Source: Agathobacter sp.
GTDB taxonomy: Bacteria; Bacillota; Clostridia; Lachnospirales; Lachnospiraceae
NCBI GenBank assembly: GCA_022769125.1
Contig: JALEKN010000035.1
Location: forward strand, 62,001 to 126,000
Length of the DNA stretch: 64,000 nucleotides
Direction of reading: 5' to 3'
Of the stretch, positions 1-64,000 are shown in pieces (the first letter of the stretch is position 1; each line of letters begins with the position of its first letter). Position numbers and translations under genes: made by a program. The notes under the pieces were generated by a model. That model ran no database searches. It was not told the origin of the DNA and saw nothing but the letters and a program-made list of their open reading frames with translations.

Positions 1-2
1 TG

Positions 3-2543
<2,541 letters not shown>

Positions 2544-2590
2544 TTCACAGCTGATGATAAAAACAGTATGAATAACTTACATTAAAAGAG

Positions 2591-2632
2591 AGGCACCGGG
2601 CAGAGAGGATACTCTGTTCCGGCGCCTTTTTC
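2591..2632 (+). terminator. Rho-independent terminator after the GH53 gene
   Basis: Hairpin ggcaccgg-g-cagag...ctctg-tt-ccggcgcc followed by ttttt. Confidence 0.75.
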
Positions 2633-2634
2633 CA

Positions 2635-2663
2635 CTTTATAGGAAATCCCATTTCCTATAAAG
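2635..2663. repeat. Perfect 13-bp inverted repeat with a 3-nt spacer (CTTTATAGGAAAT-ccc-ATTTCCTATAAAG)
   Basis: Read directly in the intergenic region between the GH53 and CPBP genes. Confidence 0.9.
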
Positions 2664-2820
2664 CAAAAATGTTCCGCAGGGATGCGTCCTATGTGGAGTT
2701 GAGGATGCACCTGCGTGTCCACACGGTAACTTCATTCCGCAAAAACCGGTATTGACAGATAACTGATTATGGCGTATATATACAATATAAACAGTAAAGC
2801 AAAACAGGAGAAAAGAGCTA

Positions 2821-3770
2821 TGAAGATGGATTTGAAAAGGAATATAAACATTGCGCCTTTACTTGGAGAAAAAAAGGGCTGGAATATTGTGGTGGAGATT
2901 CTGGTATTTCTTGCGGTTATGCTTTTGTGCATGATCGGTCAGGCAATCGTTACCGTTCCAATAGAGTCTGCACTATTGTTTAATAATGCGGGATATATGG
3001 CTGCGGTTCAAAGCGGTGATGCGGCTGCAATCATGGATGCAACGAATGCTGTCCTGTCAAATGAGAGTTTTACTGTTCTGTCTCTGGCAGCAGAGTTTGT
3101 TATGATTGCAATTGTACTTGGATTTTGTGCTTTGTGTGAAAAGCGCAAACCATGGCAGGTCGGTTTTGCAAAGAAAAACATCTTAAAGGAATACGGAGTC
3201 GGCCTTGCCCTCGGTTTTGCGGTATTTTCTGTGGCGGTATTGCTTGCAGCTCTCATGGGTGCAGTCAGGCTTTCATTTGCCGGTGGAGGTGTGCTTTTAG
3301 TATTTTTTGCAGCAGGATTCATGATTCAGGGAATGGCAGAAGAAGTTCTGTGCAGAGGATACCTGATGTGCTCGGTAGCGAGAAGGTATCCGCTCTGGGT
3401 GGGCATTCTTGCAAATTCTGTTGTATTTGCATCACTTCATCTTTTGAACTCCGGCATTTCGGCATTGGCATTTATTAATCTTGTGCTGTATGGAATTTTT
3501 GCTTCTCTTTATTTTGTCCGCAGAGGCAATATCTGGGGAATCGGAGCATTTCATGCTGTATGGAATTTTGTGCAGGGCAATTTCTATGGAATACAGGTCA
3601 GTGGCACCGGTAAAATGACATCTGTTTTTGCAAGCTCCTTTACAGAAGGAAGAGAGCTTATTAACGGAGGTGCATTTGGACTTGAGGGCGGTCTTGCGGT
3701 AAGTTCTGTGCTTGCAGTAGGAATTGTTTTGCTGTATCTTGAACCTTGGAAAAAGGCAGAGGCAGCATAG
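2821..3770 (+). CDS. CPBP family intramembrane glutamic endopeptidase (CAAX-like)
   Basis: Multi-TM protein with the AEEVLCRGYL motif and a later FHAVWNF. Start moved from 2769 to the ATG preceded by aggag. Confidence 0.82.
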
Positions 3771-3795
3771 AGTAAAAAGAAATAGGGTGTATAAC

Positions 3796-4170
3796 ATGAA
3801 AATATCACAGACATCGGGTGTGCCGATTTATCAACAGATTGCGGATGCATTCCGGACAGACATTCTTGCCGGGAAATATTCCCAGGGGGAATATCTGCCA
3901 TCTATCCGCGGCTTGGCAAAGGAATTAAAGATCAGTGTGATCACAACAATGAAAGCATATGAACAGTTGCAGGAAGAGGGGCTTGTGACCGGAGTTCAGG
4001 GAAAAGGCTTTTATGTGAATGCGCCAAACAGTGAGATGCTGAGGGAACAGCATCTGCGAAAGGTGGAGGATTCTCTTACGGAGGCAATCCAGGCTGCAAA
4101 GATCGCCGGGATGAGTGATGAGGAACTGATGCAGACCTTGCAGACCTTGTTTGCGATGAGAGAGGAATAG
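3796..4170 (+). CDS. GntR family transcriptional regulator (YtrA-type, short C-terminus)
   Basis: SGVPIYQQIADAFRTDILAGKYSQGEYLPSIRGLAKELKISVITTMKAYEQLQEEGLV is a GntR wHTH; next to an ABC ATPase gene. Confidence 0.88.
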   Translation: MKISQTSGVPIYQQIADAFRTDILAGKYSQGEYLPSIRGLAKELKISVITTMKAYEQLQEEGLVTGVQGKGFYVNAPNSEMLREQHLRKVEDSLTEAIQAAKIAGMSDEELMQTLQTLFAMREE

Positions 4171-4173
4171 TAT

Positions 4174-5088
4174 ATGAATGACCAATATGTAATAGAAGGC
4201 AGGAATCTTCATAAAAAGTTTAAGGGATTTTCGCTCAATATCCCATTGCTTCAGATTCCGAAGGGATTTGCGACTGCACTCATCGGAGAAAACGGAGCAG
4301 GGAAAACGACTCTGATGAATATGATCGCGGGAATACGTCTGGACTATGATGGGGAGCTCACCTACTTCGGACAATACAGTGATGACGACAGGGAGAAAAA
4401 TCCAATAGTAAAAAACAGTATCGGATATACAGGAACCGGAGACTATTATCTGCCGCAGTGGACAGTACGGCAGGTGGAAAAACTTTCCGGACTACTGTTT
4501 GACGGATTTGATGCGGAATCTTTCCGGCAGTGGTGCAGGGATCTGACAATTTTTCCGGAAGGCAGATATGAGAAAAACAAGAAGGTCAATGCGCTTTCCG
4601 ATGGAAACCGGACAAAACTGATGCTTGCAGGTGTTCTTGCAAGAAACACAAAAATGCTTCTTCTAGATGAGCCGGCATCCTCTCTTGACCCGTTGATGAG
4701 GGACCGCCTGTGTGAGATGATTCGTGACTACCTGAACGAGGACGAGGGAGAGAAGAGCGTTTTCTTTTCCACGCATAATATCTCTGACATGGAGAATGTG
4801 ACTGACTACGCTATTTTTATGGAACATGGAATAATCGTGGAGCAGGGGTTTGTGGAGGAGCTGAAAGAAAAATATATTCTGATAAAGGGAGAAAAGGCAG
4901 ACGAGACCGCCGCTGCCCCTTACATGTATACAATGAACTCCAGCCATTATGGTTTTGAAGGTATTTGTCTGTCTGAAAACCTTGATAAGCTGGCAGGTCT
5001 TGATATAACCACAGAGGTTCCTACACTTTTTCAGCTCAGCGTTGCGATCATGAAGGTTAATTCGCACATGAACCGGAAGCAGAGGTGA
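4174..5088 (+). CDS. ABC transporter ATP-binding protein (YtrB-like)
   Basis: Walker A GENGAGKTT, degenerate signature NALSDGNRTK, Walker B MLLLDEPASSLDP. Confidence 0.92.
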   Translation: MNDQYVIEGRNLHKKFKGFSLNIPLLQIPKGFATALIGENGAGKTTLMNMIAGIRLDYDGELTYFGQYSDDDREKNPIVKNSIGYTGTGDYYLPQWTVRQVEKLSGLLFDGFDAESFRQWCRDLTIFPEGRYEKNKKVNALSDGNRTKLMLAGVLARNTKMLLLDEPASSLDPLMRDRLCEMIRDYLNEDEGEKSVFFSTHNISDMENVTDYAIFMEHGIIVEQGFVEELKEKYILIKGEKADETAAAPYMYTMNSSHYGFEGICLSENLDKLAGLDITTEVPTLFQLSVAIMKVNSHMNRKQR

Positions 5089-5092
5089 TCGG

Positions 5093-5761
5093 ATGAGAAT
5101 GCAGTTAAAAAGCTATCGGGCTTTTGTAGCACAGCCATACCGTGCAATAGAGATCTGGGGACTTTCGGCGATACTGCTGGCTGCCTACTGGCTGCTTGCA
5201 CCCCGCTTTGGAACAACAGCATTGATTATATGCTACAGTGTGTATATTCAGCTTGATATGACCTGGGATTTCTGGATATTTGGAGGAATATGCCCGAGGA
5301 ACAGTGCTAAAATGGAGTTTGTGAAGTCCTCCTGTTATGGATATACGGGACTTAAAATGGCAATTTTGACAGACCAGATGAGGCGTTTTGTGATGTTTGC
5401 CATATTATCCGTCGGGCTGATGGCAATCACTGTGATACGGGAAGACCGCACAATCGGAAGTGTCGAGCTGTGGTACACGGCGCTGTTAATTCTGGCACCA
5501 TATGCGGTCAATACCCTGCTGTTAAATATTTCACGCCATATTGAATTTTTTCAGTTATACATATTGGTGCCATGTGCAGGATGTGGGTTTGTAGCGGGGC
5601 TGCTGGCTGCATTTGGAGAGCAGCTTTCGGATGGAACGCTGGTGACAGTAAAACAGATGGTTTTTCTGGTAATATTGCTGCTCCTTGGAATTATCGGCAC
5701 GGCTGTAACAATCTGGCATATGCTGTTTTGCATTAAAAGAAGCTACCGGGATGCCGTATGA
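5093..5761 (+). CDS. Multi-TM membrane protein, probable ABC permease partner
   Basis: Hydrophobic segments; 4-nt gap after the ATPase gene. Confidence 0.6.
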   Translation: MRMQLKSYRAFVAQPYRAIEIWGLSAILLAAYWLLAPRFGTTALIICYSVYIQLDMTWDFWIFGGICPRNSAKMEFVKSSCYGYTGLKMAILTDQMRRFVMFAILSVGLMAITVIREDRTIGSVELWYTALLILAPYAVNTLLLNISRHIEFFQLYILVPCAGCGFVAGLLAAFGEQLSDGTLVTVKQMVFLVILLLLGIIGTAVTIWHMLFCIKRSYRDAV

Positions 5762-5773
5762 TGGAGGATATTC

Positions 5774-6448
5774 ATGTTAGATAAGATTAAAAAAGGCCTG
5801 ATGCTTGCCGGATATGGATTGGGATTCAAGTCACAGCTTATTTTTGCAGTGGTATTCATGTTGGGGGGATTCGCATTGGAATTCTTTGAGAAGGCGGGCA
5901 ATATATTGGGCGGCTTTTACATAGTGCTTGCGGCAATGTTTGTCCTTCAGCTTGTCATCTCACTGAATCTGTCCACGATGGTGCAGACTTCTCCGTATAA
6001 GCGCAAGCTTGAGACGGTTATTCCGGTTCTGACCTCGACACCGCTTTTGCTCTTTAATTATACCGTGATGGTGTTGATACGCTTGCACTATCTGTATCTG
6101 GACCCTGAGGTAAGTGCAAATGCAGATAGACAGATGCAGGTTCGCAGCGGTCTTGTAGCAATCAGCTTCCTGCTGTTTGTTACTGCGCTATATATGGGAG
6201 TCTGCTACAAATTTTTCTGGAGTTCCTTTGTATTTTTATTTGCGGTTGTTTTTCCGATTGCATTCATAAGCCGGGCAGATTGGTTTGCGCATTTTGTGAT
6301 AAAACTTCCGATTGGCGGAATCGTTGCAGGCGGGTATCTGATGATCATTATCGGCCAGGCAGCAGCATATCTGGCTTCCGCAGTCTTTTACAAGCGGGAA
6401 TTGTCACGCTGTGCGTTTTCTGCTGCACTGAAGAGAAACTATAGGTAG
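5774..6448 (+). CDS. Multi-TM membrane protein, probable second ABC permease partner
   Basis: Hydrophobic segments; co-directional and closely spaced. Confidence 0.6.
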   Translation: MLDKIKKGLMLAGYGLGFKSQLIFAVVFMLGGFALEFFEKAGNILGGFYIVLAAMFVLQLVISLNLSTMVQTSPYKRKLETVIPVLTSTPLLLFNYTVMVLIRLHYLYLDPEVSANADRQMQVRSGLVAISFLLFVTALYMGVCYKFFWSSFVFLFAVVFPIAFISRADWFAHFVIKLPIGGIVAGGYLMIIIGQAAAYLASAVFYKRELSRCAFSAALKRNYR

Positions 6449-6607
6449 GAAGAAAAGACTGCAAGCAAGAATGCTGTATTGGTGTGGTAAGCGGCGAAGC
6501 AAAACTTGTCATCGATTCTTGATATCAAAAGCTGGATATGCTATACTGTTTTCTAATAAATGAAGCTTGCAGGACATAGAGCGGGCAGAAGATTAGGAGA
6601 TGCAAAG

Positions 6608-6754
6608 ATGACGGAATTTGGATTGATTGTTTTTTTGATTTTAATTCTTCTCGTAGTGATCGTAGCAGTAATTGTCGCAGTAGTATCTTCTGTAACGGCA
6701 GCAGTAGCAGCCAATGAAGATGATGACGATGCTGAGGAAGAGGGAACGCTGTAG
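6608..6754 (+). CDS. 48-aa single-TM small protein with a highly acidic C-terminal tail
   Basis: MTEFGLIVFLILILLVVIVAVIVAVVSSVTAAVAANEDDDDAEEEGTL; RBS aggaga 7 nt upstream; the listed ORF start at 6560 is an extension. Confidence 0.6.
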   Translation: MTEFGLIVFLILILLVVIVAVIVAVVSSVTAAVAANEDDDDAEEEGTL

Positions 6755-6791
6755 GCGTATATTCCGGTACAACAGATATATTGGAAGATAA

Positions 6792-6826
6792 AGAGACTTT
6801 GGACATGGCTCCGAGGTCTCTTTTTG
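6792..6826 (+). terminator. Rho-independent terminator
   Basis: agagactttgga-catggc-tccgaggtctct followed by a T run. Confidence 0.75.
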
Positions 6827-6905
6827 CTGTATAGGAATTCACCATACAATAAAAGCAGGCTTTGCAGCAAATAATAAAAAGAATATTAAATGGCAGGAGG
6901 AAATC

Positions 6906-6933
6906 TTGCATTTTCCTTTGGTCAGCGTATAAT
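6906..6933 (+). promoter_or_regulatory. Sigma-A-type promoter, TTGCAT-N16-TATAAT
   Basis: -35 at 6906-6911 and a consensus -10 at 6928-6933, just upstream of the RND gene. Confidence 0.7.
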
Positions 6934-6944
6934 GAGAACGAATT

Positions 6945-6960
6945 GACCGACCGGTCGGTC
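6945..6960. promoter_or_regulatory. Perfect 16-bp palindromic TetR-type operator GACCGACCGGTCGGTC
   Basis: Perfect self-complementarity, 11 nt downstream of the -10; a TetR gene follows the RND gene. Confidence 0.8.
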
Positions 6961-7006
6961 GGAAAACGGAAATCACGATAAACAAAGTATTGCAAGGAGG
7001 ACAAAC

Positions 7007-10000
7007 ATGATTTCAAAGTATAGTGTAAAACGACCCTATACGGTTCTTGTTGGTGTCGTTTTGGTTATTGTTCTGGGAATCACATCACTTATGAAGATGA
7101 CGACAGACCTGCTCCCGGACATGAGTTTTCAATATGCGCTGGTCATCACGACAGACATTGGCGCCAGCCCGGAGACAGTTGAAACAGAGGTGACGGCACC
7201 GATTGAGGCTGCCATGGCAACAACCTCCAACATAAAGGGAATCACATCGACCTCATACAACAGCTACTCCATGGTTGTGCTTGAGTATGAGCAGAATGCC
7301 AATATGGATTCTGTGGTGATTGAGATCCAGCAGAAATTAGACCAGCTGGAGGGTTCCTGGAATGACGCGGTAGGAACACCTATGATCATGAAGATCAACC
7401 CGGATATGCTGCCGATCATGATTGCGGCAGTCGATAAGGATGGACTCGGCCAGACAGAACTATCCACCTATGTTGAGACAGAGCTGGTTCCGGCCCTTGA
7501 GAGCGTGGAGGGGGTTGCATCTGTATCTGCCAGCGGTGATATTACGGAGAGCATGGAAGTTACCCTGAACCAGGAAAAGATTGATGCGCTCAATGAGAAG
7601 CTGCAGGAAGAGATACTTTCACAGTTTGCTGATGCACAGAAAGAATTGGATGATGGCAGAACGCAGATTGAGGATGGACAGAGTGCGATTGATGACACTA
7701 AGGGACAGCTTGAGGATGCGATCAGCCAGGTGCAGCAACAGCAGCAGGACCTTTTAAAGAATGAGGAGGATCTGAAAGCACAACGGGAGGAACTGGTTTC
7801 CCAGCAGTCGAGTCTGCAGACGGTTCTTGATGGAATCAATTCCTTTATGGAATCCGAAGACTATACGAACCTGGCTTCTTTGGAAGAGGGAATCGGACAG
7901 ATTAACGAGGCTATTGATCAGGCGATTGCCGCAGGGGCAACGGAAGATATGGTTGCAACACAAAGAGCAGAGGCGGCAGCCTATCAGGAACAGCTTGATA
8001 CTGCGAACGCTGCAATCGCAAAACAGTTTTCCGGGCTTGCCGAAATGGGAATAACCGTAAATGGTTATGCAGATCTTCCGGCAGCAGCGGGAACGGTCAG
8101 TGAAATGCTTACCCAGGTAAATACGGGAATTACAACGATCGATGCAGCGCAGGAGCAGATTGCGCAGGGGAAGGTTTCACTGTCAGAAGCACTTGAGACG
8201 CTAAACACAAATACTGCACTTGCAGCTCTTTCCATAAGCGGAACCTCCGCACAGCTTGCGACCGCAGCAGCGTCTATGGATGATGCGCAGTCTTCCCTGG
8301 ATTCTGCAAAAGACAGTGCGCTGGAGTCTGCGGATCTGACACAGATTTTGACCGTGGACATGATCTCTAACCTGCTGACTGCGCAGAACTTTAATATGCC
8401 GGCGGGATACGCGGCAGAAGGAACGAAGGACTATCTTGTCCGTGTCGGTGATTCGGTAGATTCCATGGATGAACTGGAAAATCTGGTTCTTATGGACATG
8501 GGAATGGACAGCGTAGGAATTATCCGCCTTGGAGACGTTGCTGATATAAAGATGGTGGATAATGCGGATGAGACATATGCAGTTGTAAATGGCAATCCGG
8601 GAATTATGCTGTCGATGGAGAAGCAGACCGGCTACTCAACAGGAGAAGTTACAGACCGGCTGTTAGATAAGTTTGATACCCTTGAAAAAAGTACAGAAGG
8701 TCTGCACCTGTCTGTTCTGATGAATCAGGGTGTATATATTGACATGATCGTAAAGAGCGTCATGGAGAATATGATCATCGGTGCGATTCTTGCAATCTTT
8801 GTCCTGCTTCTATTCTTAAAAGACGTAAAGACAACGATCATCATTGCGTGCTCCATCCCACTTTCGGTTATTACGGCAGTTGTACTTATGTACTTTACCG
8901 GAATTTCGCTTAACATTATTTCTATGTCGGGACTTTTACTTGGTATCGGAATGCTCGTTGACAATTCTATCGTTGTCATAGAGAATATTTACCGCTTAAG
9001 AGGTGAGGGTTACTCCATCCGCAGAGCTGCTGTTGAAGGTGCCGGGCAGGTAACGGGAGCAATCGTTGCATCTACACTTACCACCGTAAGCGTATATGCT
9101 CCGATCATCTTTACGGAGGGGATTACCAGACAGCTGTTTGTTGATCTTGCACTCACCATCGCGTTTACGCTTCTTGCAAGCCTTGTTGTTGCACTTACCT
9201 TTGTCCCGGCATTGTCATCCGGAATGCTGAAAAAAACAAAGGAAATCAGGCACCCTTGGTTTGATGCATTCAAAGAAGGCTATGGTAAGCTGTTAAAGGT
9301 CTGCCTGCGCTTTAAACCGATCGTATTTATTGTTGCGATCCTGCTTTTGATCGGAAGTGCATATGCAGCGATTTCAAGAGGATTTACCTTCATGGATATG
9401 GACATGGAGACAAATCAGCTTTCTGTCACGATTGGCGCAAAGGAAGACGAAAAGCTGACGTTTGCTGAACTTACCGATTATTCGGATGAGGTGATCGACC
9501 GGATCAGCGATATTGAGGGCATTGATACCATCGGCGCAATGGCAGGAGGCAGCTCAACCGCAAGCATGATGGGAGGCAGCACCGATAGTGTCAGCATGTA
9601 TATCCTGCTTGATGAGAATTCAGATGTTTCCGTACATGATGTGGAAAAGCAGATCTTAAGCCGTACGGAGGATCTTGATTGCGAAGTAAGTACAAGTTCT
9701 TCGTCCATGGACTTTACCTCATATTTTGGCTCCGGATTGTCCGTCCAGATCAAAGGCTCCGATCTGGACACCTTGCAGAGACTGGCGGCTGAGGTTGCGG
9801 ATGTCATGGAACAGACAGAGGGTACTTGTGATGTTAAGGACGGACTTGACAATGTATCACCGGAATTCAGAATCACAGTGGACAAGGAAAAAGCAGCCGG
9901 GTATGGATATACGGTAGCACAGGTATTCCAGCTTGTATATGCGGAAATGGCAAGCAACACTTCTGCGACAACCATTTCAACAGATGTAAAGGATTATGAG

Positions 10001-10828
10001 GTATATGTGCAGACCGAGGAGCAGGCAGATACCCAGCTTGCAGATATCAAGGCACTGACATTCACCTACACGGACAAGGACGGGGAAGAGAAAGAGATCC
10101 CGCTTTCCGATATCTGTACGATGGAAGAGACGACAACATTGTCTAAGATCACCAGAGATGCACAGAGCCGCTACATTACAGTTTCCTGTGGAATCGATGA
10201 AAGCCATAATGTCACACTGGTAAGTAATGAGCTGCAGAAGGCGATGAACAAGCTGGACATCCCGGAAGGATATTCAATCTCCATGGAAGGTGAGGATGAG
10301 ACCATTCAGGATGCAATGAGCCAGATGGTGCTTATGCTTGTGCTGGCTGTGATCTTTATCTATCTGATTATGGTTGCGCAGTTCCAGTCCCTGCTCTCGC
10401 CGTTTATTATCATGTTTACAATCCCACTTGCCTTTACGGGAGGCTTTATCGCACTGTTTCTTGCAGGCATTGAGGTCAGTGTCACATCCATGCTTGGATT
10501 CATCATGCTGGCAGGTCTGATCGTAAATAATGGTATTGTTCTGATCGATTATATCAATCAGGCGAGAAAAGAGGGAATGAGCAAGAAAGAGGCAATCATA
10601 GATGCAGGAAAGACGCGTGTGCGCCCGATTCTTATGACTGCGCTTACAACAATCCTTGCAATGTCCACATCTGCAATCGGACTTGGAGAAGGCTCCGAGA
10701 TGATGCGCCCGATGGCGATAACACTGATCGGAGGTCTCGTATATGGAACAATCCTGACACTGATCGTTATTCCGTGTATCTATGACGCTTTCAACAGGGA
10801 AAAGAGCATGGTGGAGGAAGAACTTTAG
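7007..10828 (+). CDS. RND/MMPL efflux transporter (AcrB/HAE1/SwrC-like) with an extracytoplasmic coiled-coil insertion
   Basis: 1273 aa; N-terminal MISKYSVKRPYTVLVGVVLVIVLGITSLMKMTTDLLPDMSF and duplicated RND TM blocks (GMLVDNSIVVIENI; GLIVNNGIVLIDYINQARKEGMSKKEAI). A Gln/Glu-rich coiled-coil stretch lies at roughly residues 200-440. Confidence 0.92.
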   Translation: MISKYSVKRPYTVLVGVVLVIVLGITSLMKMTTDLLPDMSFQYALVITTDIGASPETVETEVTAPIEAAMATTSNIKGITSTSYNSYSMVVLEYEQNANMDSVVIEIQQKLDQLEGSWNDAVGTPMIMKINPDMLPIMIAAVDKDGLGQTELSTYVETELVPALESVEGVASVSASGDITESMEVTLNQEKIDALNEKLQEEILSQFADAQKELDDGRTQIEDGQSAIDDTKGQLEDAISQVQQQQQDLLKNEEDLKAQREELVSQQSSLQTVLDGINSFMESEDYTNLASLEEGIGQINEAIDQAIAAGATEDMVATQRAEAAAYQEQLDTANAAIAKQFSGLAEMGITVNGYADLPAAAGTVSEMLTQVNTGITTIDAAQEQIAQGKVSLSEALETLNTNTALAALSISGTSAQLATAAASMDDAQSSLDSAKDSALESADLTQILTVDMISNLLTAQNFNMPAGYAAEGTKDYLVRVGDSVDSMDELENLVLMDMGMDSVGIIRLGDVADIKMVDNADETYAVVNGNPGIMLSMEKQTGYSTGEVTDRLLDKFDTLEKSTEGLHLSVLMNQGVYIDMIVKSVMENMIIGAILAIFVLLLFLKDVKTTIIIACSIPLSVITAVVLMYFTGISLNIISMSGLLLGIGMLVDNSIVVIENIYRLRGEGYSIRRAAVEGAGQVTGAIVASTLTTVSVYAPIIFTEGITRQLFVDLALTIAFTLLASLVVALTFVPALSSGMLKKTKEIRHPWFDAFKEGYGKLLKVCLRFKPIVFIVAILLLIGSAYAAISRGFTFMDMDMETNQLSVTIGAKEDEKLTFAELTDYSDEVIDRISDIEGIDTIGAMAGGSSTASMMGGSTDSVSMYILLDENSDVSVHDVEKQILSRTEDLDCEVSTSSSSMDFTSYFGSGLSVQIKGSDLDTLQRLAAEVADVMEQTEGTCDVKDGLDNVSPEFRITVDKEKAAGYGYTVAQVFQLVYAEMASNTSATTISTDVKDYEVYVQTEEQADTQLADIKALTFTYTDKDGEEKEIPLSDICTMEETTTLSKITRDAQSRYITVSCGIDESHNVTLVSNELQKAMNKLDIPEGYSISMEGEDETIQDAMSQMVLMLVLAVIFIYLIMVAQFQSLLSPFIIMFTIPLAFTGGFIALFLAGIEVSVTSMLGFIMLAGLIVNNGIVLIDYINQARKEGMSKKEAIIDAGKTRVRPILMTALTTILAMSTSAIGLGEGSEMMRPMAITLIGGLVYGTILTLIVIPCIYDAFNREKSMVEEEL

Positions 10829-10860
10829 TCAGATGTTATGCCTGACGAGGGAAACATGTT

Positions 10861-11514
10861 ATGGAAAAACAGATTTTTATTCAGGTTGAAAAAATTGCAG
10901 AACCATCCGAAAAAATGCGGCGGATGTATGAGGCGGTGTCCGAGCTTGTCAAGGCAAAGAAGGAGATCGCGGACATCAAGGTGTCCGATATTACCAAGGC
11001 GGCGGGCATTGGAAAGGGAACAGCTTACGAATACTTTGAGTCCAAGGAAGAATTGATTGCGCATGCACTGATGTATGAGTATTCCATCAAGATCCAAAGG
11101 CTGGCAAAGTCAGCGTTTGAACCTAGGACATTTCGTGAGCGCTGCAGCAGGGTAATGGACTGGATGTTTGAAAACAAAGACTACAACCGCATGTTTACAC
11201 AGCTGTTTTTAAACAATACAAGTCCGTATATGACTGCGGCGATGGAACGCCCGGTGCAGGGATGCCTGAACGGGGAGTTTGGCTGCGAGGCACATGACTA
11301 TGTGTATCAACTGATCGATGCCTTTATGGATGATGCATACCGGGAAGGGGTAATCCGGGAGACAAATCCGGGAAAGCGGGCGCTTGCCCTTCTTACAGCA
11401 ATGGCCGAGTATGCGTTTGTTATTATGGGACCGGCAGAAGAACGCTATGAATCACTTGGCGATGAAGGCTTGCGCACCTTTATCTACGAAAGCTTGGTGC
11501 GCTCCTTAAATTAA
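10861..11514 (+). CDS. TetR/AcrR family transcriptional regulator
   Basis: HTH region KKEIADIKVSDITKAAGIGKGTAYEYFESKEELIAHAL. Confidence 0.9.
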   Translation: MEKQIFIQVEKIAEPSEKMRRMYEAVSELVKAKKEIADIKVSDITKAAGIGKGTAYEYFESKEELIAHALMYEYSIKIQRLAKSAFEPRTFRERCSRVMDWMFENKDYNRMFTQLFLNNTSPYMTAAMERPVQGCLNGEFGCEAHDYVYQLIDAFMDDAYREGVIRETNPGKRALALLTAMAEYAFVIMGPAEERYESLGDEGLRTFIYESLVRSLN

Positions 11515-11549
11515 CCCCTTGACTTTTGATTGTGCCGCAAGTATGATAA

Positions 11550-11842
11550 GTTTATATAGGAAAGGCGCTAAGAAAGAGGAGTACATGATTTGGATTCCAC
11601 AGAGAATGGCATTTGATCCCGGGTGCAATATAAGAACCCCGGACAGCTGGAAGATGCCTGGCTGAAGAATGATGGAAGGTAGCTTTTGAGCCGGAGAACC
11701 TAGAAAGCCAGATTGGCACAAGTTCTTCCGTTTCATCCACGTTACAGGATATGAGTTGTTCGAGCCTTTGGCTCCGACAAGAACGAAGGTGGTACCGCGC
11801 CAATTCGCCCTTCATGCATTTGTATGCATGGAGGGCTTTTTT
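11550..11842 (+). promoter_or_regulatory. T-box leader (tRNA-Val-responsive by context) upstream of valS
   Basis: Conserved AAGGTGGTACCGCG at 11786-11799, then terminator gcccttcatgca...tgcatggagggc-TTTTTT. Candidate GTA (Val) specifier at 11679-11681 in ggaaggtagctttt. The 5' boundary is approximate. Confidence 0.9.
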
Positions 11843-11879
11843 AATCCAATTTATCACATTTTCCACAGGAGGAAACCGA

Positions 11880-14528
11880 ATGAGTAAGGAATTATCAAAG
11901 ACCTACGATCCGAAGAACATCGAGGATCGCCTTTACCAGAAATGGGAAGAAAATGGTTATTTTCACGCAGAAGTAGACAGAAGCAAAAAACCATTTACGA
12001 TTGTTATGCCGCCACCAAACATCACAGGACAGCTTCACATGGGACATGCGCTTGACAATACGATGCAGGATATCCTGATCCGCTACAAGCGTATGCAGGG
12101 ATATAATGCCCTCTGGCAGCCGGGAACCGACCATGCATCCATCGCAACGGAGGTTAAGGTCATAGAGGCTTTAAAGAAGGAGGGAATCAACAAGTCCGAT
12201 CTTACAAGAGAAGAATTTCTTGAGAAGTGCTGGGATTGGAAGAAAGAGTATGGCGGACGTATCGTAAAACAGCTCCGCAAGCTCGGATCTTCCGCAGATT
12301 GGGAGAGAGAACGTTTCACCATGGACGAGGGATGTTCCCATGCAGTTCAGGATGTCTTTATCAAGCTGTATAAGAAGGGCTGGATCTACAAGGGCTCACG
12401 AATTGTAAACTGGTGTCCGGTATGTAAGACTTCCATTTCCGATGCAGAGGTTGAGCATGAGGAGCAGGACGGATTTTTCTGGCATATCAATTATCCGGTT
12501 GTAGGCGAGGAAGGCCGCTTCGTTGAGATAGCGACAACCCGTCCGGAAACCTTGTTCGGAGATACTGCGGTTGCGGTTAATCCGGATGATGAGAGATATC
12601 AGGATATTATCGGCAAAATGCTAAAGCTGCCGATGACCGACCGCGAGATCCCGGTTATCGCAGATTCCTATGTTGACAAAGAGTTTGGAACCGGATGCGT
12701 AAAGATTACACCGGCACATGATCCGAACGACTTTGAGGTTGGAAAGCGTCACAATCTGGAGGAGATCGTTGTCATCAATGACGATGCGACCATGAACAAG
12801 CTCGCAGGCAAATACGAAGGAATGGACCGCTACGAGTGCCGGAAGGCGCTTGTCGCAGATCTTGAGAAGGAAGGCTTACTGGTTAAGGTCGTTCCGCATT
12901 CCCACAACGTCGGAACACACGACCGTTGCCATACGACTGTTGAGCCGATGGTAAAGCAGCAGTGGTTCGTTAAGATGGACGAGATGATCAAACCGGCGGT
13001 AGAGGGCGTAAAGAATGGAGATATCAAGCTTCTCCCAAGCCGTATGGATAAGACCTACTTTAATTGGACAGACAATATCCGCGACTGGTGTATCAGCCGT
13101 CAGCTGTGGTGGGGACACCGTATTCCGGCGTGGTACTGTGATGACTGCGGCGAGATGACAGTTCAGATTGAAAAACCGTGCTGCTGTCCGAAATGCCAGA
13201 GCAAGAATCTGACACAGGACCCGGATACGCTGGATACATGGTTTTCATCTGCACTCTGGCCATTCTCAACACTCGGCTGGCCGGAAAAGACAGAGGATCT
13301 GGATTATTTCTATCCGAATGATGTCCTTGTTACCGGATATGACATCATCTTTTTCTGGGTTATCCGAATGATCTTCTCCGGATATGAGCAGATGGGAAAG
13401 GCACCGTTCCATACTGTACTTTTCCACGGACTTGTACGTGATTCACAGGGCCGCAAGATGAGCAAGTCACTCGGAAACGGAATTGATCCGCTTGAGGTTA
13501 TTGACAAATATGGTGCAGACGCACTCCGTCTTACCCTGATTACCGGAAACGCACCGGGAAATGACATGCGTTTCTATTGGGAGCGTGTTGAAGCATCCCG
13601 AAACTTTGCCAACAAAGTATGGAATGCATCCCGTTTTATCATGATGAACCTAGAGGGCTCTGCAGTTACGGAACCGAACAGGGATGCGCTTCACACTGCA
13701 GATAAATGGATCCTTTCAAGAGTGAATACACTCGCGAAGGATGTGACTGAGAATATGGATAAGTATGAGCTCGGTATTGCAGTACAGAAAGTATATGATT
13801 TCATCTGGGATGAGTTCTGTGACTGGTATATAGAGATGGCGAAAGTTCGTACTTATAAGAAGGAAGAAGATCCGGCATCTGCAAATGCAGCACTTTGGAC
13901 GCTTCGCACCGTTTTGATCCAGTCTCTCAAACTGTTGCACCCATATATGCCGTTTATCACAGAGGAGATCTTCTGCACTCTGCAGTCTGAGGAAGAGACG
14001 ATCATGCTTTCCGATTGGCCACAGTATAAGCCGGAGTGGAACTTTGCCGAGGAAGAGGCTGCAATCGAGCATTGCAAGGACCTGGTAAAGGGAGTCCGCA
14101 ATGTGCGCACTCAAATGGAGGTTCCGCCTTCAAGAAAGGCAAAGCTGTTTATCGTGTCTGAGGATGCAGATATCCGTGCGGTATTTGAGAAGAACCGTGA
14201 AGTATATATTAACCTTGCATTTACTAGTGAGATCATTGTAGAGTCTGACAAGAATGGTATTGGCGAGGATGCGGTATCTGTTGTGATTCCGGATGCAGTT
14301 GTATATCTTCCACTAGAGGACCTTGTCGACTTTGAGAAGGAAAAGGAACGTCTGAACAAGGAAAAGGAGAAGCTTACCAAGGAACTTGCAAGATCCCGTG
14401 GCATGCTCTCCAATGAAAAGTTCTTAAGCAACGCAAAGCCGGAAAAGGTACAGGAAGAAAAAGACAAACTCGAAAAGTACGAACAGATGATGACACAAGT
14501 AGAGGAGCGTCTTGCGCAGATGAAATAA
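11880..14528 (+). CDS. valS: Valyl-tRNA synthetase
   Basis: MSKELSKTYDPKNIEDRLYQKWEENGYF...PPPNITGQLHMGHAL...KMSKSLGNGIDPLEVIDKYGADALR. Start corrected from 11751, which lies inside the T-box. Confidence 0.97.
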   Translation: MSKELSKTYDPKNIEDRLYQKWEENGYFHAEVDRSKKPFTIVMPPPNITGQLHMGHALDNTMQDILIRYKRMQGYNALWQPGTDHASIATEVKVIEALKKEGINKSDLTREEFLEKCWDWKKEYGGRIVKQLRKLGSSADWERERFTMDEGCSHAVQDVFIKLYKKGWIYKGSRIVNWCPVCKTSISDAEVEHEEQDGFFWHINYPVVGEEGRFVEIATTRPETLFGDTAVAVNPDDERYQDIIGKMLKLPMTDREIPVIADSYVDKEFGTGCVKITPAHDPNDFEVGKRHNLEEIVVINDDATMNKLAGKYEGMDRYECRKALVADLEKEGLLVKVVPHSHNVGTHDRCHTTVEPMVKQQWFVKMDEMIKPAVEGVKNGDIKLLPSRMDKTYFNWTDNIRDWCISRQLWWGHRIPAWYCDDCGEMTVQIEKPCCCPKCQSKNLTQDPDTLDTWFSSALWPFSTLGWPEKTEDLDYFYPNDVLVTGYDIIFFWVIRMIFSGYEQMGKAPFHTVLFHGLVRDSQGRKMSKSLGNGIDPLEVIDKYGADALRLTLITGNAPGNDMRFYWERVEASRNFANKVWNASRFIMMNLEGSAVTEPNRDALHTADKWILSRVNTLAKDVTENMDKYELGIAVQKVYDFIWDEFCDWYIEMAKVRTYKKEEDPASANAALWTLRTVLIQSLKLLHPYMPFITEEIFCTLQSEEETIMLSDWPQYKPEWNFAEEEAAIEHCKDLVKGVRNVRTQMEVPPSRKAKLFIVSEDADIRAVFEKNREVYINLAFTSEIIVESDKNGIGEDAVSVVIPDAVVYLPLEDLVDFEKEKERLNKEKEKLTKELARSRGMLSNEKFLSNAKPEKVQEEKDKLEKYEQMMTQVEERLAQMK

Positions 14529-14578
14529 AAATGCTAAAATGATTTCAGAACCGTGGTCTGCATGGCAAAGGAGTCAAT

Positions 14579-15976
14579 ATGGGCGAACTTCAAAAGAAAG
14601 TAATTGTTCGAATTTCATATGATGAAATGGAAGGCTACCTTTTTCTTGCAAAGCCGCCGGGAGACGAATGCTATACCCGGTCTGAAATCATCAGTGCATT
14701 GCATGTGCAGAATGTAAAATATGGCATTGATGAGACTGTCCTTGATCGTATTTTAGACGAGGAGCATTATGACTGCGAAATCCTTGTCGCGGATGGAACC
14801 CTGGCACAGGATGGTGCCGATGGCTTTTTTGAATATAATTTTGAAACGGAGCTGAGTGATAAGCCCAAGATCCGGGAAGACGGATCGGTGGACTATTGGG
14901 ATATCCGGGCTATTGAGACTGTGGAGGATGGCCAGGTTATTGCAACTTATGAGGAGCCAACGGATGGGCATAACGGAATGACGGTTACGGGAAGAGTTAT
15001 TCCGGCCAGAAGAGGAAGACCGCTACCACCGTTGACCGGGAAGGGATTTGACCGGACACCAGATAATCGTACATATGTTGCCAATTGCAGCGGCAAGATT
15101 GAGATGCTTAACAACCGGATTGCGATTCTCCCGATTTACGAAGTCGAGGGGGATGTAGATATTACGACCGGCAATGTGGATTTTCGCGGTGATGTTGTCA
15201 TCCATGGAAATGTTGCAACGGGAGCAAGGGTTACGGCAACCGGTTCTGTCACAATCGATGGAATTGCAGAGGGATGTACCATAGAGGCCGGAAAGGATAT
15301 TATTTTGCGGCAGGGATTCCTTGGAGCATACAAGGGGCGCATAAGAACGAAAGGCAGCGTTATTGCCAAATTTATCGAACATGCCACTGTCGAAGCGGAT
15401 GGAATGGTTGAACTTACGTCTGCGCTTAACTGTAATATCACTAGTTATGATAAGGTCTGTATCAACGGTAAAACCGCAAATGTGGTTGGTGGCACTATCT
15501 TTGGGGCATCCGGGGTAGATGCATACAGCCTTGGGACAGCGGCGGAAGTCAAGACTATTATCCGAGCCGGAATCAGCCGGACCTTCGCGGCACAGGCCGA
15601 GGAACTCAGACAGCATGTTGCGGATCTGAAGGATACCATTGAGAAGATAAATGCCGGACTTGTACAGTTTGATGCATTGCCGGAGGAATTAAAGGACGAT
15701 GCAAAAAGGGAACAGCGGGTACTATTGCTTCGGACACGGATTGCAAAACAGGCAGAACTTGCAGACCTTAGCACGAAACTTGAAAAGACGGAGGCCGTCC
15801 TAGAGCGCAGCAGGGATGCGAGAGTCCGTGTTACAAAGGCAGTTTATCCGGGGGTTGCAGTCGAGATCAACGGATTTATGAATGTAATAAAGGAAGAACA
15901 GTCAGCCATTGAGTTCCGGGAACGGAAGGGAAAAGTAATTATGATGAGCCTTGCCGGGACTATTGTCGGATGGTGA
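14579..15976 (+). CDS. FapA family protein (DUF342), beta-helix/polymer-forming-like
   Basis: GRVIPARRGRPLPPLTGKGFDRTPDNRTYVANCSGKIEMLNNRIAILPIYEVEGDVDITTGNVDFRGDVVIHGNVATGARVTATGSVTIDG is characteristic of the family. Confidence 0.85.
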   Translation: MGELQKKVIVRISYDEMEGYLFLAKPPGDECYTRSEIISALHVQNVKYGIDETVLDRILDEEHYDCEILVADGTLAQDGADGFFEYNFETELSDKPKIREDGSVDYWDIRAIETVEDGQVIATYEEPTDGHNGMTVTGRVIPARRGRPLPPLTGKGFDRTPDNRTYVANCSGKIEMLNNRIAILPIYEVEGDVDITTGNVDFRGDVVIHGNVATGARVTATGSVTIDGIAEGCTIEAGKDIILRQGFLGAYKGRIRTKGSVIAKFIEHATVEADGMVELTSALNCNITSYDKVCINGKTANVVGGTIFGASGVDAYSLGTAAEVKTIIRAGISRTFAAQAEELRQHVADLKDTIEKINAGLVQFDALPEELKDDAKREQRVLLLRTRIAKQAELADLSTKLEKTEAVLERSRDARVRVTKAVYPGVAVEINGFMNVIKEEQSAIEFRERKGKVIMMSLAGTIVGW

Positions 15977-16008
15977 TGAAAAAAGTCACACAGATTTACT
16001 TGCATAAC

Positions 16009-16041
16009 AGAGCCACTAGTTTATAATAGAATAGTGGCTCT
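16009..16041. repeat. 10-bp perfect inverted repeat (AGAGCCACTA...TAGTGGCTCT), probable weak terminator
   Basis: Hairpin 3' of the FapA gene; T-run is weak. Confidence 0.65.
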
Positions 16042-16087
16042 TCGTTATATTAAGAGAGCAGCTTTTGATAGATAGAGAGGCAATCGT

Positions 16088-16234
16088 ATGATTAATTTTG
16101 AAGAAGAACTGAAAAACTACAGCCCGAGCCTTGAAGTGGAAGAGGCTGAGAATGCTATTTACGGTCGTGATCTTACCGATGTAACTGATATTATTACGGA
16201 ACTGATTCAGGACTTTAAGCGCGTGAATCGCTAG
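16088..16234 (+). CDS. 48-aa acidic small protein of unknown function
   Basis: MINFEEELKNYSPSLEVEEAENAIYGRDLTDVTDIITELIQDFKRVNR; below the ORF-track cutoff; preceded by agagagg and in tight order with the following TPR gene. Confidence 0.6.
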   Translation: MINFEEELKNYSPSLEVEEAENAIYGRDLTDVTDIITELIQDFKRVNR

Positions 16235-16248
16235 AATGAGGAAAATAT

Positions 16249-17607
16249 ATGATTTGTTATCGTTGCGGACATGAGGCAGGAAAGGCAGATCGCTGTCCAT
16301 CCTGCGGGTCAGACTTGCATGTCTTCCAGAGGGTAATTCGTATATCGAATTCGTATTATAATGATGGACTGAGAAAGGCGGAGGTACGTAACCTGTCCGG
16401 CGCCATTATCAGCTTAAAGGCATGTCTGAAATTCAACAAATATCACATAGATGCAAGAAACTTACTCGGACTAATCTATTACGAAACCGGAGAAACAGTT
16501 TCTGCGTTGAGCGAGTGGGTGATCAGCAAGAGCTATCAGCCAGAGCAGAATCGTGCCACACTCTATCTGGACGATATCCAGAAGAACCAGGCACACCTGA
16601 ATACCATCAACCAGACAATCAAGAAGTATAATCAGGCCTTGTTATACTGCAGGCAGGATAGCAGGGATCTTGCGATTATACAATTAAAGAAAGTGCTTTC
16701 ACTGAACCCGAAGCTGGTCAAAGGACATCAGCTGCTTGCACTTTTGTATATTCAGGATGGCAAATATGAGCTGGCGAAGAAAACACTTCGAGCAGCCGGC
16801 AAGATTGATACAGACAACACAACGACACTGCGTTACCTGAAAGAGGTCAATGCGTGCCTTCGGGCAAGCTCTACCAAGAAAAAGGATACCAATGATGATC
16901 TTATTTCGTATCAGAGCGGCAATGAGACCATTATTATGCCAAAGCGGTTTAAAGAGTCTTCGCTTGGCTCTACCATTCTGTCCATTGTGATCGGTCTTGT
17001 GATCGGTGCAGCAGTGACGAGCTGGCTGTTTATTCCAAGCATCCGCCGGGAGGCAAAGAACGCATCCAATCAGCAGATGATGGCGGCGAATGATACGATT
17101 TCCGCAAACAACCAGACAATCAGCGCATTGGAAGAGCAGATTGCCAATCTGCAAAGTCAGGTCAGCTCTGTGGAGGATAATTCTCAGGAAGTAGAGCAGA
17201 CAATCGATACGTATGAAGCTCTTTTGAATGCTTATGACCTTTATTCTGCAGCGGATATCGATGGGGCAGAGAAAGCCATGAAAAAGGTCAAGACAGATCT
17301 GCTGAGTGAATCAGCATCCAAGATCTATGATACGCTGCAGGGGTCCGTTGAGGCAAGCTACATCGAGGCCCGCTACAAAGAAGGTTATGACTTCTACAAT
17401 GCCGCCGATTTTGAGAATGCTGCCACTGCTTTACAGGAGGTTGCGGACAGCGACATTGACTACGAGGCAGGAATGTGCGCTTACTATCTGGCACAGAGCT
17501 ACCGCAAGATTGGGGAAACAGATCTCGCCATAACCTATTATCAATACATTATTGATAACTATCCGGGAACACAGCGTGCGAAGACTGCCAAGAATTATGT
17601 GAAATAA
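16249..17607 (+). CDS. Zinc-ribbon/TPR membrane protein with an extracytoplasmic coiled coil and a second TPR region
   Basis: N-terminal CYRCGHEAGKADRCPSC zinc ribbon, TPR-like repeats, one TM (STILSIVIGLVIGAAVTSWLFI), then coiled coil and C-terminal TPR. Confidence 0.78.
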   Translation: MICYRCGHEAGKADRCPSCGSDLHVFQRVIRISNSYYNDGLRKAEVRNLSGAIISLKACLKFNKYHIDARNLLGLIYYETGETVSALSEWVISKSYQPEQNRATLYLDDIQKNQAHLNTINQTIKKYNQALLYCRQDSRDLAIIQLKKVLSLNPKLVKGHQLLALLYIQDGKYELAKKTLRAAGKIDTDNTTTLRYLKEVNACLRASSTKKKDTNDDLISYQSGNETIIMPKRFKESSLGSTILSIVIGLVIGAAVTSWLFIPSIRREAKNASNQQMMAANDTISANNQTISALEEQIANLQSQVSSVEDNSQEVEQTIDTYEALLNAYDLYSAADIDGAEKAMKKVKTDLLSESASKIYDTLQGSVEASYIEARYKEGYDFYNAADFENAATALQEVADSDIDYEAGMCAYYLAQSYRKIGETDLAITYYQYIIDNYPGTQRAKTAKNYVK

Positions 17608-17642
17608 TACTTAACAACTGCATATGTTATCATTTACAAAAG

Positions 17643-17678
17643 ACGTCTGAAGATCAAAACTCTTCGGACGTTTTTTAT
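17643..17678 (+). terminator. Rho-independent terminator
   Basis: acgtctgaaga-tcaaaac-tcttcggacgt followed by TTTTTTATT. Confidence 0.8.
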
Positions 17679-17721
17679 TGCCCGGCATATTCTTTTTGTG
17701 CCATCCCCGCCGTCCGGGGCT

Positions 17722-18229
17722 TTGCGCTCCCAACCCTTTACACCCGGCCGCCACCCCCTGCTGGGAGAGGGCATTCACGCAAAAATTGCTGAAATTCTTT
17801 CAACTCTTATTGTGGTGATGGCGTTGTGTCTTATAACGGCTTTGACACTCCATGCCAGGTTGTACCGCGGTAGGTGGATTTTGCTGTCGGACTTCCTAGT
17901 TCTCCTAAGGTGGGCGGCCTTACGAAGTTGATATTAGGAGCATGCGCCTCAAAACTCGCATTATACGTATTGAATATATAAAGGATATCAAGCTCAAACA
18001 GTCGGTGCATGCTCCCATTTCGTGCGGCACGCCCACCAAGGAGAACACGAAAGTCCTCGGAAGCAAAATCCACCTATCCGCGAACAGCCGGGCAGGAGTG
18101 TTCAAACCTTTAGAAGACACGACATATAGCAAAACCACAATAAGAGTTGATTAGAATTTCGTGATTTTGGCGTATGCTTCTCTCCCAGCAGGGGGTGGCG
18201 GCCGGATGTAAGGGGCGGGGAGCGCGAAG
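17722..18229. repeat. Long imperfect inverted repeat: arms about 17722-17948 and 18004-18229, loop about 55 nt
   Basis: Exact inverted blocks: 26 nt 17744-17769/18180-18205; 17 nt 17800-17816/18134-18150; 15 nt 17871-17885/18062-18076; inner GGAGCATGC(G/A)CC 17937-17948/18004-18015. Paired coordinates sum to 35947-35952, so there are few indels. Confidence 0.93.
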
Positions 18230-18312
18230 AAACTGCGAAGCGGGGGAGGAAAAGAGGAGGCCGGGGAATAGGGAGGAACAGTAGATGGCGAAATGTGGAA
18301 AGGAGTTAGAAA

Positions 18313-18624
18313 ATGCGTCATAAATATGAGATAAGCGGAATACAAATGAGATATCACATGCCGAAAGAAGTGGATCAGCATGCGGCAGAAGAGATAAGGA
18401 CTTTTTTGGAACAGATGATACAAACTGCACAGATCAGAAAGCTGGTATTCGATTTCGCGGAAACAGAATTTATGGACAGTTCAGGCATTGGAGTGGTCAT
18501 TGGAAGGAGCAGGACACTTGGCTACTATGGCGGAAAAGTAAGTGCAGCAAATGTAGGAGAAAGGGTAGACAAGATATTTCAGGCATCGGGACTGTACAGA
18601 ATCATTGAGATCGAGGAGGCATAA
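18313..18624 (+). CDS. spoIIAA: Anti-sigma F factor antagonist (STAS domain)
   Basis: FMDSSGIGVVIGR phosphoserine motif; followed by spoIIAB and sigF. Confidence 0.93.
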   Translation: MRHKYEISGIQMRYHMPKEVDQHAAEEIRTFLEQMIQTAQIRKLVFDFAETEFMDSSGIGVVIGRSRTLGYYGGKVSAANVGERVDKIFQASGLYRIIEIEEA

Positions 18625-18626
18625 TA

Positions 18627-19058
18627 ATGGAGAAGAAAACAAATCATATGCATCTGTGCTTTGATGCGAGAACGAATAATGAGAGCTTTGCAAGAATGGC
18701 AGTGACTGCATTTATGTCGGAGATGAATCCGACACTCGAGCAGATAGCAGATGTAAAAACTGCGGTGTCCGAAGCAGTGACGAATGCAATCGTACATGGA
18801 TATACGGATGAAAACAGGCAGGTGGAGGTTGTGTGCGACCAATATGATAAGAAGCTTGTTGTCATGGTTGTTGATCATGGAATTGGAATTGAAAACTTAG
18901 AACAGGCGATGCAGCCATTTTATACCTCAAAACCGGAATTGGAGCGTTCGGGTATGGGATTTTCCTTCATGGAGGCATTTATGGATGATGTAAAAGTGGA
19001 ATCAAGGCTTGGAATCGGCACAAAAGTTACGATGTCCAAGTACATAAGTGCAGAATGA
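18627..19058 (+). CDS. spoIIAB: Anti-sigma F factor (serine kinase)
   Basis: GHKL motifs EAVTNAIVHGY, VVDHGIGI and RSGMGFSFMEAFMD. Confidence 0.94.
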   Translation: MEKKTNHMHLCFDARTNNESFARMAVTAFMSEMNPTLEQIADVKTAVSEAVTNAIVHGYTDENRQVEVVCDQYDKKLVVMVVDHGIGIENLEQAMQPFYTSKPELERSGMGFSFMEAFMDDVKVESRLGIGTKVTMSKYISAE

Positions 19059-19803
19059 GAACGGCACAAAAGAGAAAGTGCAGGAAGCAGCTGCGCAGAA
19101 AAGAAAGCAGTGTGATGATGGCAATGCCGCAGTGCAAAACAGAAATTCCGTGGTAGAGAGAAATGTCGGACTGGTATACATGGTCATAAGGCGCTTCGCA
19201 GGAAAAAATTATGATATGGAGGAACTTTTTCAGGTTGGGTGCATCGGTCTGCTTAAGGCCGCAGAACGGTTTGATAAAGAACGTAACCTTGCATTCTCCA
19301 CTTACGCGGTTCCTCTGATTATTGGCGAAATACGCAGATTTTTGAGGGATGATGGGATGATTCATGTCAGTCGGCAGATAAAGGAGAATGCAGGGAAAAT
19401 TGCAAATCTCACGGAACAATGGAGAAAGAAATACAACAAGGAACCAACACTCGAAGACTTGGAAAAGGAGCTTGGGATGGAGAAAGAAGAGATTATTATG
19501 GCAATTGGCAGCTCGAATGCGGTGACATCTATTTATCAGCAGACGGCAGAGCGGGAAGAGGGAAAATGTCCGATGATAGAGGAGCGGCTGGCGGATGAAC
19601 GCAACGAGCAGGAGGACGTTATCAACCGTCTGGTGGTGTGCCAGCTGATGGAAGAACTAGATGCTGATGCAAAAAGGTTGATCGCACTGCGGTATTTGCA
19701 GGGAATGACGCAGATGCAGACGGCAAAATGCATGGGAATCAACCAGGTGGCGGTTTCGCGTATGGAAAAGAAAATATTACTTCAACTCCGGAAGAAATTT
19801 TAG
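19048..19803 (+). CDS. sigF: RNA polymerase sporulation sigma factor SigF
   Basis: Sigma-70 regions 2-4 (MEELFQVGCIGLLKAAERFDKERNLAFSTYAVPLIIGEIRRFLRDDG); overlaps spoIIAB by 11 nt. Confidence 0.93.
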   Translation: MQNENGTKEKVQEAAAQKRKQCDDGNAAVQNRNSVVERNVGLVYMVIRRFAGKNYDMEELFQVGCIGLLKAAERFDKERNLAFSTYAVPLIIGEIRRFLRDDGMIHVSRQIKENAGKIANLTEQWRKKYNKEPTLEDLEKELGMEKEEIIMAIGSSNAVTSIYQQTAEREEGKCPMIEERLADERNEQEDVINRLVVCQLMEELDADAKRLIALRYLQGMTQMQTAKCMGINQVAVSRMEKKILLQLRKKF

Positions 19804-19844
19804 TATAATTTAAGAAGCAATTCAGACGAAAGGATACAAAAGAG

Positions 19845-20612
19845 ATGAAAGATACACAGACTATATTAAAAGAAGCAGTGCTTCCGGAACAGTACACGAC
19901 TTATGTTTTTGATTTGTATGGAACGCTGGTAGATATCCATACCGAAGAGGATGATCCTGTACTGTGGCAAAAGCTTGCGCTATTTTACGGATATTATGAT
20001 GCAATATATGATCCGGAGGAATTGAAAGAGGCATATGGGGCATTGGTAAAGGGAAAAGAGGCAGAGCTTAAGCAGACGCTGGATGGTGATGCCCGCTATT
20101 CACATGAGGCTTCACCGGAGATCGAGATCACGGAGGTGTTCCGGGAACTGTATGCCAGAAAGGGCGTGGAGGCAGACGAGGCACTTGCGGTACACACCGG
20201 ACAGTTTTTCCGTGTCCTTTCAACGGAGTATGTGCGCACTTATCCGGGAACGGAGACAATGCTGCGAGGCCTGAGGGAAAATGGAAAAAAGGTATATCTG
20301 CTGTCAAATGCGCAGCGAATTTTTACCGAATATGAGATGCATGTGCTGGGCATTGCAAAATATTTTGACGGTATTCTGATCTCGTCCGATTACAAGACAA
20401 AGAAGCCGGACAAGCGCTTTTTTGATATACTGATGGAGCAGTACGAGCTCATCCCGGAGAAGACTTTATTTATAGGAAATGATTCCCATACGGACATTGC
20501 AGGAGCCCAGACGGTTGGTTTGGACACTTTTTATGTACATTCCAATATTTCCCCTGCAAAAGATTTGGCAGAAAACGCAACTTATGCGGTAAATAACTTT
20601 TTTAGTTGGTAA
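19845..20612 (+). CDS. HAD family hydrolase
   Basis: FDLYGTLVD, LLSNAQ, KKPDKRFF and IGNDSHTDIAGA motifs. Confidence 0.88.
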   Translation: MKDTQTILKEAVLPEQYTTYVFDLYGTLVDIHTEEDDPVLWQKLALFYGYYDAIYDPEELKEAYGALVKGKEAELKQTLDGDARYSHEASPEIEITEVFRELYARKGVEADEALAVHTGQFFRVLSTEYVRTYPGTETMLRGLRENGKKVYLLSNAQRIFTEYEMHVLGIAKYFDGILISSDYKTKKPDKRFFDILMEQYELIPEKTLFIGNDSHTDIAGAQTVGLDTFYVHSNISPAKDLAENATYAVNNFFSW

Positions 20613-20745
20613 AAATGCATATTGCTTTTTTTCTTTTGCGTAGTACAATACTTTAGGAATTAAGAAGATGATTCAAAAGTCCTAAGTTTGCATATGGAAT
20701 AATTGCAAGAGGCTGGAATCGTACTACAAAAAGGAGGATGCAATT

Positions 20746-22140
20746 ATGTTTGCAGCACGTTTGATTGCTGTTGCAATCTTCGTCGTAATGTTCGTCATGA
20801 TCATTATGGAGAAGTTTGAGAAACAGTACATCACATTGACAGCAGGGTTAGCTACAATTGTTGGCGTGTTCGGTATTGGCGGACTTTTAGCCGGTGATGC
20901 CATGGACAGCATGTCGGCTTTGATAGACACCTTAAATGTCAAAAGTATTTTTACACCGGACTTCTGGTACGCAGCAAGTGAGTCTGCAGAGACTTCAAGC
21001 GGTATCAGCTGGTCTACCATCTTTTTCCTCGCAGGAATGATGATCATGGTTGAGGGAATGGCAAGAACCGGATTTTTCCGTTGGCTTTGCATGAAGCTGG
21101 CAAAGGCGGTTCATTATAAGGTAACTGCGATCTTTGTCGCATTCATGGTTATGTCATTCGTACTTGCTATGTTTATCGATAGTATCACGGTAATTCTATT
21201 CCTTGCAGCGGTTACCATTGAGCTGGCGAAGCTGTTGGAGTTCAATCCGGTTCCGATGATCATGTCAGAGGTATTCTGTGCGAACCTCGGCGGAAGTGCC
21301 ACCATGTGCGGTGATCCACCAAACATCATTATCGGTACTGCATTCGGATATTCCTTCACACAGTTTTTGGAGAATACAGGACTGATCGCATTTGTATGTC
21401 TGATCGTTGTAGTTATTTTCTTCTATCTGGCAGAGAGAAAGTCTCTTGGTGTTAAGGAGGGCTCTAGCGTTGATCTTTCTAAGATGCCTGACCCGAAGAG
21501 CGCAATTCTTGACAAAACCGGATTTATCATCAGCTGGGTAATTTTCCTGATCGCGGTTGCTCTTCTTGTAACACATGCAACAACAGGACTTACCGTTGCA
21601 ACGATCGGTATCGGTATTGCAATCCTTACGATCATCACAACCACAGCAGTTGGCGGCAAGGATGCTCTCAAGCACATCTTCAAGGGTGTGGATTACAAGA
21701 CGTTGTTGTTCTTTACCGGATTGTTTGTCGTTGTAGGTGGACTTGAGCAGACCGGTATTCTGGAGCTGATCGCCGGATTTATCGAGAAGGTCAGCGGTGG
21801 AAACCCATACGTTATGGTTGCTATCATTATCTGGGTATCTGCATTTGCATCTGCATTCATCGACAATATCCCGTTTGCAGCTACCATGGTTCCGGTTATT
21901 TCATCACTTTCTGTTGCTTCCGGAATCCCGCTTACGACACTCGCATGGGCGCTTGCAATTGGAACTGATATCGGTGGTTCCGCTACCCCGATCGGTGCAT
22001 CCGCAAACGTTGTCGGCTGTGCTGCAGCGGCAAAGGCTGGACATCCGGTTGACTGGGGAACCTACTGCAAGAAGAATGTTCCTGCAACCCTTATTGTTCT
22101 TGTGATCTCTACGATCCTTGTTTTCGTTCGTTACCTGTAA
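20746..22140 (+). CDS. SLC13/ArsB/NhaD-type ion transporter family permease
   Basis: Multi-TM protein with MCGDPPNIIIGTAFGYSF and IGTDIGGSATPIGASANVVG repeat motifs. Confidence 0.85.
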   Translation: MFAARLIAVAIFVVMFVMIIMEKFEKQYITLTAGLATIVGVFGIGGLLAGDAMDSMSALIDTLNVKSIFTPDFWYAASESAETSSGISWSTIFFLAGMMIMVEGMARTGFFRWLCMKLAKAVHYKVTAIFVAFMVMSFVLAMFIDSITVILFLAAVTIELAKLLEFNPVPMIMSEVFCANLGGSATMCGDPPNIIIGTAFGYSFTQFLENTGLIAFVCLIVVVIFFYLAERKSLGVKEGSSVDLSKMPDPKSAILDKTGFIISWVIFLIAVALLVTHATTGLTVATIGIGIAILTIITTTAVGGKDALKHIFKGVDYKTLLFFTGLFVVVGGLEQTGILELIAGFIEKVSGGNPYVMVAIIIWVSAFASAFIDNIPFAATMVPVISSLSVASGIPLTTLAWALAIGTDIGGSATPIGASANVVGCAAAAKAGHPVDWGTYCKKNVPATLIVLVISTILVFVRYL

Positions 22141-22177
22141 AATAGGCAGAGTCAGAAGAATTTAATACGGTATTTCA

Positions 22178-22208
22178 AAAGGACTATACGTTTGGTATAG
22201 TCCTTTTT
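22178..22208 (+). terminator. Rho-independent terminator
   Basis: aaaggactatac-gttt-ggtatagtccttttt. Confidence 0.85.
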
Positions 22209-22311
22209 ATATGCCTTTCAGCTTGCATGATTTGGCGTTCCATTTTATAATGAGAAGAGATTCATATAACTGTTTTATAATAGGACAACTTTTGAAAGGA
22301 GAGGTATTACT

Positions 22312-23022
22312 ATGGCAAACCCAAATGTACCAACCCCTCATATTGAGGCGCAGGTTGGAGAAATCGCAGAGACAATATTGCTTCCGGGAGATCCGCTTCG
22401 TGCAAAGTTTATTGCGGACAATTTCCTTGAGGATGTAAAGCAGTTTAACAGCACCCGCAATATGCTTGGCTTTACAGGAACCTACAAGGGCAAGCGTGTA
22501 TCTGTCATGGGAACAGGAATGGGATGCCCTTCCATCGGCATATACAGCTATGAACTGATCCATTTTTATGGATGTAAAAATCTGATCCGTGTAGGAACCG
22601 CAGGCACACTCCAGAAGGATGTACATGTCAAGGAGCTGGTATTCGGTATGGGCGCATGTACGACCAGCAACTACCCGGCACTTATGGGACTTCCGGGAAC
22701 CTACGCACCGATCTGCAGCTATGAGCTTCTTGAGAAGGCAGTTGCTGTCGCAAAGGAGGAGGGCTACAAGTATCATGTGGGAAATATCTTATCCAGTGAT
22801 GCGTTCTATGGAATGGAGCTTCCACATGGAAAGAGCTGGCCGGAGATGGGCGTGCTGGCAGTAGAGATGGAGGCAGCCGCATTGTATACGAATGCCGCAG
22901 CCGCAGGCGCAAATGCGCTCGCTATCCTTACGATCTCTGACGGACCGGATGAGGTTACCACGGCAGAGGAGCGCCAGACGACCTTTACCCAGATGATGGA
23001 GGTTGCTCTCTCACTCGCATAG
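22312..23022 (+). CDS. deoD: Purine-nucleoside phosphorylase (DeoD type)
   Basis: [20 protein letters not shown]...[34 protein letters not shown]. Confidence 0.96.
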
Positions 23023-23096
23023 AAGCAGCGGGCGGGAAAAGAGCAGTATAAAGCAGCCGCGATCGGGAAAGCTAATAAAGAAATGAGAAAAAGGAC

Positions 23097-23136
23097 ACCG
23101 CCATGTTCCGCGAAAGCAGGACTGGCGGTTTTATCC
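23097..23136 (+). terminator. Probable terminator after deoD
   Basis: accgcca...tggcggt stem followed by tttatcctttc. Confidence 0.5.
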
Positions 23137-23155
23137 TTTCTGTGGACATTGGGGG

Positions 23156-24409
23156 ATGGACGACATGAAGATGGAGGATGGACAGATGAAGATAGACAAA
23201 GAACAATTATATAAGGAAGCGCAGACGTTGCAGGAGGAGCTTGTAGCGGTAAGGCGCGAGCTGCACCAGCATCCGGAGCTGGGATTTGATCTGGTGTATA
23301 CAAAGGCTCTTGTAAAAGATAAATTACTTTCGTATGGATATGAGGTGCAGGAGATCGGAAAGTGCGGGGTGATCGTCTGTGCCGGAGGAAAGAAGCCGGG
23401 AAAGACGATCCTGATCCGCGGGGATATGGATGCACTTCCGATCACGGAGGAGGCAGAGGTCGATTACAAGAGCAGGAGCGAGGGGAAAATGCACGCCTGC
23501 GGGCATGACATGCACACGGCGATGGTACTCGGCGCAGCGAAGCTTTTGAAGGAGCATGAGGACGAGATCGAGGGAACGGTCAAGATCGAGTTCCAGCCGG
23601 CGGAGGAGATCTTCCAAGGCTCTGAGGATATGATCGCAAACGGACTTCTGGAGAGTCCGAAGGTGGACGCAGCCTTTATGATGCATGTTGTAGCTGGCAT
23701 TCCGATGCCTTCCGGGATGATCCTTGTGCCGGGCGGTGGAATATCCACGGCTTCCTGCGAGCAGTACCACATCACTGTGACGGGAAAGAGCGGGCATGGC
23801 TCTATGCCAAGCGCAGCAGTCGATGCGATCACGGCGGCAGCGCACATTCATCTTGCCCTGCAGGAGATCAACAGCAGGGAGCTTGATCCATTTTCATACG
23901 GAGTATTTACGACCTGTAAATTCCAGGCGGGGGATGCGTCAAATGTGTTCCCGGAGACCGCGCAGATGTGGGGAACCATCCGCACCGTGGATAAGGACAA
24001 TGAGGTTGGCGCGCAGATCAAAAAGCGCATGACAGAGATCACGACTGCGATCGCAACAGCGATGCGCTGTGAGGCGAGGGTGGAGTTCTATGATTTCTGC
24101 CCGGCAATGATAACGGACGAGGCACTGTCTGAGAGTGCGCGCACCTATATGAAAGAACTATATGGAGATATGGTGATCGACATGGCTGCGATAAACGGTG
24201 GCAGACCGGGCGGCGGAAGCGAGGATTTTGCGTTTGTCAGCCACAAGGTACCAACGGTCGGGCTGTATATTGCGGCAGGCAATTCCAAGGAGGGTTATCT
24301 CTATGGACAGCACAATTCCAAGGTGATTTTTGATGATTCAATCCTGCATCGGGGAAGCGCGGCGTATGCGTATATGGCGCTGCGGTGGCTGCAGGAACAT
24401 AAAAAATAA
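23156..24409 (+). CDS. M20 family amidohydrolase/metallopeptidase
   Basis: RRELHQHPELGFD, IRGDMDALPI, HACGHDMHTAM, GGSEDFAF. Start uncertain (23156, 23165 or 23186). Confidence 0.9.
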   Translation: MDDMKMEDGQMKIDKEQLYKEAQTLQEELVAVRRELHQHPELGFDLVYTKALVKDKLLSYGYEVQEIGKCGVIVCAGGKKPGKTILIRGDMDALPITEEAEVDYKSRSEGKMHACGHDMHTAMVLGAAKLLKEHEDEIEGTVKIEFQPAEEIFQGSEDMIANGLLESPKVDAAFMMHVVAGIPMPSGMILVPGGGISTASCEQYHITVTGKSGHGSMPSAAVDAITAAAHIHLALQEINSRELDPFSYGVFTTCKFQAGDASNVFPETAQMWGTIRTVDKDNEVGAQIKKRMTEITTAIATAMRCEARVEFYDFCPAMITDEALSESARTYMKELYGDMVIDMAAINGGRPGGGSEDFAFVSHKVPTVGLYIAAGNSKEGYLYGQHNSKVIFDDSILHRGSAAYAYMALRWLQEHKK

Positions 24410-24424
24410 AGAATTTATAAATTG

Positions 24425-24451
24425 TTAGCACTCTCTCTTGACGAGTGCTAA
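24425..24451. promoter_or_regulatory. Perfect CIRCE operator (HrcA-binding site), TTAGCACTC-N9-GAGTGCTAA
   Basis: Exact match to the CIRCE consensus, 64 nt upstream of the clpB start. Confidence 0.96.
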
Positions 24452-24514
24452 TTTGCGTGATATAACAAAATCACAAAAGGAAATATGAAGTCTGGAAGAA
24501 AGGAGACACAAACG

Positions 24515-27100
24515 ATGAACATTCAAAAATTTACGCAAAAGTCAATCGAAGCAATCAACGATTGCGAAAAACTTGCTTATGAATACGGAAATCAGGAAAT
24601 CGAGCAGGAACATCTGCTTGTGGCATTGTTACAGCAGCCGGATGGTCTGATTCCAAAGATGATCGAAAAGATGGAAATCAATCTGGAACATTTTACGGAG
24701 AATGCAAAGTCAAAGCTTGCAGCCCGCACCAAAGTCTCCGGAGGACAGGTTTTCGTTGGAGGGGATCTGAATAAGGTCTTAATTCACGCAGAGGACGAAG
24801 CAAAGCAGATGGGGGACGAATATGTTTCCGTAGAGCATCTGTTTCTGACACTTTTAAAATATCCGAACAAGGCAATGAAGGAGCTGATCAAGGAGTACGG
24901 GCTTAATAGGGAGCGTTTCCTGCAGGCTTTGTCAACGGTTCGTGGCAACCAGCGTGTTACCTCAGACAATCCGGAGGCAACCTACGATACTCTGGAGAAG
25001 TACGGCTATGATATGGTTGAGCGGGCGCGTCAGCAGAAGCTTGATCCGGTAATCGGCAGAGACGAGGAGATCCGTAATGTCGTGCGTATCCTATCCCGTA
25101 AGACCAAGAACAACCCGGTGCTGATCGGTGAACCCGGTGTAGGTAAGACGGCTGTTGTTGAGGGCTTGGCGCAGCGTATCGTAAAGGGCGATGTGCCGGA
25201 GGGCTTGAAGGACAAAAAGCTGTTCGCGCTGGATATGGGAGCACTTGTTGCAGGTGCAAAATATCGTGGTGAGTTTGAGGAACGTCTGAAAGCAGTTCTT
25301 GACGAGGTAAAAAGCTCTGACGGACAGATCATTTTGTTTATCGATGAGCTGCATACGATCGTCGGAGCAGGAAAAACGGATGGTGCAATGGATGCAGGAC
25401 AGCTGTTAAAGCCAATGCTTGCGCGTGGTGAGCTTCACTGTATCGGTGCGACAACGCTCGATGAGTACCGTGAGTATATCGAGAAGGATGCTGCACTTGA
25501 GCGAAGATTCCAGCCGGTTATGGTAGACGAGCCGACGGTGGAGGATACCATCTCTATTCTGCGAGGCCTGAAGGAGCGCTACGAGGTGTTCCACGGAGTC
25601 AAGATCACGGATAGTGCACTGGTTTCCGCAGCGGTATTATCCAACCGTTATATCTCCGACCGTTTCCTGCCGGATAAAGCGATCGACCTCGTAGATGAGG
25701 CGTGTGCGCTGATCAAGACGGAGCTGGATTCCATGCCGACGGAGCTCGATGAGCTGAACCGTCGTGTCATGCAGTTAGAGATCGAGGAGACCGCGCTAAA
25801 GAAGGAGACAGACCACTTAAGCCAGGAGCGGCTTGCAAACCTGCAGAAGGAGCTTGCGGAGCTTCGCGACGAGTTGAACAACCGCATGGCAAAGTGGAAA
25901 AATGAGAAGGATGCTGTCGACAAGGTAAGCAAGCTGCGTGAGAGTATTGAGAAAACGCGCAGCGAGATCAAGCAGGCACAGCAGAACTACGATCTGGAAA
26001 AGGCTGCGGAATTGCAGTACGGTGTCCTTCCTCAGATGGAAAAGCAGTTGGAAGTCGAGGAGGCAACCTTAAAGGATCGCGATCTTTCCCTTGTACATGA
26101 GAATGTCAGCGAGGAGGAGATCGCAAGGATCATTTCCAGATGGACGGGTATCCCGGTGGCAAAGCTTACCGAGAGCGAGCGTAACAAGACACTTCATCTG
26201 GACGATGAACTCCACAAGCGTGTTATCGGACAGAATGAGGGTGTTACCAAGGTTACAGAAGCAATCATCCGTTCCAAAGCCGGAATCAAAGATCCGACCA
26301 AGCCAATCGGTTCCTTCCTGTTCTTAGGACCTACCGGTGTCGGCAAGACCGAGCTTGCAAAGGCACTTGCCGCAAGCCTGTTTGATGACGAGAGCAATAT
26401 GGTACGACTCGATATGAGTGAGTACATGGAGAAATACTCCGTGTCACGTCTGATCGGAGCGCCTCCGGGATATGTAGGATATGACGAAGGTGGCCAGCTG
26501 ACTGAGGCAGTGCGTAGAAAACCGTATTCCGTTGTACTGTTTGATGAAGTTGAAAAAGCGCATCCGGATGTTTTTAATGTGCTGCTTCAGGTGCTTGATG
26601 ACGGACGTATCACAGATTCACAGGGACGGACCGTGGACTTTAAGAATACGATCATCATCATGACCAGCAACATGGGTTCGCAGGAGCTGCTTGAGGGAAT
26701 CGGGGCGGATGGCTCGATCCTTCCGGAATGCGAGGAAGCTGTCATGAATGAAGTGAGAGGACACTTCCGTCCGGAGTTCTTGAACCGTCTGGATGAGATC
26801 ATTCTCTTTAAGCCGTTGACCAAGGATAACATTGGCGGCATCATCAAGCTGCTGATGAACGATCTGAATAAGCGTCTGGCTGACCGCGAGATCAAGGTCG
26901 AGCTCAGCGATGCGGCGGAGCAGTATGTGGTAGATCATGGATATGATCCAATCTACGGGGCAAGACCGTTGAAGCGTTATCTGCAGAAGTATGTGGAGAC
27001 ATTATCTGCAAAGCTGATCTTAGCGGATCAGGTGCGAGGTGGAGATACGATCCTGATCGATGTGGAAAATGATGCGTTGGTTGCCAAAGTGAAAGCGTAA
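24515..27100 (+). CDS. clpB: ATP-dependent chaperone ClpB
   Basis: Two AAA+ modules ([37 protein letters not shown]) with a middle-domain coiled coil. Start [10 protein letters not shown] moved from 24485. Confidence 0.97.
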
Positions 27101-27207
27101 GGAGCATTTTCCGGGCATACATGGCGAAAATGCATAAAAGTACACATGGAAAACGCTTTTTTTCGAGGTTTTTTTAGCATAAAGTAGAAAAAAAACATTG
27201 CTGTTGT

Positions 27208-27265
27208 AAAGTGGCAGGGATTCATGTATTCTATTATTTAGAAAATGAATTTTCTGCCACTTTTT
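27208..27265. terminator. Strong hairpin (AAAGTGGCAG...CTGCCACTTT) with a T-rich tail between clpB and rarA
   Basis: 10-bp perfect outer stem, inner ATTCAT/ATGAAT pairing, then TTTTTC. Confidence 0.6.
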
Positions 27266-27374
27266 CTTTCAAATTTAATATGAAATGAGTTATAATGAAT
27301 ATTATATTAAGATAAAGTTGCAAGATTGAAAGACAAATTATTCATATCTAGGTAAAAGGGGATTGCTTGGAACT

Positions 27375-28697
27375 ATGGATCTGTTTGAGTATATGAGAGA
27401 GCAGAACATGGAGTCGGAATCACCGCTTGCATCAAGGCTACGACCGACAACACTTGAGGAAGTGGTCGGGCAGCAGCATATTGTCGGAAAAGATAAGCTG
27501 CTGTATCGGGCAATCAAGGCGGATAAGCTTAGCTCCATTATTTTATATGGTCCTCCGGGAACCGGTAAGACGACACTTGCAAAGGTAATTGCCAACACCA
27601 CAAGCGCGGATTTTATGCAGATCAATGCGACTTCTGCCGGCAAGAAGGACATGGAAGAGGTTATTGAACAGGCGAAGAATAACCGCGGAATGTATGGCAG
27701 AAAGACGATCCTGTTTATCGATGAGATCCACCGCTTCAACAAGGGGCAACAGGATTATCTACTGCCGTTTGTGGAAGACGGGACGATCATTCTGATCGGC
27801 GCAACAACGGAAAATCCGTATTTTGAGGTGAACGGAGCGCTGTTATCCCGTTCCGTGATCTTTGAACTGAAGAAGCTGTCAAGGGATGATATACGGGTAC
27901 TTCTGATGCGGGCACTTACTGACAGCGAGAAAGGTATGGGAGCTTACCATGCAGAGATCGACGAGGATGCACTTGAATTTCTTGCTGATGTATCAAACGG
28001 GGATGCAAGAGCGGCACTTACGGCAATCGAGCTTGGTGTGCTCACAACGGACCGCTCCGAAGATGGCAAGATCCACATTACGATTGATGTGGCGAGCGAA
28101 TGTATTCAGAAGCGTGTGATATCTTATGACAAGACAGGAGATAATCACTACGATACGATCTCAGCATTTATTAAAAGTATGCGTGGCTCCGACCCAGATG
28201 CTGCGGTGTATTACCTCGCGCGGATGCTCTATGCGGGAGAGGATGTCAAGTTTATTGCCAGAAGAATTATGATTCTTGCATCGGAAGATATCGGGAATGC
28301 AGATCCGATGGCAATGGTTGTGGCGTCTGCCTGCGCACAGGAGGTAGAACGTGTGGGAATGCCGGAGGCACAGCTTATTCTGGCACAGGCCGTTACCTAT
28401 ATGGCAAGTGCACCGAAGAGCAATGCATCATGTGAAGCAATTTTTAAAGCGATGCGTGTGGTTAAGGAGACGAAGACACCTCCGGTCCCGACCCATCTGC
28501 AGGATGCACATTATAAGTCGGCAGAGAAGCTCGGACATGGGCTGGGGTATAAATACGCACATGATTATCCCAACCATTATGTAAAGCAGCAGTATCTGCC
28601 GGATGGGCTTACAGATCAGGTTTTTTATGAACCGACAGACATCGGCTATGAGAAGAAGATACAGGAATACTTCAAAAAAATAAAAGATGAGTCATAA
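27375..28697 (+). CDS. rarA: Replication-associated recombination protein A (RarA/MgsA AAA+ ATPase)
   Basis: LASRLRPTTLEEVVGQQHIVG...LYGPPGTGKTTLAKVIA...FIDEIHRFNKGQQD. A TTG start at 27363 is possible. Confidence 0.95.
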   Translation: MDLFEYMREQNMESESPLASRLRPTTLEEVVGQQHIVGKDKLLYRAIKADKLSSIILYGPPGTGKTTLAKVIANTTSADFMQINATSAGKKDMEEVIEQAKNNRGMYGRKTILFIDEIHRFNKGQQDYLLPFVEDGTIILIGATTENPYFEVNGALLSRSVIFELKKLSRDDIRVLLMRALTDSEKGMGAYHAEIDEDALEFLADVSNGDARAALTAIELGVLTTDRSEDGKIHITIDVASECIQKRVISYDKTGDNHYDTISAFIKSMRGSDPDAAVYYLARMLYAGEDVKFIARRIMILASEDIGNADPMAMVVASACAQEVERVGMPEAQLILAQAVTYMASAPKSNASCEAIFKAMRVVKETKTPPVPTHLQDAHYKSAEKLGHGLGYKYAHDYPNHYVKQQYLPDGLTDQVFYEPTDIGYEKKIQEYFKKIKDES

Positions 28698-28709
28698 AGG
28701 AGAGCTAAA

Positions 28710-29993
28710 ATGAAAAAGTATCAGGAGATGAGCAGGGAAGAACTGGTCGCAGAGAAAGAAGCACTTGAGGCAGAATACCAAAAGATTAAGGAGCAGGGAT
28801 TGGCACTTGATATGTCAAGAGGAAAGCCGGCAGCGGATCAGCTTGACCTTTCTCTTCCAATGATGGATGTTTTAAACTCAAAGAGCAATTTTAAGAGCGA
28901 AAACGGCATGGATCTTCGTAATTATGGATGCCTGGACGGAATTCCGGAGGCGAAACGTCTGGTAGCGGGAATGATCGGATGCAAACCGGAAAATGTGATC
29001 ATCTATGGTAACTCAAGCCTGAACGTCATGTATGACCAGATCGCGCGCGCTATGTATGACGGAATCTGCGGAAATGAACCTTGGTGCAAACAGGGGAAAG
29101 TTAAGTTCCTCTGCCCTGTACCTGGATATGACAGACATTTTGCAATTACGGAGCATTTTGGAATCGAGATGATACCAATTGAGATGCATGCAGATGGACC
29201 TGATATGGATGCGGTGGAATCTTATGTAAATAATGATCCGCTGGTAAAGGGTATCTGGTGCGTACCGAAGTACTCCAACCCGCAGGGCGTTGTATATTCT
29301 GATGAGGTAGTCCGTCGTTTTGCGGCCTTAAAGCCAGCTGCAAAGGATTTTAGAATCTTCTGGGATAATGCATATGCTGTTCATCATCTGTATAAAGATA
29401 ACCAGGCACAGATTCTTGAAATTTTAAGTGAGTGTGAGAAAGCAGGAAATCCGGATATCGTTTTGGAATTCTGCTCTACCAGCAAGGTAACCTTCCCGGG
29501 AAGCGGAATTGCAGCACTTGCAGCTTCTGAGGCAAATCTTGCTGACATCCGCAGTCAGCTTACATTCCAGACAATCGGATATGATAAACTCAATCAGATG
29601 CGCCATGTAGCATACTTCCATGATATTGATGGACTGAATGCGCACATGGAAAAACAGGCAGAACTTATCCGACCAAAATTTGAAATGTTAAATGAACTTT
29701 TAACAAAAGAAATCGCGCCGAGAGGAATCGGAACATGGGTAAATCCGCTCGGAGGATACTTTATCTGCTTCGAAAGTCTTGAGGGCTGCGCAAAGGAGAT
29801 CGTTGCAAAGTGTAAGGATGCCGGTGTTACCATGACAGGGGCAGGAGCTCCTTTCCCGTATGGCTCTGATCCTAAGGATAACGTAATACGAATCGCCCCG
29901 ACCTTCCCGTCATTGGAGAATCTTGCAAAAGCGGCAGAGGTTTTCGTGGTTGTGGTACGTCTGGTCAGTGTCAATAAGCTTCTGGAGAAATAA
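28710..29993 (+). CDS. PLP-dependent aminotransferase class I/II (MocR/aspartate-aminotransferase-like family)
   Basis: LALDMSRGKPAADQLDLS...YSNPQGVVYS...CSTSKVTFPGSGIAALAAS. Confidence 0.88.
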   Translation: MKKYQEMSREELVAEKEALEAEYQKIKEQGLALDMSRGKPAADQLDLSLPMMDVLNSKSNFKSENGMDLRNYGCLDGIPEAKRLVAGMIGCKPENVIIYGNSSLNVMYDQIARAMYDGICGNEPWCKQGKVKFLCPVPGYDRHFAITEHFGIEMIPIEMHADGPDMDAVESYVNNDPLVKGIWCVPKYSNPQGVVYSDEVVRRFAALKPAAKDFRIFWDNAYAVHHLYKDNQAQILEILSECEKAGNPDIVLEFCSTSKVTFPGSGIAALAASEANLADIRSQLTFQTIGYDKLNQMRHVAYFHDIDGLNAHMEKQAELIRPKFEMLNELLTKEIAPRGIGTWVNPLGGYFICFESLEGCAKEIVAKCKDAGVTMTGAGAPFPYGSDPKDNVIRIAPTFPSLENLAKAAEVFVVVVRLVSVNKLLEK

Positions 29994-30027
29994 GATATAA
30001 CGGAAAATGTTTAAATAGGATTTAATT

Positions 30028-30070
30028 AGGAGATGATCGCCCGGAAAATGGCGCTCATCTCCTTTTTTGA
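30028..30070 (+). terminator. Rho-independent terminator
   Basis: aggagatga-t-cgcc...ggcg-c-tcatctcct followed by TTTTTT. Confidence 0.8.
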
Positions 30071-30321
30071 TTATGATTTCGTTCATTTTTTGTGAAGCTG
30101 CGGAATGTGGCGGTATAGGCGGAACGACTGTGGTAATTTAAGAAAAAAAGCAGGTCGATTTAACTTTTGATTAGATAGATAATATAGATGAATATGATAC
30201 AATAAATGGTTAATATAGCATAATAACAGAAAGAAACTGATAAAAGCATGTGATAAAATCACTAAGCGACAAAAATGAAAGTTCTGATGCAATAAACTGC
30301 AATGATTCAAGAAAAAAGTTC

Positions 30322-30350
30322 TTTACAAACGAGAAAAAAGCGTGTATGAT
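30322..30350 (+). promoter_or_regulatory. Sigma-A-type promoter (TTTACA-N17-TATGAT) for the Tad-like/InlB-repeat cluster
   Basis: Optimal 17-nt spacing; leaves about a 110-nt leader before the first gene at 30467. Confidence 0.7.
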
Positions 30351-30466
30351 TAAACCACTCTTTTTATCTGATTTCTATCGGCGTTCGCCGGGAGAATTCC
30401 ATTTTTATGAATTAAATAGGGCATTGTCTTTTCCGATTCCGCAGAGACGGGGAAAGGAACAGTATT

Positions 30467-30718
30467 ATGAAAGAGACAATCGCACATATTTTAGAGGTAG
30501 TTGTAGTAGTTATCGCATTATTTGCAGTAATTGCCATTATCACCATGATGACCAGAACAGGAACGCGGAATGAAAGTGGGGAGCTGGTCGGAGCTGGCGT
30601 GATTACGCAGCAGATCGATTCCACGATCGACAAGGTATTTGAAAAGACCAATGACGCGATCACAGGAACTGCACCAAATGAGGTGACCGGGGATAATGGT
30701 ACTTCTGATGGACAGTAG
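30467..30718 (+). CDS. 83-aa single-TM small protein, pilin-like candidate, first gene of the cluster
   Basis: MKETIAHILEVVVVVIALFAVIAIITMMTRTG; short polar N-terminus then a long hydrophobic helix. Confidence 0.65.
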   Translation: MKETIAHILEVVVVVIALFAVIAIITMMTRTGTRNESGELVGAGVITQQIDSTIDKVFEKTNDAITGTAPNEVTGDNGTSDGQ

Positions 30719-30729
30719 AGGTACTGCTG

Positions 30730-31884
30730 ATGACCAACAGATGGAATTTGACCAGAGGGATATTTGGCCCCCTCTGGCCATATATTACGGATGATTCGGT
30801 TACGGACATTGATTGGGACGGTGATTCGCTGTGGGTAGAGTATGCAGGCGGTCGTAAGGAATGTGTATGTCCGGAAGAATTTGACGGCAGGTTTGTGGAC
30901 AACTTTACACAATATGTTGCCAATCATGTCGCAAGACCATTTAATCAGGTGGAAAATGTGCTTTCGGCAGAGACGGATACGCTTCGCATCACGGTTGTAC
31001 ATGAGTCGCTTGCAACGAGTGGGCGTTGTTTCTCCATCCGCAAGTCAATGCCTAAACTGAGATTTGGAGCATTGCAAGCCATTCAGGAGAACTATTGCCC
31101 GGAAGCCTTTATGCATTTTCTGGTAAATTGTGTCACGATACGATGTAACTTCGCTTTTTGCGGAGAGCCGGGGCATGGAAAGACAGAGTGTGCTAAATTT
31201 CTCTCAACATTTATTGCATCGGCAGATAAGGTCATAACGGTTGAGGATACGTTGGAATGGCATTATAAGAGTATTAATCCGGGAAAGAGAGCGGATGAAA
31301 TTAAGATAGATTCCGATGAGGAATATGCAAAGGCCATCAAAGTCGCTCTTCGTTTGAATCCAACATGGCTGATGCTGTCAGAGGCACGGTCGACGGAAGT
31401 TCAGTATCTGGTCGAGGGATGGAGTACCGGAGTACATGGGATGACGACACTTCATACCAGTGATGTGCGTAAGATACCGGATCGTGTGGTCAATATGATG
31501 GGACAGGGGATTGAGCCGGGACGTATGGTCAATAACATATACACACATCTGGATCTGGGAATATTGCTGGAGCGCACAACAGATGCAGATGGGATGACGA
31601 GGCGCCGGATTACGCAGGCTGCTATTTTCGAAAGGAGAGGTGAGGAAAATATATGTACAATGCTGATGGAGGACGGAATATTTCAACAATCACTAATTCC
31701 GGAATCTATTTTGTCCCGGATGAAGAAAGCGGGAATACCGGATTCGTGTAAGTCGCATCTTCTGGAGGAACGCTTCCGGCAGGAAAGAAAGGGCATATTT
31801 TATGGAATGGAGGAGCAGAAGAAATGGGAGACTACACCGGAACTTGTCAGAGCGGTTGCCGAAGAAGTAAGTGGAATATATTAA
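30730..31884 (+). CDS. CpaF/TadA-like type II/IV secretion system ATPase
   Basis: Variant Walker A GEPGHGKTE; LMLSEARSTEVQYLVEGWSTGVHGMTTLHTSD aligns by eye with the CpaF segment GEVRGxEAxDxLxAxNTGHDGSxTTxHANS. Confidence 0.85.
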   Translation: MTNRWNLTRGIFGPLWPYITDDSVTDIDWDGDSLWVEYAGGRKECVCPEEFDGRFVDNFTQYVANHVARPFNQVENVLSAETDTLRITVVHESLATSGRCFSIRKSMPKLRFGALQAIQENYCPEAFMHFLVNCVTIRCNFAFCGEPGHGKTECAKFLSTFIASADKVITVEDTLEWHYKSINPGKRADEIKIDSDEEYAKAIKVALRLNPTWLMLSEARSTEVQYLVEGWSTGVHGMTTLHTSDVRKIPDRVVNMMGQGIEPGRMVNNIYTHLDLGILLERTTDADGMTRRRITQAAIFERRGEENICTMLMEDGIFQQSLIPESILSRMKKAGIPDSCKSHLLEERFRQERKGIFYGMEEQKKWETTPELVRAVAEEVSGIY

Positions 31885-33227
31885 GGGAACATCAGATTAA
31901 GATGTGTGGTGGACAAAAATACCTGCTGCCTCTTTTACTTGGATTTAGCCTGCTCAATGCATGGCTGTTTGCGCTGAGAACTTTTTACATAGCATTACTG
32001 CTTTTTGGAACCATGGTGGCGGCCCATTTTTTAGGGCAGATATGCAGTTATGGAAAAAGCGAGCAACGGAAGTTCTCTGATGTGAATAGCTACATGCAGC
32101 AGTTTATGAGTGCAATGATATTGCACAGAAGAATCGCGGCAGCGTTAGAAGAGGTGTATCTTACGTTTCCGGATGGACTGATGCATGATACCTTGCAGCA
32201 GATGATATGGGTCATCCGAAGGGAAGAAGATCTTGTGCGCGCACAAAAAGAAGCGTTTCGTCACATGGAGGAGACGTATCCGGATGAACAGCTTCGGTTT
32301 ATCCATGATTTTGCGCTGCGCGTGGAAGCAAGAGGCGGAGATTTCAAGGCAGAGATGGAATTGTTATCGCGCATGAGGCAGCGTCATGAAAAGCGTATAG
32401 AGCACTGCCAAAGTAATATGAAGATAACGGCGTACACATCATCTGTGCTTTATGTGGTAATGATCTTTGTCTGTGTACTAGTTCAGAGAATGATGCCACA
32501 GCAGTTGTCTGTTTTATCGGCAAGCCTATCCCAGACAAGCGAAGTACTTCTTGTTCTTCTATTTTATCTCTTCTTATATCTTGTGGCGAATAATATGGCT
32601 AAGGGATGGATGCGGCAGGAAAAACAGATGGGCGATAAAAGAGCAAAGCAGTTATGTGCTTACATCGATAAGTGGCGTCCACAGGGGGAAAAAAGGGGAC
32701 CGGGAGCCGGCAGATGGATGATCTGGCATAGAGCTATTTATTGGATACGCTTTCGGATTGTCCGTAAGGAAATCTGCCATGCGGTTCCCAAATGGTTGTT
32801 TGATGTGTGCCTCCTTATGCAAAAATACAATATCACGGTTTCCATCACGGAGTCACTTCGGACGGCCCCTGCAATTTTAAAAAAAGAAATACAGAAGCTT
32901 TTGGAATCACTTCGAAGAGATCCATCGGACATAAGAGCGTATGCGCACTTCTGCGAGGAATACGAAATATCAAGTGTGACCCAGACAACAAGAATGCTCA
33001 TGGCAATACAAAATGGAGCGGCACTTGATACGCAGATCCAGATGCAGCAACTGATCGCGCATAATATGGATATGCTAGATGAGCTTGATGCAAGGGAAGC
33101 AACACTTCGCGATGCTGTAAATGTCAGATACAATATTTACCCTATGATACCGGGAGCAATTGTTATGGCCGGATATTTGTTCAGTATGGTCATGCGGATA
33201 TTTGCTACAATGTCAGCGCTTATTTAG
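31824..33227 (+). CDS. Membrane platform protein resembling a TadB-TadC (T2SF domain) fusion
   Basis: N-terminal half AALEEVYLTFPD...DFALRVEARGGDFKAEMELLSRM and C-terminal half DVCLLMQKYNITVSITESLRTAP...LLESLRRDPSDIRAYAHFCEEYEISSVTQTTRMLMAIQNGAALD both resemble T2SF segments. Start 31824 (ggagg upstream) or 31902. Confidence 0.68.
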   Translation: MGDYTGTCQSGCRRSKWNILREHQIKMCGGQKYLLPLLLGFSLLNAWLFALRTFYIALLLFGTMVAAHFLGQICSYGKSEQRKFSDVNSYMQQFMSAMILHRRIAAALEEVYLTFPDGLMHDTLQQMIWVIRREEDLVRAQKEAFRHMEETYPDEQLRFIHDFALRVEARGGDFKAEMELLSRMRQRHEKRIEHCQSNMKITAYTSSVLYVVMIFVCVLVQRMMPQQLSVLSASLSQTSEVLLVLLFYLFLYLVANNMAKGWMRQEKQMGDKRAKQLCAYIDKWRPQGEKRGPGAGRWMIWHRAIYWIRFRIVRKEICHAVPKWLFDVCLLMQKYNITVSITESLRTAPAILKKEIQKLLESLRRDPSDIRAYAHFCEEYEISSVTQTTRMLMAIQNGAALDTQIQMQQLIAHNMDMLDELDAREATLRDAVNVRYNIYPMIPGAIVMAGYLFSMVMRIFATMSALI

Positions 33228-33237
33228 GGAGGAAGTA

Positions 33238-33579
33238 ATGGAGGCTATTTGGAAAGCAATACTAGGTGTTTTTATCAGTTCCATGATTATTTTTTCAGGT
33301 ATTGCCATACTGGGGGCAAATCATGCGGCCGCTCTGGCTGAAAGTTATCTGTATGCAGCTGCGAATGAAATCAGTGCATCAAATTTTGCAGAGCCTGTAA
33401 GACTGGAAAAAATAGCAGATGCGAGGGCGAGGAATTATTTATTATCCATACAGCTTGTCGGAGGGGAACAGGAACAGTCATTTTACACAAACTATGCAAT
33501 CCTCACCATGGAATATCCTTATGATATTCCGCTGATAGGGCTGCATAGGATACAGACAAAACAGTTGATCGTATATTAG
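33238..33579 (+). CDS. 113-aa pseudopilin/TadE-like small membrane protein
   Basis: MEAIWKAILGVFISSMIIFSGIAILGANHAAALAESYLYAAANEISASNF; RBS gggagg; start moved from 33160. Confidence 0.65.
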   Translation: MEAIWKAILGVFISSMIIFSGIAILGANHAAALAESYLYAAANEISASNFAEPVRLEKIADARARNYLLSIQLVGGEQEQSFYTNYAILTMEYPYDIPLIGLHRIQTKQLIVY

Positions 33580-33591
33580 GAGAAGGAATGT

Positions 33592-33699
33592 ATGAAAAAA
33601 TGGATGGAAATGATCGGCGAGATCGTATGGGAGGTTTTTACGTTCGGGGCTGCCTATCTCCTGCTTGGAGAATGGTATATGCGCCTGACATCTTTTTAA
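33592..33699 (+). CDS. 35-aa hydrophobic small protein
   Basis: MKKWMEMIGEIVWEVFTFGAAYLLLGEWYMRLTSF; ends 9 nt before the next start with aggagg between; absent from the ORF track. Confidence 0.55.
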   Translation: MKKWMEMIGEIVWEVFTFGAAYLLLGEWYMRLTSF

Positions 33700-33708
33700 G
33701 GAGGAAGT

Positions 33709-33864
33709 ATGCAATATACGTTGGAAGAAATATTGGATTTGATAGGGGAAGCACTTGGTGCAATTTTTATTATCATCTTTTGTCAGGCGCTTCTTGTCGG
33801 CGATTTTCCATATAGCGTATCGAAGCTGGTAGGACTTGTGAGTTCACAGGTGCTGGGGGGATGA
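33709..33864 (+). CDS. 51-aa hydrophobic small protein
   Basis: MQYTLEEILDLIGEALGAIFIIIFCQALLVGDFPYSVSKLVGLVSSQVLGG; RBS aggagg; absent from the ORF track. Confidence 0.6.
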   Translation: MQYTLEEILDLIGEALGAIFIIIFCQALLVGDFPYSVSKLVGLVSSQVLGG

Positions 33865-33865
33865 T

Positions 33866-34402
33866 TTGGAGAGAACAATACGATTGATATTGGAGATGGT
33901 CATAACAGGTATAGTTATCATTTTTCTACTGTCATATCTTTTCGGGGGAAGAAGTGGCGGGGAGAAGGGAATATGGAGCAGAATGCAGGCTGTTGAAGTC
34001 CCGGAAAACGACTGCCCGGATCTTCAGATATCAAAGACTGCCGCCAGGATTATTTCCGAAGAAATCCCGGCTGTCTGGCTGAAGGAGGAAAGCTGCTCAC
34101 CGAATAAAAGCTATCTCGTACAGGAACTGTTCGGCAATTCATTCCAAAAGAATGTATATCTGGAATTAGTAGAAGTATATCTGGAAAAAGAGCAGGTACT
34201 TGCAAGGGGAAATATACAAAGTCTTATGCAGGAAGAGAATGCGGCTGCTGCCTTGTACGAAGAAAAAAGTGGGACACTTCTGTTTACAAGGCAGGGAAAC
34301 TATCAGCTGGAACTTATTGTTGGAACGCAATATGGGAGGAAGCCATGTCGCAGAATCCGCGTGATGGTTCCGGTTATTTCCGGTGAAAAGTTAAAAGAAT
34401 AG
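33866..34402 (+). CDS. 178-aa membrane-anchored pseudopilin-like protein
   Basis: TTG start; MERTIRLILEMVITGIVIIFLLSYLFGG then an extracytoplasmic domain. Confidence 0.65.
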   Translation: MERTIRLILEMVITGIVIIFLLSYLFGGRSGGEKGIWSRMQAVEVPENDCPDLQISKTAARIISEEIPAVWLKEESCSPNKSYLVQELFGNSFQKNVYLELVEVYLEKEQVLARGNIQSLMQEENAAAALYEEKSGTLLFTRQGNYQLELIVGTQYGRKPCRRIRVMVPVISGEKLKE

Positions 34403-34411
34403 GAGAGGCGT

Positions 34412-35026
34412 ATGCGAAATATTGTTATGGGGATTTGCTCGCTTGGTATTTTCTTTCTGGTATTAATGATCGGATTGACTATTTCAGGGAGGCAGAAGAG
34501 GGCATCTGAATTGGATACTGCACTTAATCTTGCCATGGAGCAGGCTCTCCAGATGCTTGTATATAATGATGATAGCGGCCCCAAAAGTGATGAAGAACTG
34601 TGTGCAGTATTTGAAAATTTGTTTCTTGCACAGCTTTCGGCGAATGCGTCATATCAGATAGAGGTACTTGATGTGAGTGCGCAGAGTGGAATTCTCAGTG
34701 TAAGGGTAACAGAAACATATGCTCATTTAAATGGGAGAACCGGGCACATATCTTTACAGAAAATGGCAGTATGCGATCAGGTGACACAAGAAGACCTGTA
34801 TGGAAAAAGAAATCTTACCTTCTATGTGGGGGAACAGATTTACCGCCAGTATGAATTGGATGCGGGAAGCGCTCTTACCGTTCCCAGAACGCCGTTTAAG
34901 GACAACGAAGTGTTTGCGGGCTGGCAGGATATGGAGAGCAAAGAAGCATATGCGCCGGAGGAACTAGGCAGGCTGATACTACAGGGGAATATGGAGTTTT
35001 ATGCGCTGTGGGAACCGATTGAGTGA
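34412..35026 (+). CDS. 204-aa membrane-anchored pseudopilin-like protein with a C-terminal InlB/Flg_new-like repeat
   Basis: N-terminal helix MRNIVMGICSLGIFFLVLMIGLTI; C-terminal YELDAGSALTVPRTPFKDNEVFAGWQDMESKEAYAPEELGRLILQGNMEFYALWE. Confidence 0.7.
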   Translation: MRNIVMGICSLGIFFLVLMIGLTISGRQKRASELDTALNLAMEQALQMLVYNDDSGPKSDEELCAVFENLFLAQLSANASYQIEVLDVSAQSGILSVRVTETYAHLNGRTGHISLQKMAVCDQVTQEDLYGKRNLTFYVGEQIYRQYELDAGSALTVPRTPFKDNEVFAGWQDMESKEAYAPEELGRLILQGNMEFYALWEPIE

Positions 35027-35036
35027 AGGGGGATAT

Positions 35037-38000
35037 ATGAAACATAAGAAATTAATCATGGCAGTATTGATGTTTTTGTTTTGTGCGTTATGCATGATCG
35101 GATGGAGGGAGCACAAAACAATACAGGCTGCCATGACTGATAGTGGCATGGTGGACGGAATACCGGCCTATCGTTCTGCCTGTGCAGCTCCGGAAAATGT
35201 GCAGGCAGGAGGGTACAATGATGCGGTTACATATAACGACTATGTATGCAATGGGAGAACAAGCTCCTGGACGTTTAAAAATGGATATATTTTCTGGTCG
35301 ACCAGATCAAAGGCGGCTGAGGGGCAAAAGGCAACTCTTTATCGTTCTATCGGGTGGGATATTACATTTTCAGCCGATTTAAACGCAGATCAAAAAATTG
35401 ATTCCAATGAGCAGATGACAATTTCTGTGGCAAAGACAATTCAGGGAATCTATTATCCCAATATGAATTATTACTATATCAATTATCAACAGAAGGAAAC
35501 GGATGGGGTATTGTACAATTACAGTCTGTATGCAATGTCTTACGACCGGCTTCAGGAACTTGCAATGAATCACGAGGCGGATCAGTCAGGCGGAAAAAAT
35601 CCGATAACGACAGCCATATTCCGTTCAGAAAAGGTAACAATCTCAATTGATGCCATTATGACAACGGTAGAGCGTGATGCAAATGGAAATGAGAAAATAA
35701 ATGGGGCTATTTATGAGGAGAATGGGACAAGCCGGTCTGGCGTTGATCCTGATGCAACCGGAAATATCAAAACGCGCGGAAATGTTTATCATTGTAATAA
35801 CATAAACGACTATGAAATACTTCTCCGACAGTTTAATAAGGCAAGCCTTGAGACTTACAAAAATACCGGAACCGTATCCAATTACATGCTTACGCTGGAA
35901 TTCTATGCAGACAAGGAAGTGTATGGGGCAAGAGGGATAGACGGATGGTCTGTTCACCAGACAACGGGACAGATTTTCTATGAAGGAAAGCCCTACACGC
36001 AAAGTGTCTTCTTTTGGGAGGCCGCAAAAATCCCTGATCTGAAATCTAAGATTGAAGGGGAAGGATATCGTCTGACAGGGCAGTGGCGCTGTGCAGGGAG
36101 TGATTGTTATGTTAATGCGTCGGAAACATATCATACCTCTTATCTGGCTCAGCACGCGCAGTTTTCCAAGCAGACTGCGGATATTTATGAGGGGAGCGGA
36201 ATATTGCGTCTATACGCGGATTCTGCAGAATCATGGAGTGAAAACGAATATACAATAGAGTACTATTCTGTGACAGGAGAAAAGCAGCAGACCTTTCAGA
36301 AAATTGCTTCACAGATATGCCGTTACAGTCAGACATACCGCTATTATGGAGCCGGAAACACAGCGGCTCCTCGGATTGAAGGAGGGGAACTTTTATATTG
36401 GACCAGGGGATTAGAACCTGAATCGGAAATCGCCAGATGCGGTGCAAATTTCTCGGGAAAAGACTTTCCGGAGACAAAGAAGAAAACAGGAAATACAGTA
36501 CGGCTGTATGCAGTATGGGGTGTGCAGGTCTATGCAGTTACATGTAATGAAAATTGCGCGAAGGGAAAAGAAAGCAGACAGACCTTTTATGAAATCTATG
36601 GGATAGGATTCACAAAAAATAAGGAACTGGCGGATACAAAGACATCCACCAATCCATTTTATTGGGCGGAAAGCGAACAGTTGTGCCAATCAAACGAACT
36701 AGATATCCACGTACCGCAAAGTGATGGATATATATGGAATGGATTTTGGGATAAGCAGATGAAGCGGCAATATATTGCATCGGATGGAACCGCATTATTT
36801 GACTCAGCGCGGACGTTCGAGCGTGATACCGCAATATATGGGGATTGGAGAAAAAATTATACACTGACAATAATGTATAAACTGGGGGACAATGCTTTTG
36901 TCTCTAAGAACGATCACGGATATGGAATAGATGAGGCAGGATATCTTACGATAGATGGAAAGACAGTGACAGCCCGATATCTTGCTACGGATTCTGTAAA
37001 GGTGCTTGCAATTTTTGATTGTATTGAGAAAGAAGGGGGTGTAAGGTCTGACAGATGGCAGATTGCAGGGACAAAGGAGTCGGTACCGGAAAAGGGAACA
37101 TACATGGCAAGAACGCTCGCAAAGAAAGCCGGGGGGAATCTCAACAAGGAAGACGTAGCTGTTGTTCTTCAGCTTGCTTGGAGTGAATTTCAGTACTATG
37201 TGGATTACTATTTTATGAATAATTCAACAGGCAAATATGAAATAAAGGCATCACAGCTGTGCAGATACGGACAAACTTGCCGATTTTATTCAGAATTGCA
37301 GACACAGTCATTGCAGGTTCCGGATAACAAAGTTTTTAAGGGCTGGAGTAGAAAGAAGAACAGCCAAGATATTGACTATCCGGCAGAGGAATCCTTCTGT
37401 AATCTGGCGGAAGCAGAAAATCAGAGAGTGCAGCTATATGGGGTTTGGGAGGCACTTACCGGTGAGATTGTGTTAAGTGGCAATTGCCCTACAGATGCCC
37501 AAAATCCTGTAGAGATGGGAAGTACTTCCATCCGTTATGTGCTCGGAGAGGGATTCCTTACGGAAAAGGGTGGAAATTCAATAACGGATTCCTGCAGGAT
37601 TCGTGTTCCCTCATGTGAGGGATATGTGTTCACCGGATATTATGATGCACAAAATGGCGGGAAACAGATGGTGGATGCCACTGGAAATGTTACGGGAGAA
37701 GTGTCGGTTAAAGAGCGATATGGAACATTTTACGCAGGATGGCAGCAAAAAACATATCGTATGACCTGCTATGCGAACGGTGGAACATTTGAAAAATTGG
37801 TTGGGGAACCGGAGGAGACCATTAGCCGGGATGGGATTTTGTATGGGAATTTTCTTCCTGCAATGACCGCACCACACAGAGCAGGATATTCGTTTGCGGG
37901 ATACCGGCGAAAGGAAAGCAATGGAGAAGTTTGGTATAACCGTTATTTAAACTCTGGAAATCGGAGATATCTTATGTCTTCAGATGTAGATCTGTATGCG

Positions 38001-38453
38001 GTATGGGAGGATGATATCGCACCAAGTGGGACAATCCGGACCAATGGGGGAAGCAGCAGTAGCGCATGGTCGAATCGGAATGTACGGTTAAGCGTTCGTG
38101 GATGTGATGCGGGCAGTGGAGTTGTGAAGATGGAGCTTTTCTGCAAGAGATATTTTCAGAGTGGATATCAACTCATGAGGGTGTGGGAATCCGTTCCAAG
38201 AGCATCACTTGAGGGTTTTGTGGATGTCGATTTAAACGGAATCAGTAACTTCTACTGCGTGGTGTATGATGCTGCCGGGAATACCAATTATCGGATCATT
38301 GGAACAGATGCAGATTTCAGGGAAACCGTGGCTACAGTTTTATATATCGATAAGACTGCACCAAAGGTAACGCTCCCACAACTAGGGGAGATTCAGGCCG
38401 ATAGTGATTCGCTATCTGTGTCAGTATATGCATCGGACGATGTAATAGAATAA
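35037..38453 (+). CDS. Large exported InlB_B-repeat (Flg_new) protein, 1138 aa
   Basis: Signal-like MKHKKLIMAVLMFLFCALCMIGWREHKTIQAA; many GYxFxGW...LYAVWx repeats; C-terminal Ig-like TAPKVTLPQLGEIQADSDSLSVSVYASDDV. Start moved from 35001. Confidence 0.85.
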   Translation: MKHKKLIMAVLMFLFCALCMIGWREHKTIQAAMTDSGMVDGIPAYRSACAAPENVQAGGYNDAVTYNDYVCNGRTSSWTFKNGYIFWSTRSKAAEGQKATLYRSIGWDITFSADLNADQKIDSNEQMTISVAKTIQGIYYPNMNYYYINYQQKETDGVLYNYSLYAMSYDRLQELAMNHEADQSGGKNPITTAIFRSEKVTISIDAIMTTVERDANGNEKINGAIYEENGTSRSGVDPDATGNIKTRGNVYHCNNINDYEILLRQFNKASLETYKNTGTVSNYMLTLEFYADKEVYGARGIDGWSVHQTTGQIFYEGKPYTQSVFFWEAAKIPDLKSKIEGEGYRLTGQWRCAGSDCYVNASETYHTSYLAQHAQFSKQTADIYEGSGILRLYADSAESWSENEYTIEYYSVTGEKQQTFQKIASQICRYSQTYRYYGAGNTAAPRIEGGELLYWTRGLEPESEIARCGANFSGKDFPETKKKTGNTVRLYAVWGVQVYAVTCNENCAKGKESRQTFYEIYGIGFTKNKELADTKTSTNPFYWAESEQLCQSNELDIHVPQSDGYIWNGFWDKQMKRQYIASDGTALFDSARTFERDTAIYGDWRKNYTLTIMYKLGDNAFVSKNDHGYGIDEAGYLTIDGKTVTARYLATDSVKVLAIFDCIEKEGGVRSDRWQIAGTKESVPEKGTYMARTLAKKAGGNLNKEDVAVVLQLAWSEFQYYVDYYFMNNSTGKYEIKASQLCRYGQTCRFYSELQTQSLQVPDNKVFKGWSRKKNSQDIDYPAEESFCNLAEAENQRVQLYGVWEALTGEIVLSGNCPTDAQNPVEMGSTSIRYVLGEGFLTEKGGNSITDSCRIRVPSCEGYVFTGYYDAQNGGKQMVDATGNVTGEVSVKERYGTFYAGWQQKTYRMTCYANGGTFEKLVGEPEETISRDGILYGNFLPAMTAPHRAGYSFAGYRRKESNGEVWYNRYLNSGNRRYLMSSDVDLYAVWEDDIAPSGTIRTNGGSSSSAWSNRNVRLSVRGCDAGSGVVKMELFCKRYFQSGYQLMRVWESVPRASLEGFVDVDLNGISNFYCVVYDAAGNTNYRIIGTDADFRETVATVLYIDKTAPKVTLPQLGEIQADSDSLSVSVYASDDVIE

Positions 38454-38466
38454 ACAGGGGAAAAGT

Positions 38467-41400
38467 ATGTCAAAAAAACAATATAGCAGGGCTGCGGTGC
38501 TGGTAACAGCTGTACTCGTCTGCCTTTTTATCATAAGTATGTGCTGGTTTTGGCAGATAAGGGAGCAGGCGGATGCTTTATCGGGCGGGACTATGCAAAA
38601 CATAAAAGAGATAGAATTTCTGCAATATGATGGAGCAACCGATTGGTACGAGCAGGAAGCCGGAATTATTTTGGAGATTGCAGATCTTGCAGCCGGAGAG
38701 GATGATAAAAAAGCAAAAGAAAGTGGGCAAAATAAATCAAATGGTGGAGAAAATGTGCAGGATACCCCCTCTGAGCTACAGAAATTCTTATCTGAACAAA
38801 GTTCAACAAAGGAAATTACGGTAGCACTTATTGATACCGGGATAGATATTGATAGGATATCCTGCCCGGAGAGGATCGTACATCTTCCGGATACTGTCCC
38901 AGATTATTGGAAAGCGTATGAGGGCAATTCTTTGTGTGACAACAATGGACATGGTACGATCATGGCCGAAATCATTGCCAAAAACAGTAATGAAAAGGTT
39001 AAAATTCTTCCGATTGCTGTGGCTGATGAACAGGGTAAGGCAACCGTTCTTAAGGTATGCTGTGCAATTCGGCTTGCAACAGATTGTGGGGCAGATATTA
39101 TCAATCTGTCTATGAATACGCTGCATTCCCAACAATCTGACATGCTCAAGGAGGAGATTGAACGTGCGGCGGCATGCAAAGTCACGGTAATTGTGTCGGC
39201 AGGCAATAAGGGAATGGATGTATGTAATATCGCACCGGCGGATACGGAGGCGGCAGTTGTCGTAAGTGCCGCAGATGAATATGGAATCTTTGCAGGGTAC
39301 TCAAACTACGGAGAGACGGTAGATTATTGTGCCCCGGGATCATACGGCGGATATGAAGGAACTTCTTATGCAACCGCCTATGTGTCAGGAGTATTTGCAG
39401 ATGCAGAAAGCAAGGAGCTTGAGTACACAAAACTGCATCCCTATCTATATGAAAGGGGAGAACCGGGAAGGGATAAATACTACGGATCCGGACTGATTTC
39501 TTTGCAGGTGCCGAAATCGAAATCGCTGCTGGAGTCTTTCTTCGGGGAGAATACATGGGCGGAGGAAGAGTCAGGCAGATTAACAGAAATTGATGCCGCA
39601 ATAATGACAAATGAGCAGATCAATGAATGGATAAACCGCACGGACCTGGCAGATGTGGGGCTTTACTTAAGCGGCCTGGAAGAGGAAGACCGAAGCGAGC
39701 TTTTAGCGCGAGATACTGTTTTAGCGCGAAAAATCTGTTTCTATGAAGGTGAGGCACCGGGGGAAGACCAAAGGGGCAATGATGACATTTTGCTGAACCG
39801 GAAAACGGAAATGCTCTTTTATGAGAAGTGCATCGAGCTTTATGAAGAAGAGTCAGGGCAGTTAATGACTTCCGTCAAATACTTGCACAAGACAGGACAC
39901 TTTAATCTTGCTATTGTGGATGAAACCGGAACAGGAAAATCTACAGTGTATGAAATACATGCCCGTGTATGTCTCGCAAGCAATAAATTAAACGGAACAA
40001 CACCGGAAAATGGACAGACGGTAAACAGACCGGTATCAGAGCTTGGGGCAGAGGACAACAGGCTGACTGTGTGGTCTACTGTAAGCTCCGGAAACCGTGA
40101 TACGTTGAATCTTAGCTGGTATATGCAAAATGGAGCGTATGCAAGGTTTCTCGAGGATGATGTCGGCGGCTTGGGGCGTATTTTTGTGCCGAATATTATG
40201 ATAAGCTGTCCGGCGTATACGCTTATGTATACAAAGGATGCATTGCATGCACATGGAGGAAATAACTGTACCGGGCGGTGCAATTTCTTCTGGTATTCTG
40301 CGTCAAACGATTATGCGTCTTCTTACTCGGAGAAGAAAGAAAATTTCCGGCTCCGGAAATACGGAATGAAGACGGAGGAATCCATGCAGATTATCACTCC
40401 GCAGATAAATTCTTCCCATATGAATCTTTCAGACACATCACGGAACCAGTCAGCAGCGGAGACAATCTGTACAATGTATATATATCTGAATAATCCTATG
40501 ACGACGCTTAAGGTTGACCCGGATGGCGAGAAGTGGTGCGGAAAAGCAGAAAACGCAACCGTACAGGTTGTCAATACACATCGATATGATCTGGGTAAAC
40601 CAACCGCTACGAATTATGGTGCTGTTTTTTATGGAGGTGGTGACGCATTAGATCCTGTCGCTGATCAGACGATTGTAACCAATAAAAAATTTTCCCATTG
40701 GCGGCTTGACTGCTTTGCAAACGGAAGCGGAAAAATGCGGGAGGGAAATTCGTATATGGACGGCAATGTGTTTGTCGCCGGAACGGCAGAGTATGACAAG
40801 AATGCCAGAAAGCAGGCAACCACGGGGCAAAAGGCGACCGCAACGGCTGTTTTCGAAGGAAATCATGTGATTACATTTCCGGCTGCACCGTACCGGGAGG
40901 GATACACATTTGAGGGCTGGTACACAGGGAAAAACGTAGGGAGCGGAACAGTGGCGTGCAGTAAGGAAAATGCAGGTAAGGCAACTGTTATCCTCGATTC
41001 TGACAGGGAGTACCATGCAAGATGGTCAAAGAATGCTTATACGGTGGCTTTTTATGATGGAGAGGAACTACTTGCCACAAAATCCTATGAATATCGCACG
41101 AACATTGATCTGTCCACAAGTGAACAGGTGCAGGATGGAATAGGAACCTATTATGAGCAGCGAATTGGCGGACAGGAGGTAATCCGGATGTCCAAGGGAG
41201 TATATCATTTTGTCGGCTGGGCACTTGAAGAAGGAAACCCGGTAGTTTCAGGGGTAACGGTACCGTCACATCATAATACGAAACTATATGCTGTGTGGTC
41301 AATGCCAACCTCAGGAATGAAACAGGTCGTACTTAATATAAAGAGTGGAAATACTGTGAAGAAGAGCGTTATAGAAACATCAGGAGTTCCACAGATAAAT

Positions 41401-44157
41401 GCGACACTTGGACTTAGGGCATACATTTATGAGGAGAGAATTTTCATTCCAGTTGTTTCGGACGGGGTCGAGGTGACGAAAGACGGAAGTTCTTACGCGG
41501 AGGATAATGCCGGAAACAAAACGGTGCTCGCAGCAGATGCAGCCGGGGCACAATTGCCGGTCCGGCATATGGTTTTGTATCAGTTCTTTCTATATGATGC
41601 TGCAACGGGGGAGTGGAATTATGTAGAAAATAGCGACAGGACGGATGAGATAGATCTGGTATTGGGTGAGACATATATCTACACGTTTGAAGCCAAGATG
41701 TGTATAAGTGCACCAGAAGGATATACATATCATCATGCAGAGTATAATGGAGAAGCAGTGACACTTCCGTATAGCATACAGATAACAGGAAACGAGCAAT
41801 CCGAAAAGAGAGTAGAAACCATCAGTATTTATTTCTATCCACGGCAATGCACAATTACCTATATGGCATGCGGTGGGCAGATCATAGAAGAGGGAGAAGC
41901 AGCTTCCTTTTGGGTTGCAGAGGATAAGTCATATGCACAAGTGCTTGTGCTGTATGGGGCACCGGCAGGCACTCCGCCCGGAGTGCAGATGGGTGAGTGT
42001 TACAGCTGCAACGGCTTTTTTAATCAGGAACATGGAGGAAGACAGCTGCAGTCCAATGAGATCGTCCGCAAGGATCTGACGGTGTATGCACAATGGCAGG
42101 CAAAATCGGGAACAGTGCGCTACGATGCGGGAACAAATCTCGGAACTGTCGATGGAGGGGATTATCTGGATACCGATGTCACGTTTGATACTGCAATTCC
42201 ATATCAGAACTATCGTGCATATCGACAGGGATACGAATTTCTTGGATGGGCGGAAAAGTCACAGGAACTGCTGGAAGGCAAGACAATCGAGGTGTATCCG
42301 GATACCGGGGAGCCGGTGTTTTTGAAGGAACATAGTGTAACGCTTTATGCACAATTTCAGAGAGAACTGCATGTACGCTTCTATCAATGGACAGGAGTGG
42401 AGTATGCGCTGAGGCAGGATGGAGCAACGCCGGTTATCTATAACCGTGAAATAGCAACAGAGGTCGTGTCTCCATACATTGCGGCGTATGATGGCTGGAG
42501 TCCCATAGGCTGGGGAATGAAGGAAACAGCTCCGGAGATGTTCACCCTCGGAGAAGGATGCGTTTTTGAAGTGGATGACGACAGGGAATACTACGCGCTA
42601 TATTCAAAGCCGGTAACTTTGTATTATGACTTACAGATTGTAAGCAATAGTGTGGAAGAGGATGAAACCTTTTTTGAGGGAACGGATACAAAGACTGCGT
42701 ATCATAGCACGAGTGGATGCGCAGATACGCCCGCAGAGTTTGTTATCAGGGAAGGACCGAGCCGGGAATACTATTCCTTCATCTGCTGGCAGGGGGAGGA
42801 TGGAAATCGTTATGAACCGGGAGATTCTTATGCGTCGGTTGAAAGTCTGAGACTTTACGCTGTATGGGAAGCGGACACAGCCGCAATTGTGTATGATGCT
42901 TCAAGCAATGGCGGAAGCATTCAGAACCAGGCATATATATCTGTAAATACTGCATATGGACAGCAGATTGATGTGGATGAGGATACATTTGCCGCATGCA
43001 GGGAAGGTTATGAATTTATCGGATGGAGCACGAAAAAAGATGCAAGAACAAAAATCGCAGAACCAATTTATGTAGATGAAAAAATAATGCAGGATGGTGT
43101 CCTTACGCTTTATGCCATTTATAAAAAAACGGTGACGGCAGAATTTTATCAGCAGGGAGAGGACAGACCGGTTCGGATAGTAGGAATTCTTTTTAACAAT
43201 GATGTTAAAGTAATGATCCAGGCACCGCGGGTGTCGTCTTATGGTGGCTGGGAAGAACTTGGATGGACTGAAGAAAGGAGGGCAAACACAACGGCTGAAC
43301 TATGTTCAGGTATGAATTACGAGTTGTCGGGGGATGTTTCTTTTTATGCAGTATTTCGAAAGAGAGTATTTCTTACCTATGACACACAGCTGTTTGGGGT
43401 GGAGATTCCCATTGGATATGGATATACATATCACAACAGCTTTACGAAAGATAACAGAAGTGATCTTCCGGCAGACTTTGTGGCTGCGAGGATGCAGCAG
43501 CAACCGGGGCGAAGTTTTTTGTATTGGCAGGATACCGGTGGACAGAGGTTTTGCCCGGATGACGTAATCAGGATATATAAGGACGAGAAACTTTTGGCAA
43601 AATGGGATGAGTACCCTCAGATTACCGCTCTGGACCGGTATTTTACCCTGGAGCAGGCTACAGACGAAATGGAGCGATATATCAATAAAGAAGTTCTATT
43701 GGATACAAAGTATGTAACAGCGATGGACAGGGAGGACGATAACCATTCCCTTGCGATTGAATTACTCGATTTTAATCCGGCTGATTTTAAAGATTTACAT
43801 GGAAATGCGAGAATCCTGATTCGTTTTTTGGTAACCGACAGCTATGGAAACTGCGCACAGGCCGCAGCTACCATTTTTGTGGTTGATACATCGGAGCAAA
43901 GAGAACCGCTTACAAAGATAATACGATTTATCTCTCCGGATTATTATAGAAACAAACTCGGGGATGTAGCAGAAGAACAGGGGGGGCTGCATGAGGGCTC
44001 ACTGTGGAGAAATAGCGAAGAATATGCGTCTGTTCTTAAGGCAGCTATGGAAAATTTTGTGGCAGACGAAAAACAGGCGAGATTTTCTTTTCATTTTTCA
44101 ATGACAGAAGTAAAGGAAAGGCAAAGGCAGCTATATACAAAGAAAAACCCGGATTAA
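38467..44157 (+). CDS. Giant (1896 aa) membrane-anchored/exported subtilisin-like S8 peptidase with C-terminal InlB-like repeats
   Basis: N-terminal TM; catalytic motifs VALIDTGID, NNGHGTIMAEI and GTSYATAYVSG; multiple GYxFxGW...LYAxW repeats; Ig-like C-terminal region. Confidence 0.9.
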   Translation: MSKKQYSRAAVLVTAVLVCLFIISMCWFWQIREQADALSGGTMQNIKEIEFLQYDGATDWYEQEAGIILEIADLAAGEDDKKAKESGQNKSNGGENVQDTPSELQKFLSEQSSTKEITVALIDTGIDIDRISCPERIVHLPDTVPDYWKAYEGNSLCDNNGHGTIMAEIIAKNSNEKVKILPIAVADEQGKATVLKVCCAIRLATDCGADIINLSMNTLHSQQSDMLKEEIERAAACKVTVIVSAGNKGMDVCNIAPADTEAAVVVSAADEYGIFAGYSNYGETVDYCAPGSYGGYEGTSYATAYVSGVFADAESKELEYTKLHPYLYERGEPGRDKYYGSGLISLQVPKSKSLLESFFGENTWAEEESGRLTEIDAAIMTNEQINEWINRTDLADVGLYLSGLEEEDRSELLARDTVLARKICFYEGEAPGEDQRGNDDILLNRKTEMLFYEKCIELYEEESGQLMTSVKYLHKTGHFNLAIVDETGTGKSTVYEIHARVCLASNKLNGTTPENGQTVNRPVSELGAEDNRLTVWSTVSSGNRDTLNLSWYMQNGAYARFLEDDVGGLGRIFVPNIMISCPAYTLMYTKDALHAHGGNNCTGRCNFFWYSASNDYASSYSEKKENFRLRKYGMKTEESMQIITPQINSSHMNLSDTSRNQSAAETICTMYIYLNNPMTTLKVDPDGEKWCGKAENATVQVVNTHRYDLGKPTATNYGAVFYGGGDALDPVADQTIVTNKKFSHWRLDCFANGSGKMREGNSYMDGNVFVAGTAEYDKNARKQATTGQKATATAVFEGNHVITFPAAPYREGYTFEGWYTGKNVGSGTVACSKENAGKATVILDSDREYHARWSKNAYTVAFYDGEELLATKSYEYRTNIDLSTSEQVQDGIGTYYEQRIGGQEVIRMSKGVYHFVGWALEEGNPVVSGVTVPSHHNTKLYAVWSMPTSGMKQVVLNIKSGNTVKKSVIETSGVPQINATLGLRAYIYEERIFIPVVSDGVEVTKDGSSYAEDNAGNKTVLAADAAGAQLPVRHMVLYQFFLYDAATGEWNYVENSDRTDEIDLVLGETYIYTFEAKMCISAPEGYTYHHAEYNGEAVTLPYSIQITGNEQSEKRVETISIYFYPRQCTITYMACGGQIIEEGEAASFWVAEDKSYAQVLVLYGAPAGTPPGVQMGECYSCNGFFNQEHGGRQLQSNEIVRKDLTVYAQWQAKSGTVRYDAGTNLGTVDGGDYLDTDVTFDTAIPYQNYRAYRQGYEFLGWAEKSQELLEGKTIEVYPDTGEPVFLKEHSVTLYAQFQRELHVRFYQWTGVEYALRQDGATPVIYNREIATEVVSPYIAAYDGWSPIGWGMKETAPEMFTLGEGCVFEVDDDREYYALYSKPVTLYYDLQIVSNSVEEDETFFEGTDTKTAYHSTSGCADTPAEFVIREGPSREYYSFICWQGEDGNRYEPGDSYASVESLRLYAVWEADTAAIVYDASSNGGSIQNQAYISVNTAYGQQIDVDEDTFAACREGYEFIGWSTKKDARTKIAEPIYVDEKIMQDGVLTLYAIYKKTVTAEFYQQGEDRPVRIVGILFNNDVKVMIQAPRVSSYGGWEELGWTEERRANTTAELCSGMNYELSGDVSFYAVFRKRVFLTYDTQLFGVEIPIGYGYTYHNSFTKDNRSDLPADFVAARMQQQPGRSFLYWQDTGGQRFCPDDVIRIYKDEKLLAKWDEYPQITALDRYFTLEQATDEMERYINKEVLLDTKYVTAMDREDDNHSLAIELLDFNPADFKDLHGNARILIRFLVTDSYGNCAQAAATIFVVDTSEQREPLTKIIRFISPDYYRNKLGDVAEEQGGLHEGSLWRNSEEYASVLKAAMENFVADEKQARFSFHFSMTEVKERQRQLYTKKNPD

Positions 44158-44166
44158 AATCCGGGT
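44147..44166. terminator. Bidirectional-type terminator hairpin overlapping the stop codon of the subtilase gene
   Basis: ACCCGGAT-taaa-ATCCGGGT; on the minus strand it is followed by TTTTTC and serves the convergent gene. Confidence 0.7.
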
Positions 44167-44173
44167 CTTTCCA

Positions 44174-45445
44174 TTAGTTTTCTGTTTTGGATTGTGCAGG
44201 AAGTTTTATGTAAACACGTTCAATTCGGTTTTTATCGACCTTGTCAATCTTTAAAAGAACCCCAGCTTCCGTCAGAATAATCTCATTCTTTTCCGGAAGA
44301 TGGTCCAGATGATCCAGACAGAAACCGCTGATGGTGTCGTAATTTTCGGAGGTAAATTCCACACCGAGCGCATCACTGACGTCATCAAGACTGGTAGAAC
44401 CGAGTACCATATATTCGCGGTCGCTTAATTTGGTGATCGGATCGACTTCATCTGTATCATACTCATCACGAATCTCTCCGACAATTTCCTCCAAAAGATC
44501 TTCCAATGTAATCAGTCCGGCGGTAGCACCATATTCATCAAGGACGATTGCAAGCGATATGGAGTTTTTGCGCATCTCAATAAACAGGTCTGCGGTATTT
44601 TTATGTTCATATGTGAAGTAAGGCTCACGAAGAATATCGCGGATAGAAAAGTGCTCAATGTCTTCGCAGAGCAAAAGATCCTTCATGTTGATAATACCGA
44701 TGATATTATCCGTGCTATCCTCGTATACCGGAAGCCGCGTGAATTTATCTTCGCGGAAGATTGAAATAATCTCCTCGTATGTCGCATCGACAGAGACAAA
44801 GGTCATATCAATACGGGGAACCATGATCTCCTTGGCCTCTGAATCGCCGAAATCAAAGAGATTGTGGATCATGTCACGCTCCTCATGCTCGATGACACCG
44901 CTTTCCTGACTGACATCGACGATGGTGCGCAGTTCCTCCTCCGTCATCTGATTATCCTTGGCATTGGGATCGACCCGAAGCAGAAAAAGGATGCCGAGTG
45001 AGAGCTTGTTGATAATGAAAATGACCGGTGTAAGCAGCTTCATCAAAACCTCGATGATCGCTGCGTAGGATAGTGACATCTGGTCAGCGTTTAAGGTTGC
45101 CTTTGTCTTTGGAGTTATCTCACCAAAAAGAAGGACCAGAAGTGTTAAAACTCCGGTGGCAATACCTGCGCCTACGCTTCCAAAATGTTTGATTGCAAAA
45201 GAAGTTGCAATGGAGGAGGCTGATAAATTGACAATATTATTGCCAATCAAAATGGCAGAAAGCATTTTCCCGGAGTCATCTGTAACGCGAAGCACACTGT
45301 CTGCCTTTTTGTTGCCGGCTTCTGACAGTGTACGCATGCGTATCTTATTAACGGTTGTAAGTGCTGTCTCCGCAGACGAAAAGAATGCGGAGAGCAGCAG
45401 TAAGATAATTAAACTTATAATCTGAACTATGTCGCTCGTGTCCAA
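44174..45445 (-). CDS. Hemolysin/CorC-type CNNM (DUF21)-CBS-transporter-associated domain protein
   Basis: SAFFSSAETALTTVNKIRMRTL...EEELRTIVDVSQESGVIEHEERDMIHNLFDFGDSEAKEIMVPRIDM...LDEYGATAGLITLEDLLEEIVGEI. Confidence 0.93.
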   Translation of the reverse strand: MDTSDIVQIISLIILLLLSAFFSSAETALTTVNKIRMRTLSEAGNKKADSVLRVTDDSGKMLSAILIGNNIVNLSASSIATSFAIKHFGSVGAGIATGVLTLLVLLFGEITPKTKATLNADQMSLSYAAIIEVLMKLLTPVIFIINKLSLGILFLLRVDPNAKDNQMTEEELRTIVDVSQESGVIEHEERDMIHNLFDFGDSEAKEIMVPRIDMTFVSVDATYEEIISIFREDKFTRLPVYEDSTDNIIGIINMKDLLLCEDIEHFSIRDILREPYFTYEHKNTADLFIEMRKNSISLAIVLDEYGATAGLITLEDLLEEIVGEIRDEYDTDEVDPITKLSDREYMVLGSTSLDDVSDALGVEFTSENYDTISGFCLDHLDHLPEKNEIILTEAGVLLKIDKVDKNRIERVYIKLPAQSKTEN

Positions 45446-45465
45446 AATAGATACCTCAAAAATAA

Positions 45466-46944
<1,479 letters not shown>

Positions 46945-47033
46945 TTATTGTATGGTTTCTTTATAAAATTCTATTTGTTCTACGATAGCAAAATAATGTG
47001 GGGGTGTCAACTGATTTCAGAAAAAAGAACAGA

Positions 47034-47062
47034 TTCACAAAATGCTCTTTTTATGTTATGAT
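47034..47062 (+). promoter_or_regulatory. Sigma-A-type promoter TTCACA-N17-TATGAT
   Basis: Direct reading; upstream of the hisA-like gene. Confidence 0.6.
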
Positions 47063-47069
47063 TTTGCAG

Positions 47070-47109
47070 GGGCAAAGAGGTCTCCTTAAGGGAGAACTTT
47101 GCCCTTTTT
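47070..47109 (+). terminator. Terminator-like hairpin at the predicted 5' end of the hisA transcript
   Basis: GGGCAAAG...TCTCC-ttaa-GGAGA...CTTTGCCC followed by TTTTT, beginning about 8 nt after the -10 box. Confidence 0.75.
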
Positions 47110-47143
47110 GTATAAAAAGAATCTGCCAATGGGAGGATGAACG

Positions 47144-47929
47144 ATGGAATTTCGGCCGTGCATTGACATACACAACGGAAAAGTCAAACAGATTGTCGGA
47201 GGAACATTGCAGGACTTTGGAGACACTGCGCAGGAGAATTTTGTCGCAGAGCAGGATAGTACCTTTTATGCTCATTTATATAAGGAAGCGGGTATACGCG
47301 GAGGTCATATCATTCTGCTGAACAAATCGGACAGCCCATACTATGATGCTACGAAGGCACAGGCTATGGCGGCTCTTAGAGCATATCCGGGCGGACTTCA
47401 GGTCGGAGGTGGAATTACCCCGGATAATGCAGGAGAATTCCTTCAGGCAGGGGCGAGCCATGTTATTGTGACAAGCTATGTTTTCTCTGACGGTCAGGTC
47501 AGCTATGGGCGTCTGGAGAGGTTAAGGGAAAGTGTCGGAAAGGAGCATCTGGTTTTGGATCTGTCCTGCCGCTATCTTGATGATGACAAGGGCGGTGGCT
47601 ACTATATTGTGACAGACCGCTGGCAGAAGTTTACCAACGAGAGAATAACATTGCAGCTTTTAGACGCATTTGCATCTTATTGTGATGAGTTTTTGATACA
47701 CGCAGTGGATGTGGAGGGGAAGGCAGATGGAATCGAACTTCCGCTCGTACAGATGCTTGGAAAATGGGGACGGATACCGATTACTTATGCAGGAGGTGTT
47801 CACTGTATGGAGGATTTACAGCAGATCCGGACACAGGGAAAGAATAAACTGAATGTCACGATCGGAAGTGCGCTTGACCTGTTCGGTGGAAGCATGAGAA
47901 TGAAGGATGTGCTGGAAGCCTGCAGATAG
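47144..47929 (+). CDS. hisA: Phosphoribosylformimino-5-aminoimidazole carboxamide ribotide isomerase, eukaryotic HIS6-like type
   Basis: FRPCIDIHNGKVKQIVGGTL, LQVGGGIT, DEFLIHAVDVEGKADGI and LNVTIGSALDLFGG match recalled yeast HIS6 motifs. Confidence 0.85.
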   Translation: MEFRPCIDIHNGKVKQIVGGTLQDFGDTAQENFVAEQDSTFYAHLYKEAGIRGGHIILLNKSDSPYYDATKAQAMAALRAYPGGLQVGGGITPDNAGEFLQAGASHVIVTSYVFSDGQVSYGRLERLRESVGKEHLVLDLSCRYLDDDKGGGYYIVTDRWQKFTNERITLQLLDAFASYCDEFLIHAVDVEGKADGIELPLVQMLGKWGRIPITYAGGVHCMEDLQQIRTQGKNKLNVTIGSALDLFGGSMRMKDVLEACR

Positions 47930-48015
47930 TAAGCTGATAATGGAAAAACACAACAGAGCGGTCAAGAGAAAGTAGTATAGAGCATAGAAATATATATCTG
48001 GAAGGAGAAAACAAA

Positions 48016-49347
48016 ATGAGCAGGAACACGAAGCAAGATATTATCAGAATGGTGGAGGAGGAAGATGTAGAGTTTATCCGCCTACAGTTTACCGATATTT
48101 TTGGTAATTTAAAGAATGTTGCAGTTACTGCAAGCCAGTTAGAGAGGGTGCTTGAAAATGAATGCATGTTTGACGGATCATCCATTGAGGGGTTTGCGCG
48201 TATTGAAGAATCCGACATGTATCTGCATCCGGATCTTGATACATTTGTCATTTTTCCGTGGAGACCGCAGCAGGGTAAGGTCGCACGTATTATATGCGAT
48301 GTCTATACAGCCGATGGCACTCCGTTTATGGGTGATTCCAGACAGGTATTAAAGAGGCAGATTGAGAAGGCTGCCCGGATGGGATATACCTTTGATATCG
48401 GGCCGGAATGCGAATTCTTCTTGTTTAACCTCGATGAAAACGGCAATCCGACCACTACAACAAGCGAGAAGGCAGGATATTTTGATCTTGGACCGGTAGA
48501 CCTTGGCGAAAATGCGCGAAGAGATATTGTGCTTACGTTAGAAGATATGGATTTTGAGGTTGAAGCCTCACATCATGAGGCGGCGCCGGCACAGCATGAG
48601 GTAGACCTTAAATATAAGGAAGCATTGGAGACTGCTGATAATGTGATGACATTTAAACTTGCAGTGAAGACGATTGCAAAAAGACATGGCTTTTTCGCAA
48701 GCTTCATGCCAAAGCCGATTACGAATGCCTGCGGATCAGGGCTGCATATCAATATGTCTTTACACAAGGATGGACGAAATGTCTTTGCAGACGCAAATGA
48801 TGAACTTGGATTGTCAAAAGAGGCATATTACTTTATTGGTGGCATCATGGATCATATAAAGGGAATGACCCTGATCTTAAACCCTTTGGTTAATTCTTAT
48901 AAAAGACTTGGCGGGGGAGACGAGGCACCAAGCTATATTGCATGGTCAACAATGAACCGCAGTCCGCTGATCCGCATTCCATCCTCGAAAGGGGAGAATA
49001 AGCGCGTAGAGCTAAGAAGTCCGGATCCATCCACGAATCCGTATCTGGCATTTGCAGTATGCATTGCAGCGGGGCTTGATGGAATTGAAAAGCAGATTAT
49101 GCCGCCGGCAGCAGTGAAGGAAAACCTGTATCATATGACAGAAAAGATCCGGGATGAAAAAGGAATTGATCTTCTGCCGGATGATATGTACAAAGCAATC
49201 TGTGCATTTAAGGAGGATACATTTATCCGTGAGGTAGTCGGAGAGCACATTGCTACCCGCTACATTGTAACGAAAGAAAAAGAGTGGGAGCGCTACTGCT
49301 CACAGGTTACTGATTGGGAAGTGAACGAATATTTATATAAAATCTAA
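48016..49347 (+). CDS. glnA: Glutamine synthetase type I
   Basis: RLQFTDIFGNLKNVAV, FDGSSIEGFARIEESDM, CGSGLHINMSL, NRSPLIRIPSSKGENKRVELRSPDPSTNPYLAFAV. Confidence 0.96.
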   Translation: MSRNTKQDIIRMVEEEDVEFIRLQFTDIFGNLKNVAVTASQLERVLENECMFDGSSIEGFARIEESDMYLHPDLDTFVIFPWRPQQGKVARIICDVYTADGTPFMGDSRQVLKRQIEKAARMGYTFDIGPECEFFLFNLDENGNPTTTTSEKAGYFDLGPVDLGENARRDIVLTLEDMDFEVEASHHEAAPAQHEVDLKYKEALETADNVMTFKLAVKTIAKRHGFFASFMPKPITNACGSGLHINMSLHKDGRNVFADANDELGLSKEAYYFIGGIMDHIKGMTLILNPLVNSYKRLGGGDEAPSYIAWSTMNRSPLIRIPSSKGENKRVELRSPDPSTNPYLAFAVCIAAGLDGIEKQIMPPAAVKENLYHMTEKIRDEKGIDLLPDDMYKAICAFKEDTFIREVVGEHIATRYIVTKEKEWERYCSQVTDWEVNEYLYKI

Positions 49348-49352
49348 GATGG

Positions 49353-49913
49353 GTGAGAGCTTTGAATAATATTGTAATTGCTTTTCCGAAAATGGAAGTA
49401 GCGGCAAGTGTTAAGAAGATTCTGGCTCAAAGCGGATATTCGGTTACTGCGGTCTGTACAACAGGTGCGCAGACTTTGCAGAGCATGCACAGTCTCGAAG
49501 AGGGAATCCTGATATGTGGTTACCGGTTTTCGGACATGATGTATGAGGAAATGTACGAGTACCTTCCACCCGGCTTCCAGATGTTATTGATCGCATCCGC
49601 GGCAAATGTCATGGATCGGGAGGTAAACAATCTGGTCTGCCTGCCACTGCCGATCAAGGTACATGCATTGCTTCAGACTGTGGAAATGATGGAATACACC
49701 ATCAGCCGAAGGAGAAAGAAACGAAAGAGTCTGCCAAAAGAACGATCAGATGAGGAGCGCCAGACACTTGAGGAGGCAAAAGCTGTCCTGATGAGCAGAA
49801 ATGGCTTGTCAGAGGAGGAGGCACATCGCTATATCCAGAAGCGGAGTATGGACAACGGAACAGGTCTTGTCGAGACCGCAGAAATGATTTTAAGCCTGAT
49901 GGGAGATGGATAA
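49353..49913 (+). CDS. ANTAR-domain antiterminator-type response regulator
   Basis: Receiver-like N-terminus; C-terminal EERQTLEEAKAVLMSRNGLSEEEAHRYIQKRSMDNGTGLVETAEMIL is a typical ANTAR domain. GTG start, alternative TTG 49362. Confidence 0.87.
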   Translation: MRALNNIVIAFPKMEVAASVKKILAQSGYSVTAVCTTGAQTLQSMHSLEEGILICGYRFSDMMYEEMYEYLPPGFQMLLIASAANVMDREVNNLVCLPLPIKVHALLQTVEMMEYTISRRRKKRKSLPKERSDEERQTLEEAKAVLMSRNGLSEEEAHRYIQKRSMDNGTGLVETAEMILSLMGDG

Positions 49914-49997
49914 AGAACTCTTTACAGGCGAAAAATAAAGTGTTAAAGTGTGTGATGAATTGAAAAAAGTTCGATGGAATCAGGAAAGGAAGCCGTT

Positions 49998-51212
49998 ATG
50001 TATCAGATCAATGACAACTATTTAAAACTTCCGGGAAGCTATCTTTTTAGCACAATCGGAAAGAAGGTAGCAGCTTATAGTGCTGCCAACCCGGACAAGA
50101 ATATCATTCGCCTTGGAATCGGTGATGTGACCCAGCCAATCGCTCCAAGCATTATTGCAGCAATGCACAAAGCAGTAGATGAAATGGGAAATGCCGAAAC
50201 ATTTCATGGATATGCTCCGGATCTCGGGTACGAATTTTTAAGGGATGCAATTGCAAAGAATGATTATCAGGCAAGAGGATGCAATATTTCTGCAGATGAG
50301 ATTTTTGTTTCCGATGGAGCAAAGAGCGACTCTGGTAATATCCAGGAAATCTTTTCAACCGATAACCGTATTGCTGTCTGTGATCCGGTATATCCGGTTT
50401 ATGTTGATTCCAATGTTATGGCTGGAAGAACCGGTACATATGATCCAAAAACAGAGACATGGAGCAACGTGATCTATATGCCTTGTACAGCAGAAAATCA
50501 CTTTGTGCCGGAACTTCCAAAGGAAACACCGGATATGATTTACCTGTGTCTGCCGAACAACCCGACCGGTACAACTCTGACAAAGGGCCAGCTGCAGGAA
50601 TGGGTTGATTATGCGAATAAAGTTGGGGCTGTCATTATTTATGACGCTGCATATGAAGCTTATATCAGTGAGGACAATGTTGCACATTCCATTTATGAGT
50701 GTAAGGGTGCGACAACATGTGCTATCGAGCTGCGCAGCTTTTCAAAGAATGCAGGATTTACCGGTGTCCGTCTTGGTTTTACTGTTGTGCCGAAAGAGCT
50801 TAAGTGCAATGATGTATCGCTTCATGCACTCTGGGCGAGAAGACATGGAACCAAGTTCAACGGAGCACCTTATATTGTACAGCGCGCAGGAGAAGCAGTA
50901 TATTCTGAGGCTGGAAAGCGCGAACTGAAGGCACAGGTCGCATACTATATGAACAATGCGAAGACGATTAAGAACGGATTAAAGGACGCGGGATATGAGG
51001 TGTACGGCGGAACAAATGCACCATATATCTGGTTAAAGACACCAAACAACATGACTTCCTGGGAGTTCTTTGATTATCTTCTGGAAAATGCCAATGTTGT
51101 CGGAACACCGGGATCAGGCTTTGGCCCAAGCGGAGAAGGATATTTCCGCCTGACTGCATTTGGAAACTATGAAAATACCGTAAAGGCTTTAGAGCGCATT
51201 AAGGCATTATAA
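49998..51212 (+). CDS. dapL: LL-diaminopimelate aminotransferase
   Basis: [23 protein letters not shown]...[12 protein letters not shown]...[16 protein letters not shown]...[15 protein letters not shown]. Confidence 0.94.
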
Positions 51213-51214
51213 TT

Positions 51215-51850
51215 ATGAAAAAAGGTATTATTTTTGATATGGACGGAACGCTGTGGGATTCATCTCCTATGGTTTGCAAGGCATGGGATCTTGCAATAGA
51301 GAAAAATGGCTATTCACGCGCCCCTATTACAATAGAAGAAATGCAGGGCGTGATGGGCAAGACCATGGATGTAATCGGGCAGATCCTTTTCCCGTTTGTG
51401 CAGGGAGAGGAATTAAAGAAGCTGTTGGCGTCCTGCTGCACGGAGGAAAACGCATACCTTAGAGAACATGGTGGGCAGATTTATCCGGATATCCGTCCGG
51501 TCATGGAAGCATTGATTGAGGCAGGATATCATTTGTACATTGTCAGCAATTGCCAATCCGGATATATTGAGACATTTCTGGATTATTATCAGATGTGGGA
51601 TCTGGTGGAGGATATCGAGTGCTACGGGAACAACGACAAGCAAAAAGCGGATAATATCGCGCTTGTTGTGGAGCGGAACGGACTCGATGCTGCAGCGTAT
51701 GTGGGTGATATCCAGGGAGATTATGATTCGAGCTGTAAGGCTGGAGTAAAGTTTATCCATGCCGCATATGGCTTTGGAACAATTGATACACCTGTCCCGG
51801 CAATCCATTCTTTTAAAGAATTGCCGGGGGTAGTGACGCAGGTTTTATAG
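51215..51850 (+). CDS. HAD family hydrolase (phosphoglycolate phosphatase-like)
   Basis: GIIFDMDGTLWDSSPMV; VSNCQSGY; YVGDIQGDYDSS. Confidence 0.9.
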   Translation: MKKGIIFDMDGTLWDSSPMVCKAWDLAIEKNGYSRAPITIEEMQGVMGKTMDVIGQILFPFVQGEELKKLLASCCTEENAYLREHGGQIYPDIRPVMEALIEAGYHLYIVSNCQSGYIETFLDYYQMWDLVEDIECYGNNDKQKADNIALVVERNGLDAAAYVGDIQGDYDSSCKAGVKFIHAAYGFGTIDTPVPAIHSFKELPGVVTQVL

Positions 51851-53668
51851 GGGAAAGCTATCCTTTAGACATAATGCGCCCCATCCTGTTGCGGGATTGG
51901 GATAGAACGGAAAAGCTGGAAGTGTACGTGCACCTTTGCGCAGGTATGCTTTCAGCTTTTCGCCGTATAGAAACGGATCATTTGCGTCAATGATGCCCCA
52001 CTGCATCATGCAGGCACAGCAACCGGTCACAAACGGTGTTGCCATGGAAGTGCCCGTCCGCTCGGTATATCCACCACCTGGTGCGCATGAAGTGATTTCT
52101 ACACCCGGTGCAACGAGATCCGGCTTTAACTGATTTGTCCCCCAGGTATTTCCACGACCGGAAAATGCAGCCAGCTGGTCAGTGGCAGAGTCGTAGGCCC
52201 CAACTGTAATCGCAGCATTTGCAGTAGAAGGGATTGTGAGGGTTGTAGGTACGGTGGGAGTGAGAAAACGGGTTCCACTGTTGCGGACAGCGGAGGCGGG
52301 CATCCACATCTCCCATGTTCCATTCTGGATTGTGCGGGGAATCAAGGTGATAGTCCAGACCCCGGTATCAAGGTAGTCAAGATCCGGTGTAAAGTCCATA
52401 TAGATTTCCTGAAAAATGCTATAAGGCGAGGGCTCTCCATAATTGACCAGCACATTTGTGCGTCCGAGCAGGTGCCTTGATATGCCGGAACGGGGCGAAA
52501 GAAGGAAGGAACTCCCGGGAGTCGGCCCGGATACGGAAATTAAAAGGTCATCCTCATATGCCTTCCAAAGCTGAATGCTTAGGGTTGTACTGTAATCGCT
52601 GATCGCAAATTCCACAGTCTGGGACTGACCGGAAAGCAGCATTCCTCCGGTGTGCCCATCTCCGGCTCCCTCATTCCCGCTGCCGACTGAAATACTGCAT
52701 TGGTTCTGGGCGGCCGCGAAGTTCAGATAAGTTTCCAAAAGCGATGTGCCGCTATGAGAACCATATGTATTCCCAAAGCTTAAATTGAGGGCGAGCGGCA
52801 TTTGCAGGCGGAGACTCTCGCGGATGCAGAAATCAATGGCGCGCATAAGCTGGGTAGTGCTCGGAAAACCAAGCGAATATGGTGCCCCAAGCTTTACAAC
52901 AAGAAGCGATGATTCATAGGCAACACCGCGGAACAGACCGGCAGAAGCGCTGCCATTTCCGGCGGCAATTCCGGCAACGTGCGTGCCGTGACCGGATGTG
53001 TCCACACTCGGACACAGAGCAAAGCGTTCTTCCGGAGTGGCAGCAAGTATGGCGGAGTTGATCGTATCAGATGTATATATGGCGGATGGAGCGGGGGAGA
53101 CTGCTTCACCGGATACAGGTGGATCAAGCGTCTGGTCCCAAAGTGTCACGATTCTGGTAGAACCATCCGGATTGCGGAAATCCGGATGCATATAGTCAAT
53201 GCCGGAATCAATGATGCCGACTAAGACACCTTTTCCGGAATAGGCAGTCGGATTGGACGCCTGAATGGATGAGATGCAGGACACCCTTTCGGCATCATAT
53301 ACTTCGAAAAACAGAGCGTTAGGTTTTTCAACATAGATGATATTAGGCAGTGCAGAGATCGCATCAATCAGCAAAGCCGGAACATAAAGAATCGCATATC
53401 CTCCGAGCAGTTCATAATAAGTGATGGGTGGAAATGGAAGCAGGGATTCTTTCAAATTTCCTGTATAGCGGACAATGATTTCCCAGATGTTGGAAGCGGG
53501 AGAGTAGCCGAAGGAGAGATTGGCAGATCTTTCAAGTTCCGTGGGGGTTGCACCTAGTGCAGTCTGAAAGGAGGTTTCCAGTTTCTGATTTCGAGAAGGT
53601 GGCATAGACGCCTCGATATATGTTTTTTGTATCTTATGCGAAGAATCTTTGTATTTTGATAAAAACAT
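51845..53668 (-). CDS. S8 family subtilisin-like serine peptidase, Csp (germination protease)-like architecture
   Basis: VGIIDSGIDYMHPDFR, DTSGHGTHVAGIAAG and GTSMATPFVTG with an inserted jellyroll-like segment; full triad present. Confidence 0.87.
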   Translation of the reverse strand: MFLSKYKDSSHKIQKTYIEASMPPSRNQKLETSFQTALGATPTELERSANLSFGYSPASNIWEIIVRYTGNLKESLLPFPPITYYELLGGYAILYVPALLIDAISALPNIIYVEKPNALFFEVYDAERVSCISSIQASNPTAYSGKGVLVGIIDSGIDYMHPDFRNPDGSTRIVTLWDQTLDPPVSGEAVSPAPSAIYTSDTINSAILAATPEERFALCPSVDTSGHGTHVAGIAAGNGSASAGLFRGVAYESSLLVVKLGAPYSLGFPSTTQLMRAIDFCIRESLRLQMPLALNLSFGNTYGSHSGTSLLETYLNFAAAQNQCSISVGSGNEGAGDGHTGGMLLSGQSQTVEFAISDYSTTLSIQLWKAYEDDLLISVSGPTPGSSFLLSPRSGISRHLLGRTNVLVNYGEPSPYSIFQEIYMDFTPDLDYLDTGVWTITLIPRTIQNGTWEMWMPASAVRNSGTRFLTPTVPTTLTIPSTANAAITVGAYDSATDQLAAFSGRGNTWGTNQLKPDLVAPGVEITSCAPGGGYTERTGTSMATPFVTGCCACMMQWGIIDANDPFLYGEKLKAYLRKGARTLPAFPFYPNPATGWGALCLKDSFPL

Positions 53669-53769
53669 GAGTAGAAATAGCCGGAAAAATATTGTAGAAT
53701 ATGTGAAAAAGATAACAATGTTGTAAGCTGCCCGAGGGGCGCTGTTTTATGAAGAGAAAAGGGGAGAGT

Positions 53770-55224
53770 ATGTACGCTGACGAGAACGTAATCAAAATCA
53801 AACACGAAGTACTTTACGAAGTTGCCAGACTCGCATTTGCAGGTGAACTGAAAGAAAAGAGAGAGAGCATCCAATATGATCTGATCAAGGGACCGAACCC
53901 GAAGTTCCGCTGCTGTATCTACAAGGAGCGCGAGATCATCCGTCAGAGAGTATCTCTTACAGAGGGAAATACCCTGTATGGAAACGATGAGAATAATATC
54001 ATCCAGGTTATCCACTCTGCATGTGAGGACTGCCCGATCTCTGCTTATACCGTAACTGAGAACTGTCAGAACTGTCTGGGCAAGGCCTGCATCAATGCCT
54101 GCAAATTTGGTGCGATCGAGCCGGGACGCCATCGCTCCCATATTGACCCACAGAAGTGTAAGGAGTGTGGTAAGTGTGCACAGGCATGTCCGTACAACGC
54201 AATCGCACATCTGGTACGTCCGTGCAAGAACAGCTGTCCGGTAGATGCACTTACTTATGATGAGAATGGTATTTCTGTTATCGATGAGAAGAAGTGTATC
54301 CGTTGCGGAAAGTGCATCCATAGCTGCCCGTTCGGAGCCATCGGCTCAAAGACCTTTATTGTAGATGTCATCGAGGCATTAAAGTCTGACCGCCCGGTAT
54401 ATGCAATGATCGCACCGGCAACAGAAGGACAGTTCGGACCAAACATTACCATGAACAGCTGGAAGAAGGCAATGAAAGCGATCGGATTTAACGGCTGTAT
54501 CGAGGTTGGTCTCGGAGGCGATATGACTGCGGCAAGCGAGGCAGAGGAATGGGTAGAGGCATATAAGGAAGGCAAAAAGAAAGTAACTTCCTGCTGTCCG
54601 GCATTCGTAAATATGGTTCGCAGACATTATCCGCAGCTTGCAGATAATATTTCAACGACAATCTCCCCGATGTGTGCGGTATCAAGATTGGTAAAGGCAC
54701 AGAATCCGGATGCAATCACCGTATTTATCGGACCATGTATCGCAAAGAAATCTGAGGTACTTGACCAGAAGATCGAGGACAATGCAGATTATGTACTGAC
54801 ATACAGCGAGATTCGTGCAATGATGCGTGCAAAGGACGTACAGCTTGAGCCAGACAGTACTTCTTACCAGGAGGCATCTGTATTCGGTAAACGCTTCGCA
54901 AATGCAGGCGGTGTAACTGCAGCGGTTGTTGAAAGTATGAAAGAGATGAATGCAGAATGTGATGCAAAGGTCTGCAAGGCAAACGGAGCAGCGGAGTGTA
55001 AGAAGGCTCTTCTTCTTATGAAGGTCGGCAAGCTCCCGGAGGACTTCATCGAGGGAATGGTATGTGACGGCGGCTGTGTTGGCGGACCAAGCTCATACAA
55101 CGATATGATCTCCACCAAGAAGTTCCGTGATGACCTTATCTCACAGGCGGATGACAGAACAATCCTTGGCAATTTAAAAGAATATCACATGGATACCTTC
55201 TCTATGCACAGAGAGGAAGAGTAA
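53770..55224 (+). CDS. Monomeric [FeFe] hydrogenase, group-B-like, with ferredoxin-type clusters
   Basis: CKECGKCAQACPYNAI and CIRCGKCIHSCPFGAI; H-cluster motifs TSCCPAFV, IGPCIAKK and EGMVCDGGCVGGP. Start moved from 53749. Confidence 0.92.
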   Translation: MYADENVIKIKHEVLYEVARLAFAGELKEKRESIQYDLIKGPNPKFRCCIYKEREIIRQRVSLTEGNTLYGNDENNIIQVIHSACEDCPISAYTVTENCQNCLGKACINACKFGAIEPGRHRSHIDPQKCKECGKCAQACPYNAIAHLVRPCKNSCPVDALTYDENGISVIDEKKCIRCGKCIHSCPFGAIGSKTFIVDVIEALKSDRPVYAMIAPATEGQFGPNITMNSWKKAMKAIGFNGCIEVGLGGDMTAASEAEEWVEAYKEGKKKVTSCCPAFVNMVRRHYPQLADNISTTISPMCAVSRLVKAQNPDAITVFIGPCIAKKSEVLDQKIEDNADYVLTYSEIRAMMRAKDVQLEPDSTSYQEASVFGKRFANAGGVTAAVVESMKEMNAECDAKVCKANGAAECKKALLLMKVGKLPEDFIEGMVCDGGCVGGPSSYNDMISTKKFRDDLISQADDRTILGNLKEYHMDTFSMHREEE

Positions 55225-55254
55225 TCAGCTTATTTCAAAGGTTCTTAAAGCAAG

Positions 55255-55288
55255 AAAAAAACACACTGCATATGCAGTGTGTTTTTTT
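55255..55288. terminator. Bidirectional terminator with a perfect 22-nt palindrome ACACACTGCATATGCAGTGTGT flanked by A and T runs
   Basis: Direct reading between the convergent hydrogenase and csp genes. Confidence 0.88.
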
Positions 55289-55385
55289 TAATCTCGGTAT
55301 TCCATTATCTTATTTCTAAATAAAGCTATATTTCTATATTATTACTAAGAAAAAGGTACATAGAAACTAGATTAAGATGCCGCAA

Positions 55386-55589
55386 TTATTTAACAACTAC
55401 GACGTTGGTTGCCTGAGGACCCTTAGCACCGTCAGTGATTTCGTACTCAACTGCTGCGCCCTCTTCCAAAGACTTGAATCCTTCCATCTGAAGTCCAGAG
55501 TAATGTACGAATACATCCTTTCCGTCTTCTCCGGTGATGAATCCATAACCCTTCTGGTTATTGAACCACTTTACTGTACCTTTGTTCAT
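55386..55589 (-). CDS. Cold-shock protein
   Basis: [33 protein letters not shown]; start moved from 55604. Confidence 0.96.
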
Positions 55590-55715
55590 CGAAAGTACCT
55601 CCAATAAATATAATGTTGCATCTGCAACTAGGGATAGAATAGCATACCAAAATCTAAAAGTAAAGCGGAATTTAGCGCTCTTTTACGAGAAAATAGCACT
55701 ATATTCGGAAAAATA

Positions 55716-56219
55716 TCAGAGCTCCTCAAATGAAATCTGATGCTGGTTCAAAAAGCGCTTCATCAGCTTGTCCCATTCCGCATCTAAGCTCTTATCGGTA
55801 GAAAAAATGCGGTAGGAGATTCCAGTAGTAAGCGTCAGTATCTGATTCTGGAACTTGAGGTTGAAAAAGATGCCGGACAGATCGGACTCCGTATAATTGC
55901 TGCCGACCGCGGCAAGTGTCTTGCGCAGATTCTCCGGGGACAGGCAGAAAACGAAACGAAAGGCAGATGGCGCCTTTTTTCCTTTGATCAGATCAAAGCA
56001 GTTTCCCCGGAGCATAGAAAATGGCAGCATGGAATAGCCGTTTAACTGCAATTCTTCAAGCTCATTCTCTGTGTAGAATTCTTTGGTGATATGTCCATCT
56101 ATAATATATGTTGCGGCTCCTGTAATAACAGCTTCCTGTAGCAGAAAATGGTCAAAAGTGTCTGTCTTTAAAAAGGTGTTCATAAAATTCTTTAAATCTG
56201 TCAGTTGCAACGCTATCAT
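55716..56219 (-). CDS. Conserved hypothetical protein (possibly DUF5721-like)
   Basis: MIALQLTDLKNFMNTFLKTDTFDHFLLQEAVITGAATYIIDG; intact ORF with its own intergenic spaces; family name is from memory. Confidence 0.6.
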   Translation of the reverse strand: MIALQLTDLKNFMNTFLKTDTFDHFLLQEAVITGAATYIIDGHITKEFYTENELEELQLNGYSMLPFSMLRGNCFDLIKGKKAPSAFRFVFCLSPENLRKTLAAVGSNYTESDLSGIFFNLKFQNQILTLTTGISYRIFSTDKSLDAEWDKLMKRFLNQHQISFEEL

Positions 56220-56454
56220 AATTTCCCCCGCATATCATTTCCTATATGTTCCCTATTTTATATCCTGCCTAAAATGCGGTCAAGCAGCAATTGTTTTTTC
56301 CTCCGAATTAGCGTAAGATGTTACTAAAAGAAAAATTGCAACGCACTCAAAGCCTATAAGTGCTGGAAACTGCAAAGAACATCGTGGCACATGATGGTTA
56401 TGGATGTGTTGCAAATTGTCTATAAGAAATATCAGGCTAAAGGAGAAAGACAAG

Positions 56455-57771
56455 ATGAGACAGGATTGTTTGATCGAGACGCTAAAGAGAGGAGTATCCC
56501 CATTTGAAACAGTGGAAGCGGGTAAGGAACGACTGCTGGAGAATGGATTTACGGAGTTAAATTATGGCATGCAGTGGAAGCTTGTTCCGGGAGGAAAGTA
56601 TGTTGTGAACCATCACGGAACAACATTGTTTGCATTTACAATAGGAAGCAATATCAAAGAGACGATAGCATCAAAAAGAACCGGAGAGCCGTCGGATATG
56701 CCACTTCGGATGGCCGCTGCACATACGGATTATCCATGCCTGCGCATTAAGCCGAATGCGGATTTTAAGACGGATGTATACGCACAGGTGAATGTGGAGG
56801 TGTATGGTGGACCAATTTTAAATACATGGTTTGACCGCCCACTCGGATTAGCCGGAAGAGTTATGGTAAAGAGTGGGAATGTTTTGGCACCGAGGACGAT
56901 TTTGTACCGTTCAAAAAAGCCACTTATGATCGTGCCAAACCTTGCAATCCATATGAACCGCGATGTGAATAAGGGGGTCGAGATCAATAACCAGGTCGAT
57001 CTGATGCCGGTTGTGGATCTGCTTTTGCAGGAGGAGACTAGCACGGATTATTTCTTAAGCTATCTGGCAGAAGAACTTTCTGTGAAAAAAGAGGATATTT
57101 TAGACTTTGAACTGAACACCTATATTATGGAAGAACCTCAGTATGTCGGCTGCAAAGATACGATGCTCTCTGCACCGCGGCTTGACAATCAGACCTCGGT
57201 ATGCGCGCTTTTATCCGCGATCATCGATGCAGAACGTGAGGGCGGAGTGAACCTGATCGCATTGTTTGACCATGAGGAGATCGGCAATACATCAAAGCAG
57301 GGGGCGGCCTCTATTCTGTTACATGATATGGTACATCGGATTTTTAAGAACCTTGGAGCAGACGAAGAAATGACAGAGCAGGTCATCTATCAGGCAATGC
57401 TGTTGTCTGTGGATGTGGCACACGGGCTTCATCCAAATAAGGCAGGCAAGATGGACATCACAAACCACCCGGTTCTGGGGAAGGGATTCTGTATCAAGCA
57501 GGCCTGCTCGCAGTCTTATGCAACGGATGCAGAGGCAATCTCTATTTTCCGGCAGATCTGTGACAGTAAAAAGATTCCATATCAGATTTTTGTCAACCGT
57601 TCAGATGTGAGAGGAGGAGGGACACTGGGCTCTGTGGCATCGACACTCCTTCCGGTCAAGACGGTGGATATTGGAATCCCGCTTTTATCCATGCACTCTG
57701 CAAGAGAGCTTATGGGTGCGGCGGATATTGACGCACTTACGGATGCGGTCAGCACATTCTTTACGTTATAG
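56455..57771 (+). CDS. M18 family aminopeptidase
   Basis: RMAAAHTDYPCLRIKPNADF; ALFDHEEIGNTSKQGAAS; GGTLGSVAST; start moved from 56404. Confidence 0.94.
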   Translation: MRQDCLIETLKRGVSPFETVEAGKERLLENGFTELNYGMQWKLVPGGKYVVNHHGTTLFAFTIGSNIKETIASKRTGEPSDMPLRMAAAHTDYPCLRIKPNADFKTDVYAQVNVEVYGGPILNTWFDRPLGLAGRVMVKSGNVLAPRTILYRSKKPLMIVPNLAIHMNRDVNKGVEINNQVDLMPVVDLLLQEETSTDYFLSYLAEELSVKKEDILDFELNTYIMEEPQYVGCKDTMLSAPRLDNQTSVCALLSAIIDAEREGGVNLIALFDHEEIGNTSKQGAASILLHDMVHRIFKNLGADEEMTEQVIYQAMLLSVDVAHGLHPNKAGKMDITNHPVLGKGFCIKQACSQSYATDAEAISIFRQICDSKKIPYQIFVNRSDVRGGGTLGSVASTLLPVKTVDIGIPLLSMHSARELMGAADIDALTDAVSTFFTL

Positions 57772-57804
57772 GAAAATTCTTTTCCAATAAGGCTGTCTGT
57801 CTGG

Positions 57805-57839
57805 AAAAACGAAAACGGTTGTACTAATTTCGTTTTTCT
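57805..57839 (+). terminator. Probable terminator after the M18 aminopeptidase gene
   Basis: AAAAACGAAA-cggttgtactaa-TTTCGTTTTT-ctc. Confidence 0.6.
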
Positions 57840-57913
57840 CTTTACAAGTATGGGTTTTCATGTTAATGTAATGTAGTAATAAAAACTACGTTTGATGGAA
57901 AAGGAAACATACT

Positions 57914-58753
57914 ATGTATAAAATTGTCATTGACAGTTGTGGAGAATTAACAGAAGAGTTAAAGGCAGACGGACATTTTTGTAATGTGCCGCTGGAACTT
58001 GATATAGACGGAACAAAGATTGTTGACGATGAGACATTTAACCAGGCAGATTTCCTGGAAAGAGTACGCCATAGCCATAAAGGCCCACATTCCGCGTGTC
58101 CATCCCCGGAACGCTATATGCACGCATACGAAGGAGAAGCTGAAAATATTTATGTTGTCACACTTTCTGCGAAGCTGAGCGGTTCCTACAATAGTGCAAT
58201 GGTTGCAGTATCCATGTACGAGGAAGAACACAACGAAAAGAAGAACATTTATGTGTTTAACTCCAAGTCGGCATCTATCGGTGAGACCCTGATCGGGATG
58301 AAAATACAGGAGCTTGAGGAAGCCGGAGTACCATTTGCTGAGGTTTGCAAGCAGACGGAAAGCTATATTGATGAGATAAATACATTCTTTGTGCTCGAGA
58401 CACTTGAAACGCTTCGCAAGGCCGGCCGTCTTAGCAATTTCAAGGCATTGGTCGCAAACACGCTGAATATCAAGCCGGTGATGGGGTCCACAGATGAAGG
58501 TTCCATCCAGCAGCTTGGCCAGGCGAGAGGAATGAAGAAGGCACTTGCAAAGATGGTTGAGGATATGCTTGCCAAGACCAAGCGGTACGAGGAAAAAGTA
58601 CTTGCAATCGCTCATTGCAACTGCCCGGAACGGGCGCAGCTTGTGAAGGAGAGCATTGAGCGAGTGGCACATTTTAAGAAGATACTTATTGTTGATACAG
58701 CTGGTGTGTCCAGTATGTATGCAAATGACGGCGGTGTTATTTTAGCTGTCTGA
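57914..58753 (+). CDS. DegV family fatty-acid-binding protein
   Basis: KIVIDSCGELTEEL; VVTLSAKLSGSYNSAMVA; ETLRKAGRLSNFKALVANTLNIKPVM. Confidence 0.93.
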   Translation: MYKIVIDSCGELTEELKADGHFCNVPLELDIDGTKIVDDETFNQADFLERVRHSHKGPHSACPSPERYMHAYEGEAENIYVVTLSAKLSGSYNSAMVAVSMYEEEHNEKKNIYVFNSKSASIGETLIGMKIQELEEAGVPFAEVCKQTESYIDEINTFFVLETLETLRKAGRLSNFKALVANTLNIKPVMGSTDEGSIQQLGQARGMKKALAKMVEDMLAKTKRYEEKVLAIAHCNCPERAQLVKESIERVAHFKKILIVDTAGVSSMYANDGGVILAV

Positions 58754-58772
58754 CCCAATACACGATTTCATT

Positions 58773-58816
58773 AAGACCTCCCGATGTCTGCACATGCATA
58801 CCGGGAGGTCTTTTAG
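58773..58816 (+). terminator. Rho-independent terminator
   Basis: aagacctccc...gggaggtctttt. Confidence 0.75.
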
Positions 58817-58822
58817 GAGTTT

Positions 58823-60079
58823 ATGATGAAAAATTACACATACGATGAAGTACAACAAAAAATAAATCATGCAAGTACTTTTGGCAGCCTGCCGGGAGTA
58901 GAGATAAGCAGGATCATGCTTGAAAAGCTCGGGCATCCGGAGAGGGGCATTCCGTTTGTACATGTGGCAGGAACAAACGGAAAGGGATCGGTTTGTGCAT
59001 TCCTAAGCCGCATTCTGATTGAGGGAGGATGGAAGGTTGGAACATTTACATCCCCACATCTGATCGATTTTGAGGAGCGGATAACGGTAAACGGGGTGCA
59101 GATTCCGAAAGCGGATGTGACAAGACTTGGAAATGAAGTCCTGGATCTGCAGCTTGACATCCAGCCAACGATGTTTGATTACTGTATGGCAATCGCACTT
59201 TTATATTTTAAGGAGCAGCAGTGTGATATTCTGGTGATAGAGACCGGACTTGGAGGACGGCTTGACTCAACAAACGCCATTGGCATTCCGGCAGTGTCGG
59301 TTATCACAAAGATTGGGTATGACCATGTTGCAATATTGGGAAATACGTTAGGTGAAATTGCGGCAGAAAAGGCCGGCATCATCAAAAAGGGAACCTATCT
59401 TGTGATGGAGCAGCAGGAGAGGAAAGCCTTGGAGGTTTTAAAGGCAGCGGCGGAAAATATCTGTCCGGGGGACTATTCGGTCATTTCGGATGAGGATATT
59501 AAGTGGGCTAAGAATATTCCACTTAAGATCATGGGAACGCACCAGTGGGAGAATGCAGCAGCGGCAGCATTGGCAGCGAAATATTTGATCCAAAAGCTGC
59601 GTCCGGATATGGAAGGCAAAGAGCGCAGCAGGCTTATCGAGTCTGGCCTTGCACATGCATCATGGCCGGGACGTATGGAACTTTTGTCGGAAAAACCATT
59701 TTTTATGGTGGACGGTGCACATAATGGCAATGGCGTAGCGGCGCTGCTTGACAGCCTGAAGTATTTTTATCCCGGGGAGAAATTCCATTTTGTCATGGGC
59801 GTTATGGCAGATAAGGATTATGAGCAGATGGTAGAACTGCTCATTCCGGTTGCCGGCAGCTTTTCGACTGTCACACCGGAAAACCACAGGGCACTTCAGG
59901 GGCAGAAACTTGCAGAGTTTATCCGGACTTTTGGTATTCCGACAAGAAATTATGAGAAGATACAAGATGCTGTGAATGAAATCTTGCAAGATACTTCATG
60001 TAGTGAAAAAATAATTGCATTCGGTTCCCTTTATTTTGTTGGAGAATTGAAAACTATCTGGAACAAGGCAAGGTTATAG
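58823..60079 (+). CDS. folC: Bifunctional folylpolyglutamate synthase/dihydrofolate synthase
   Basis: HVAGTNGKGSVCAFL; TSPHLIDFEERITVNG; ETGLGGRLDSTNAI; DGAHNGNG. Confidence 0.94.
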   Translation: MMKNYTYDEVQQKINHASTFGSLPGVEISRIMLEKLGHPERGIPFVHVAGTNGKGSVCAFLSRILIEGGWKVGTFTSPHLIDFEERITVNGVQIPKADVTRLGNEVLDLQLDIQPTMFDYCMAIALLYFKEQQCDILVIETGLGGRLDSTNAIGIPAVSVITKIGYDHVAILGNTLGEIAAEKAGIIKKGTYLVMEQQERKALEVLKAAAENICPGDYSVISDEDIKWAKNIPLKIMGTHQWENAAAAALAAKYLIQKLRPDMEGKERSRLIESGLAHASWPGRMELLSEKPFFMVDGAHNGNGVAALLDSLKYFYPGEKFHFVMGVMADKDYEQMVELLIPVAGSFSTVTPENHRALQGQKLAEFIRTFGIPTRNYEKIQDAVNEILQDTSCSEKIIAFGSLYFVGELKTIWNKARL

Positions 60080-60187
60080 TACTCATAATTAAATTTAATA
60101 TCAAATCTGGCGGTGGAAACTAGACAAATTTTATCGATTGTACTAGAATAAACTCAATTTTAGTAATATCAGATGGAGGTAAAGATC

Positions 60188-61213
60188 ATGGAAAAAAAGA
60201 ATCTTGATTGGGCCAACCTTGGATTTGGATATACGGTAGCAGATTATCGTTATGTATCCAACTACAAAGATGGAAAGTGGGATGATGGCGCTATCATCAC
60301 AGACCCGAATGTTGTATTGAATGAGTGTGCCGGTGTATTTCAGTATGCGCAGACTGTATTTGAGGGCTTAAAGGCTTATACAACTGAGGATGGACATATC
60401 GTATGCTTCCGCCCTGACTTAAATGCAGAGCGAATGAAATCTTCCTGCGAGAGACTTGAGATGCCGGTATTTCCGGTAGAGCGCTTTATTGATGCAGTAG
60501 AAAAGGTTGTAAAGGCAAATGAGGCATGGGTTCCGCCATATGGTTCCGGTGCAACCCTTTATATCCGCCCATATATGATGGGAACGAACCCAGTTATCGG
60601 TGTTAAGCCGGCATCCGAATACCAGTTCCGTATCTTAGTTACCCCGGTAGGACCATACTTTAAGGGCGGCGCTAAGCCAATCACAATCCGTGTGTCTGAC
60701 TTCGACCGTGCGGCACCACATGGAACCGGACACATCAAGGCTGGACTTAACTACGCAATGAGCCTTCATGCAATTGTTGATGCGCATGAGCAGGGCTATG
60801 ATGAGAACATGTACCTTGATCCGGGAACAAGAACCTACGTAGAGGAGACCGGAGGAGCCAACTTCATCTTTATTACAAAGGATGGCAAGTTTGTAACACC
60901 GAAGTCCGACAGTATTCTTCCTTCCATCACACGTCGTTCACTGATGGTAGTTGCAGAGAAATACTGTGGCATGACAGTAGAGCACAGACCGGTTAAGTTC
61001 TCAGAGGTTGGAGATTTCGCAGAGTGTGGTCTTTGCGGAACCGCAGCAGTTATCTCACCAGTAGGAAAGATCGTTGACCACGGCAAGGAAATCTGCATCC
61101 CAAGCGGAATGGACGAGATGGGACCTGGCTTGAAGAAGCTGTATGACACATTGACCGGTATCCAGATGGGCAGAATTGAAGGACCGGAAGGCTGGGTTAA
61201 GGTTATTGCATAA
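60188..61213 (+). CDS. ilvE: Branched-chain amino acid aminotransferase
   Basis: LGFGYTVADYRYVSNYKDGKWDDG...QTVFEGLKAY...RPYMMGTNPVIGV...GTGHIKAGLNYA...ETGGANFIFI; RBS ggagg; start moved from 60173. Confidence 0.95.
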   Translation: MEKKNLDWANLGFGYTVADYRYVSNYKDGKWDDGAIITDPNVVLNECAGVFQYAQTVFEGLKAYTTEDGHIVCFRPDLNAERMKSSCERLEMPVFPVERFIDAVEKVVKANEAWVPPYGSGATLYIRPYMMGTNPVIGVKPASEYQFRILVTPVGPYFKGGAKPITIRVSDFDRAAPHGTGHIKAGLNYAMSLHAIVDAHEQGYDENMYLDPGTRTYVEETGGANFIFITKDGKFVTPKSDSILPSITRRSLMVVAEKYCGMTVEHRPVKFSEVGDFAECGLCGTAAVISPVGKIVDHGKEICIPSGMDEMGPGLKKLYDTLTGIQMGRIEGPEGWVKVIA

Positions 61214-61223
61214 TTAGTCTGAC

Positions 61224-61264
61224 GAAAAGAGGTTCGAATGTATATCATTTGAACCTCTTTTTTT
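61224..61264 (+). terminator. Rho-independent terminator
   Basis: aaagaggttc...tgaacctctttttttc. Confidence 0.8.
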
Positions 61265-61402
61265 CTGCAAAAAGCGCGGAATGAGTGACAGAATTCGACA
61301 TAAAATGCAAGGAAAAGAGCTGTAATATGCTTGTAAAAAGACGGAAAATAACTTACAATAAACTGTATGTTATGCAATATTGTACAGTGAGAGGAAATTT
61401 AT

Positions 61403-62887
61403 TTGAATCAGATATATAATCAGCTTAGCGCGCGAAATGATGTTCGGGGAAATCTAAGCCAGTTAAGACAACAGATCAAAACACAGGATGGCAGTAAAAC
61501 GGCATATAGCTGGATTGCTGCAAATGAGCCATTGATGCGGGAATTCCTGCAAAGTGATGATGCAAAGACCCGTAAGAATGCTGCGCTTCTGATTGGGGAT
61601 GTTGCGTATCAGCCATTTATGGAACTACTGTGGAATGCCTACGAGAAGGAAAATACGCTTTTTGTTAAGAGTGCATATCTGACGGCATTGGCGCACATGG
61701 ATGCAAAGCCTTTATTGGGACAGATAAAGAACAGACTAAGTGTTCTTAGTGAAGTAGAGCCAGAGGAAGAGAACCGCAAGCATATCAGTGAAGAACTGCA
61801 TGCTCTTCGGGCGATTATAATCCAATATGAGGGAATTGTGCGGCATACATTTGATCTGAAGGGACAAAAGACGCAGATGCTTCTGATCGCAAACCGCATG
61901 CACAGAGAGCTTGTGCGGCGAAGCGTTCCGGTAAAGGATGCAGCCCTTCACCCACTGGGTGTTCTGGTTACTACGGATTGCATGGCAGACATCTGGCAAT
62001 CACGCTGCTTCCGGGAAATTGTATTCCCGATTCAGACGAAGCCTTCTTTTCTTGTACCGAAGCCCATGGAGGCCGCAAAGTCTTTGATGGAAGCGGGATT
62101 GGTGGAGAAGCTATTGGCATTGCACAGCGAGGCGGCACCGTTTTATTTCCGCATTGACTGCAAGAGCAGAATGTCTCTTGAGGAACGTAGTACTTTTTCA
62201 AAGAAAATGGCGGATACACTTGAGAGCCTTTCCGGTGGTATGCTTATCAATTCGACCTCAGATTATGAAATAGAACTGCGGCTGATTGAAAACAAAGATG
62301 GCGGCTTTTTCCCTTGCCTTAAGTGTACGGCGTTGAAAGATCACCGCTTTGATTACCGCAAGAATTTTATTTCAGCGTCTATTCATCCGTCAACTGCGGC
62401 TCTTCTGGTCAACATTGCAGCCCCTTATCTGAAGGAGGATGCGCAGATAATGGATCCGTTCTGCGGGGTTGGCACAATGCTGATCGAACGAAACAAGCTT
62501 GTTCCTGCAAGGGAAATGTACGCAACCGATATTTTTGGTGATGCAATCGAAAAGGGACGTGAAAACGCGGAACTTGCCGATGCAAGAATCAATTTCATCC
62601 ATCGGGATTTCTTTGATTTTAAGCATGAATATCTCTTTGATGAGATTATTACCAATATGCCGATGCGGGGAAAGAAGAGCCGCGAGGAGATGGATCAGCT
62701 GTATGACAGTTTTTTTGATAAAGTGCGAACAATCACGCAGAGGGAAGCTGTCATTATCATGTATACAAATGAGATTGGCTTTGTTAAGAAACAGCTGAGG
62801 CTGCGGTCGGAATTCAAACTTTTGCAGGAGACCTGTATCCAGAGCAAGACCGCATTTTATCTACTGATTATTGAGGTGAAAAAGTAG
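61403..62887 (+). CDS. THUMP/TRM11-like class I methyltransferase with an N-terminal HEAT-like region; probable RNA methylase
   Basis: IMDPFCGVGTMLIERNKL, YATDIFGDAIEKGRENAE, FDEIITNMPMRGKKSREEM (NMPM in place of NPPY). Confidence 0.75.
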   Translation: MNQIYNQLSARNDVRGNLSQLRQQIKTQDGSKTAYSWIAANEPLMREFLQSDDAKTRKNAALLIGDVAYQPFMELLWNAYEKENTLFVKSAYLTALAHMDAKPLLGQIKNRLSVLSEVEPEEENRKHISEELHALRAIIIQYEGIVRHTFDLKGQKTQMLLIANRMHRELVRRSVPVKDAALHPLGVLVTTDCMADIWQSRCFREIVFPIQTKPSFLVPKPMEAAKSLMEAGLVEKLLALHSEAAPFYFRIDCKSRMSLEERSTFSKKMADTLESLSGGMLINSTSDYEIELRLIENKDGGFFPCLKCTALKDHRFDYRKNFISASIHPSTAALLVNIAAPYLKEDAQIMDPFCGVGTMLIERNKLVPAREMYATDIFGDAIEKGRENAELADARINFIHRDFFDFKHEYLFDEIITNMPMRGKKSREEMDQLYDSFFDKVRTITQREAVIIMYTNEIGFVKKQLRLRSEFKLLQETCIQSKTAFYLLIIEVKK

Positions 62888-62888
62888 T

Positions 62889-64000
62889 ATGGCAACTAGG
62901 AGAGAAAACGAGGCACAAGAGCCATCGCTGGTTGACGAAAACGTACTTCAGCGTTTTCAGGATCGTTTTAGTGAAGCAAACTGCATATATCTTTCATGTC
63001 TGGGAACGGAAGATGGACTGATTACGAAGAGCTTCGGGGATGAGACTGCCAAAAGCTACTTTCAGGAGCAGATCGGACAGGCTGCCTATATGTCACTGCT
63101 GGCAAAGGCAAAGAGCAGTATCGTAGAGAATCTTGTGGAGGAAGAACTTCCACAGAAGCACATCAAGCTGTGTGCTGTCTCAACGCGTATTGAGGGACGA
63201 ACCCAGATCATCTGGATCGTAAACGCAGTTATAAGAGACTTGGCAGAAGAGGGCTGCGAACTTCCGGACGGAGTTGTTTCAACAACGGAAGAACGTTTTT
63301 ACCGCTCTATGCAATTCCTGGAATATCTTTCAAAGACATTGTTTGTTATCAAGATGGATGAGCAGATTGCCCAGGAGGCATTGCAGCAAAGTGCCCAATC
63401 CGAGGCTGATATTGAGCGCCAGCTACACCGTTCGGAGACGATGACACAGATTGTTAATATGCTGGAATCTGAGAATGGTTTTGGAAAAATCGTGGATGAC
63501 ATCTTAAAGATGGTGTGCAACTGTCTGGATCTGTCGCGTGCTGCGCTTGTCCGTGAAAACGTGGATGGGCAGACACTTGATATGATCTGTGAATATGCAA
63601 AAGAGCGTGAGTGGTATCGCATTTCTGAATATCAGAAGGTATCTAAGGAGGATGCACCATTCTTTAACGGCAAGTCCTATATGATCTCATCGGATTCCAT
63701 GATTCCGGAATCGTTTGCAAGGATTTTTAAGGCGGATCATATTACTGCGGCTATTTATCATCCGATTGTAGTCAATGAGCGTGCCATTATGTACTTATGC
63801 TTCTTCGAGCAGGAGAAGGAGAGAATCTGGAGCGCGGATGATGTCAAGTTTATCAATGATGTAAAGAGAATCATTCAAAGTATACTGACCAAGCGCATCA
63901 CAAAGAATTCGCTTGCGAGTTCCTATGCATCTCTTGAGGCAATTCTTGAGAATGTAGGATGCGGAATCTACGTGCTGGATCAGGAGAAAAAGGCTGTTCT
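62889..64000 (+). CDS. GAF- and PAS-containing sensor/regulator, truncated by the window end
   Basis: ATG 62889, open to nt 64000 (hand-translated MATRRENEAQEPSLVDENVLQRFQDRF...); GAF-like IVDDILKMVCNCLDLSRAALV; PAS-like SLEAILENVGCGIYVLDQEKKAVL. Missing from the ORF track for lack of a stop. Confidence 0.75.
   Translation, partial: MATRRENEAQEPSLVDENVLQRFQDRFSEANCIYLSCLGTEDGLITKSFGDETAKSYFQEQIGQAAYMSLLAKAKSSIVENLVEEELPQKHIKLCAVSTRIEGRTQIIWIVNAVIRDLAEEGCELPDGVVSTTEERFYRSMQFLEYLSKTLFVIKMDEQIAQEALQQSAQSEADIERQLHRSETMTQIVNMLESENGFGKIVDDILKMVCNCLDLSRAALVRENVDGQTLDMICEYAKEREWYRISEYQKVSKEDAPFFNGKSYMISSDSMIPESFARIFKADHITAAIYHPIVVNERAIMYLCFFEQEKERIWSADDVKFINDVKRIIQSILTKRITKNSLASSYASLEAILENVGCGIYVLDQEKKAV

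Follow-up and report, generated by a model that had tools for sequence, protein, structure and literature searches.

What is the long inverted repeat that fills the gap in front of the spoIIA operon of Agathobacter sp. (assembly GCA_022769125.1)? It lies in a window of 64,000 nucleotides of contig JALEKN010000035.1, between the terminator of a TPR-protein gene and spoIIAA. The sequence-only reading left three interpretations: a dispersed repeat in two inverted copies, a MITE-like element, or a large structured RNA. The evidence presented here indicates that the repeat is probably one copy of a MITE-like DNA element, ~600 bp long, non-autonomous and of the snap-back (fully palindromic) type, whose arms appear to be kept matching by arm-to-arm copying.

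Extent, folding and genomic context of the inverted repeat

The features of the locus, in window coordinates, are as follows.

16249–17607, + strand: upstream gene encoding a TPR protein (TPR_6, E = 3e-11)
17641–17676, + strand: intrinsic terminator of the TPR gene, ordinary, separate from the element and in the same place in most relatives
17676–18270, no strand assigned: whole palindromic element, ~595 nt, from local alignment of its halves; the length matches the inserts in sister species
17676–17948, + strand: left arm (arm pairing, folding and local alignment of halves)
17720–17769, + strand: outer paired segment of the left arm, pairing with 18180–18229; its sequence differs from the equivalent position in other copies
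17773–18178, + strand: core conserved among the 18 copies of the window's genome, with 72–81% identity to the window copy
17900–18059, + strand: inner 160 nt, region for covariance model R1 and the part recurring in other species and genera
17949–18003, + strand: apical region between the inner stems
18004–18270, − strand: right arm, reverse complement of the left arm, ~72% identical
18180–18229, − strand: outer paired segment of the right arm, partner of 17720–17769
18313–18624, + strand: spoIIAA, STAS domain (Pfam search)
18627–19058: spoIIAB, directly after spoIIAA
19048–19803: sigma factor gene, after spoIIAB

The inverted repeat is real and longer than first described. The exact blocks reported earlier were found in place, and the paired blocks could be located: the outermost (17720–17769 with 18180–18229) spans 50 nt with 90% complementarity, followed inwards by 17777–17816/18134–18173, 17853–17885/18062–18094, and 17937–17948/18004–18015. 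Local alignment of the two halves gave a score of 142, compared to at most 44 in 200 shuffles, with identity in 231 of 322 aligned columns. The same alignment contains 50 gap positions, so the arms do not pair almost without indels as had been claimed. Since the arms extend to 18270 and the spoIIAA start codon is at 18313, the space left for a spoIIA promoter is about 42 nt rather than the ~83 bp proposed. The predicted RNA fold of a 531-nt region had an energy of −323 kcal/mol versus −165 ± 6.6 for dinucleotide shuffles (z = −24), and the opposite strand also folds strongly (z = −26). The apical region contains two motifs, AAAACTCGC (17951–17959) and GCTCAAACAG (17992–18001), both of which recur across genera.

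In most relatives examined, only a comparably short gap, free of the element, separates the terminator of the TPR gene from spoIIAA. A sigma-H-like sequence, AGGAAAA-N12-GAAT, occurs upstream of spoIIAA at 18247–18269. As a spoIIA signal it is probably a chance match, being located within the outer right arm and not found at a comparable position in most relatives.

Copy number, coding capacity and distribution

The genome from which the window comes (2.75 Mb, 68 contigs) was found to contain 18 full-length copies including that of the window, 71–81% identical over ~390 nt, and at least five shortened ones. Alignment of the 18 copies showed a conserved core flanked by outermost arm parts that vary from copy to copy and still pair within each copy.

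The element is non-coding. The apparent overlapping ORFs, noted earlier as resembling no known protein, are not genes: the four tested had no Pfam match, and all frames are interrupted by stops in each of the 18 full-length copies. Plasmid and phage collections contained no match to the element, and no description of it was found in a search of open-access literature.

The covariance model R1, built on the inner 159 positions, matched 13 of 63 species of the genus, with 1 to ~30 copies each, and five of 249 other genera of the family, with several copies in each. A further 387 genomes, sampled from the class, gave no match, with only a few candidates scored per genome. The distribution across species is patchy. 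The remote copies likewise fold into hairpins of 500–620 nt and have in common an internal-loop motif, CGAAA, and two motifs around the apex, AACTCGC and GCTCAnACA. A core with invariant apical motifs is present in six genera, and the element ends differ between species. In species G010, three of the seven copies (L075, L076, and L078) carry an extra hairpin of ~70–80 nt in the right arm.

Occupied and empty sites in sister species

The flanks of the copies in each of two sister species, G007 and G068 (~85% identical), were located in the other. At five or more sites, one species was occupied and the other empty, with inserts of 584–597 bp. In the cleanest pair (L128 versus L208) exactly 584 bases are inserted and nothing else is altered; further pairs are L101/L172, L096/L170, L100/L175, and L113/L214. 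The putative target duplication (~9 bp) can be read clearly and exactly only at L101 (ATAATATTT); at the other sites it has decayed. In these two species the element ends near CTTCAATTCG...CGAATTGAAG, and a search with an end pattern recovered only copies of the same element in G068.

Because sites are occupied in one sister species and empty in the other, the element is mobile, and it is MITE-like: its copies are dispersed, its terminal inverted repeats make up the whole unit, empty sites exist, and coding capacity is absent. Of the interpretations offered at the outset, the MITE-like element is therefore the one backed by the 18 copies, the patchy spread among species, and the occupied/empty pairs. 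The suggestion of two inverted copies of a dispersed repeat was slightly off, since the unit that is repeated and inserted is the whole hairpin. The window copy has no close sister genome and no recognizable target duplication, and its own insertion is inferred from the rest of the family.

The element is intergenic, usually at the 3′ end of a gene, in either orientation. Among 72 copies from nine species, chosen to have ORFs on both sides and classified approximately from simple ORF calls, 24 were in convergent, 40 in tandem, and eight in divergent gaps. The copies in tandem gaps occur in both orientations (24 and 16).

At the sites of L094, L099, L105, and L106, the element-free species has an ordinary terminator hairpin, and the element may take over termination at such places. 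A related arrangement was observed at L102 of G007 and L166 of G068, where a terminator hairpin that is single in G068 flanks the element on both sides in G007, in mutually inverted orientation. The location of several G007 copies at points where G068 has an ordinary terminator, together with the position of the window copy between a terminator and spoIIAA, would suit a host-encoded, immobile long terminator or regulatory hairpin for spoIIA. This explanation is hardly credible, given that the 17 other full-length copies are at unrelated genes and that relatives examined have no element upstream of spoIIAA.

Covariation and the strand test

The structured-RNA interpretation supposes a large non-coding RNA that spread as a mobile gene, with pairing kept by selection on the transcript. 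Covariation appears to favor it: of 122 consensus pairs in the 18 copies, 50 have double changes that keep the pair. The core with invariant apical motifs in six genera also points in this direction, as does the presence of the Rfam motif TwoAYGGAY in the repeat unit of genus G208.

Selection on one RNA strand should be visible in the half-compensated pairs. Among 103 pairs predicted for both strands, which make up a strand-neutral set, 34 half-compensated cells were G-U and 39 A-C, and pairwise single differences summed over six genomes comprised 1,410 G-U and 1,301 A-C with no consistent direction, neither copies within one genome nor pairwise comparisons being independent observations. The same procedure applied to RNase P RNAs from 30 species of the genus yielded G-U to A-C counts of 27 to 3 and 589 to 51, a strong G-U bias which shows that the test is able to detect a real RNA. 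Since the two intermediates are equally common in the element, selection acting on a single RNA strand fails to account for the pairing. The covariation implied by the RNA interpretation is therefore present, while the strand preference of intermediates seen in RNase P is missing. This interpretation is also at odds with the occurrence of tandem-gap copies in both orientations relative to flanking genes, with interiors that flip between species, and with the result of an Rfam search, in which no family matched above the gathering score anywhere in the window. Overall, we consider it improbable.

The frequency of double changes depends on divergence. At 3%–6% divergence the ratio of double to single changes is already 0.2 to 0.7, while below 3% there were no double changes versus 13 single ones. 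Matching of the arms therefore takes at least two steps and is not instantaneous. The same pattern would result if a DNA hairpin, or RNA from either strand, were under selection and compensated in two steps.

Inversion of the interior, change in the outer arms and tip loss

Two orthologous sites are occupied in both G007 and G068, and at both of them the interior has opposite orientations in the two species with respect to the flanks. At the first (L098/L110), the outer arms have also changed in concert. At the second (L112 versus L205+L219), identity is 87.9% to the reversed element and 72.2% to the forward one, and the outer paired segment is wholly different between the species, yet paired in each; here, exchange for another copy may account for the differing segment. 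More generally, copies whose interiors are nearly identical may have wholly different outer arms that still pair. In five short copies of the window's genome the hairpin tip is gone, each time with a different breakpoint, and folding is retained. Such interior flips and tip losses are what inverted repeats would be expected to produce when they fold or switch template. Homogenized arms and inverted spacers are reported as the products of polymerase template switching at inverted repeats (PMC8604942). In the same genome (C7), a tandem array of short hairpins (GTGATGGCTA...TAGCCATCAC units, L029 at ~1590–1690) adjoins a left-arm remnant.

Other origins of the outer arms were considered. Their derivation from pre-existing target hairpins or from an inverted target duplication is weakened by the location of the end motifs outside the variable segment, and by the difference in this segment between orthologous copies at one site (L112 versus L205+L219). 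Searching the rest of the retrieved loci for these segments returned only the same copies plus one weak relative.

Copy-specific outer arms around nearly identical interiors could also be accounted for by movement via RNA and reverse transcription, in which self-primed copying of the folded cDNA would create matching arms. We regard this route as very improbable: the reverse transcriptase domain PF00078 is absent from the window's genome, which is 93% complete, and the concerted change of outer arms after insertion at orthologous sites makes an insertion-linked step unnecessary.

Proposed mechanism

Arm-to-arm copying at the DNA level appears to explain pairing without strand preference, and the snap-back MITE-like element proposed above would work in the following way. 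A hypothetical transposase supplied from elsewhere would recognize the element ends, and movement would proceed by a cut- or copy-and-paste route. When the element folds during replication or repair, one arm could template the other, by template switching or intra-element conversion, and complementarity would thereby be kept. A change would arise in one arm and then be copied to, or erased by, the opposite arm. The same templating process would flip the interior and sometimes delete the hairpin tip.

The conservation of the apical motifs across genera exceeds what arm copying alone predicts, so that a binding protein, or some role of the folded strand, may be involved. One possible, though unlikely, explanation is that the hairpin or cruciform itself serves as the DNA substrate of a protein, with pairing kept by selection on single-stranded DNA and not by copying. 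The missing strand bias fits this equally well, the apex and internal loops contain conserved motifs, and the tip deletions suggest that the hairpin forms in the cell. On the other hand, wholly different outer arms still pair, whereas a binding site should keep some sequence there. It is also conceivable, if rather doubtful, that a folded single-stranded DNA hairpin, recognized via its conserved apex, is the mobile form of the element, with the outer arms written by self-templated copying each time. If so, the sequence of the outer arms would be free and their pairing would be enforced by the mobility mechanism itself.

Comparison with known elements

The bacterial MITEs and intergenic palindromes Correia/NEMIS, ERIC/IRU, RUP, YPAL, and bcr1 resemble the element in being short, non-coding, dispersed, and intergenic, in target duplication (putative in the case of the element), and in that their transcripts would fold into long stem-loops. 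YPAL inserts at or beside regions of dyad symmetry (PMC2229807). These families measure 100–200 bp (PMC2229807), while the element is ~600 bp long and its hairpin spans the whole unit; unlike in those families, its outer arms vary yet pair, and its interior occurs in both orientations at orthologous sites. Its multiple copies, the empty sites, and the absence of coding capacity make the element MITE-like, and the known kind to which it belongs is the snap-back MITE. It differs from the families reviewed in PMC10969869 and PMC2229807 in its size, full palindromy, variable paired outer arms, and flipping interior.

Similarity was also found to quasi-palindromes corrected by template switching, for which PMC8604942 and PMC8794818 describe mutational homogenization of arms, inverted spacers, and compensatory changes without RNA selection. 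The cases described there are short repeats or genuine RNA hairpins, while the element has arms of ~270 nt each and forms a mobile family. Invertons (invertible DNA switches) likewise have a segment between inverted repeats in both orientations; the element differs in spanning no promoter known to be switched, and its inversion was seen only between species.

The motif TwoAYGGAY (Rfam RF01731) lies within the same repeat unit as the element in genus G208, but the shared core hairpin found by R1 is not TwoAYGGAY, which was not detected in the window's genome. TwoAYGGAY is multi-copy in three carrier genomes (32 copies in G208, 31 in G172, and 12 in G152). In G208 (loci L181, L186, L191, and L197) it is found no more than ~300 nt from nine of the 10 element cores, and in G172 (L267–L272) many copies form inverted pairs a few hundred bases apart. 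TwoAYGGAY may belong to mobile palindromic repeats.

Significance

The connection to TwoAYGGAY seen in other genera points to similar mobile repeats as carriers of one or more catalogued RNA motifs. Covariation normally serves as the evidence for structured RNA, and this family is a natural counter-example, with very strong covariation that lacks the strand bias expected from transcript selection. The ratio of G-U to A-C intermediates is a simple check for such RNA-like covariation. Palindromes as long as these are usually considered unstable in bacteria; those of the element nevertheless persist at tens of copies per genome, and the arms, inversions, and tip deletions of the copies record how long palindromes are copied.
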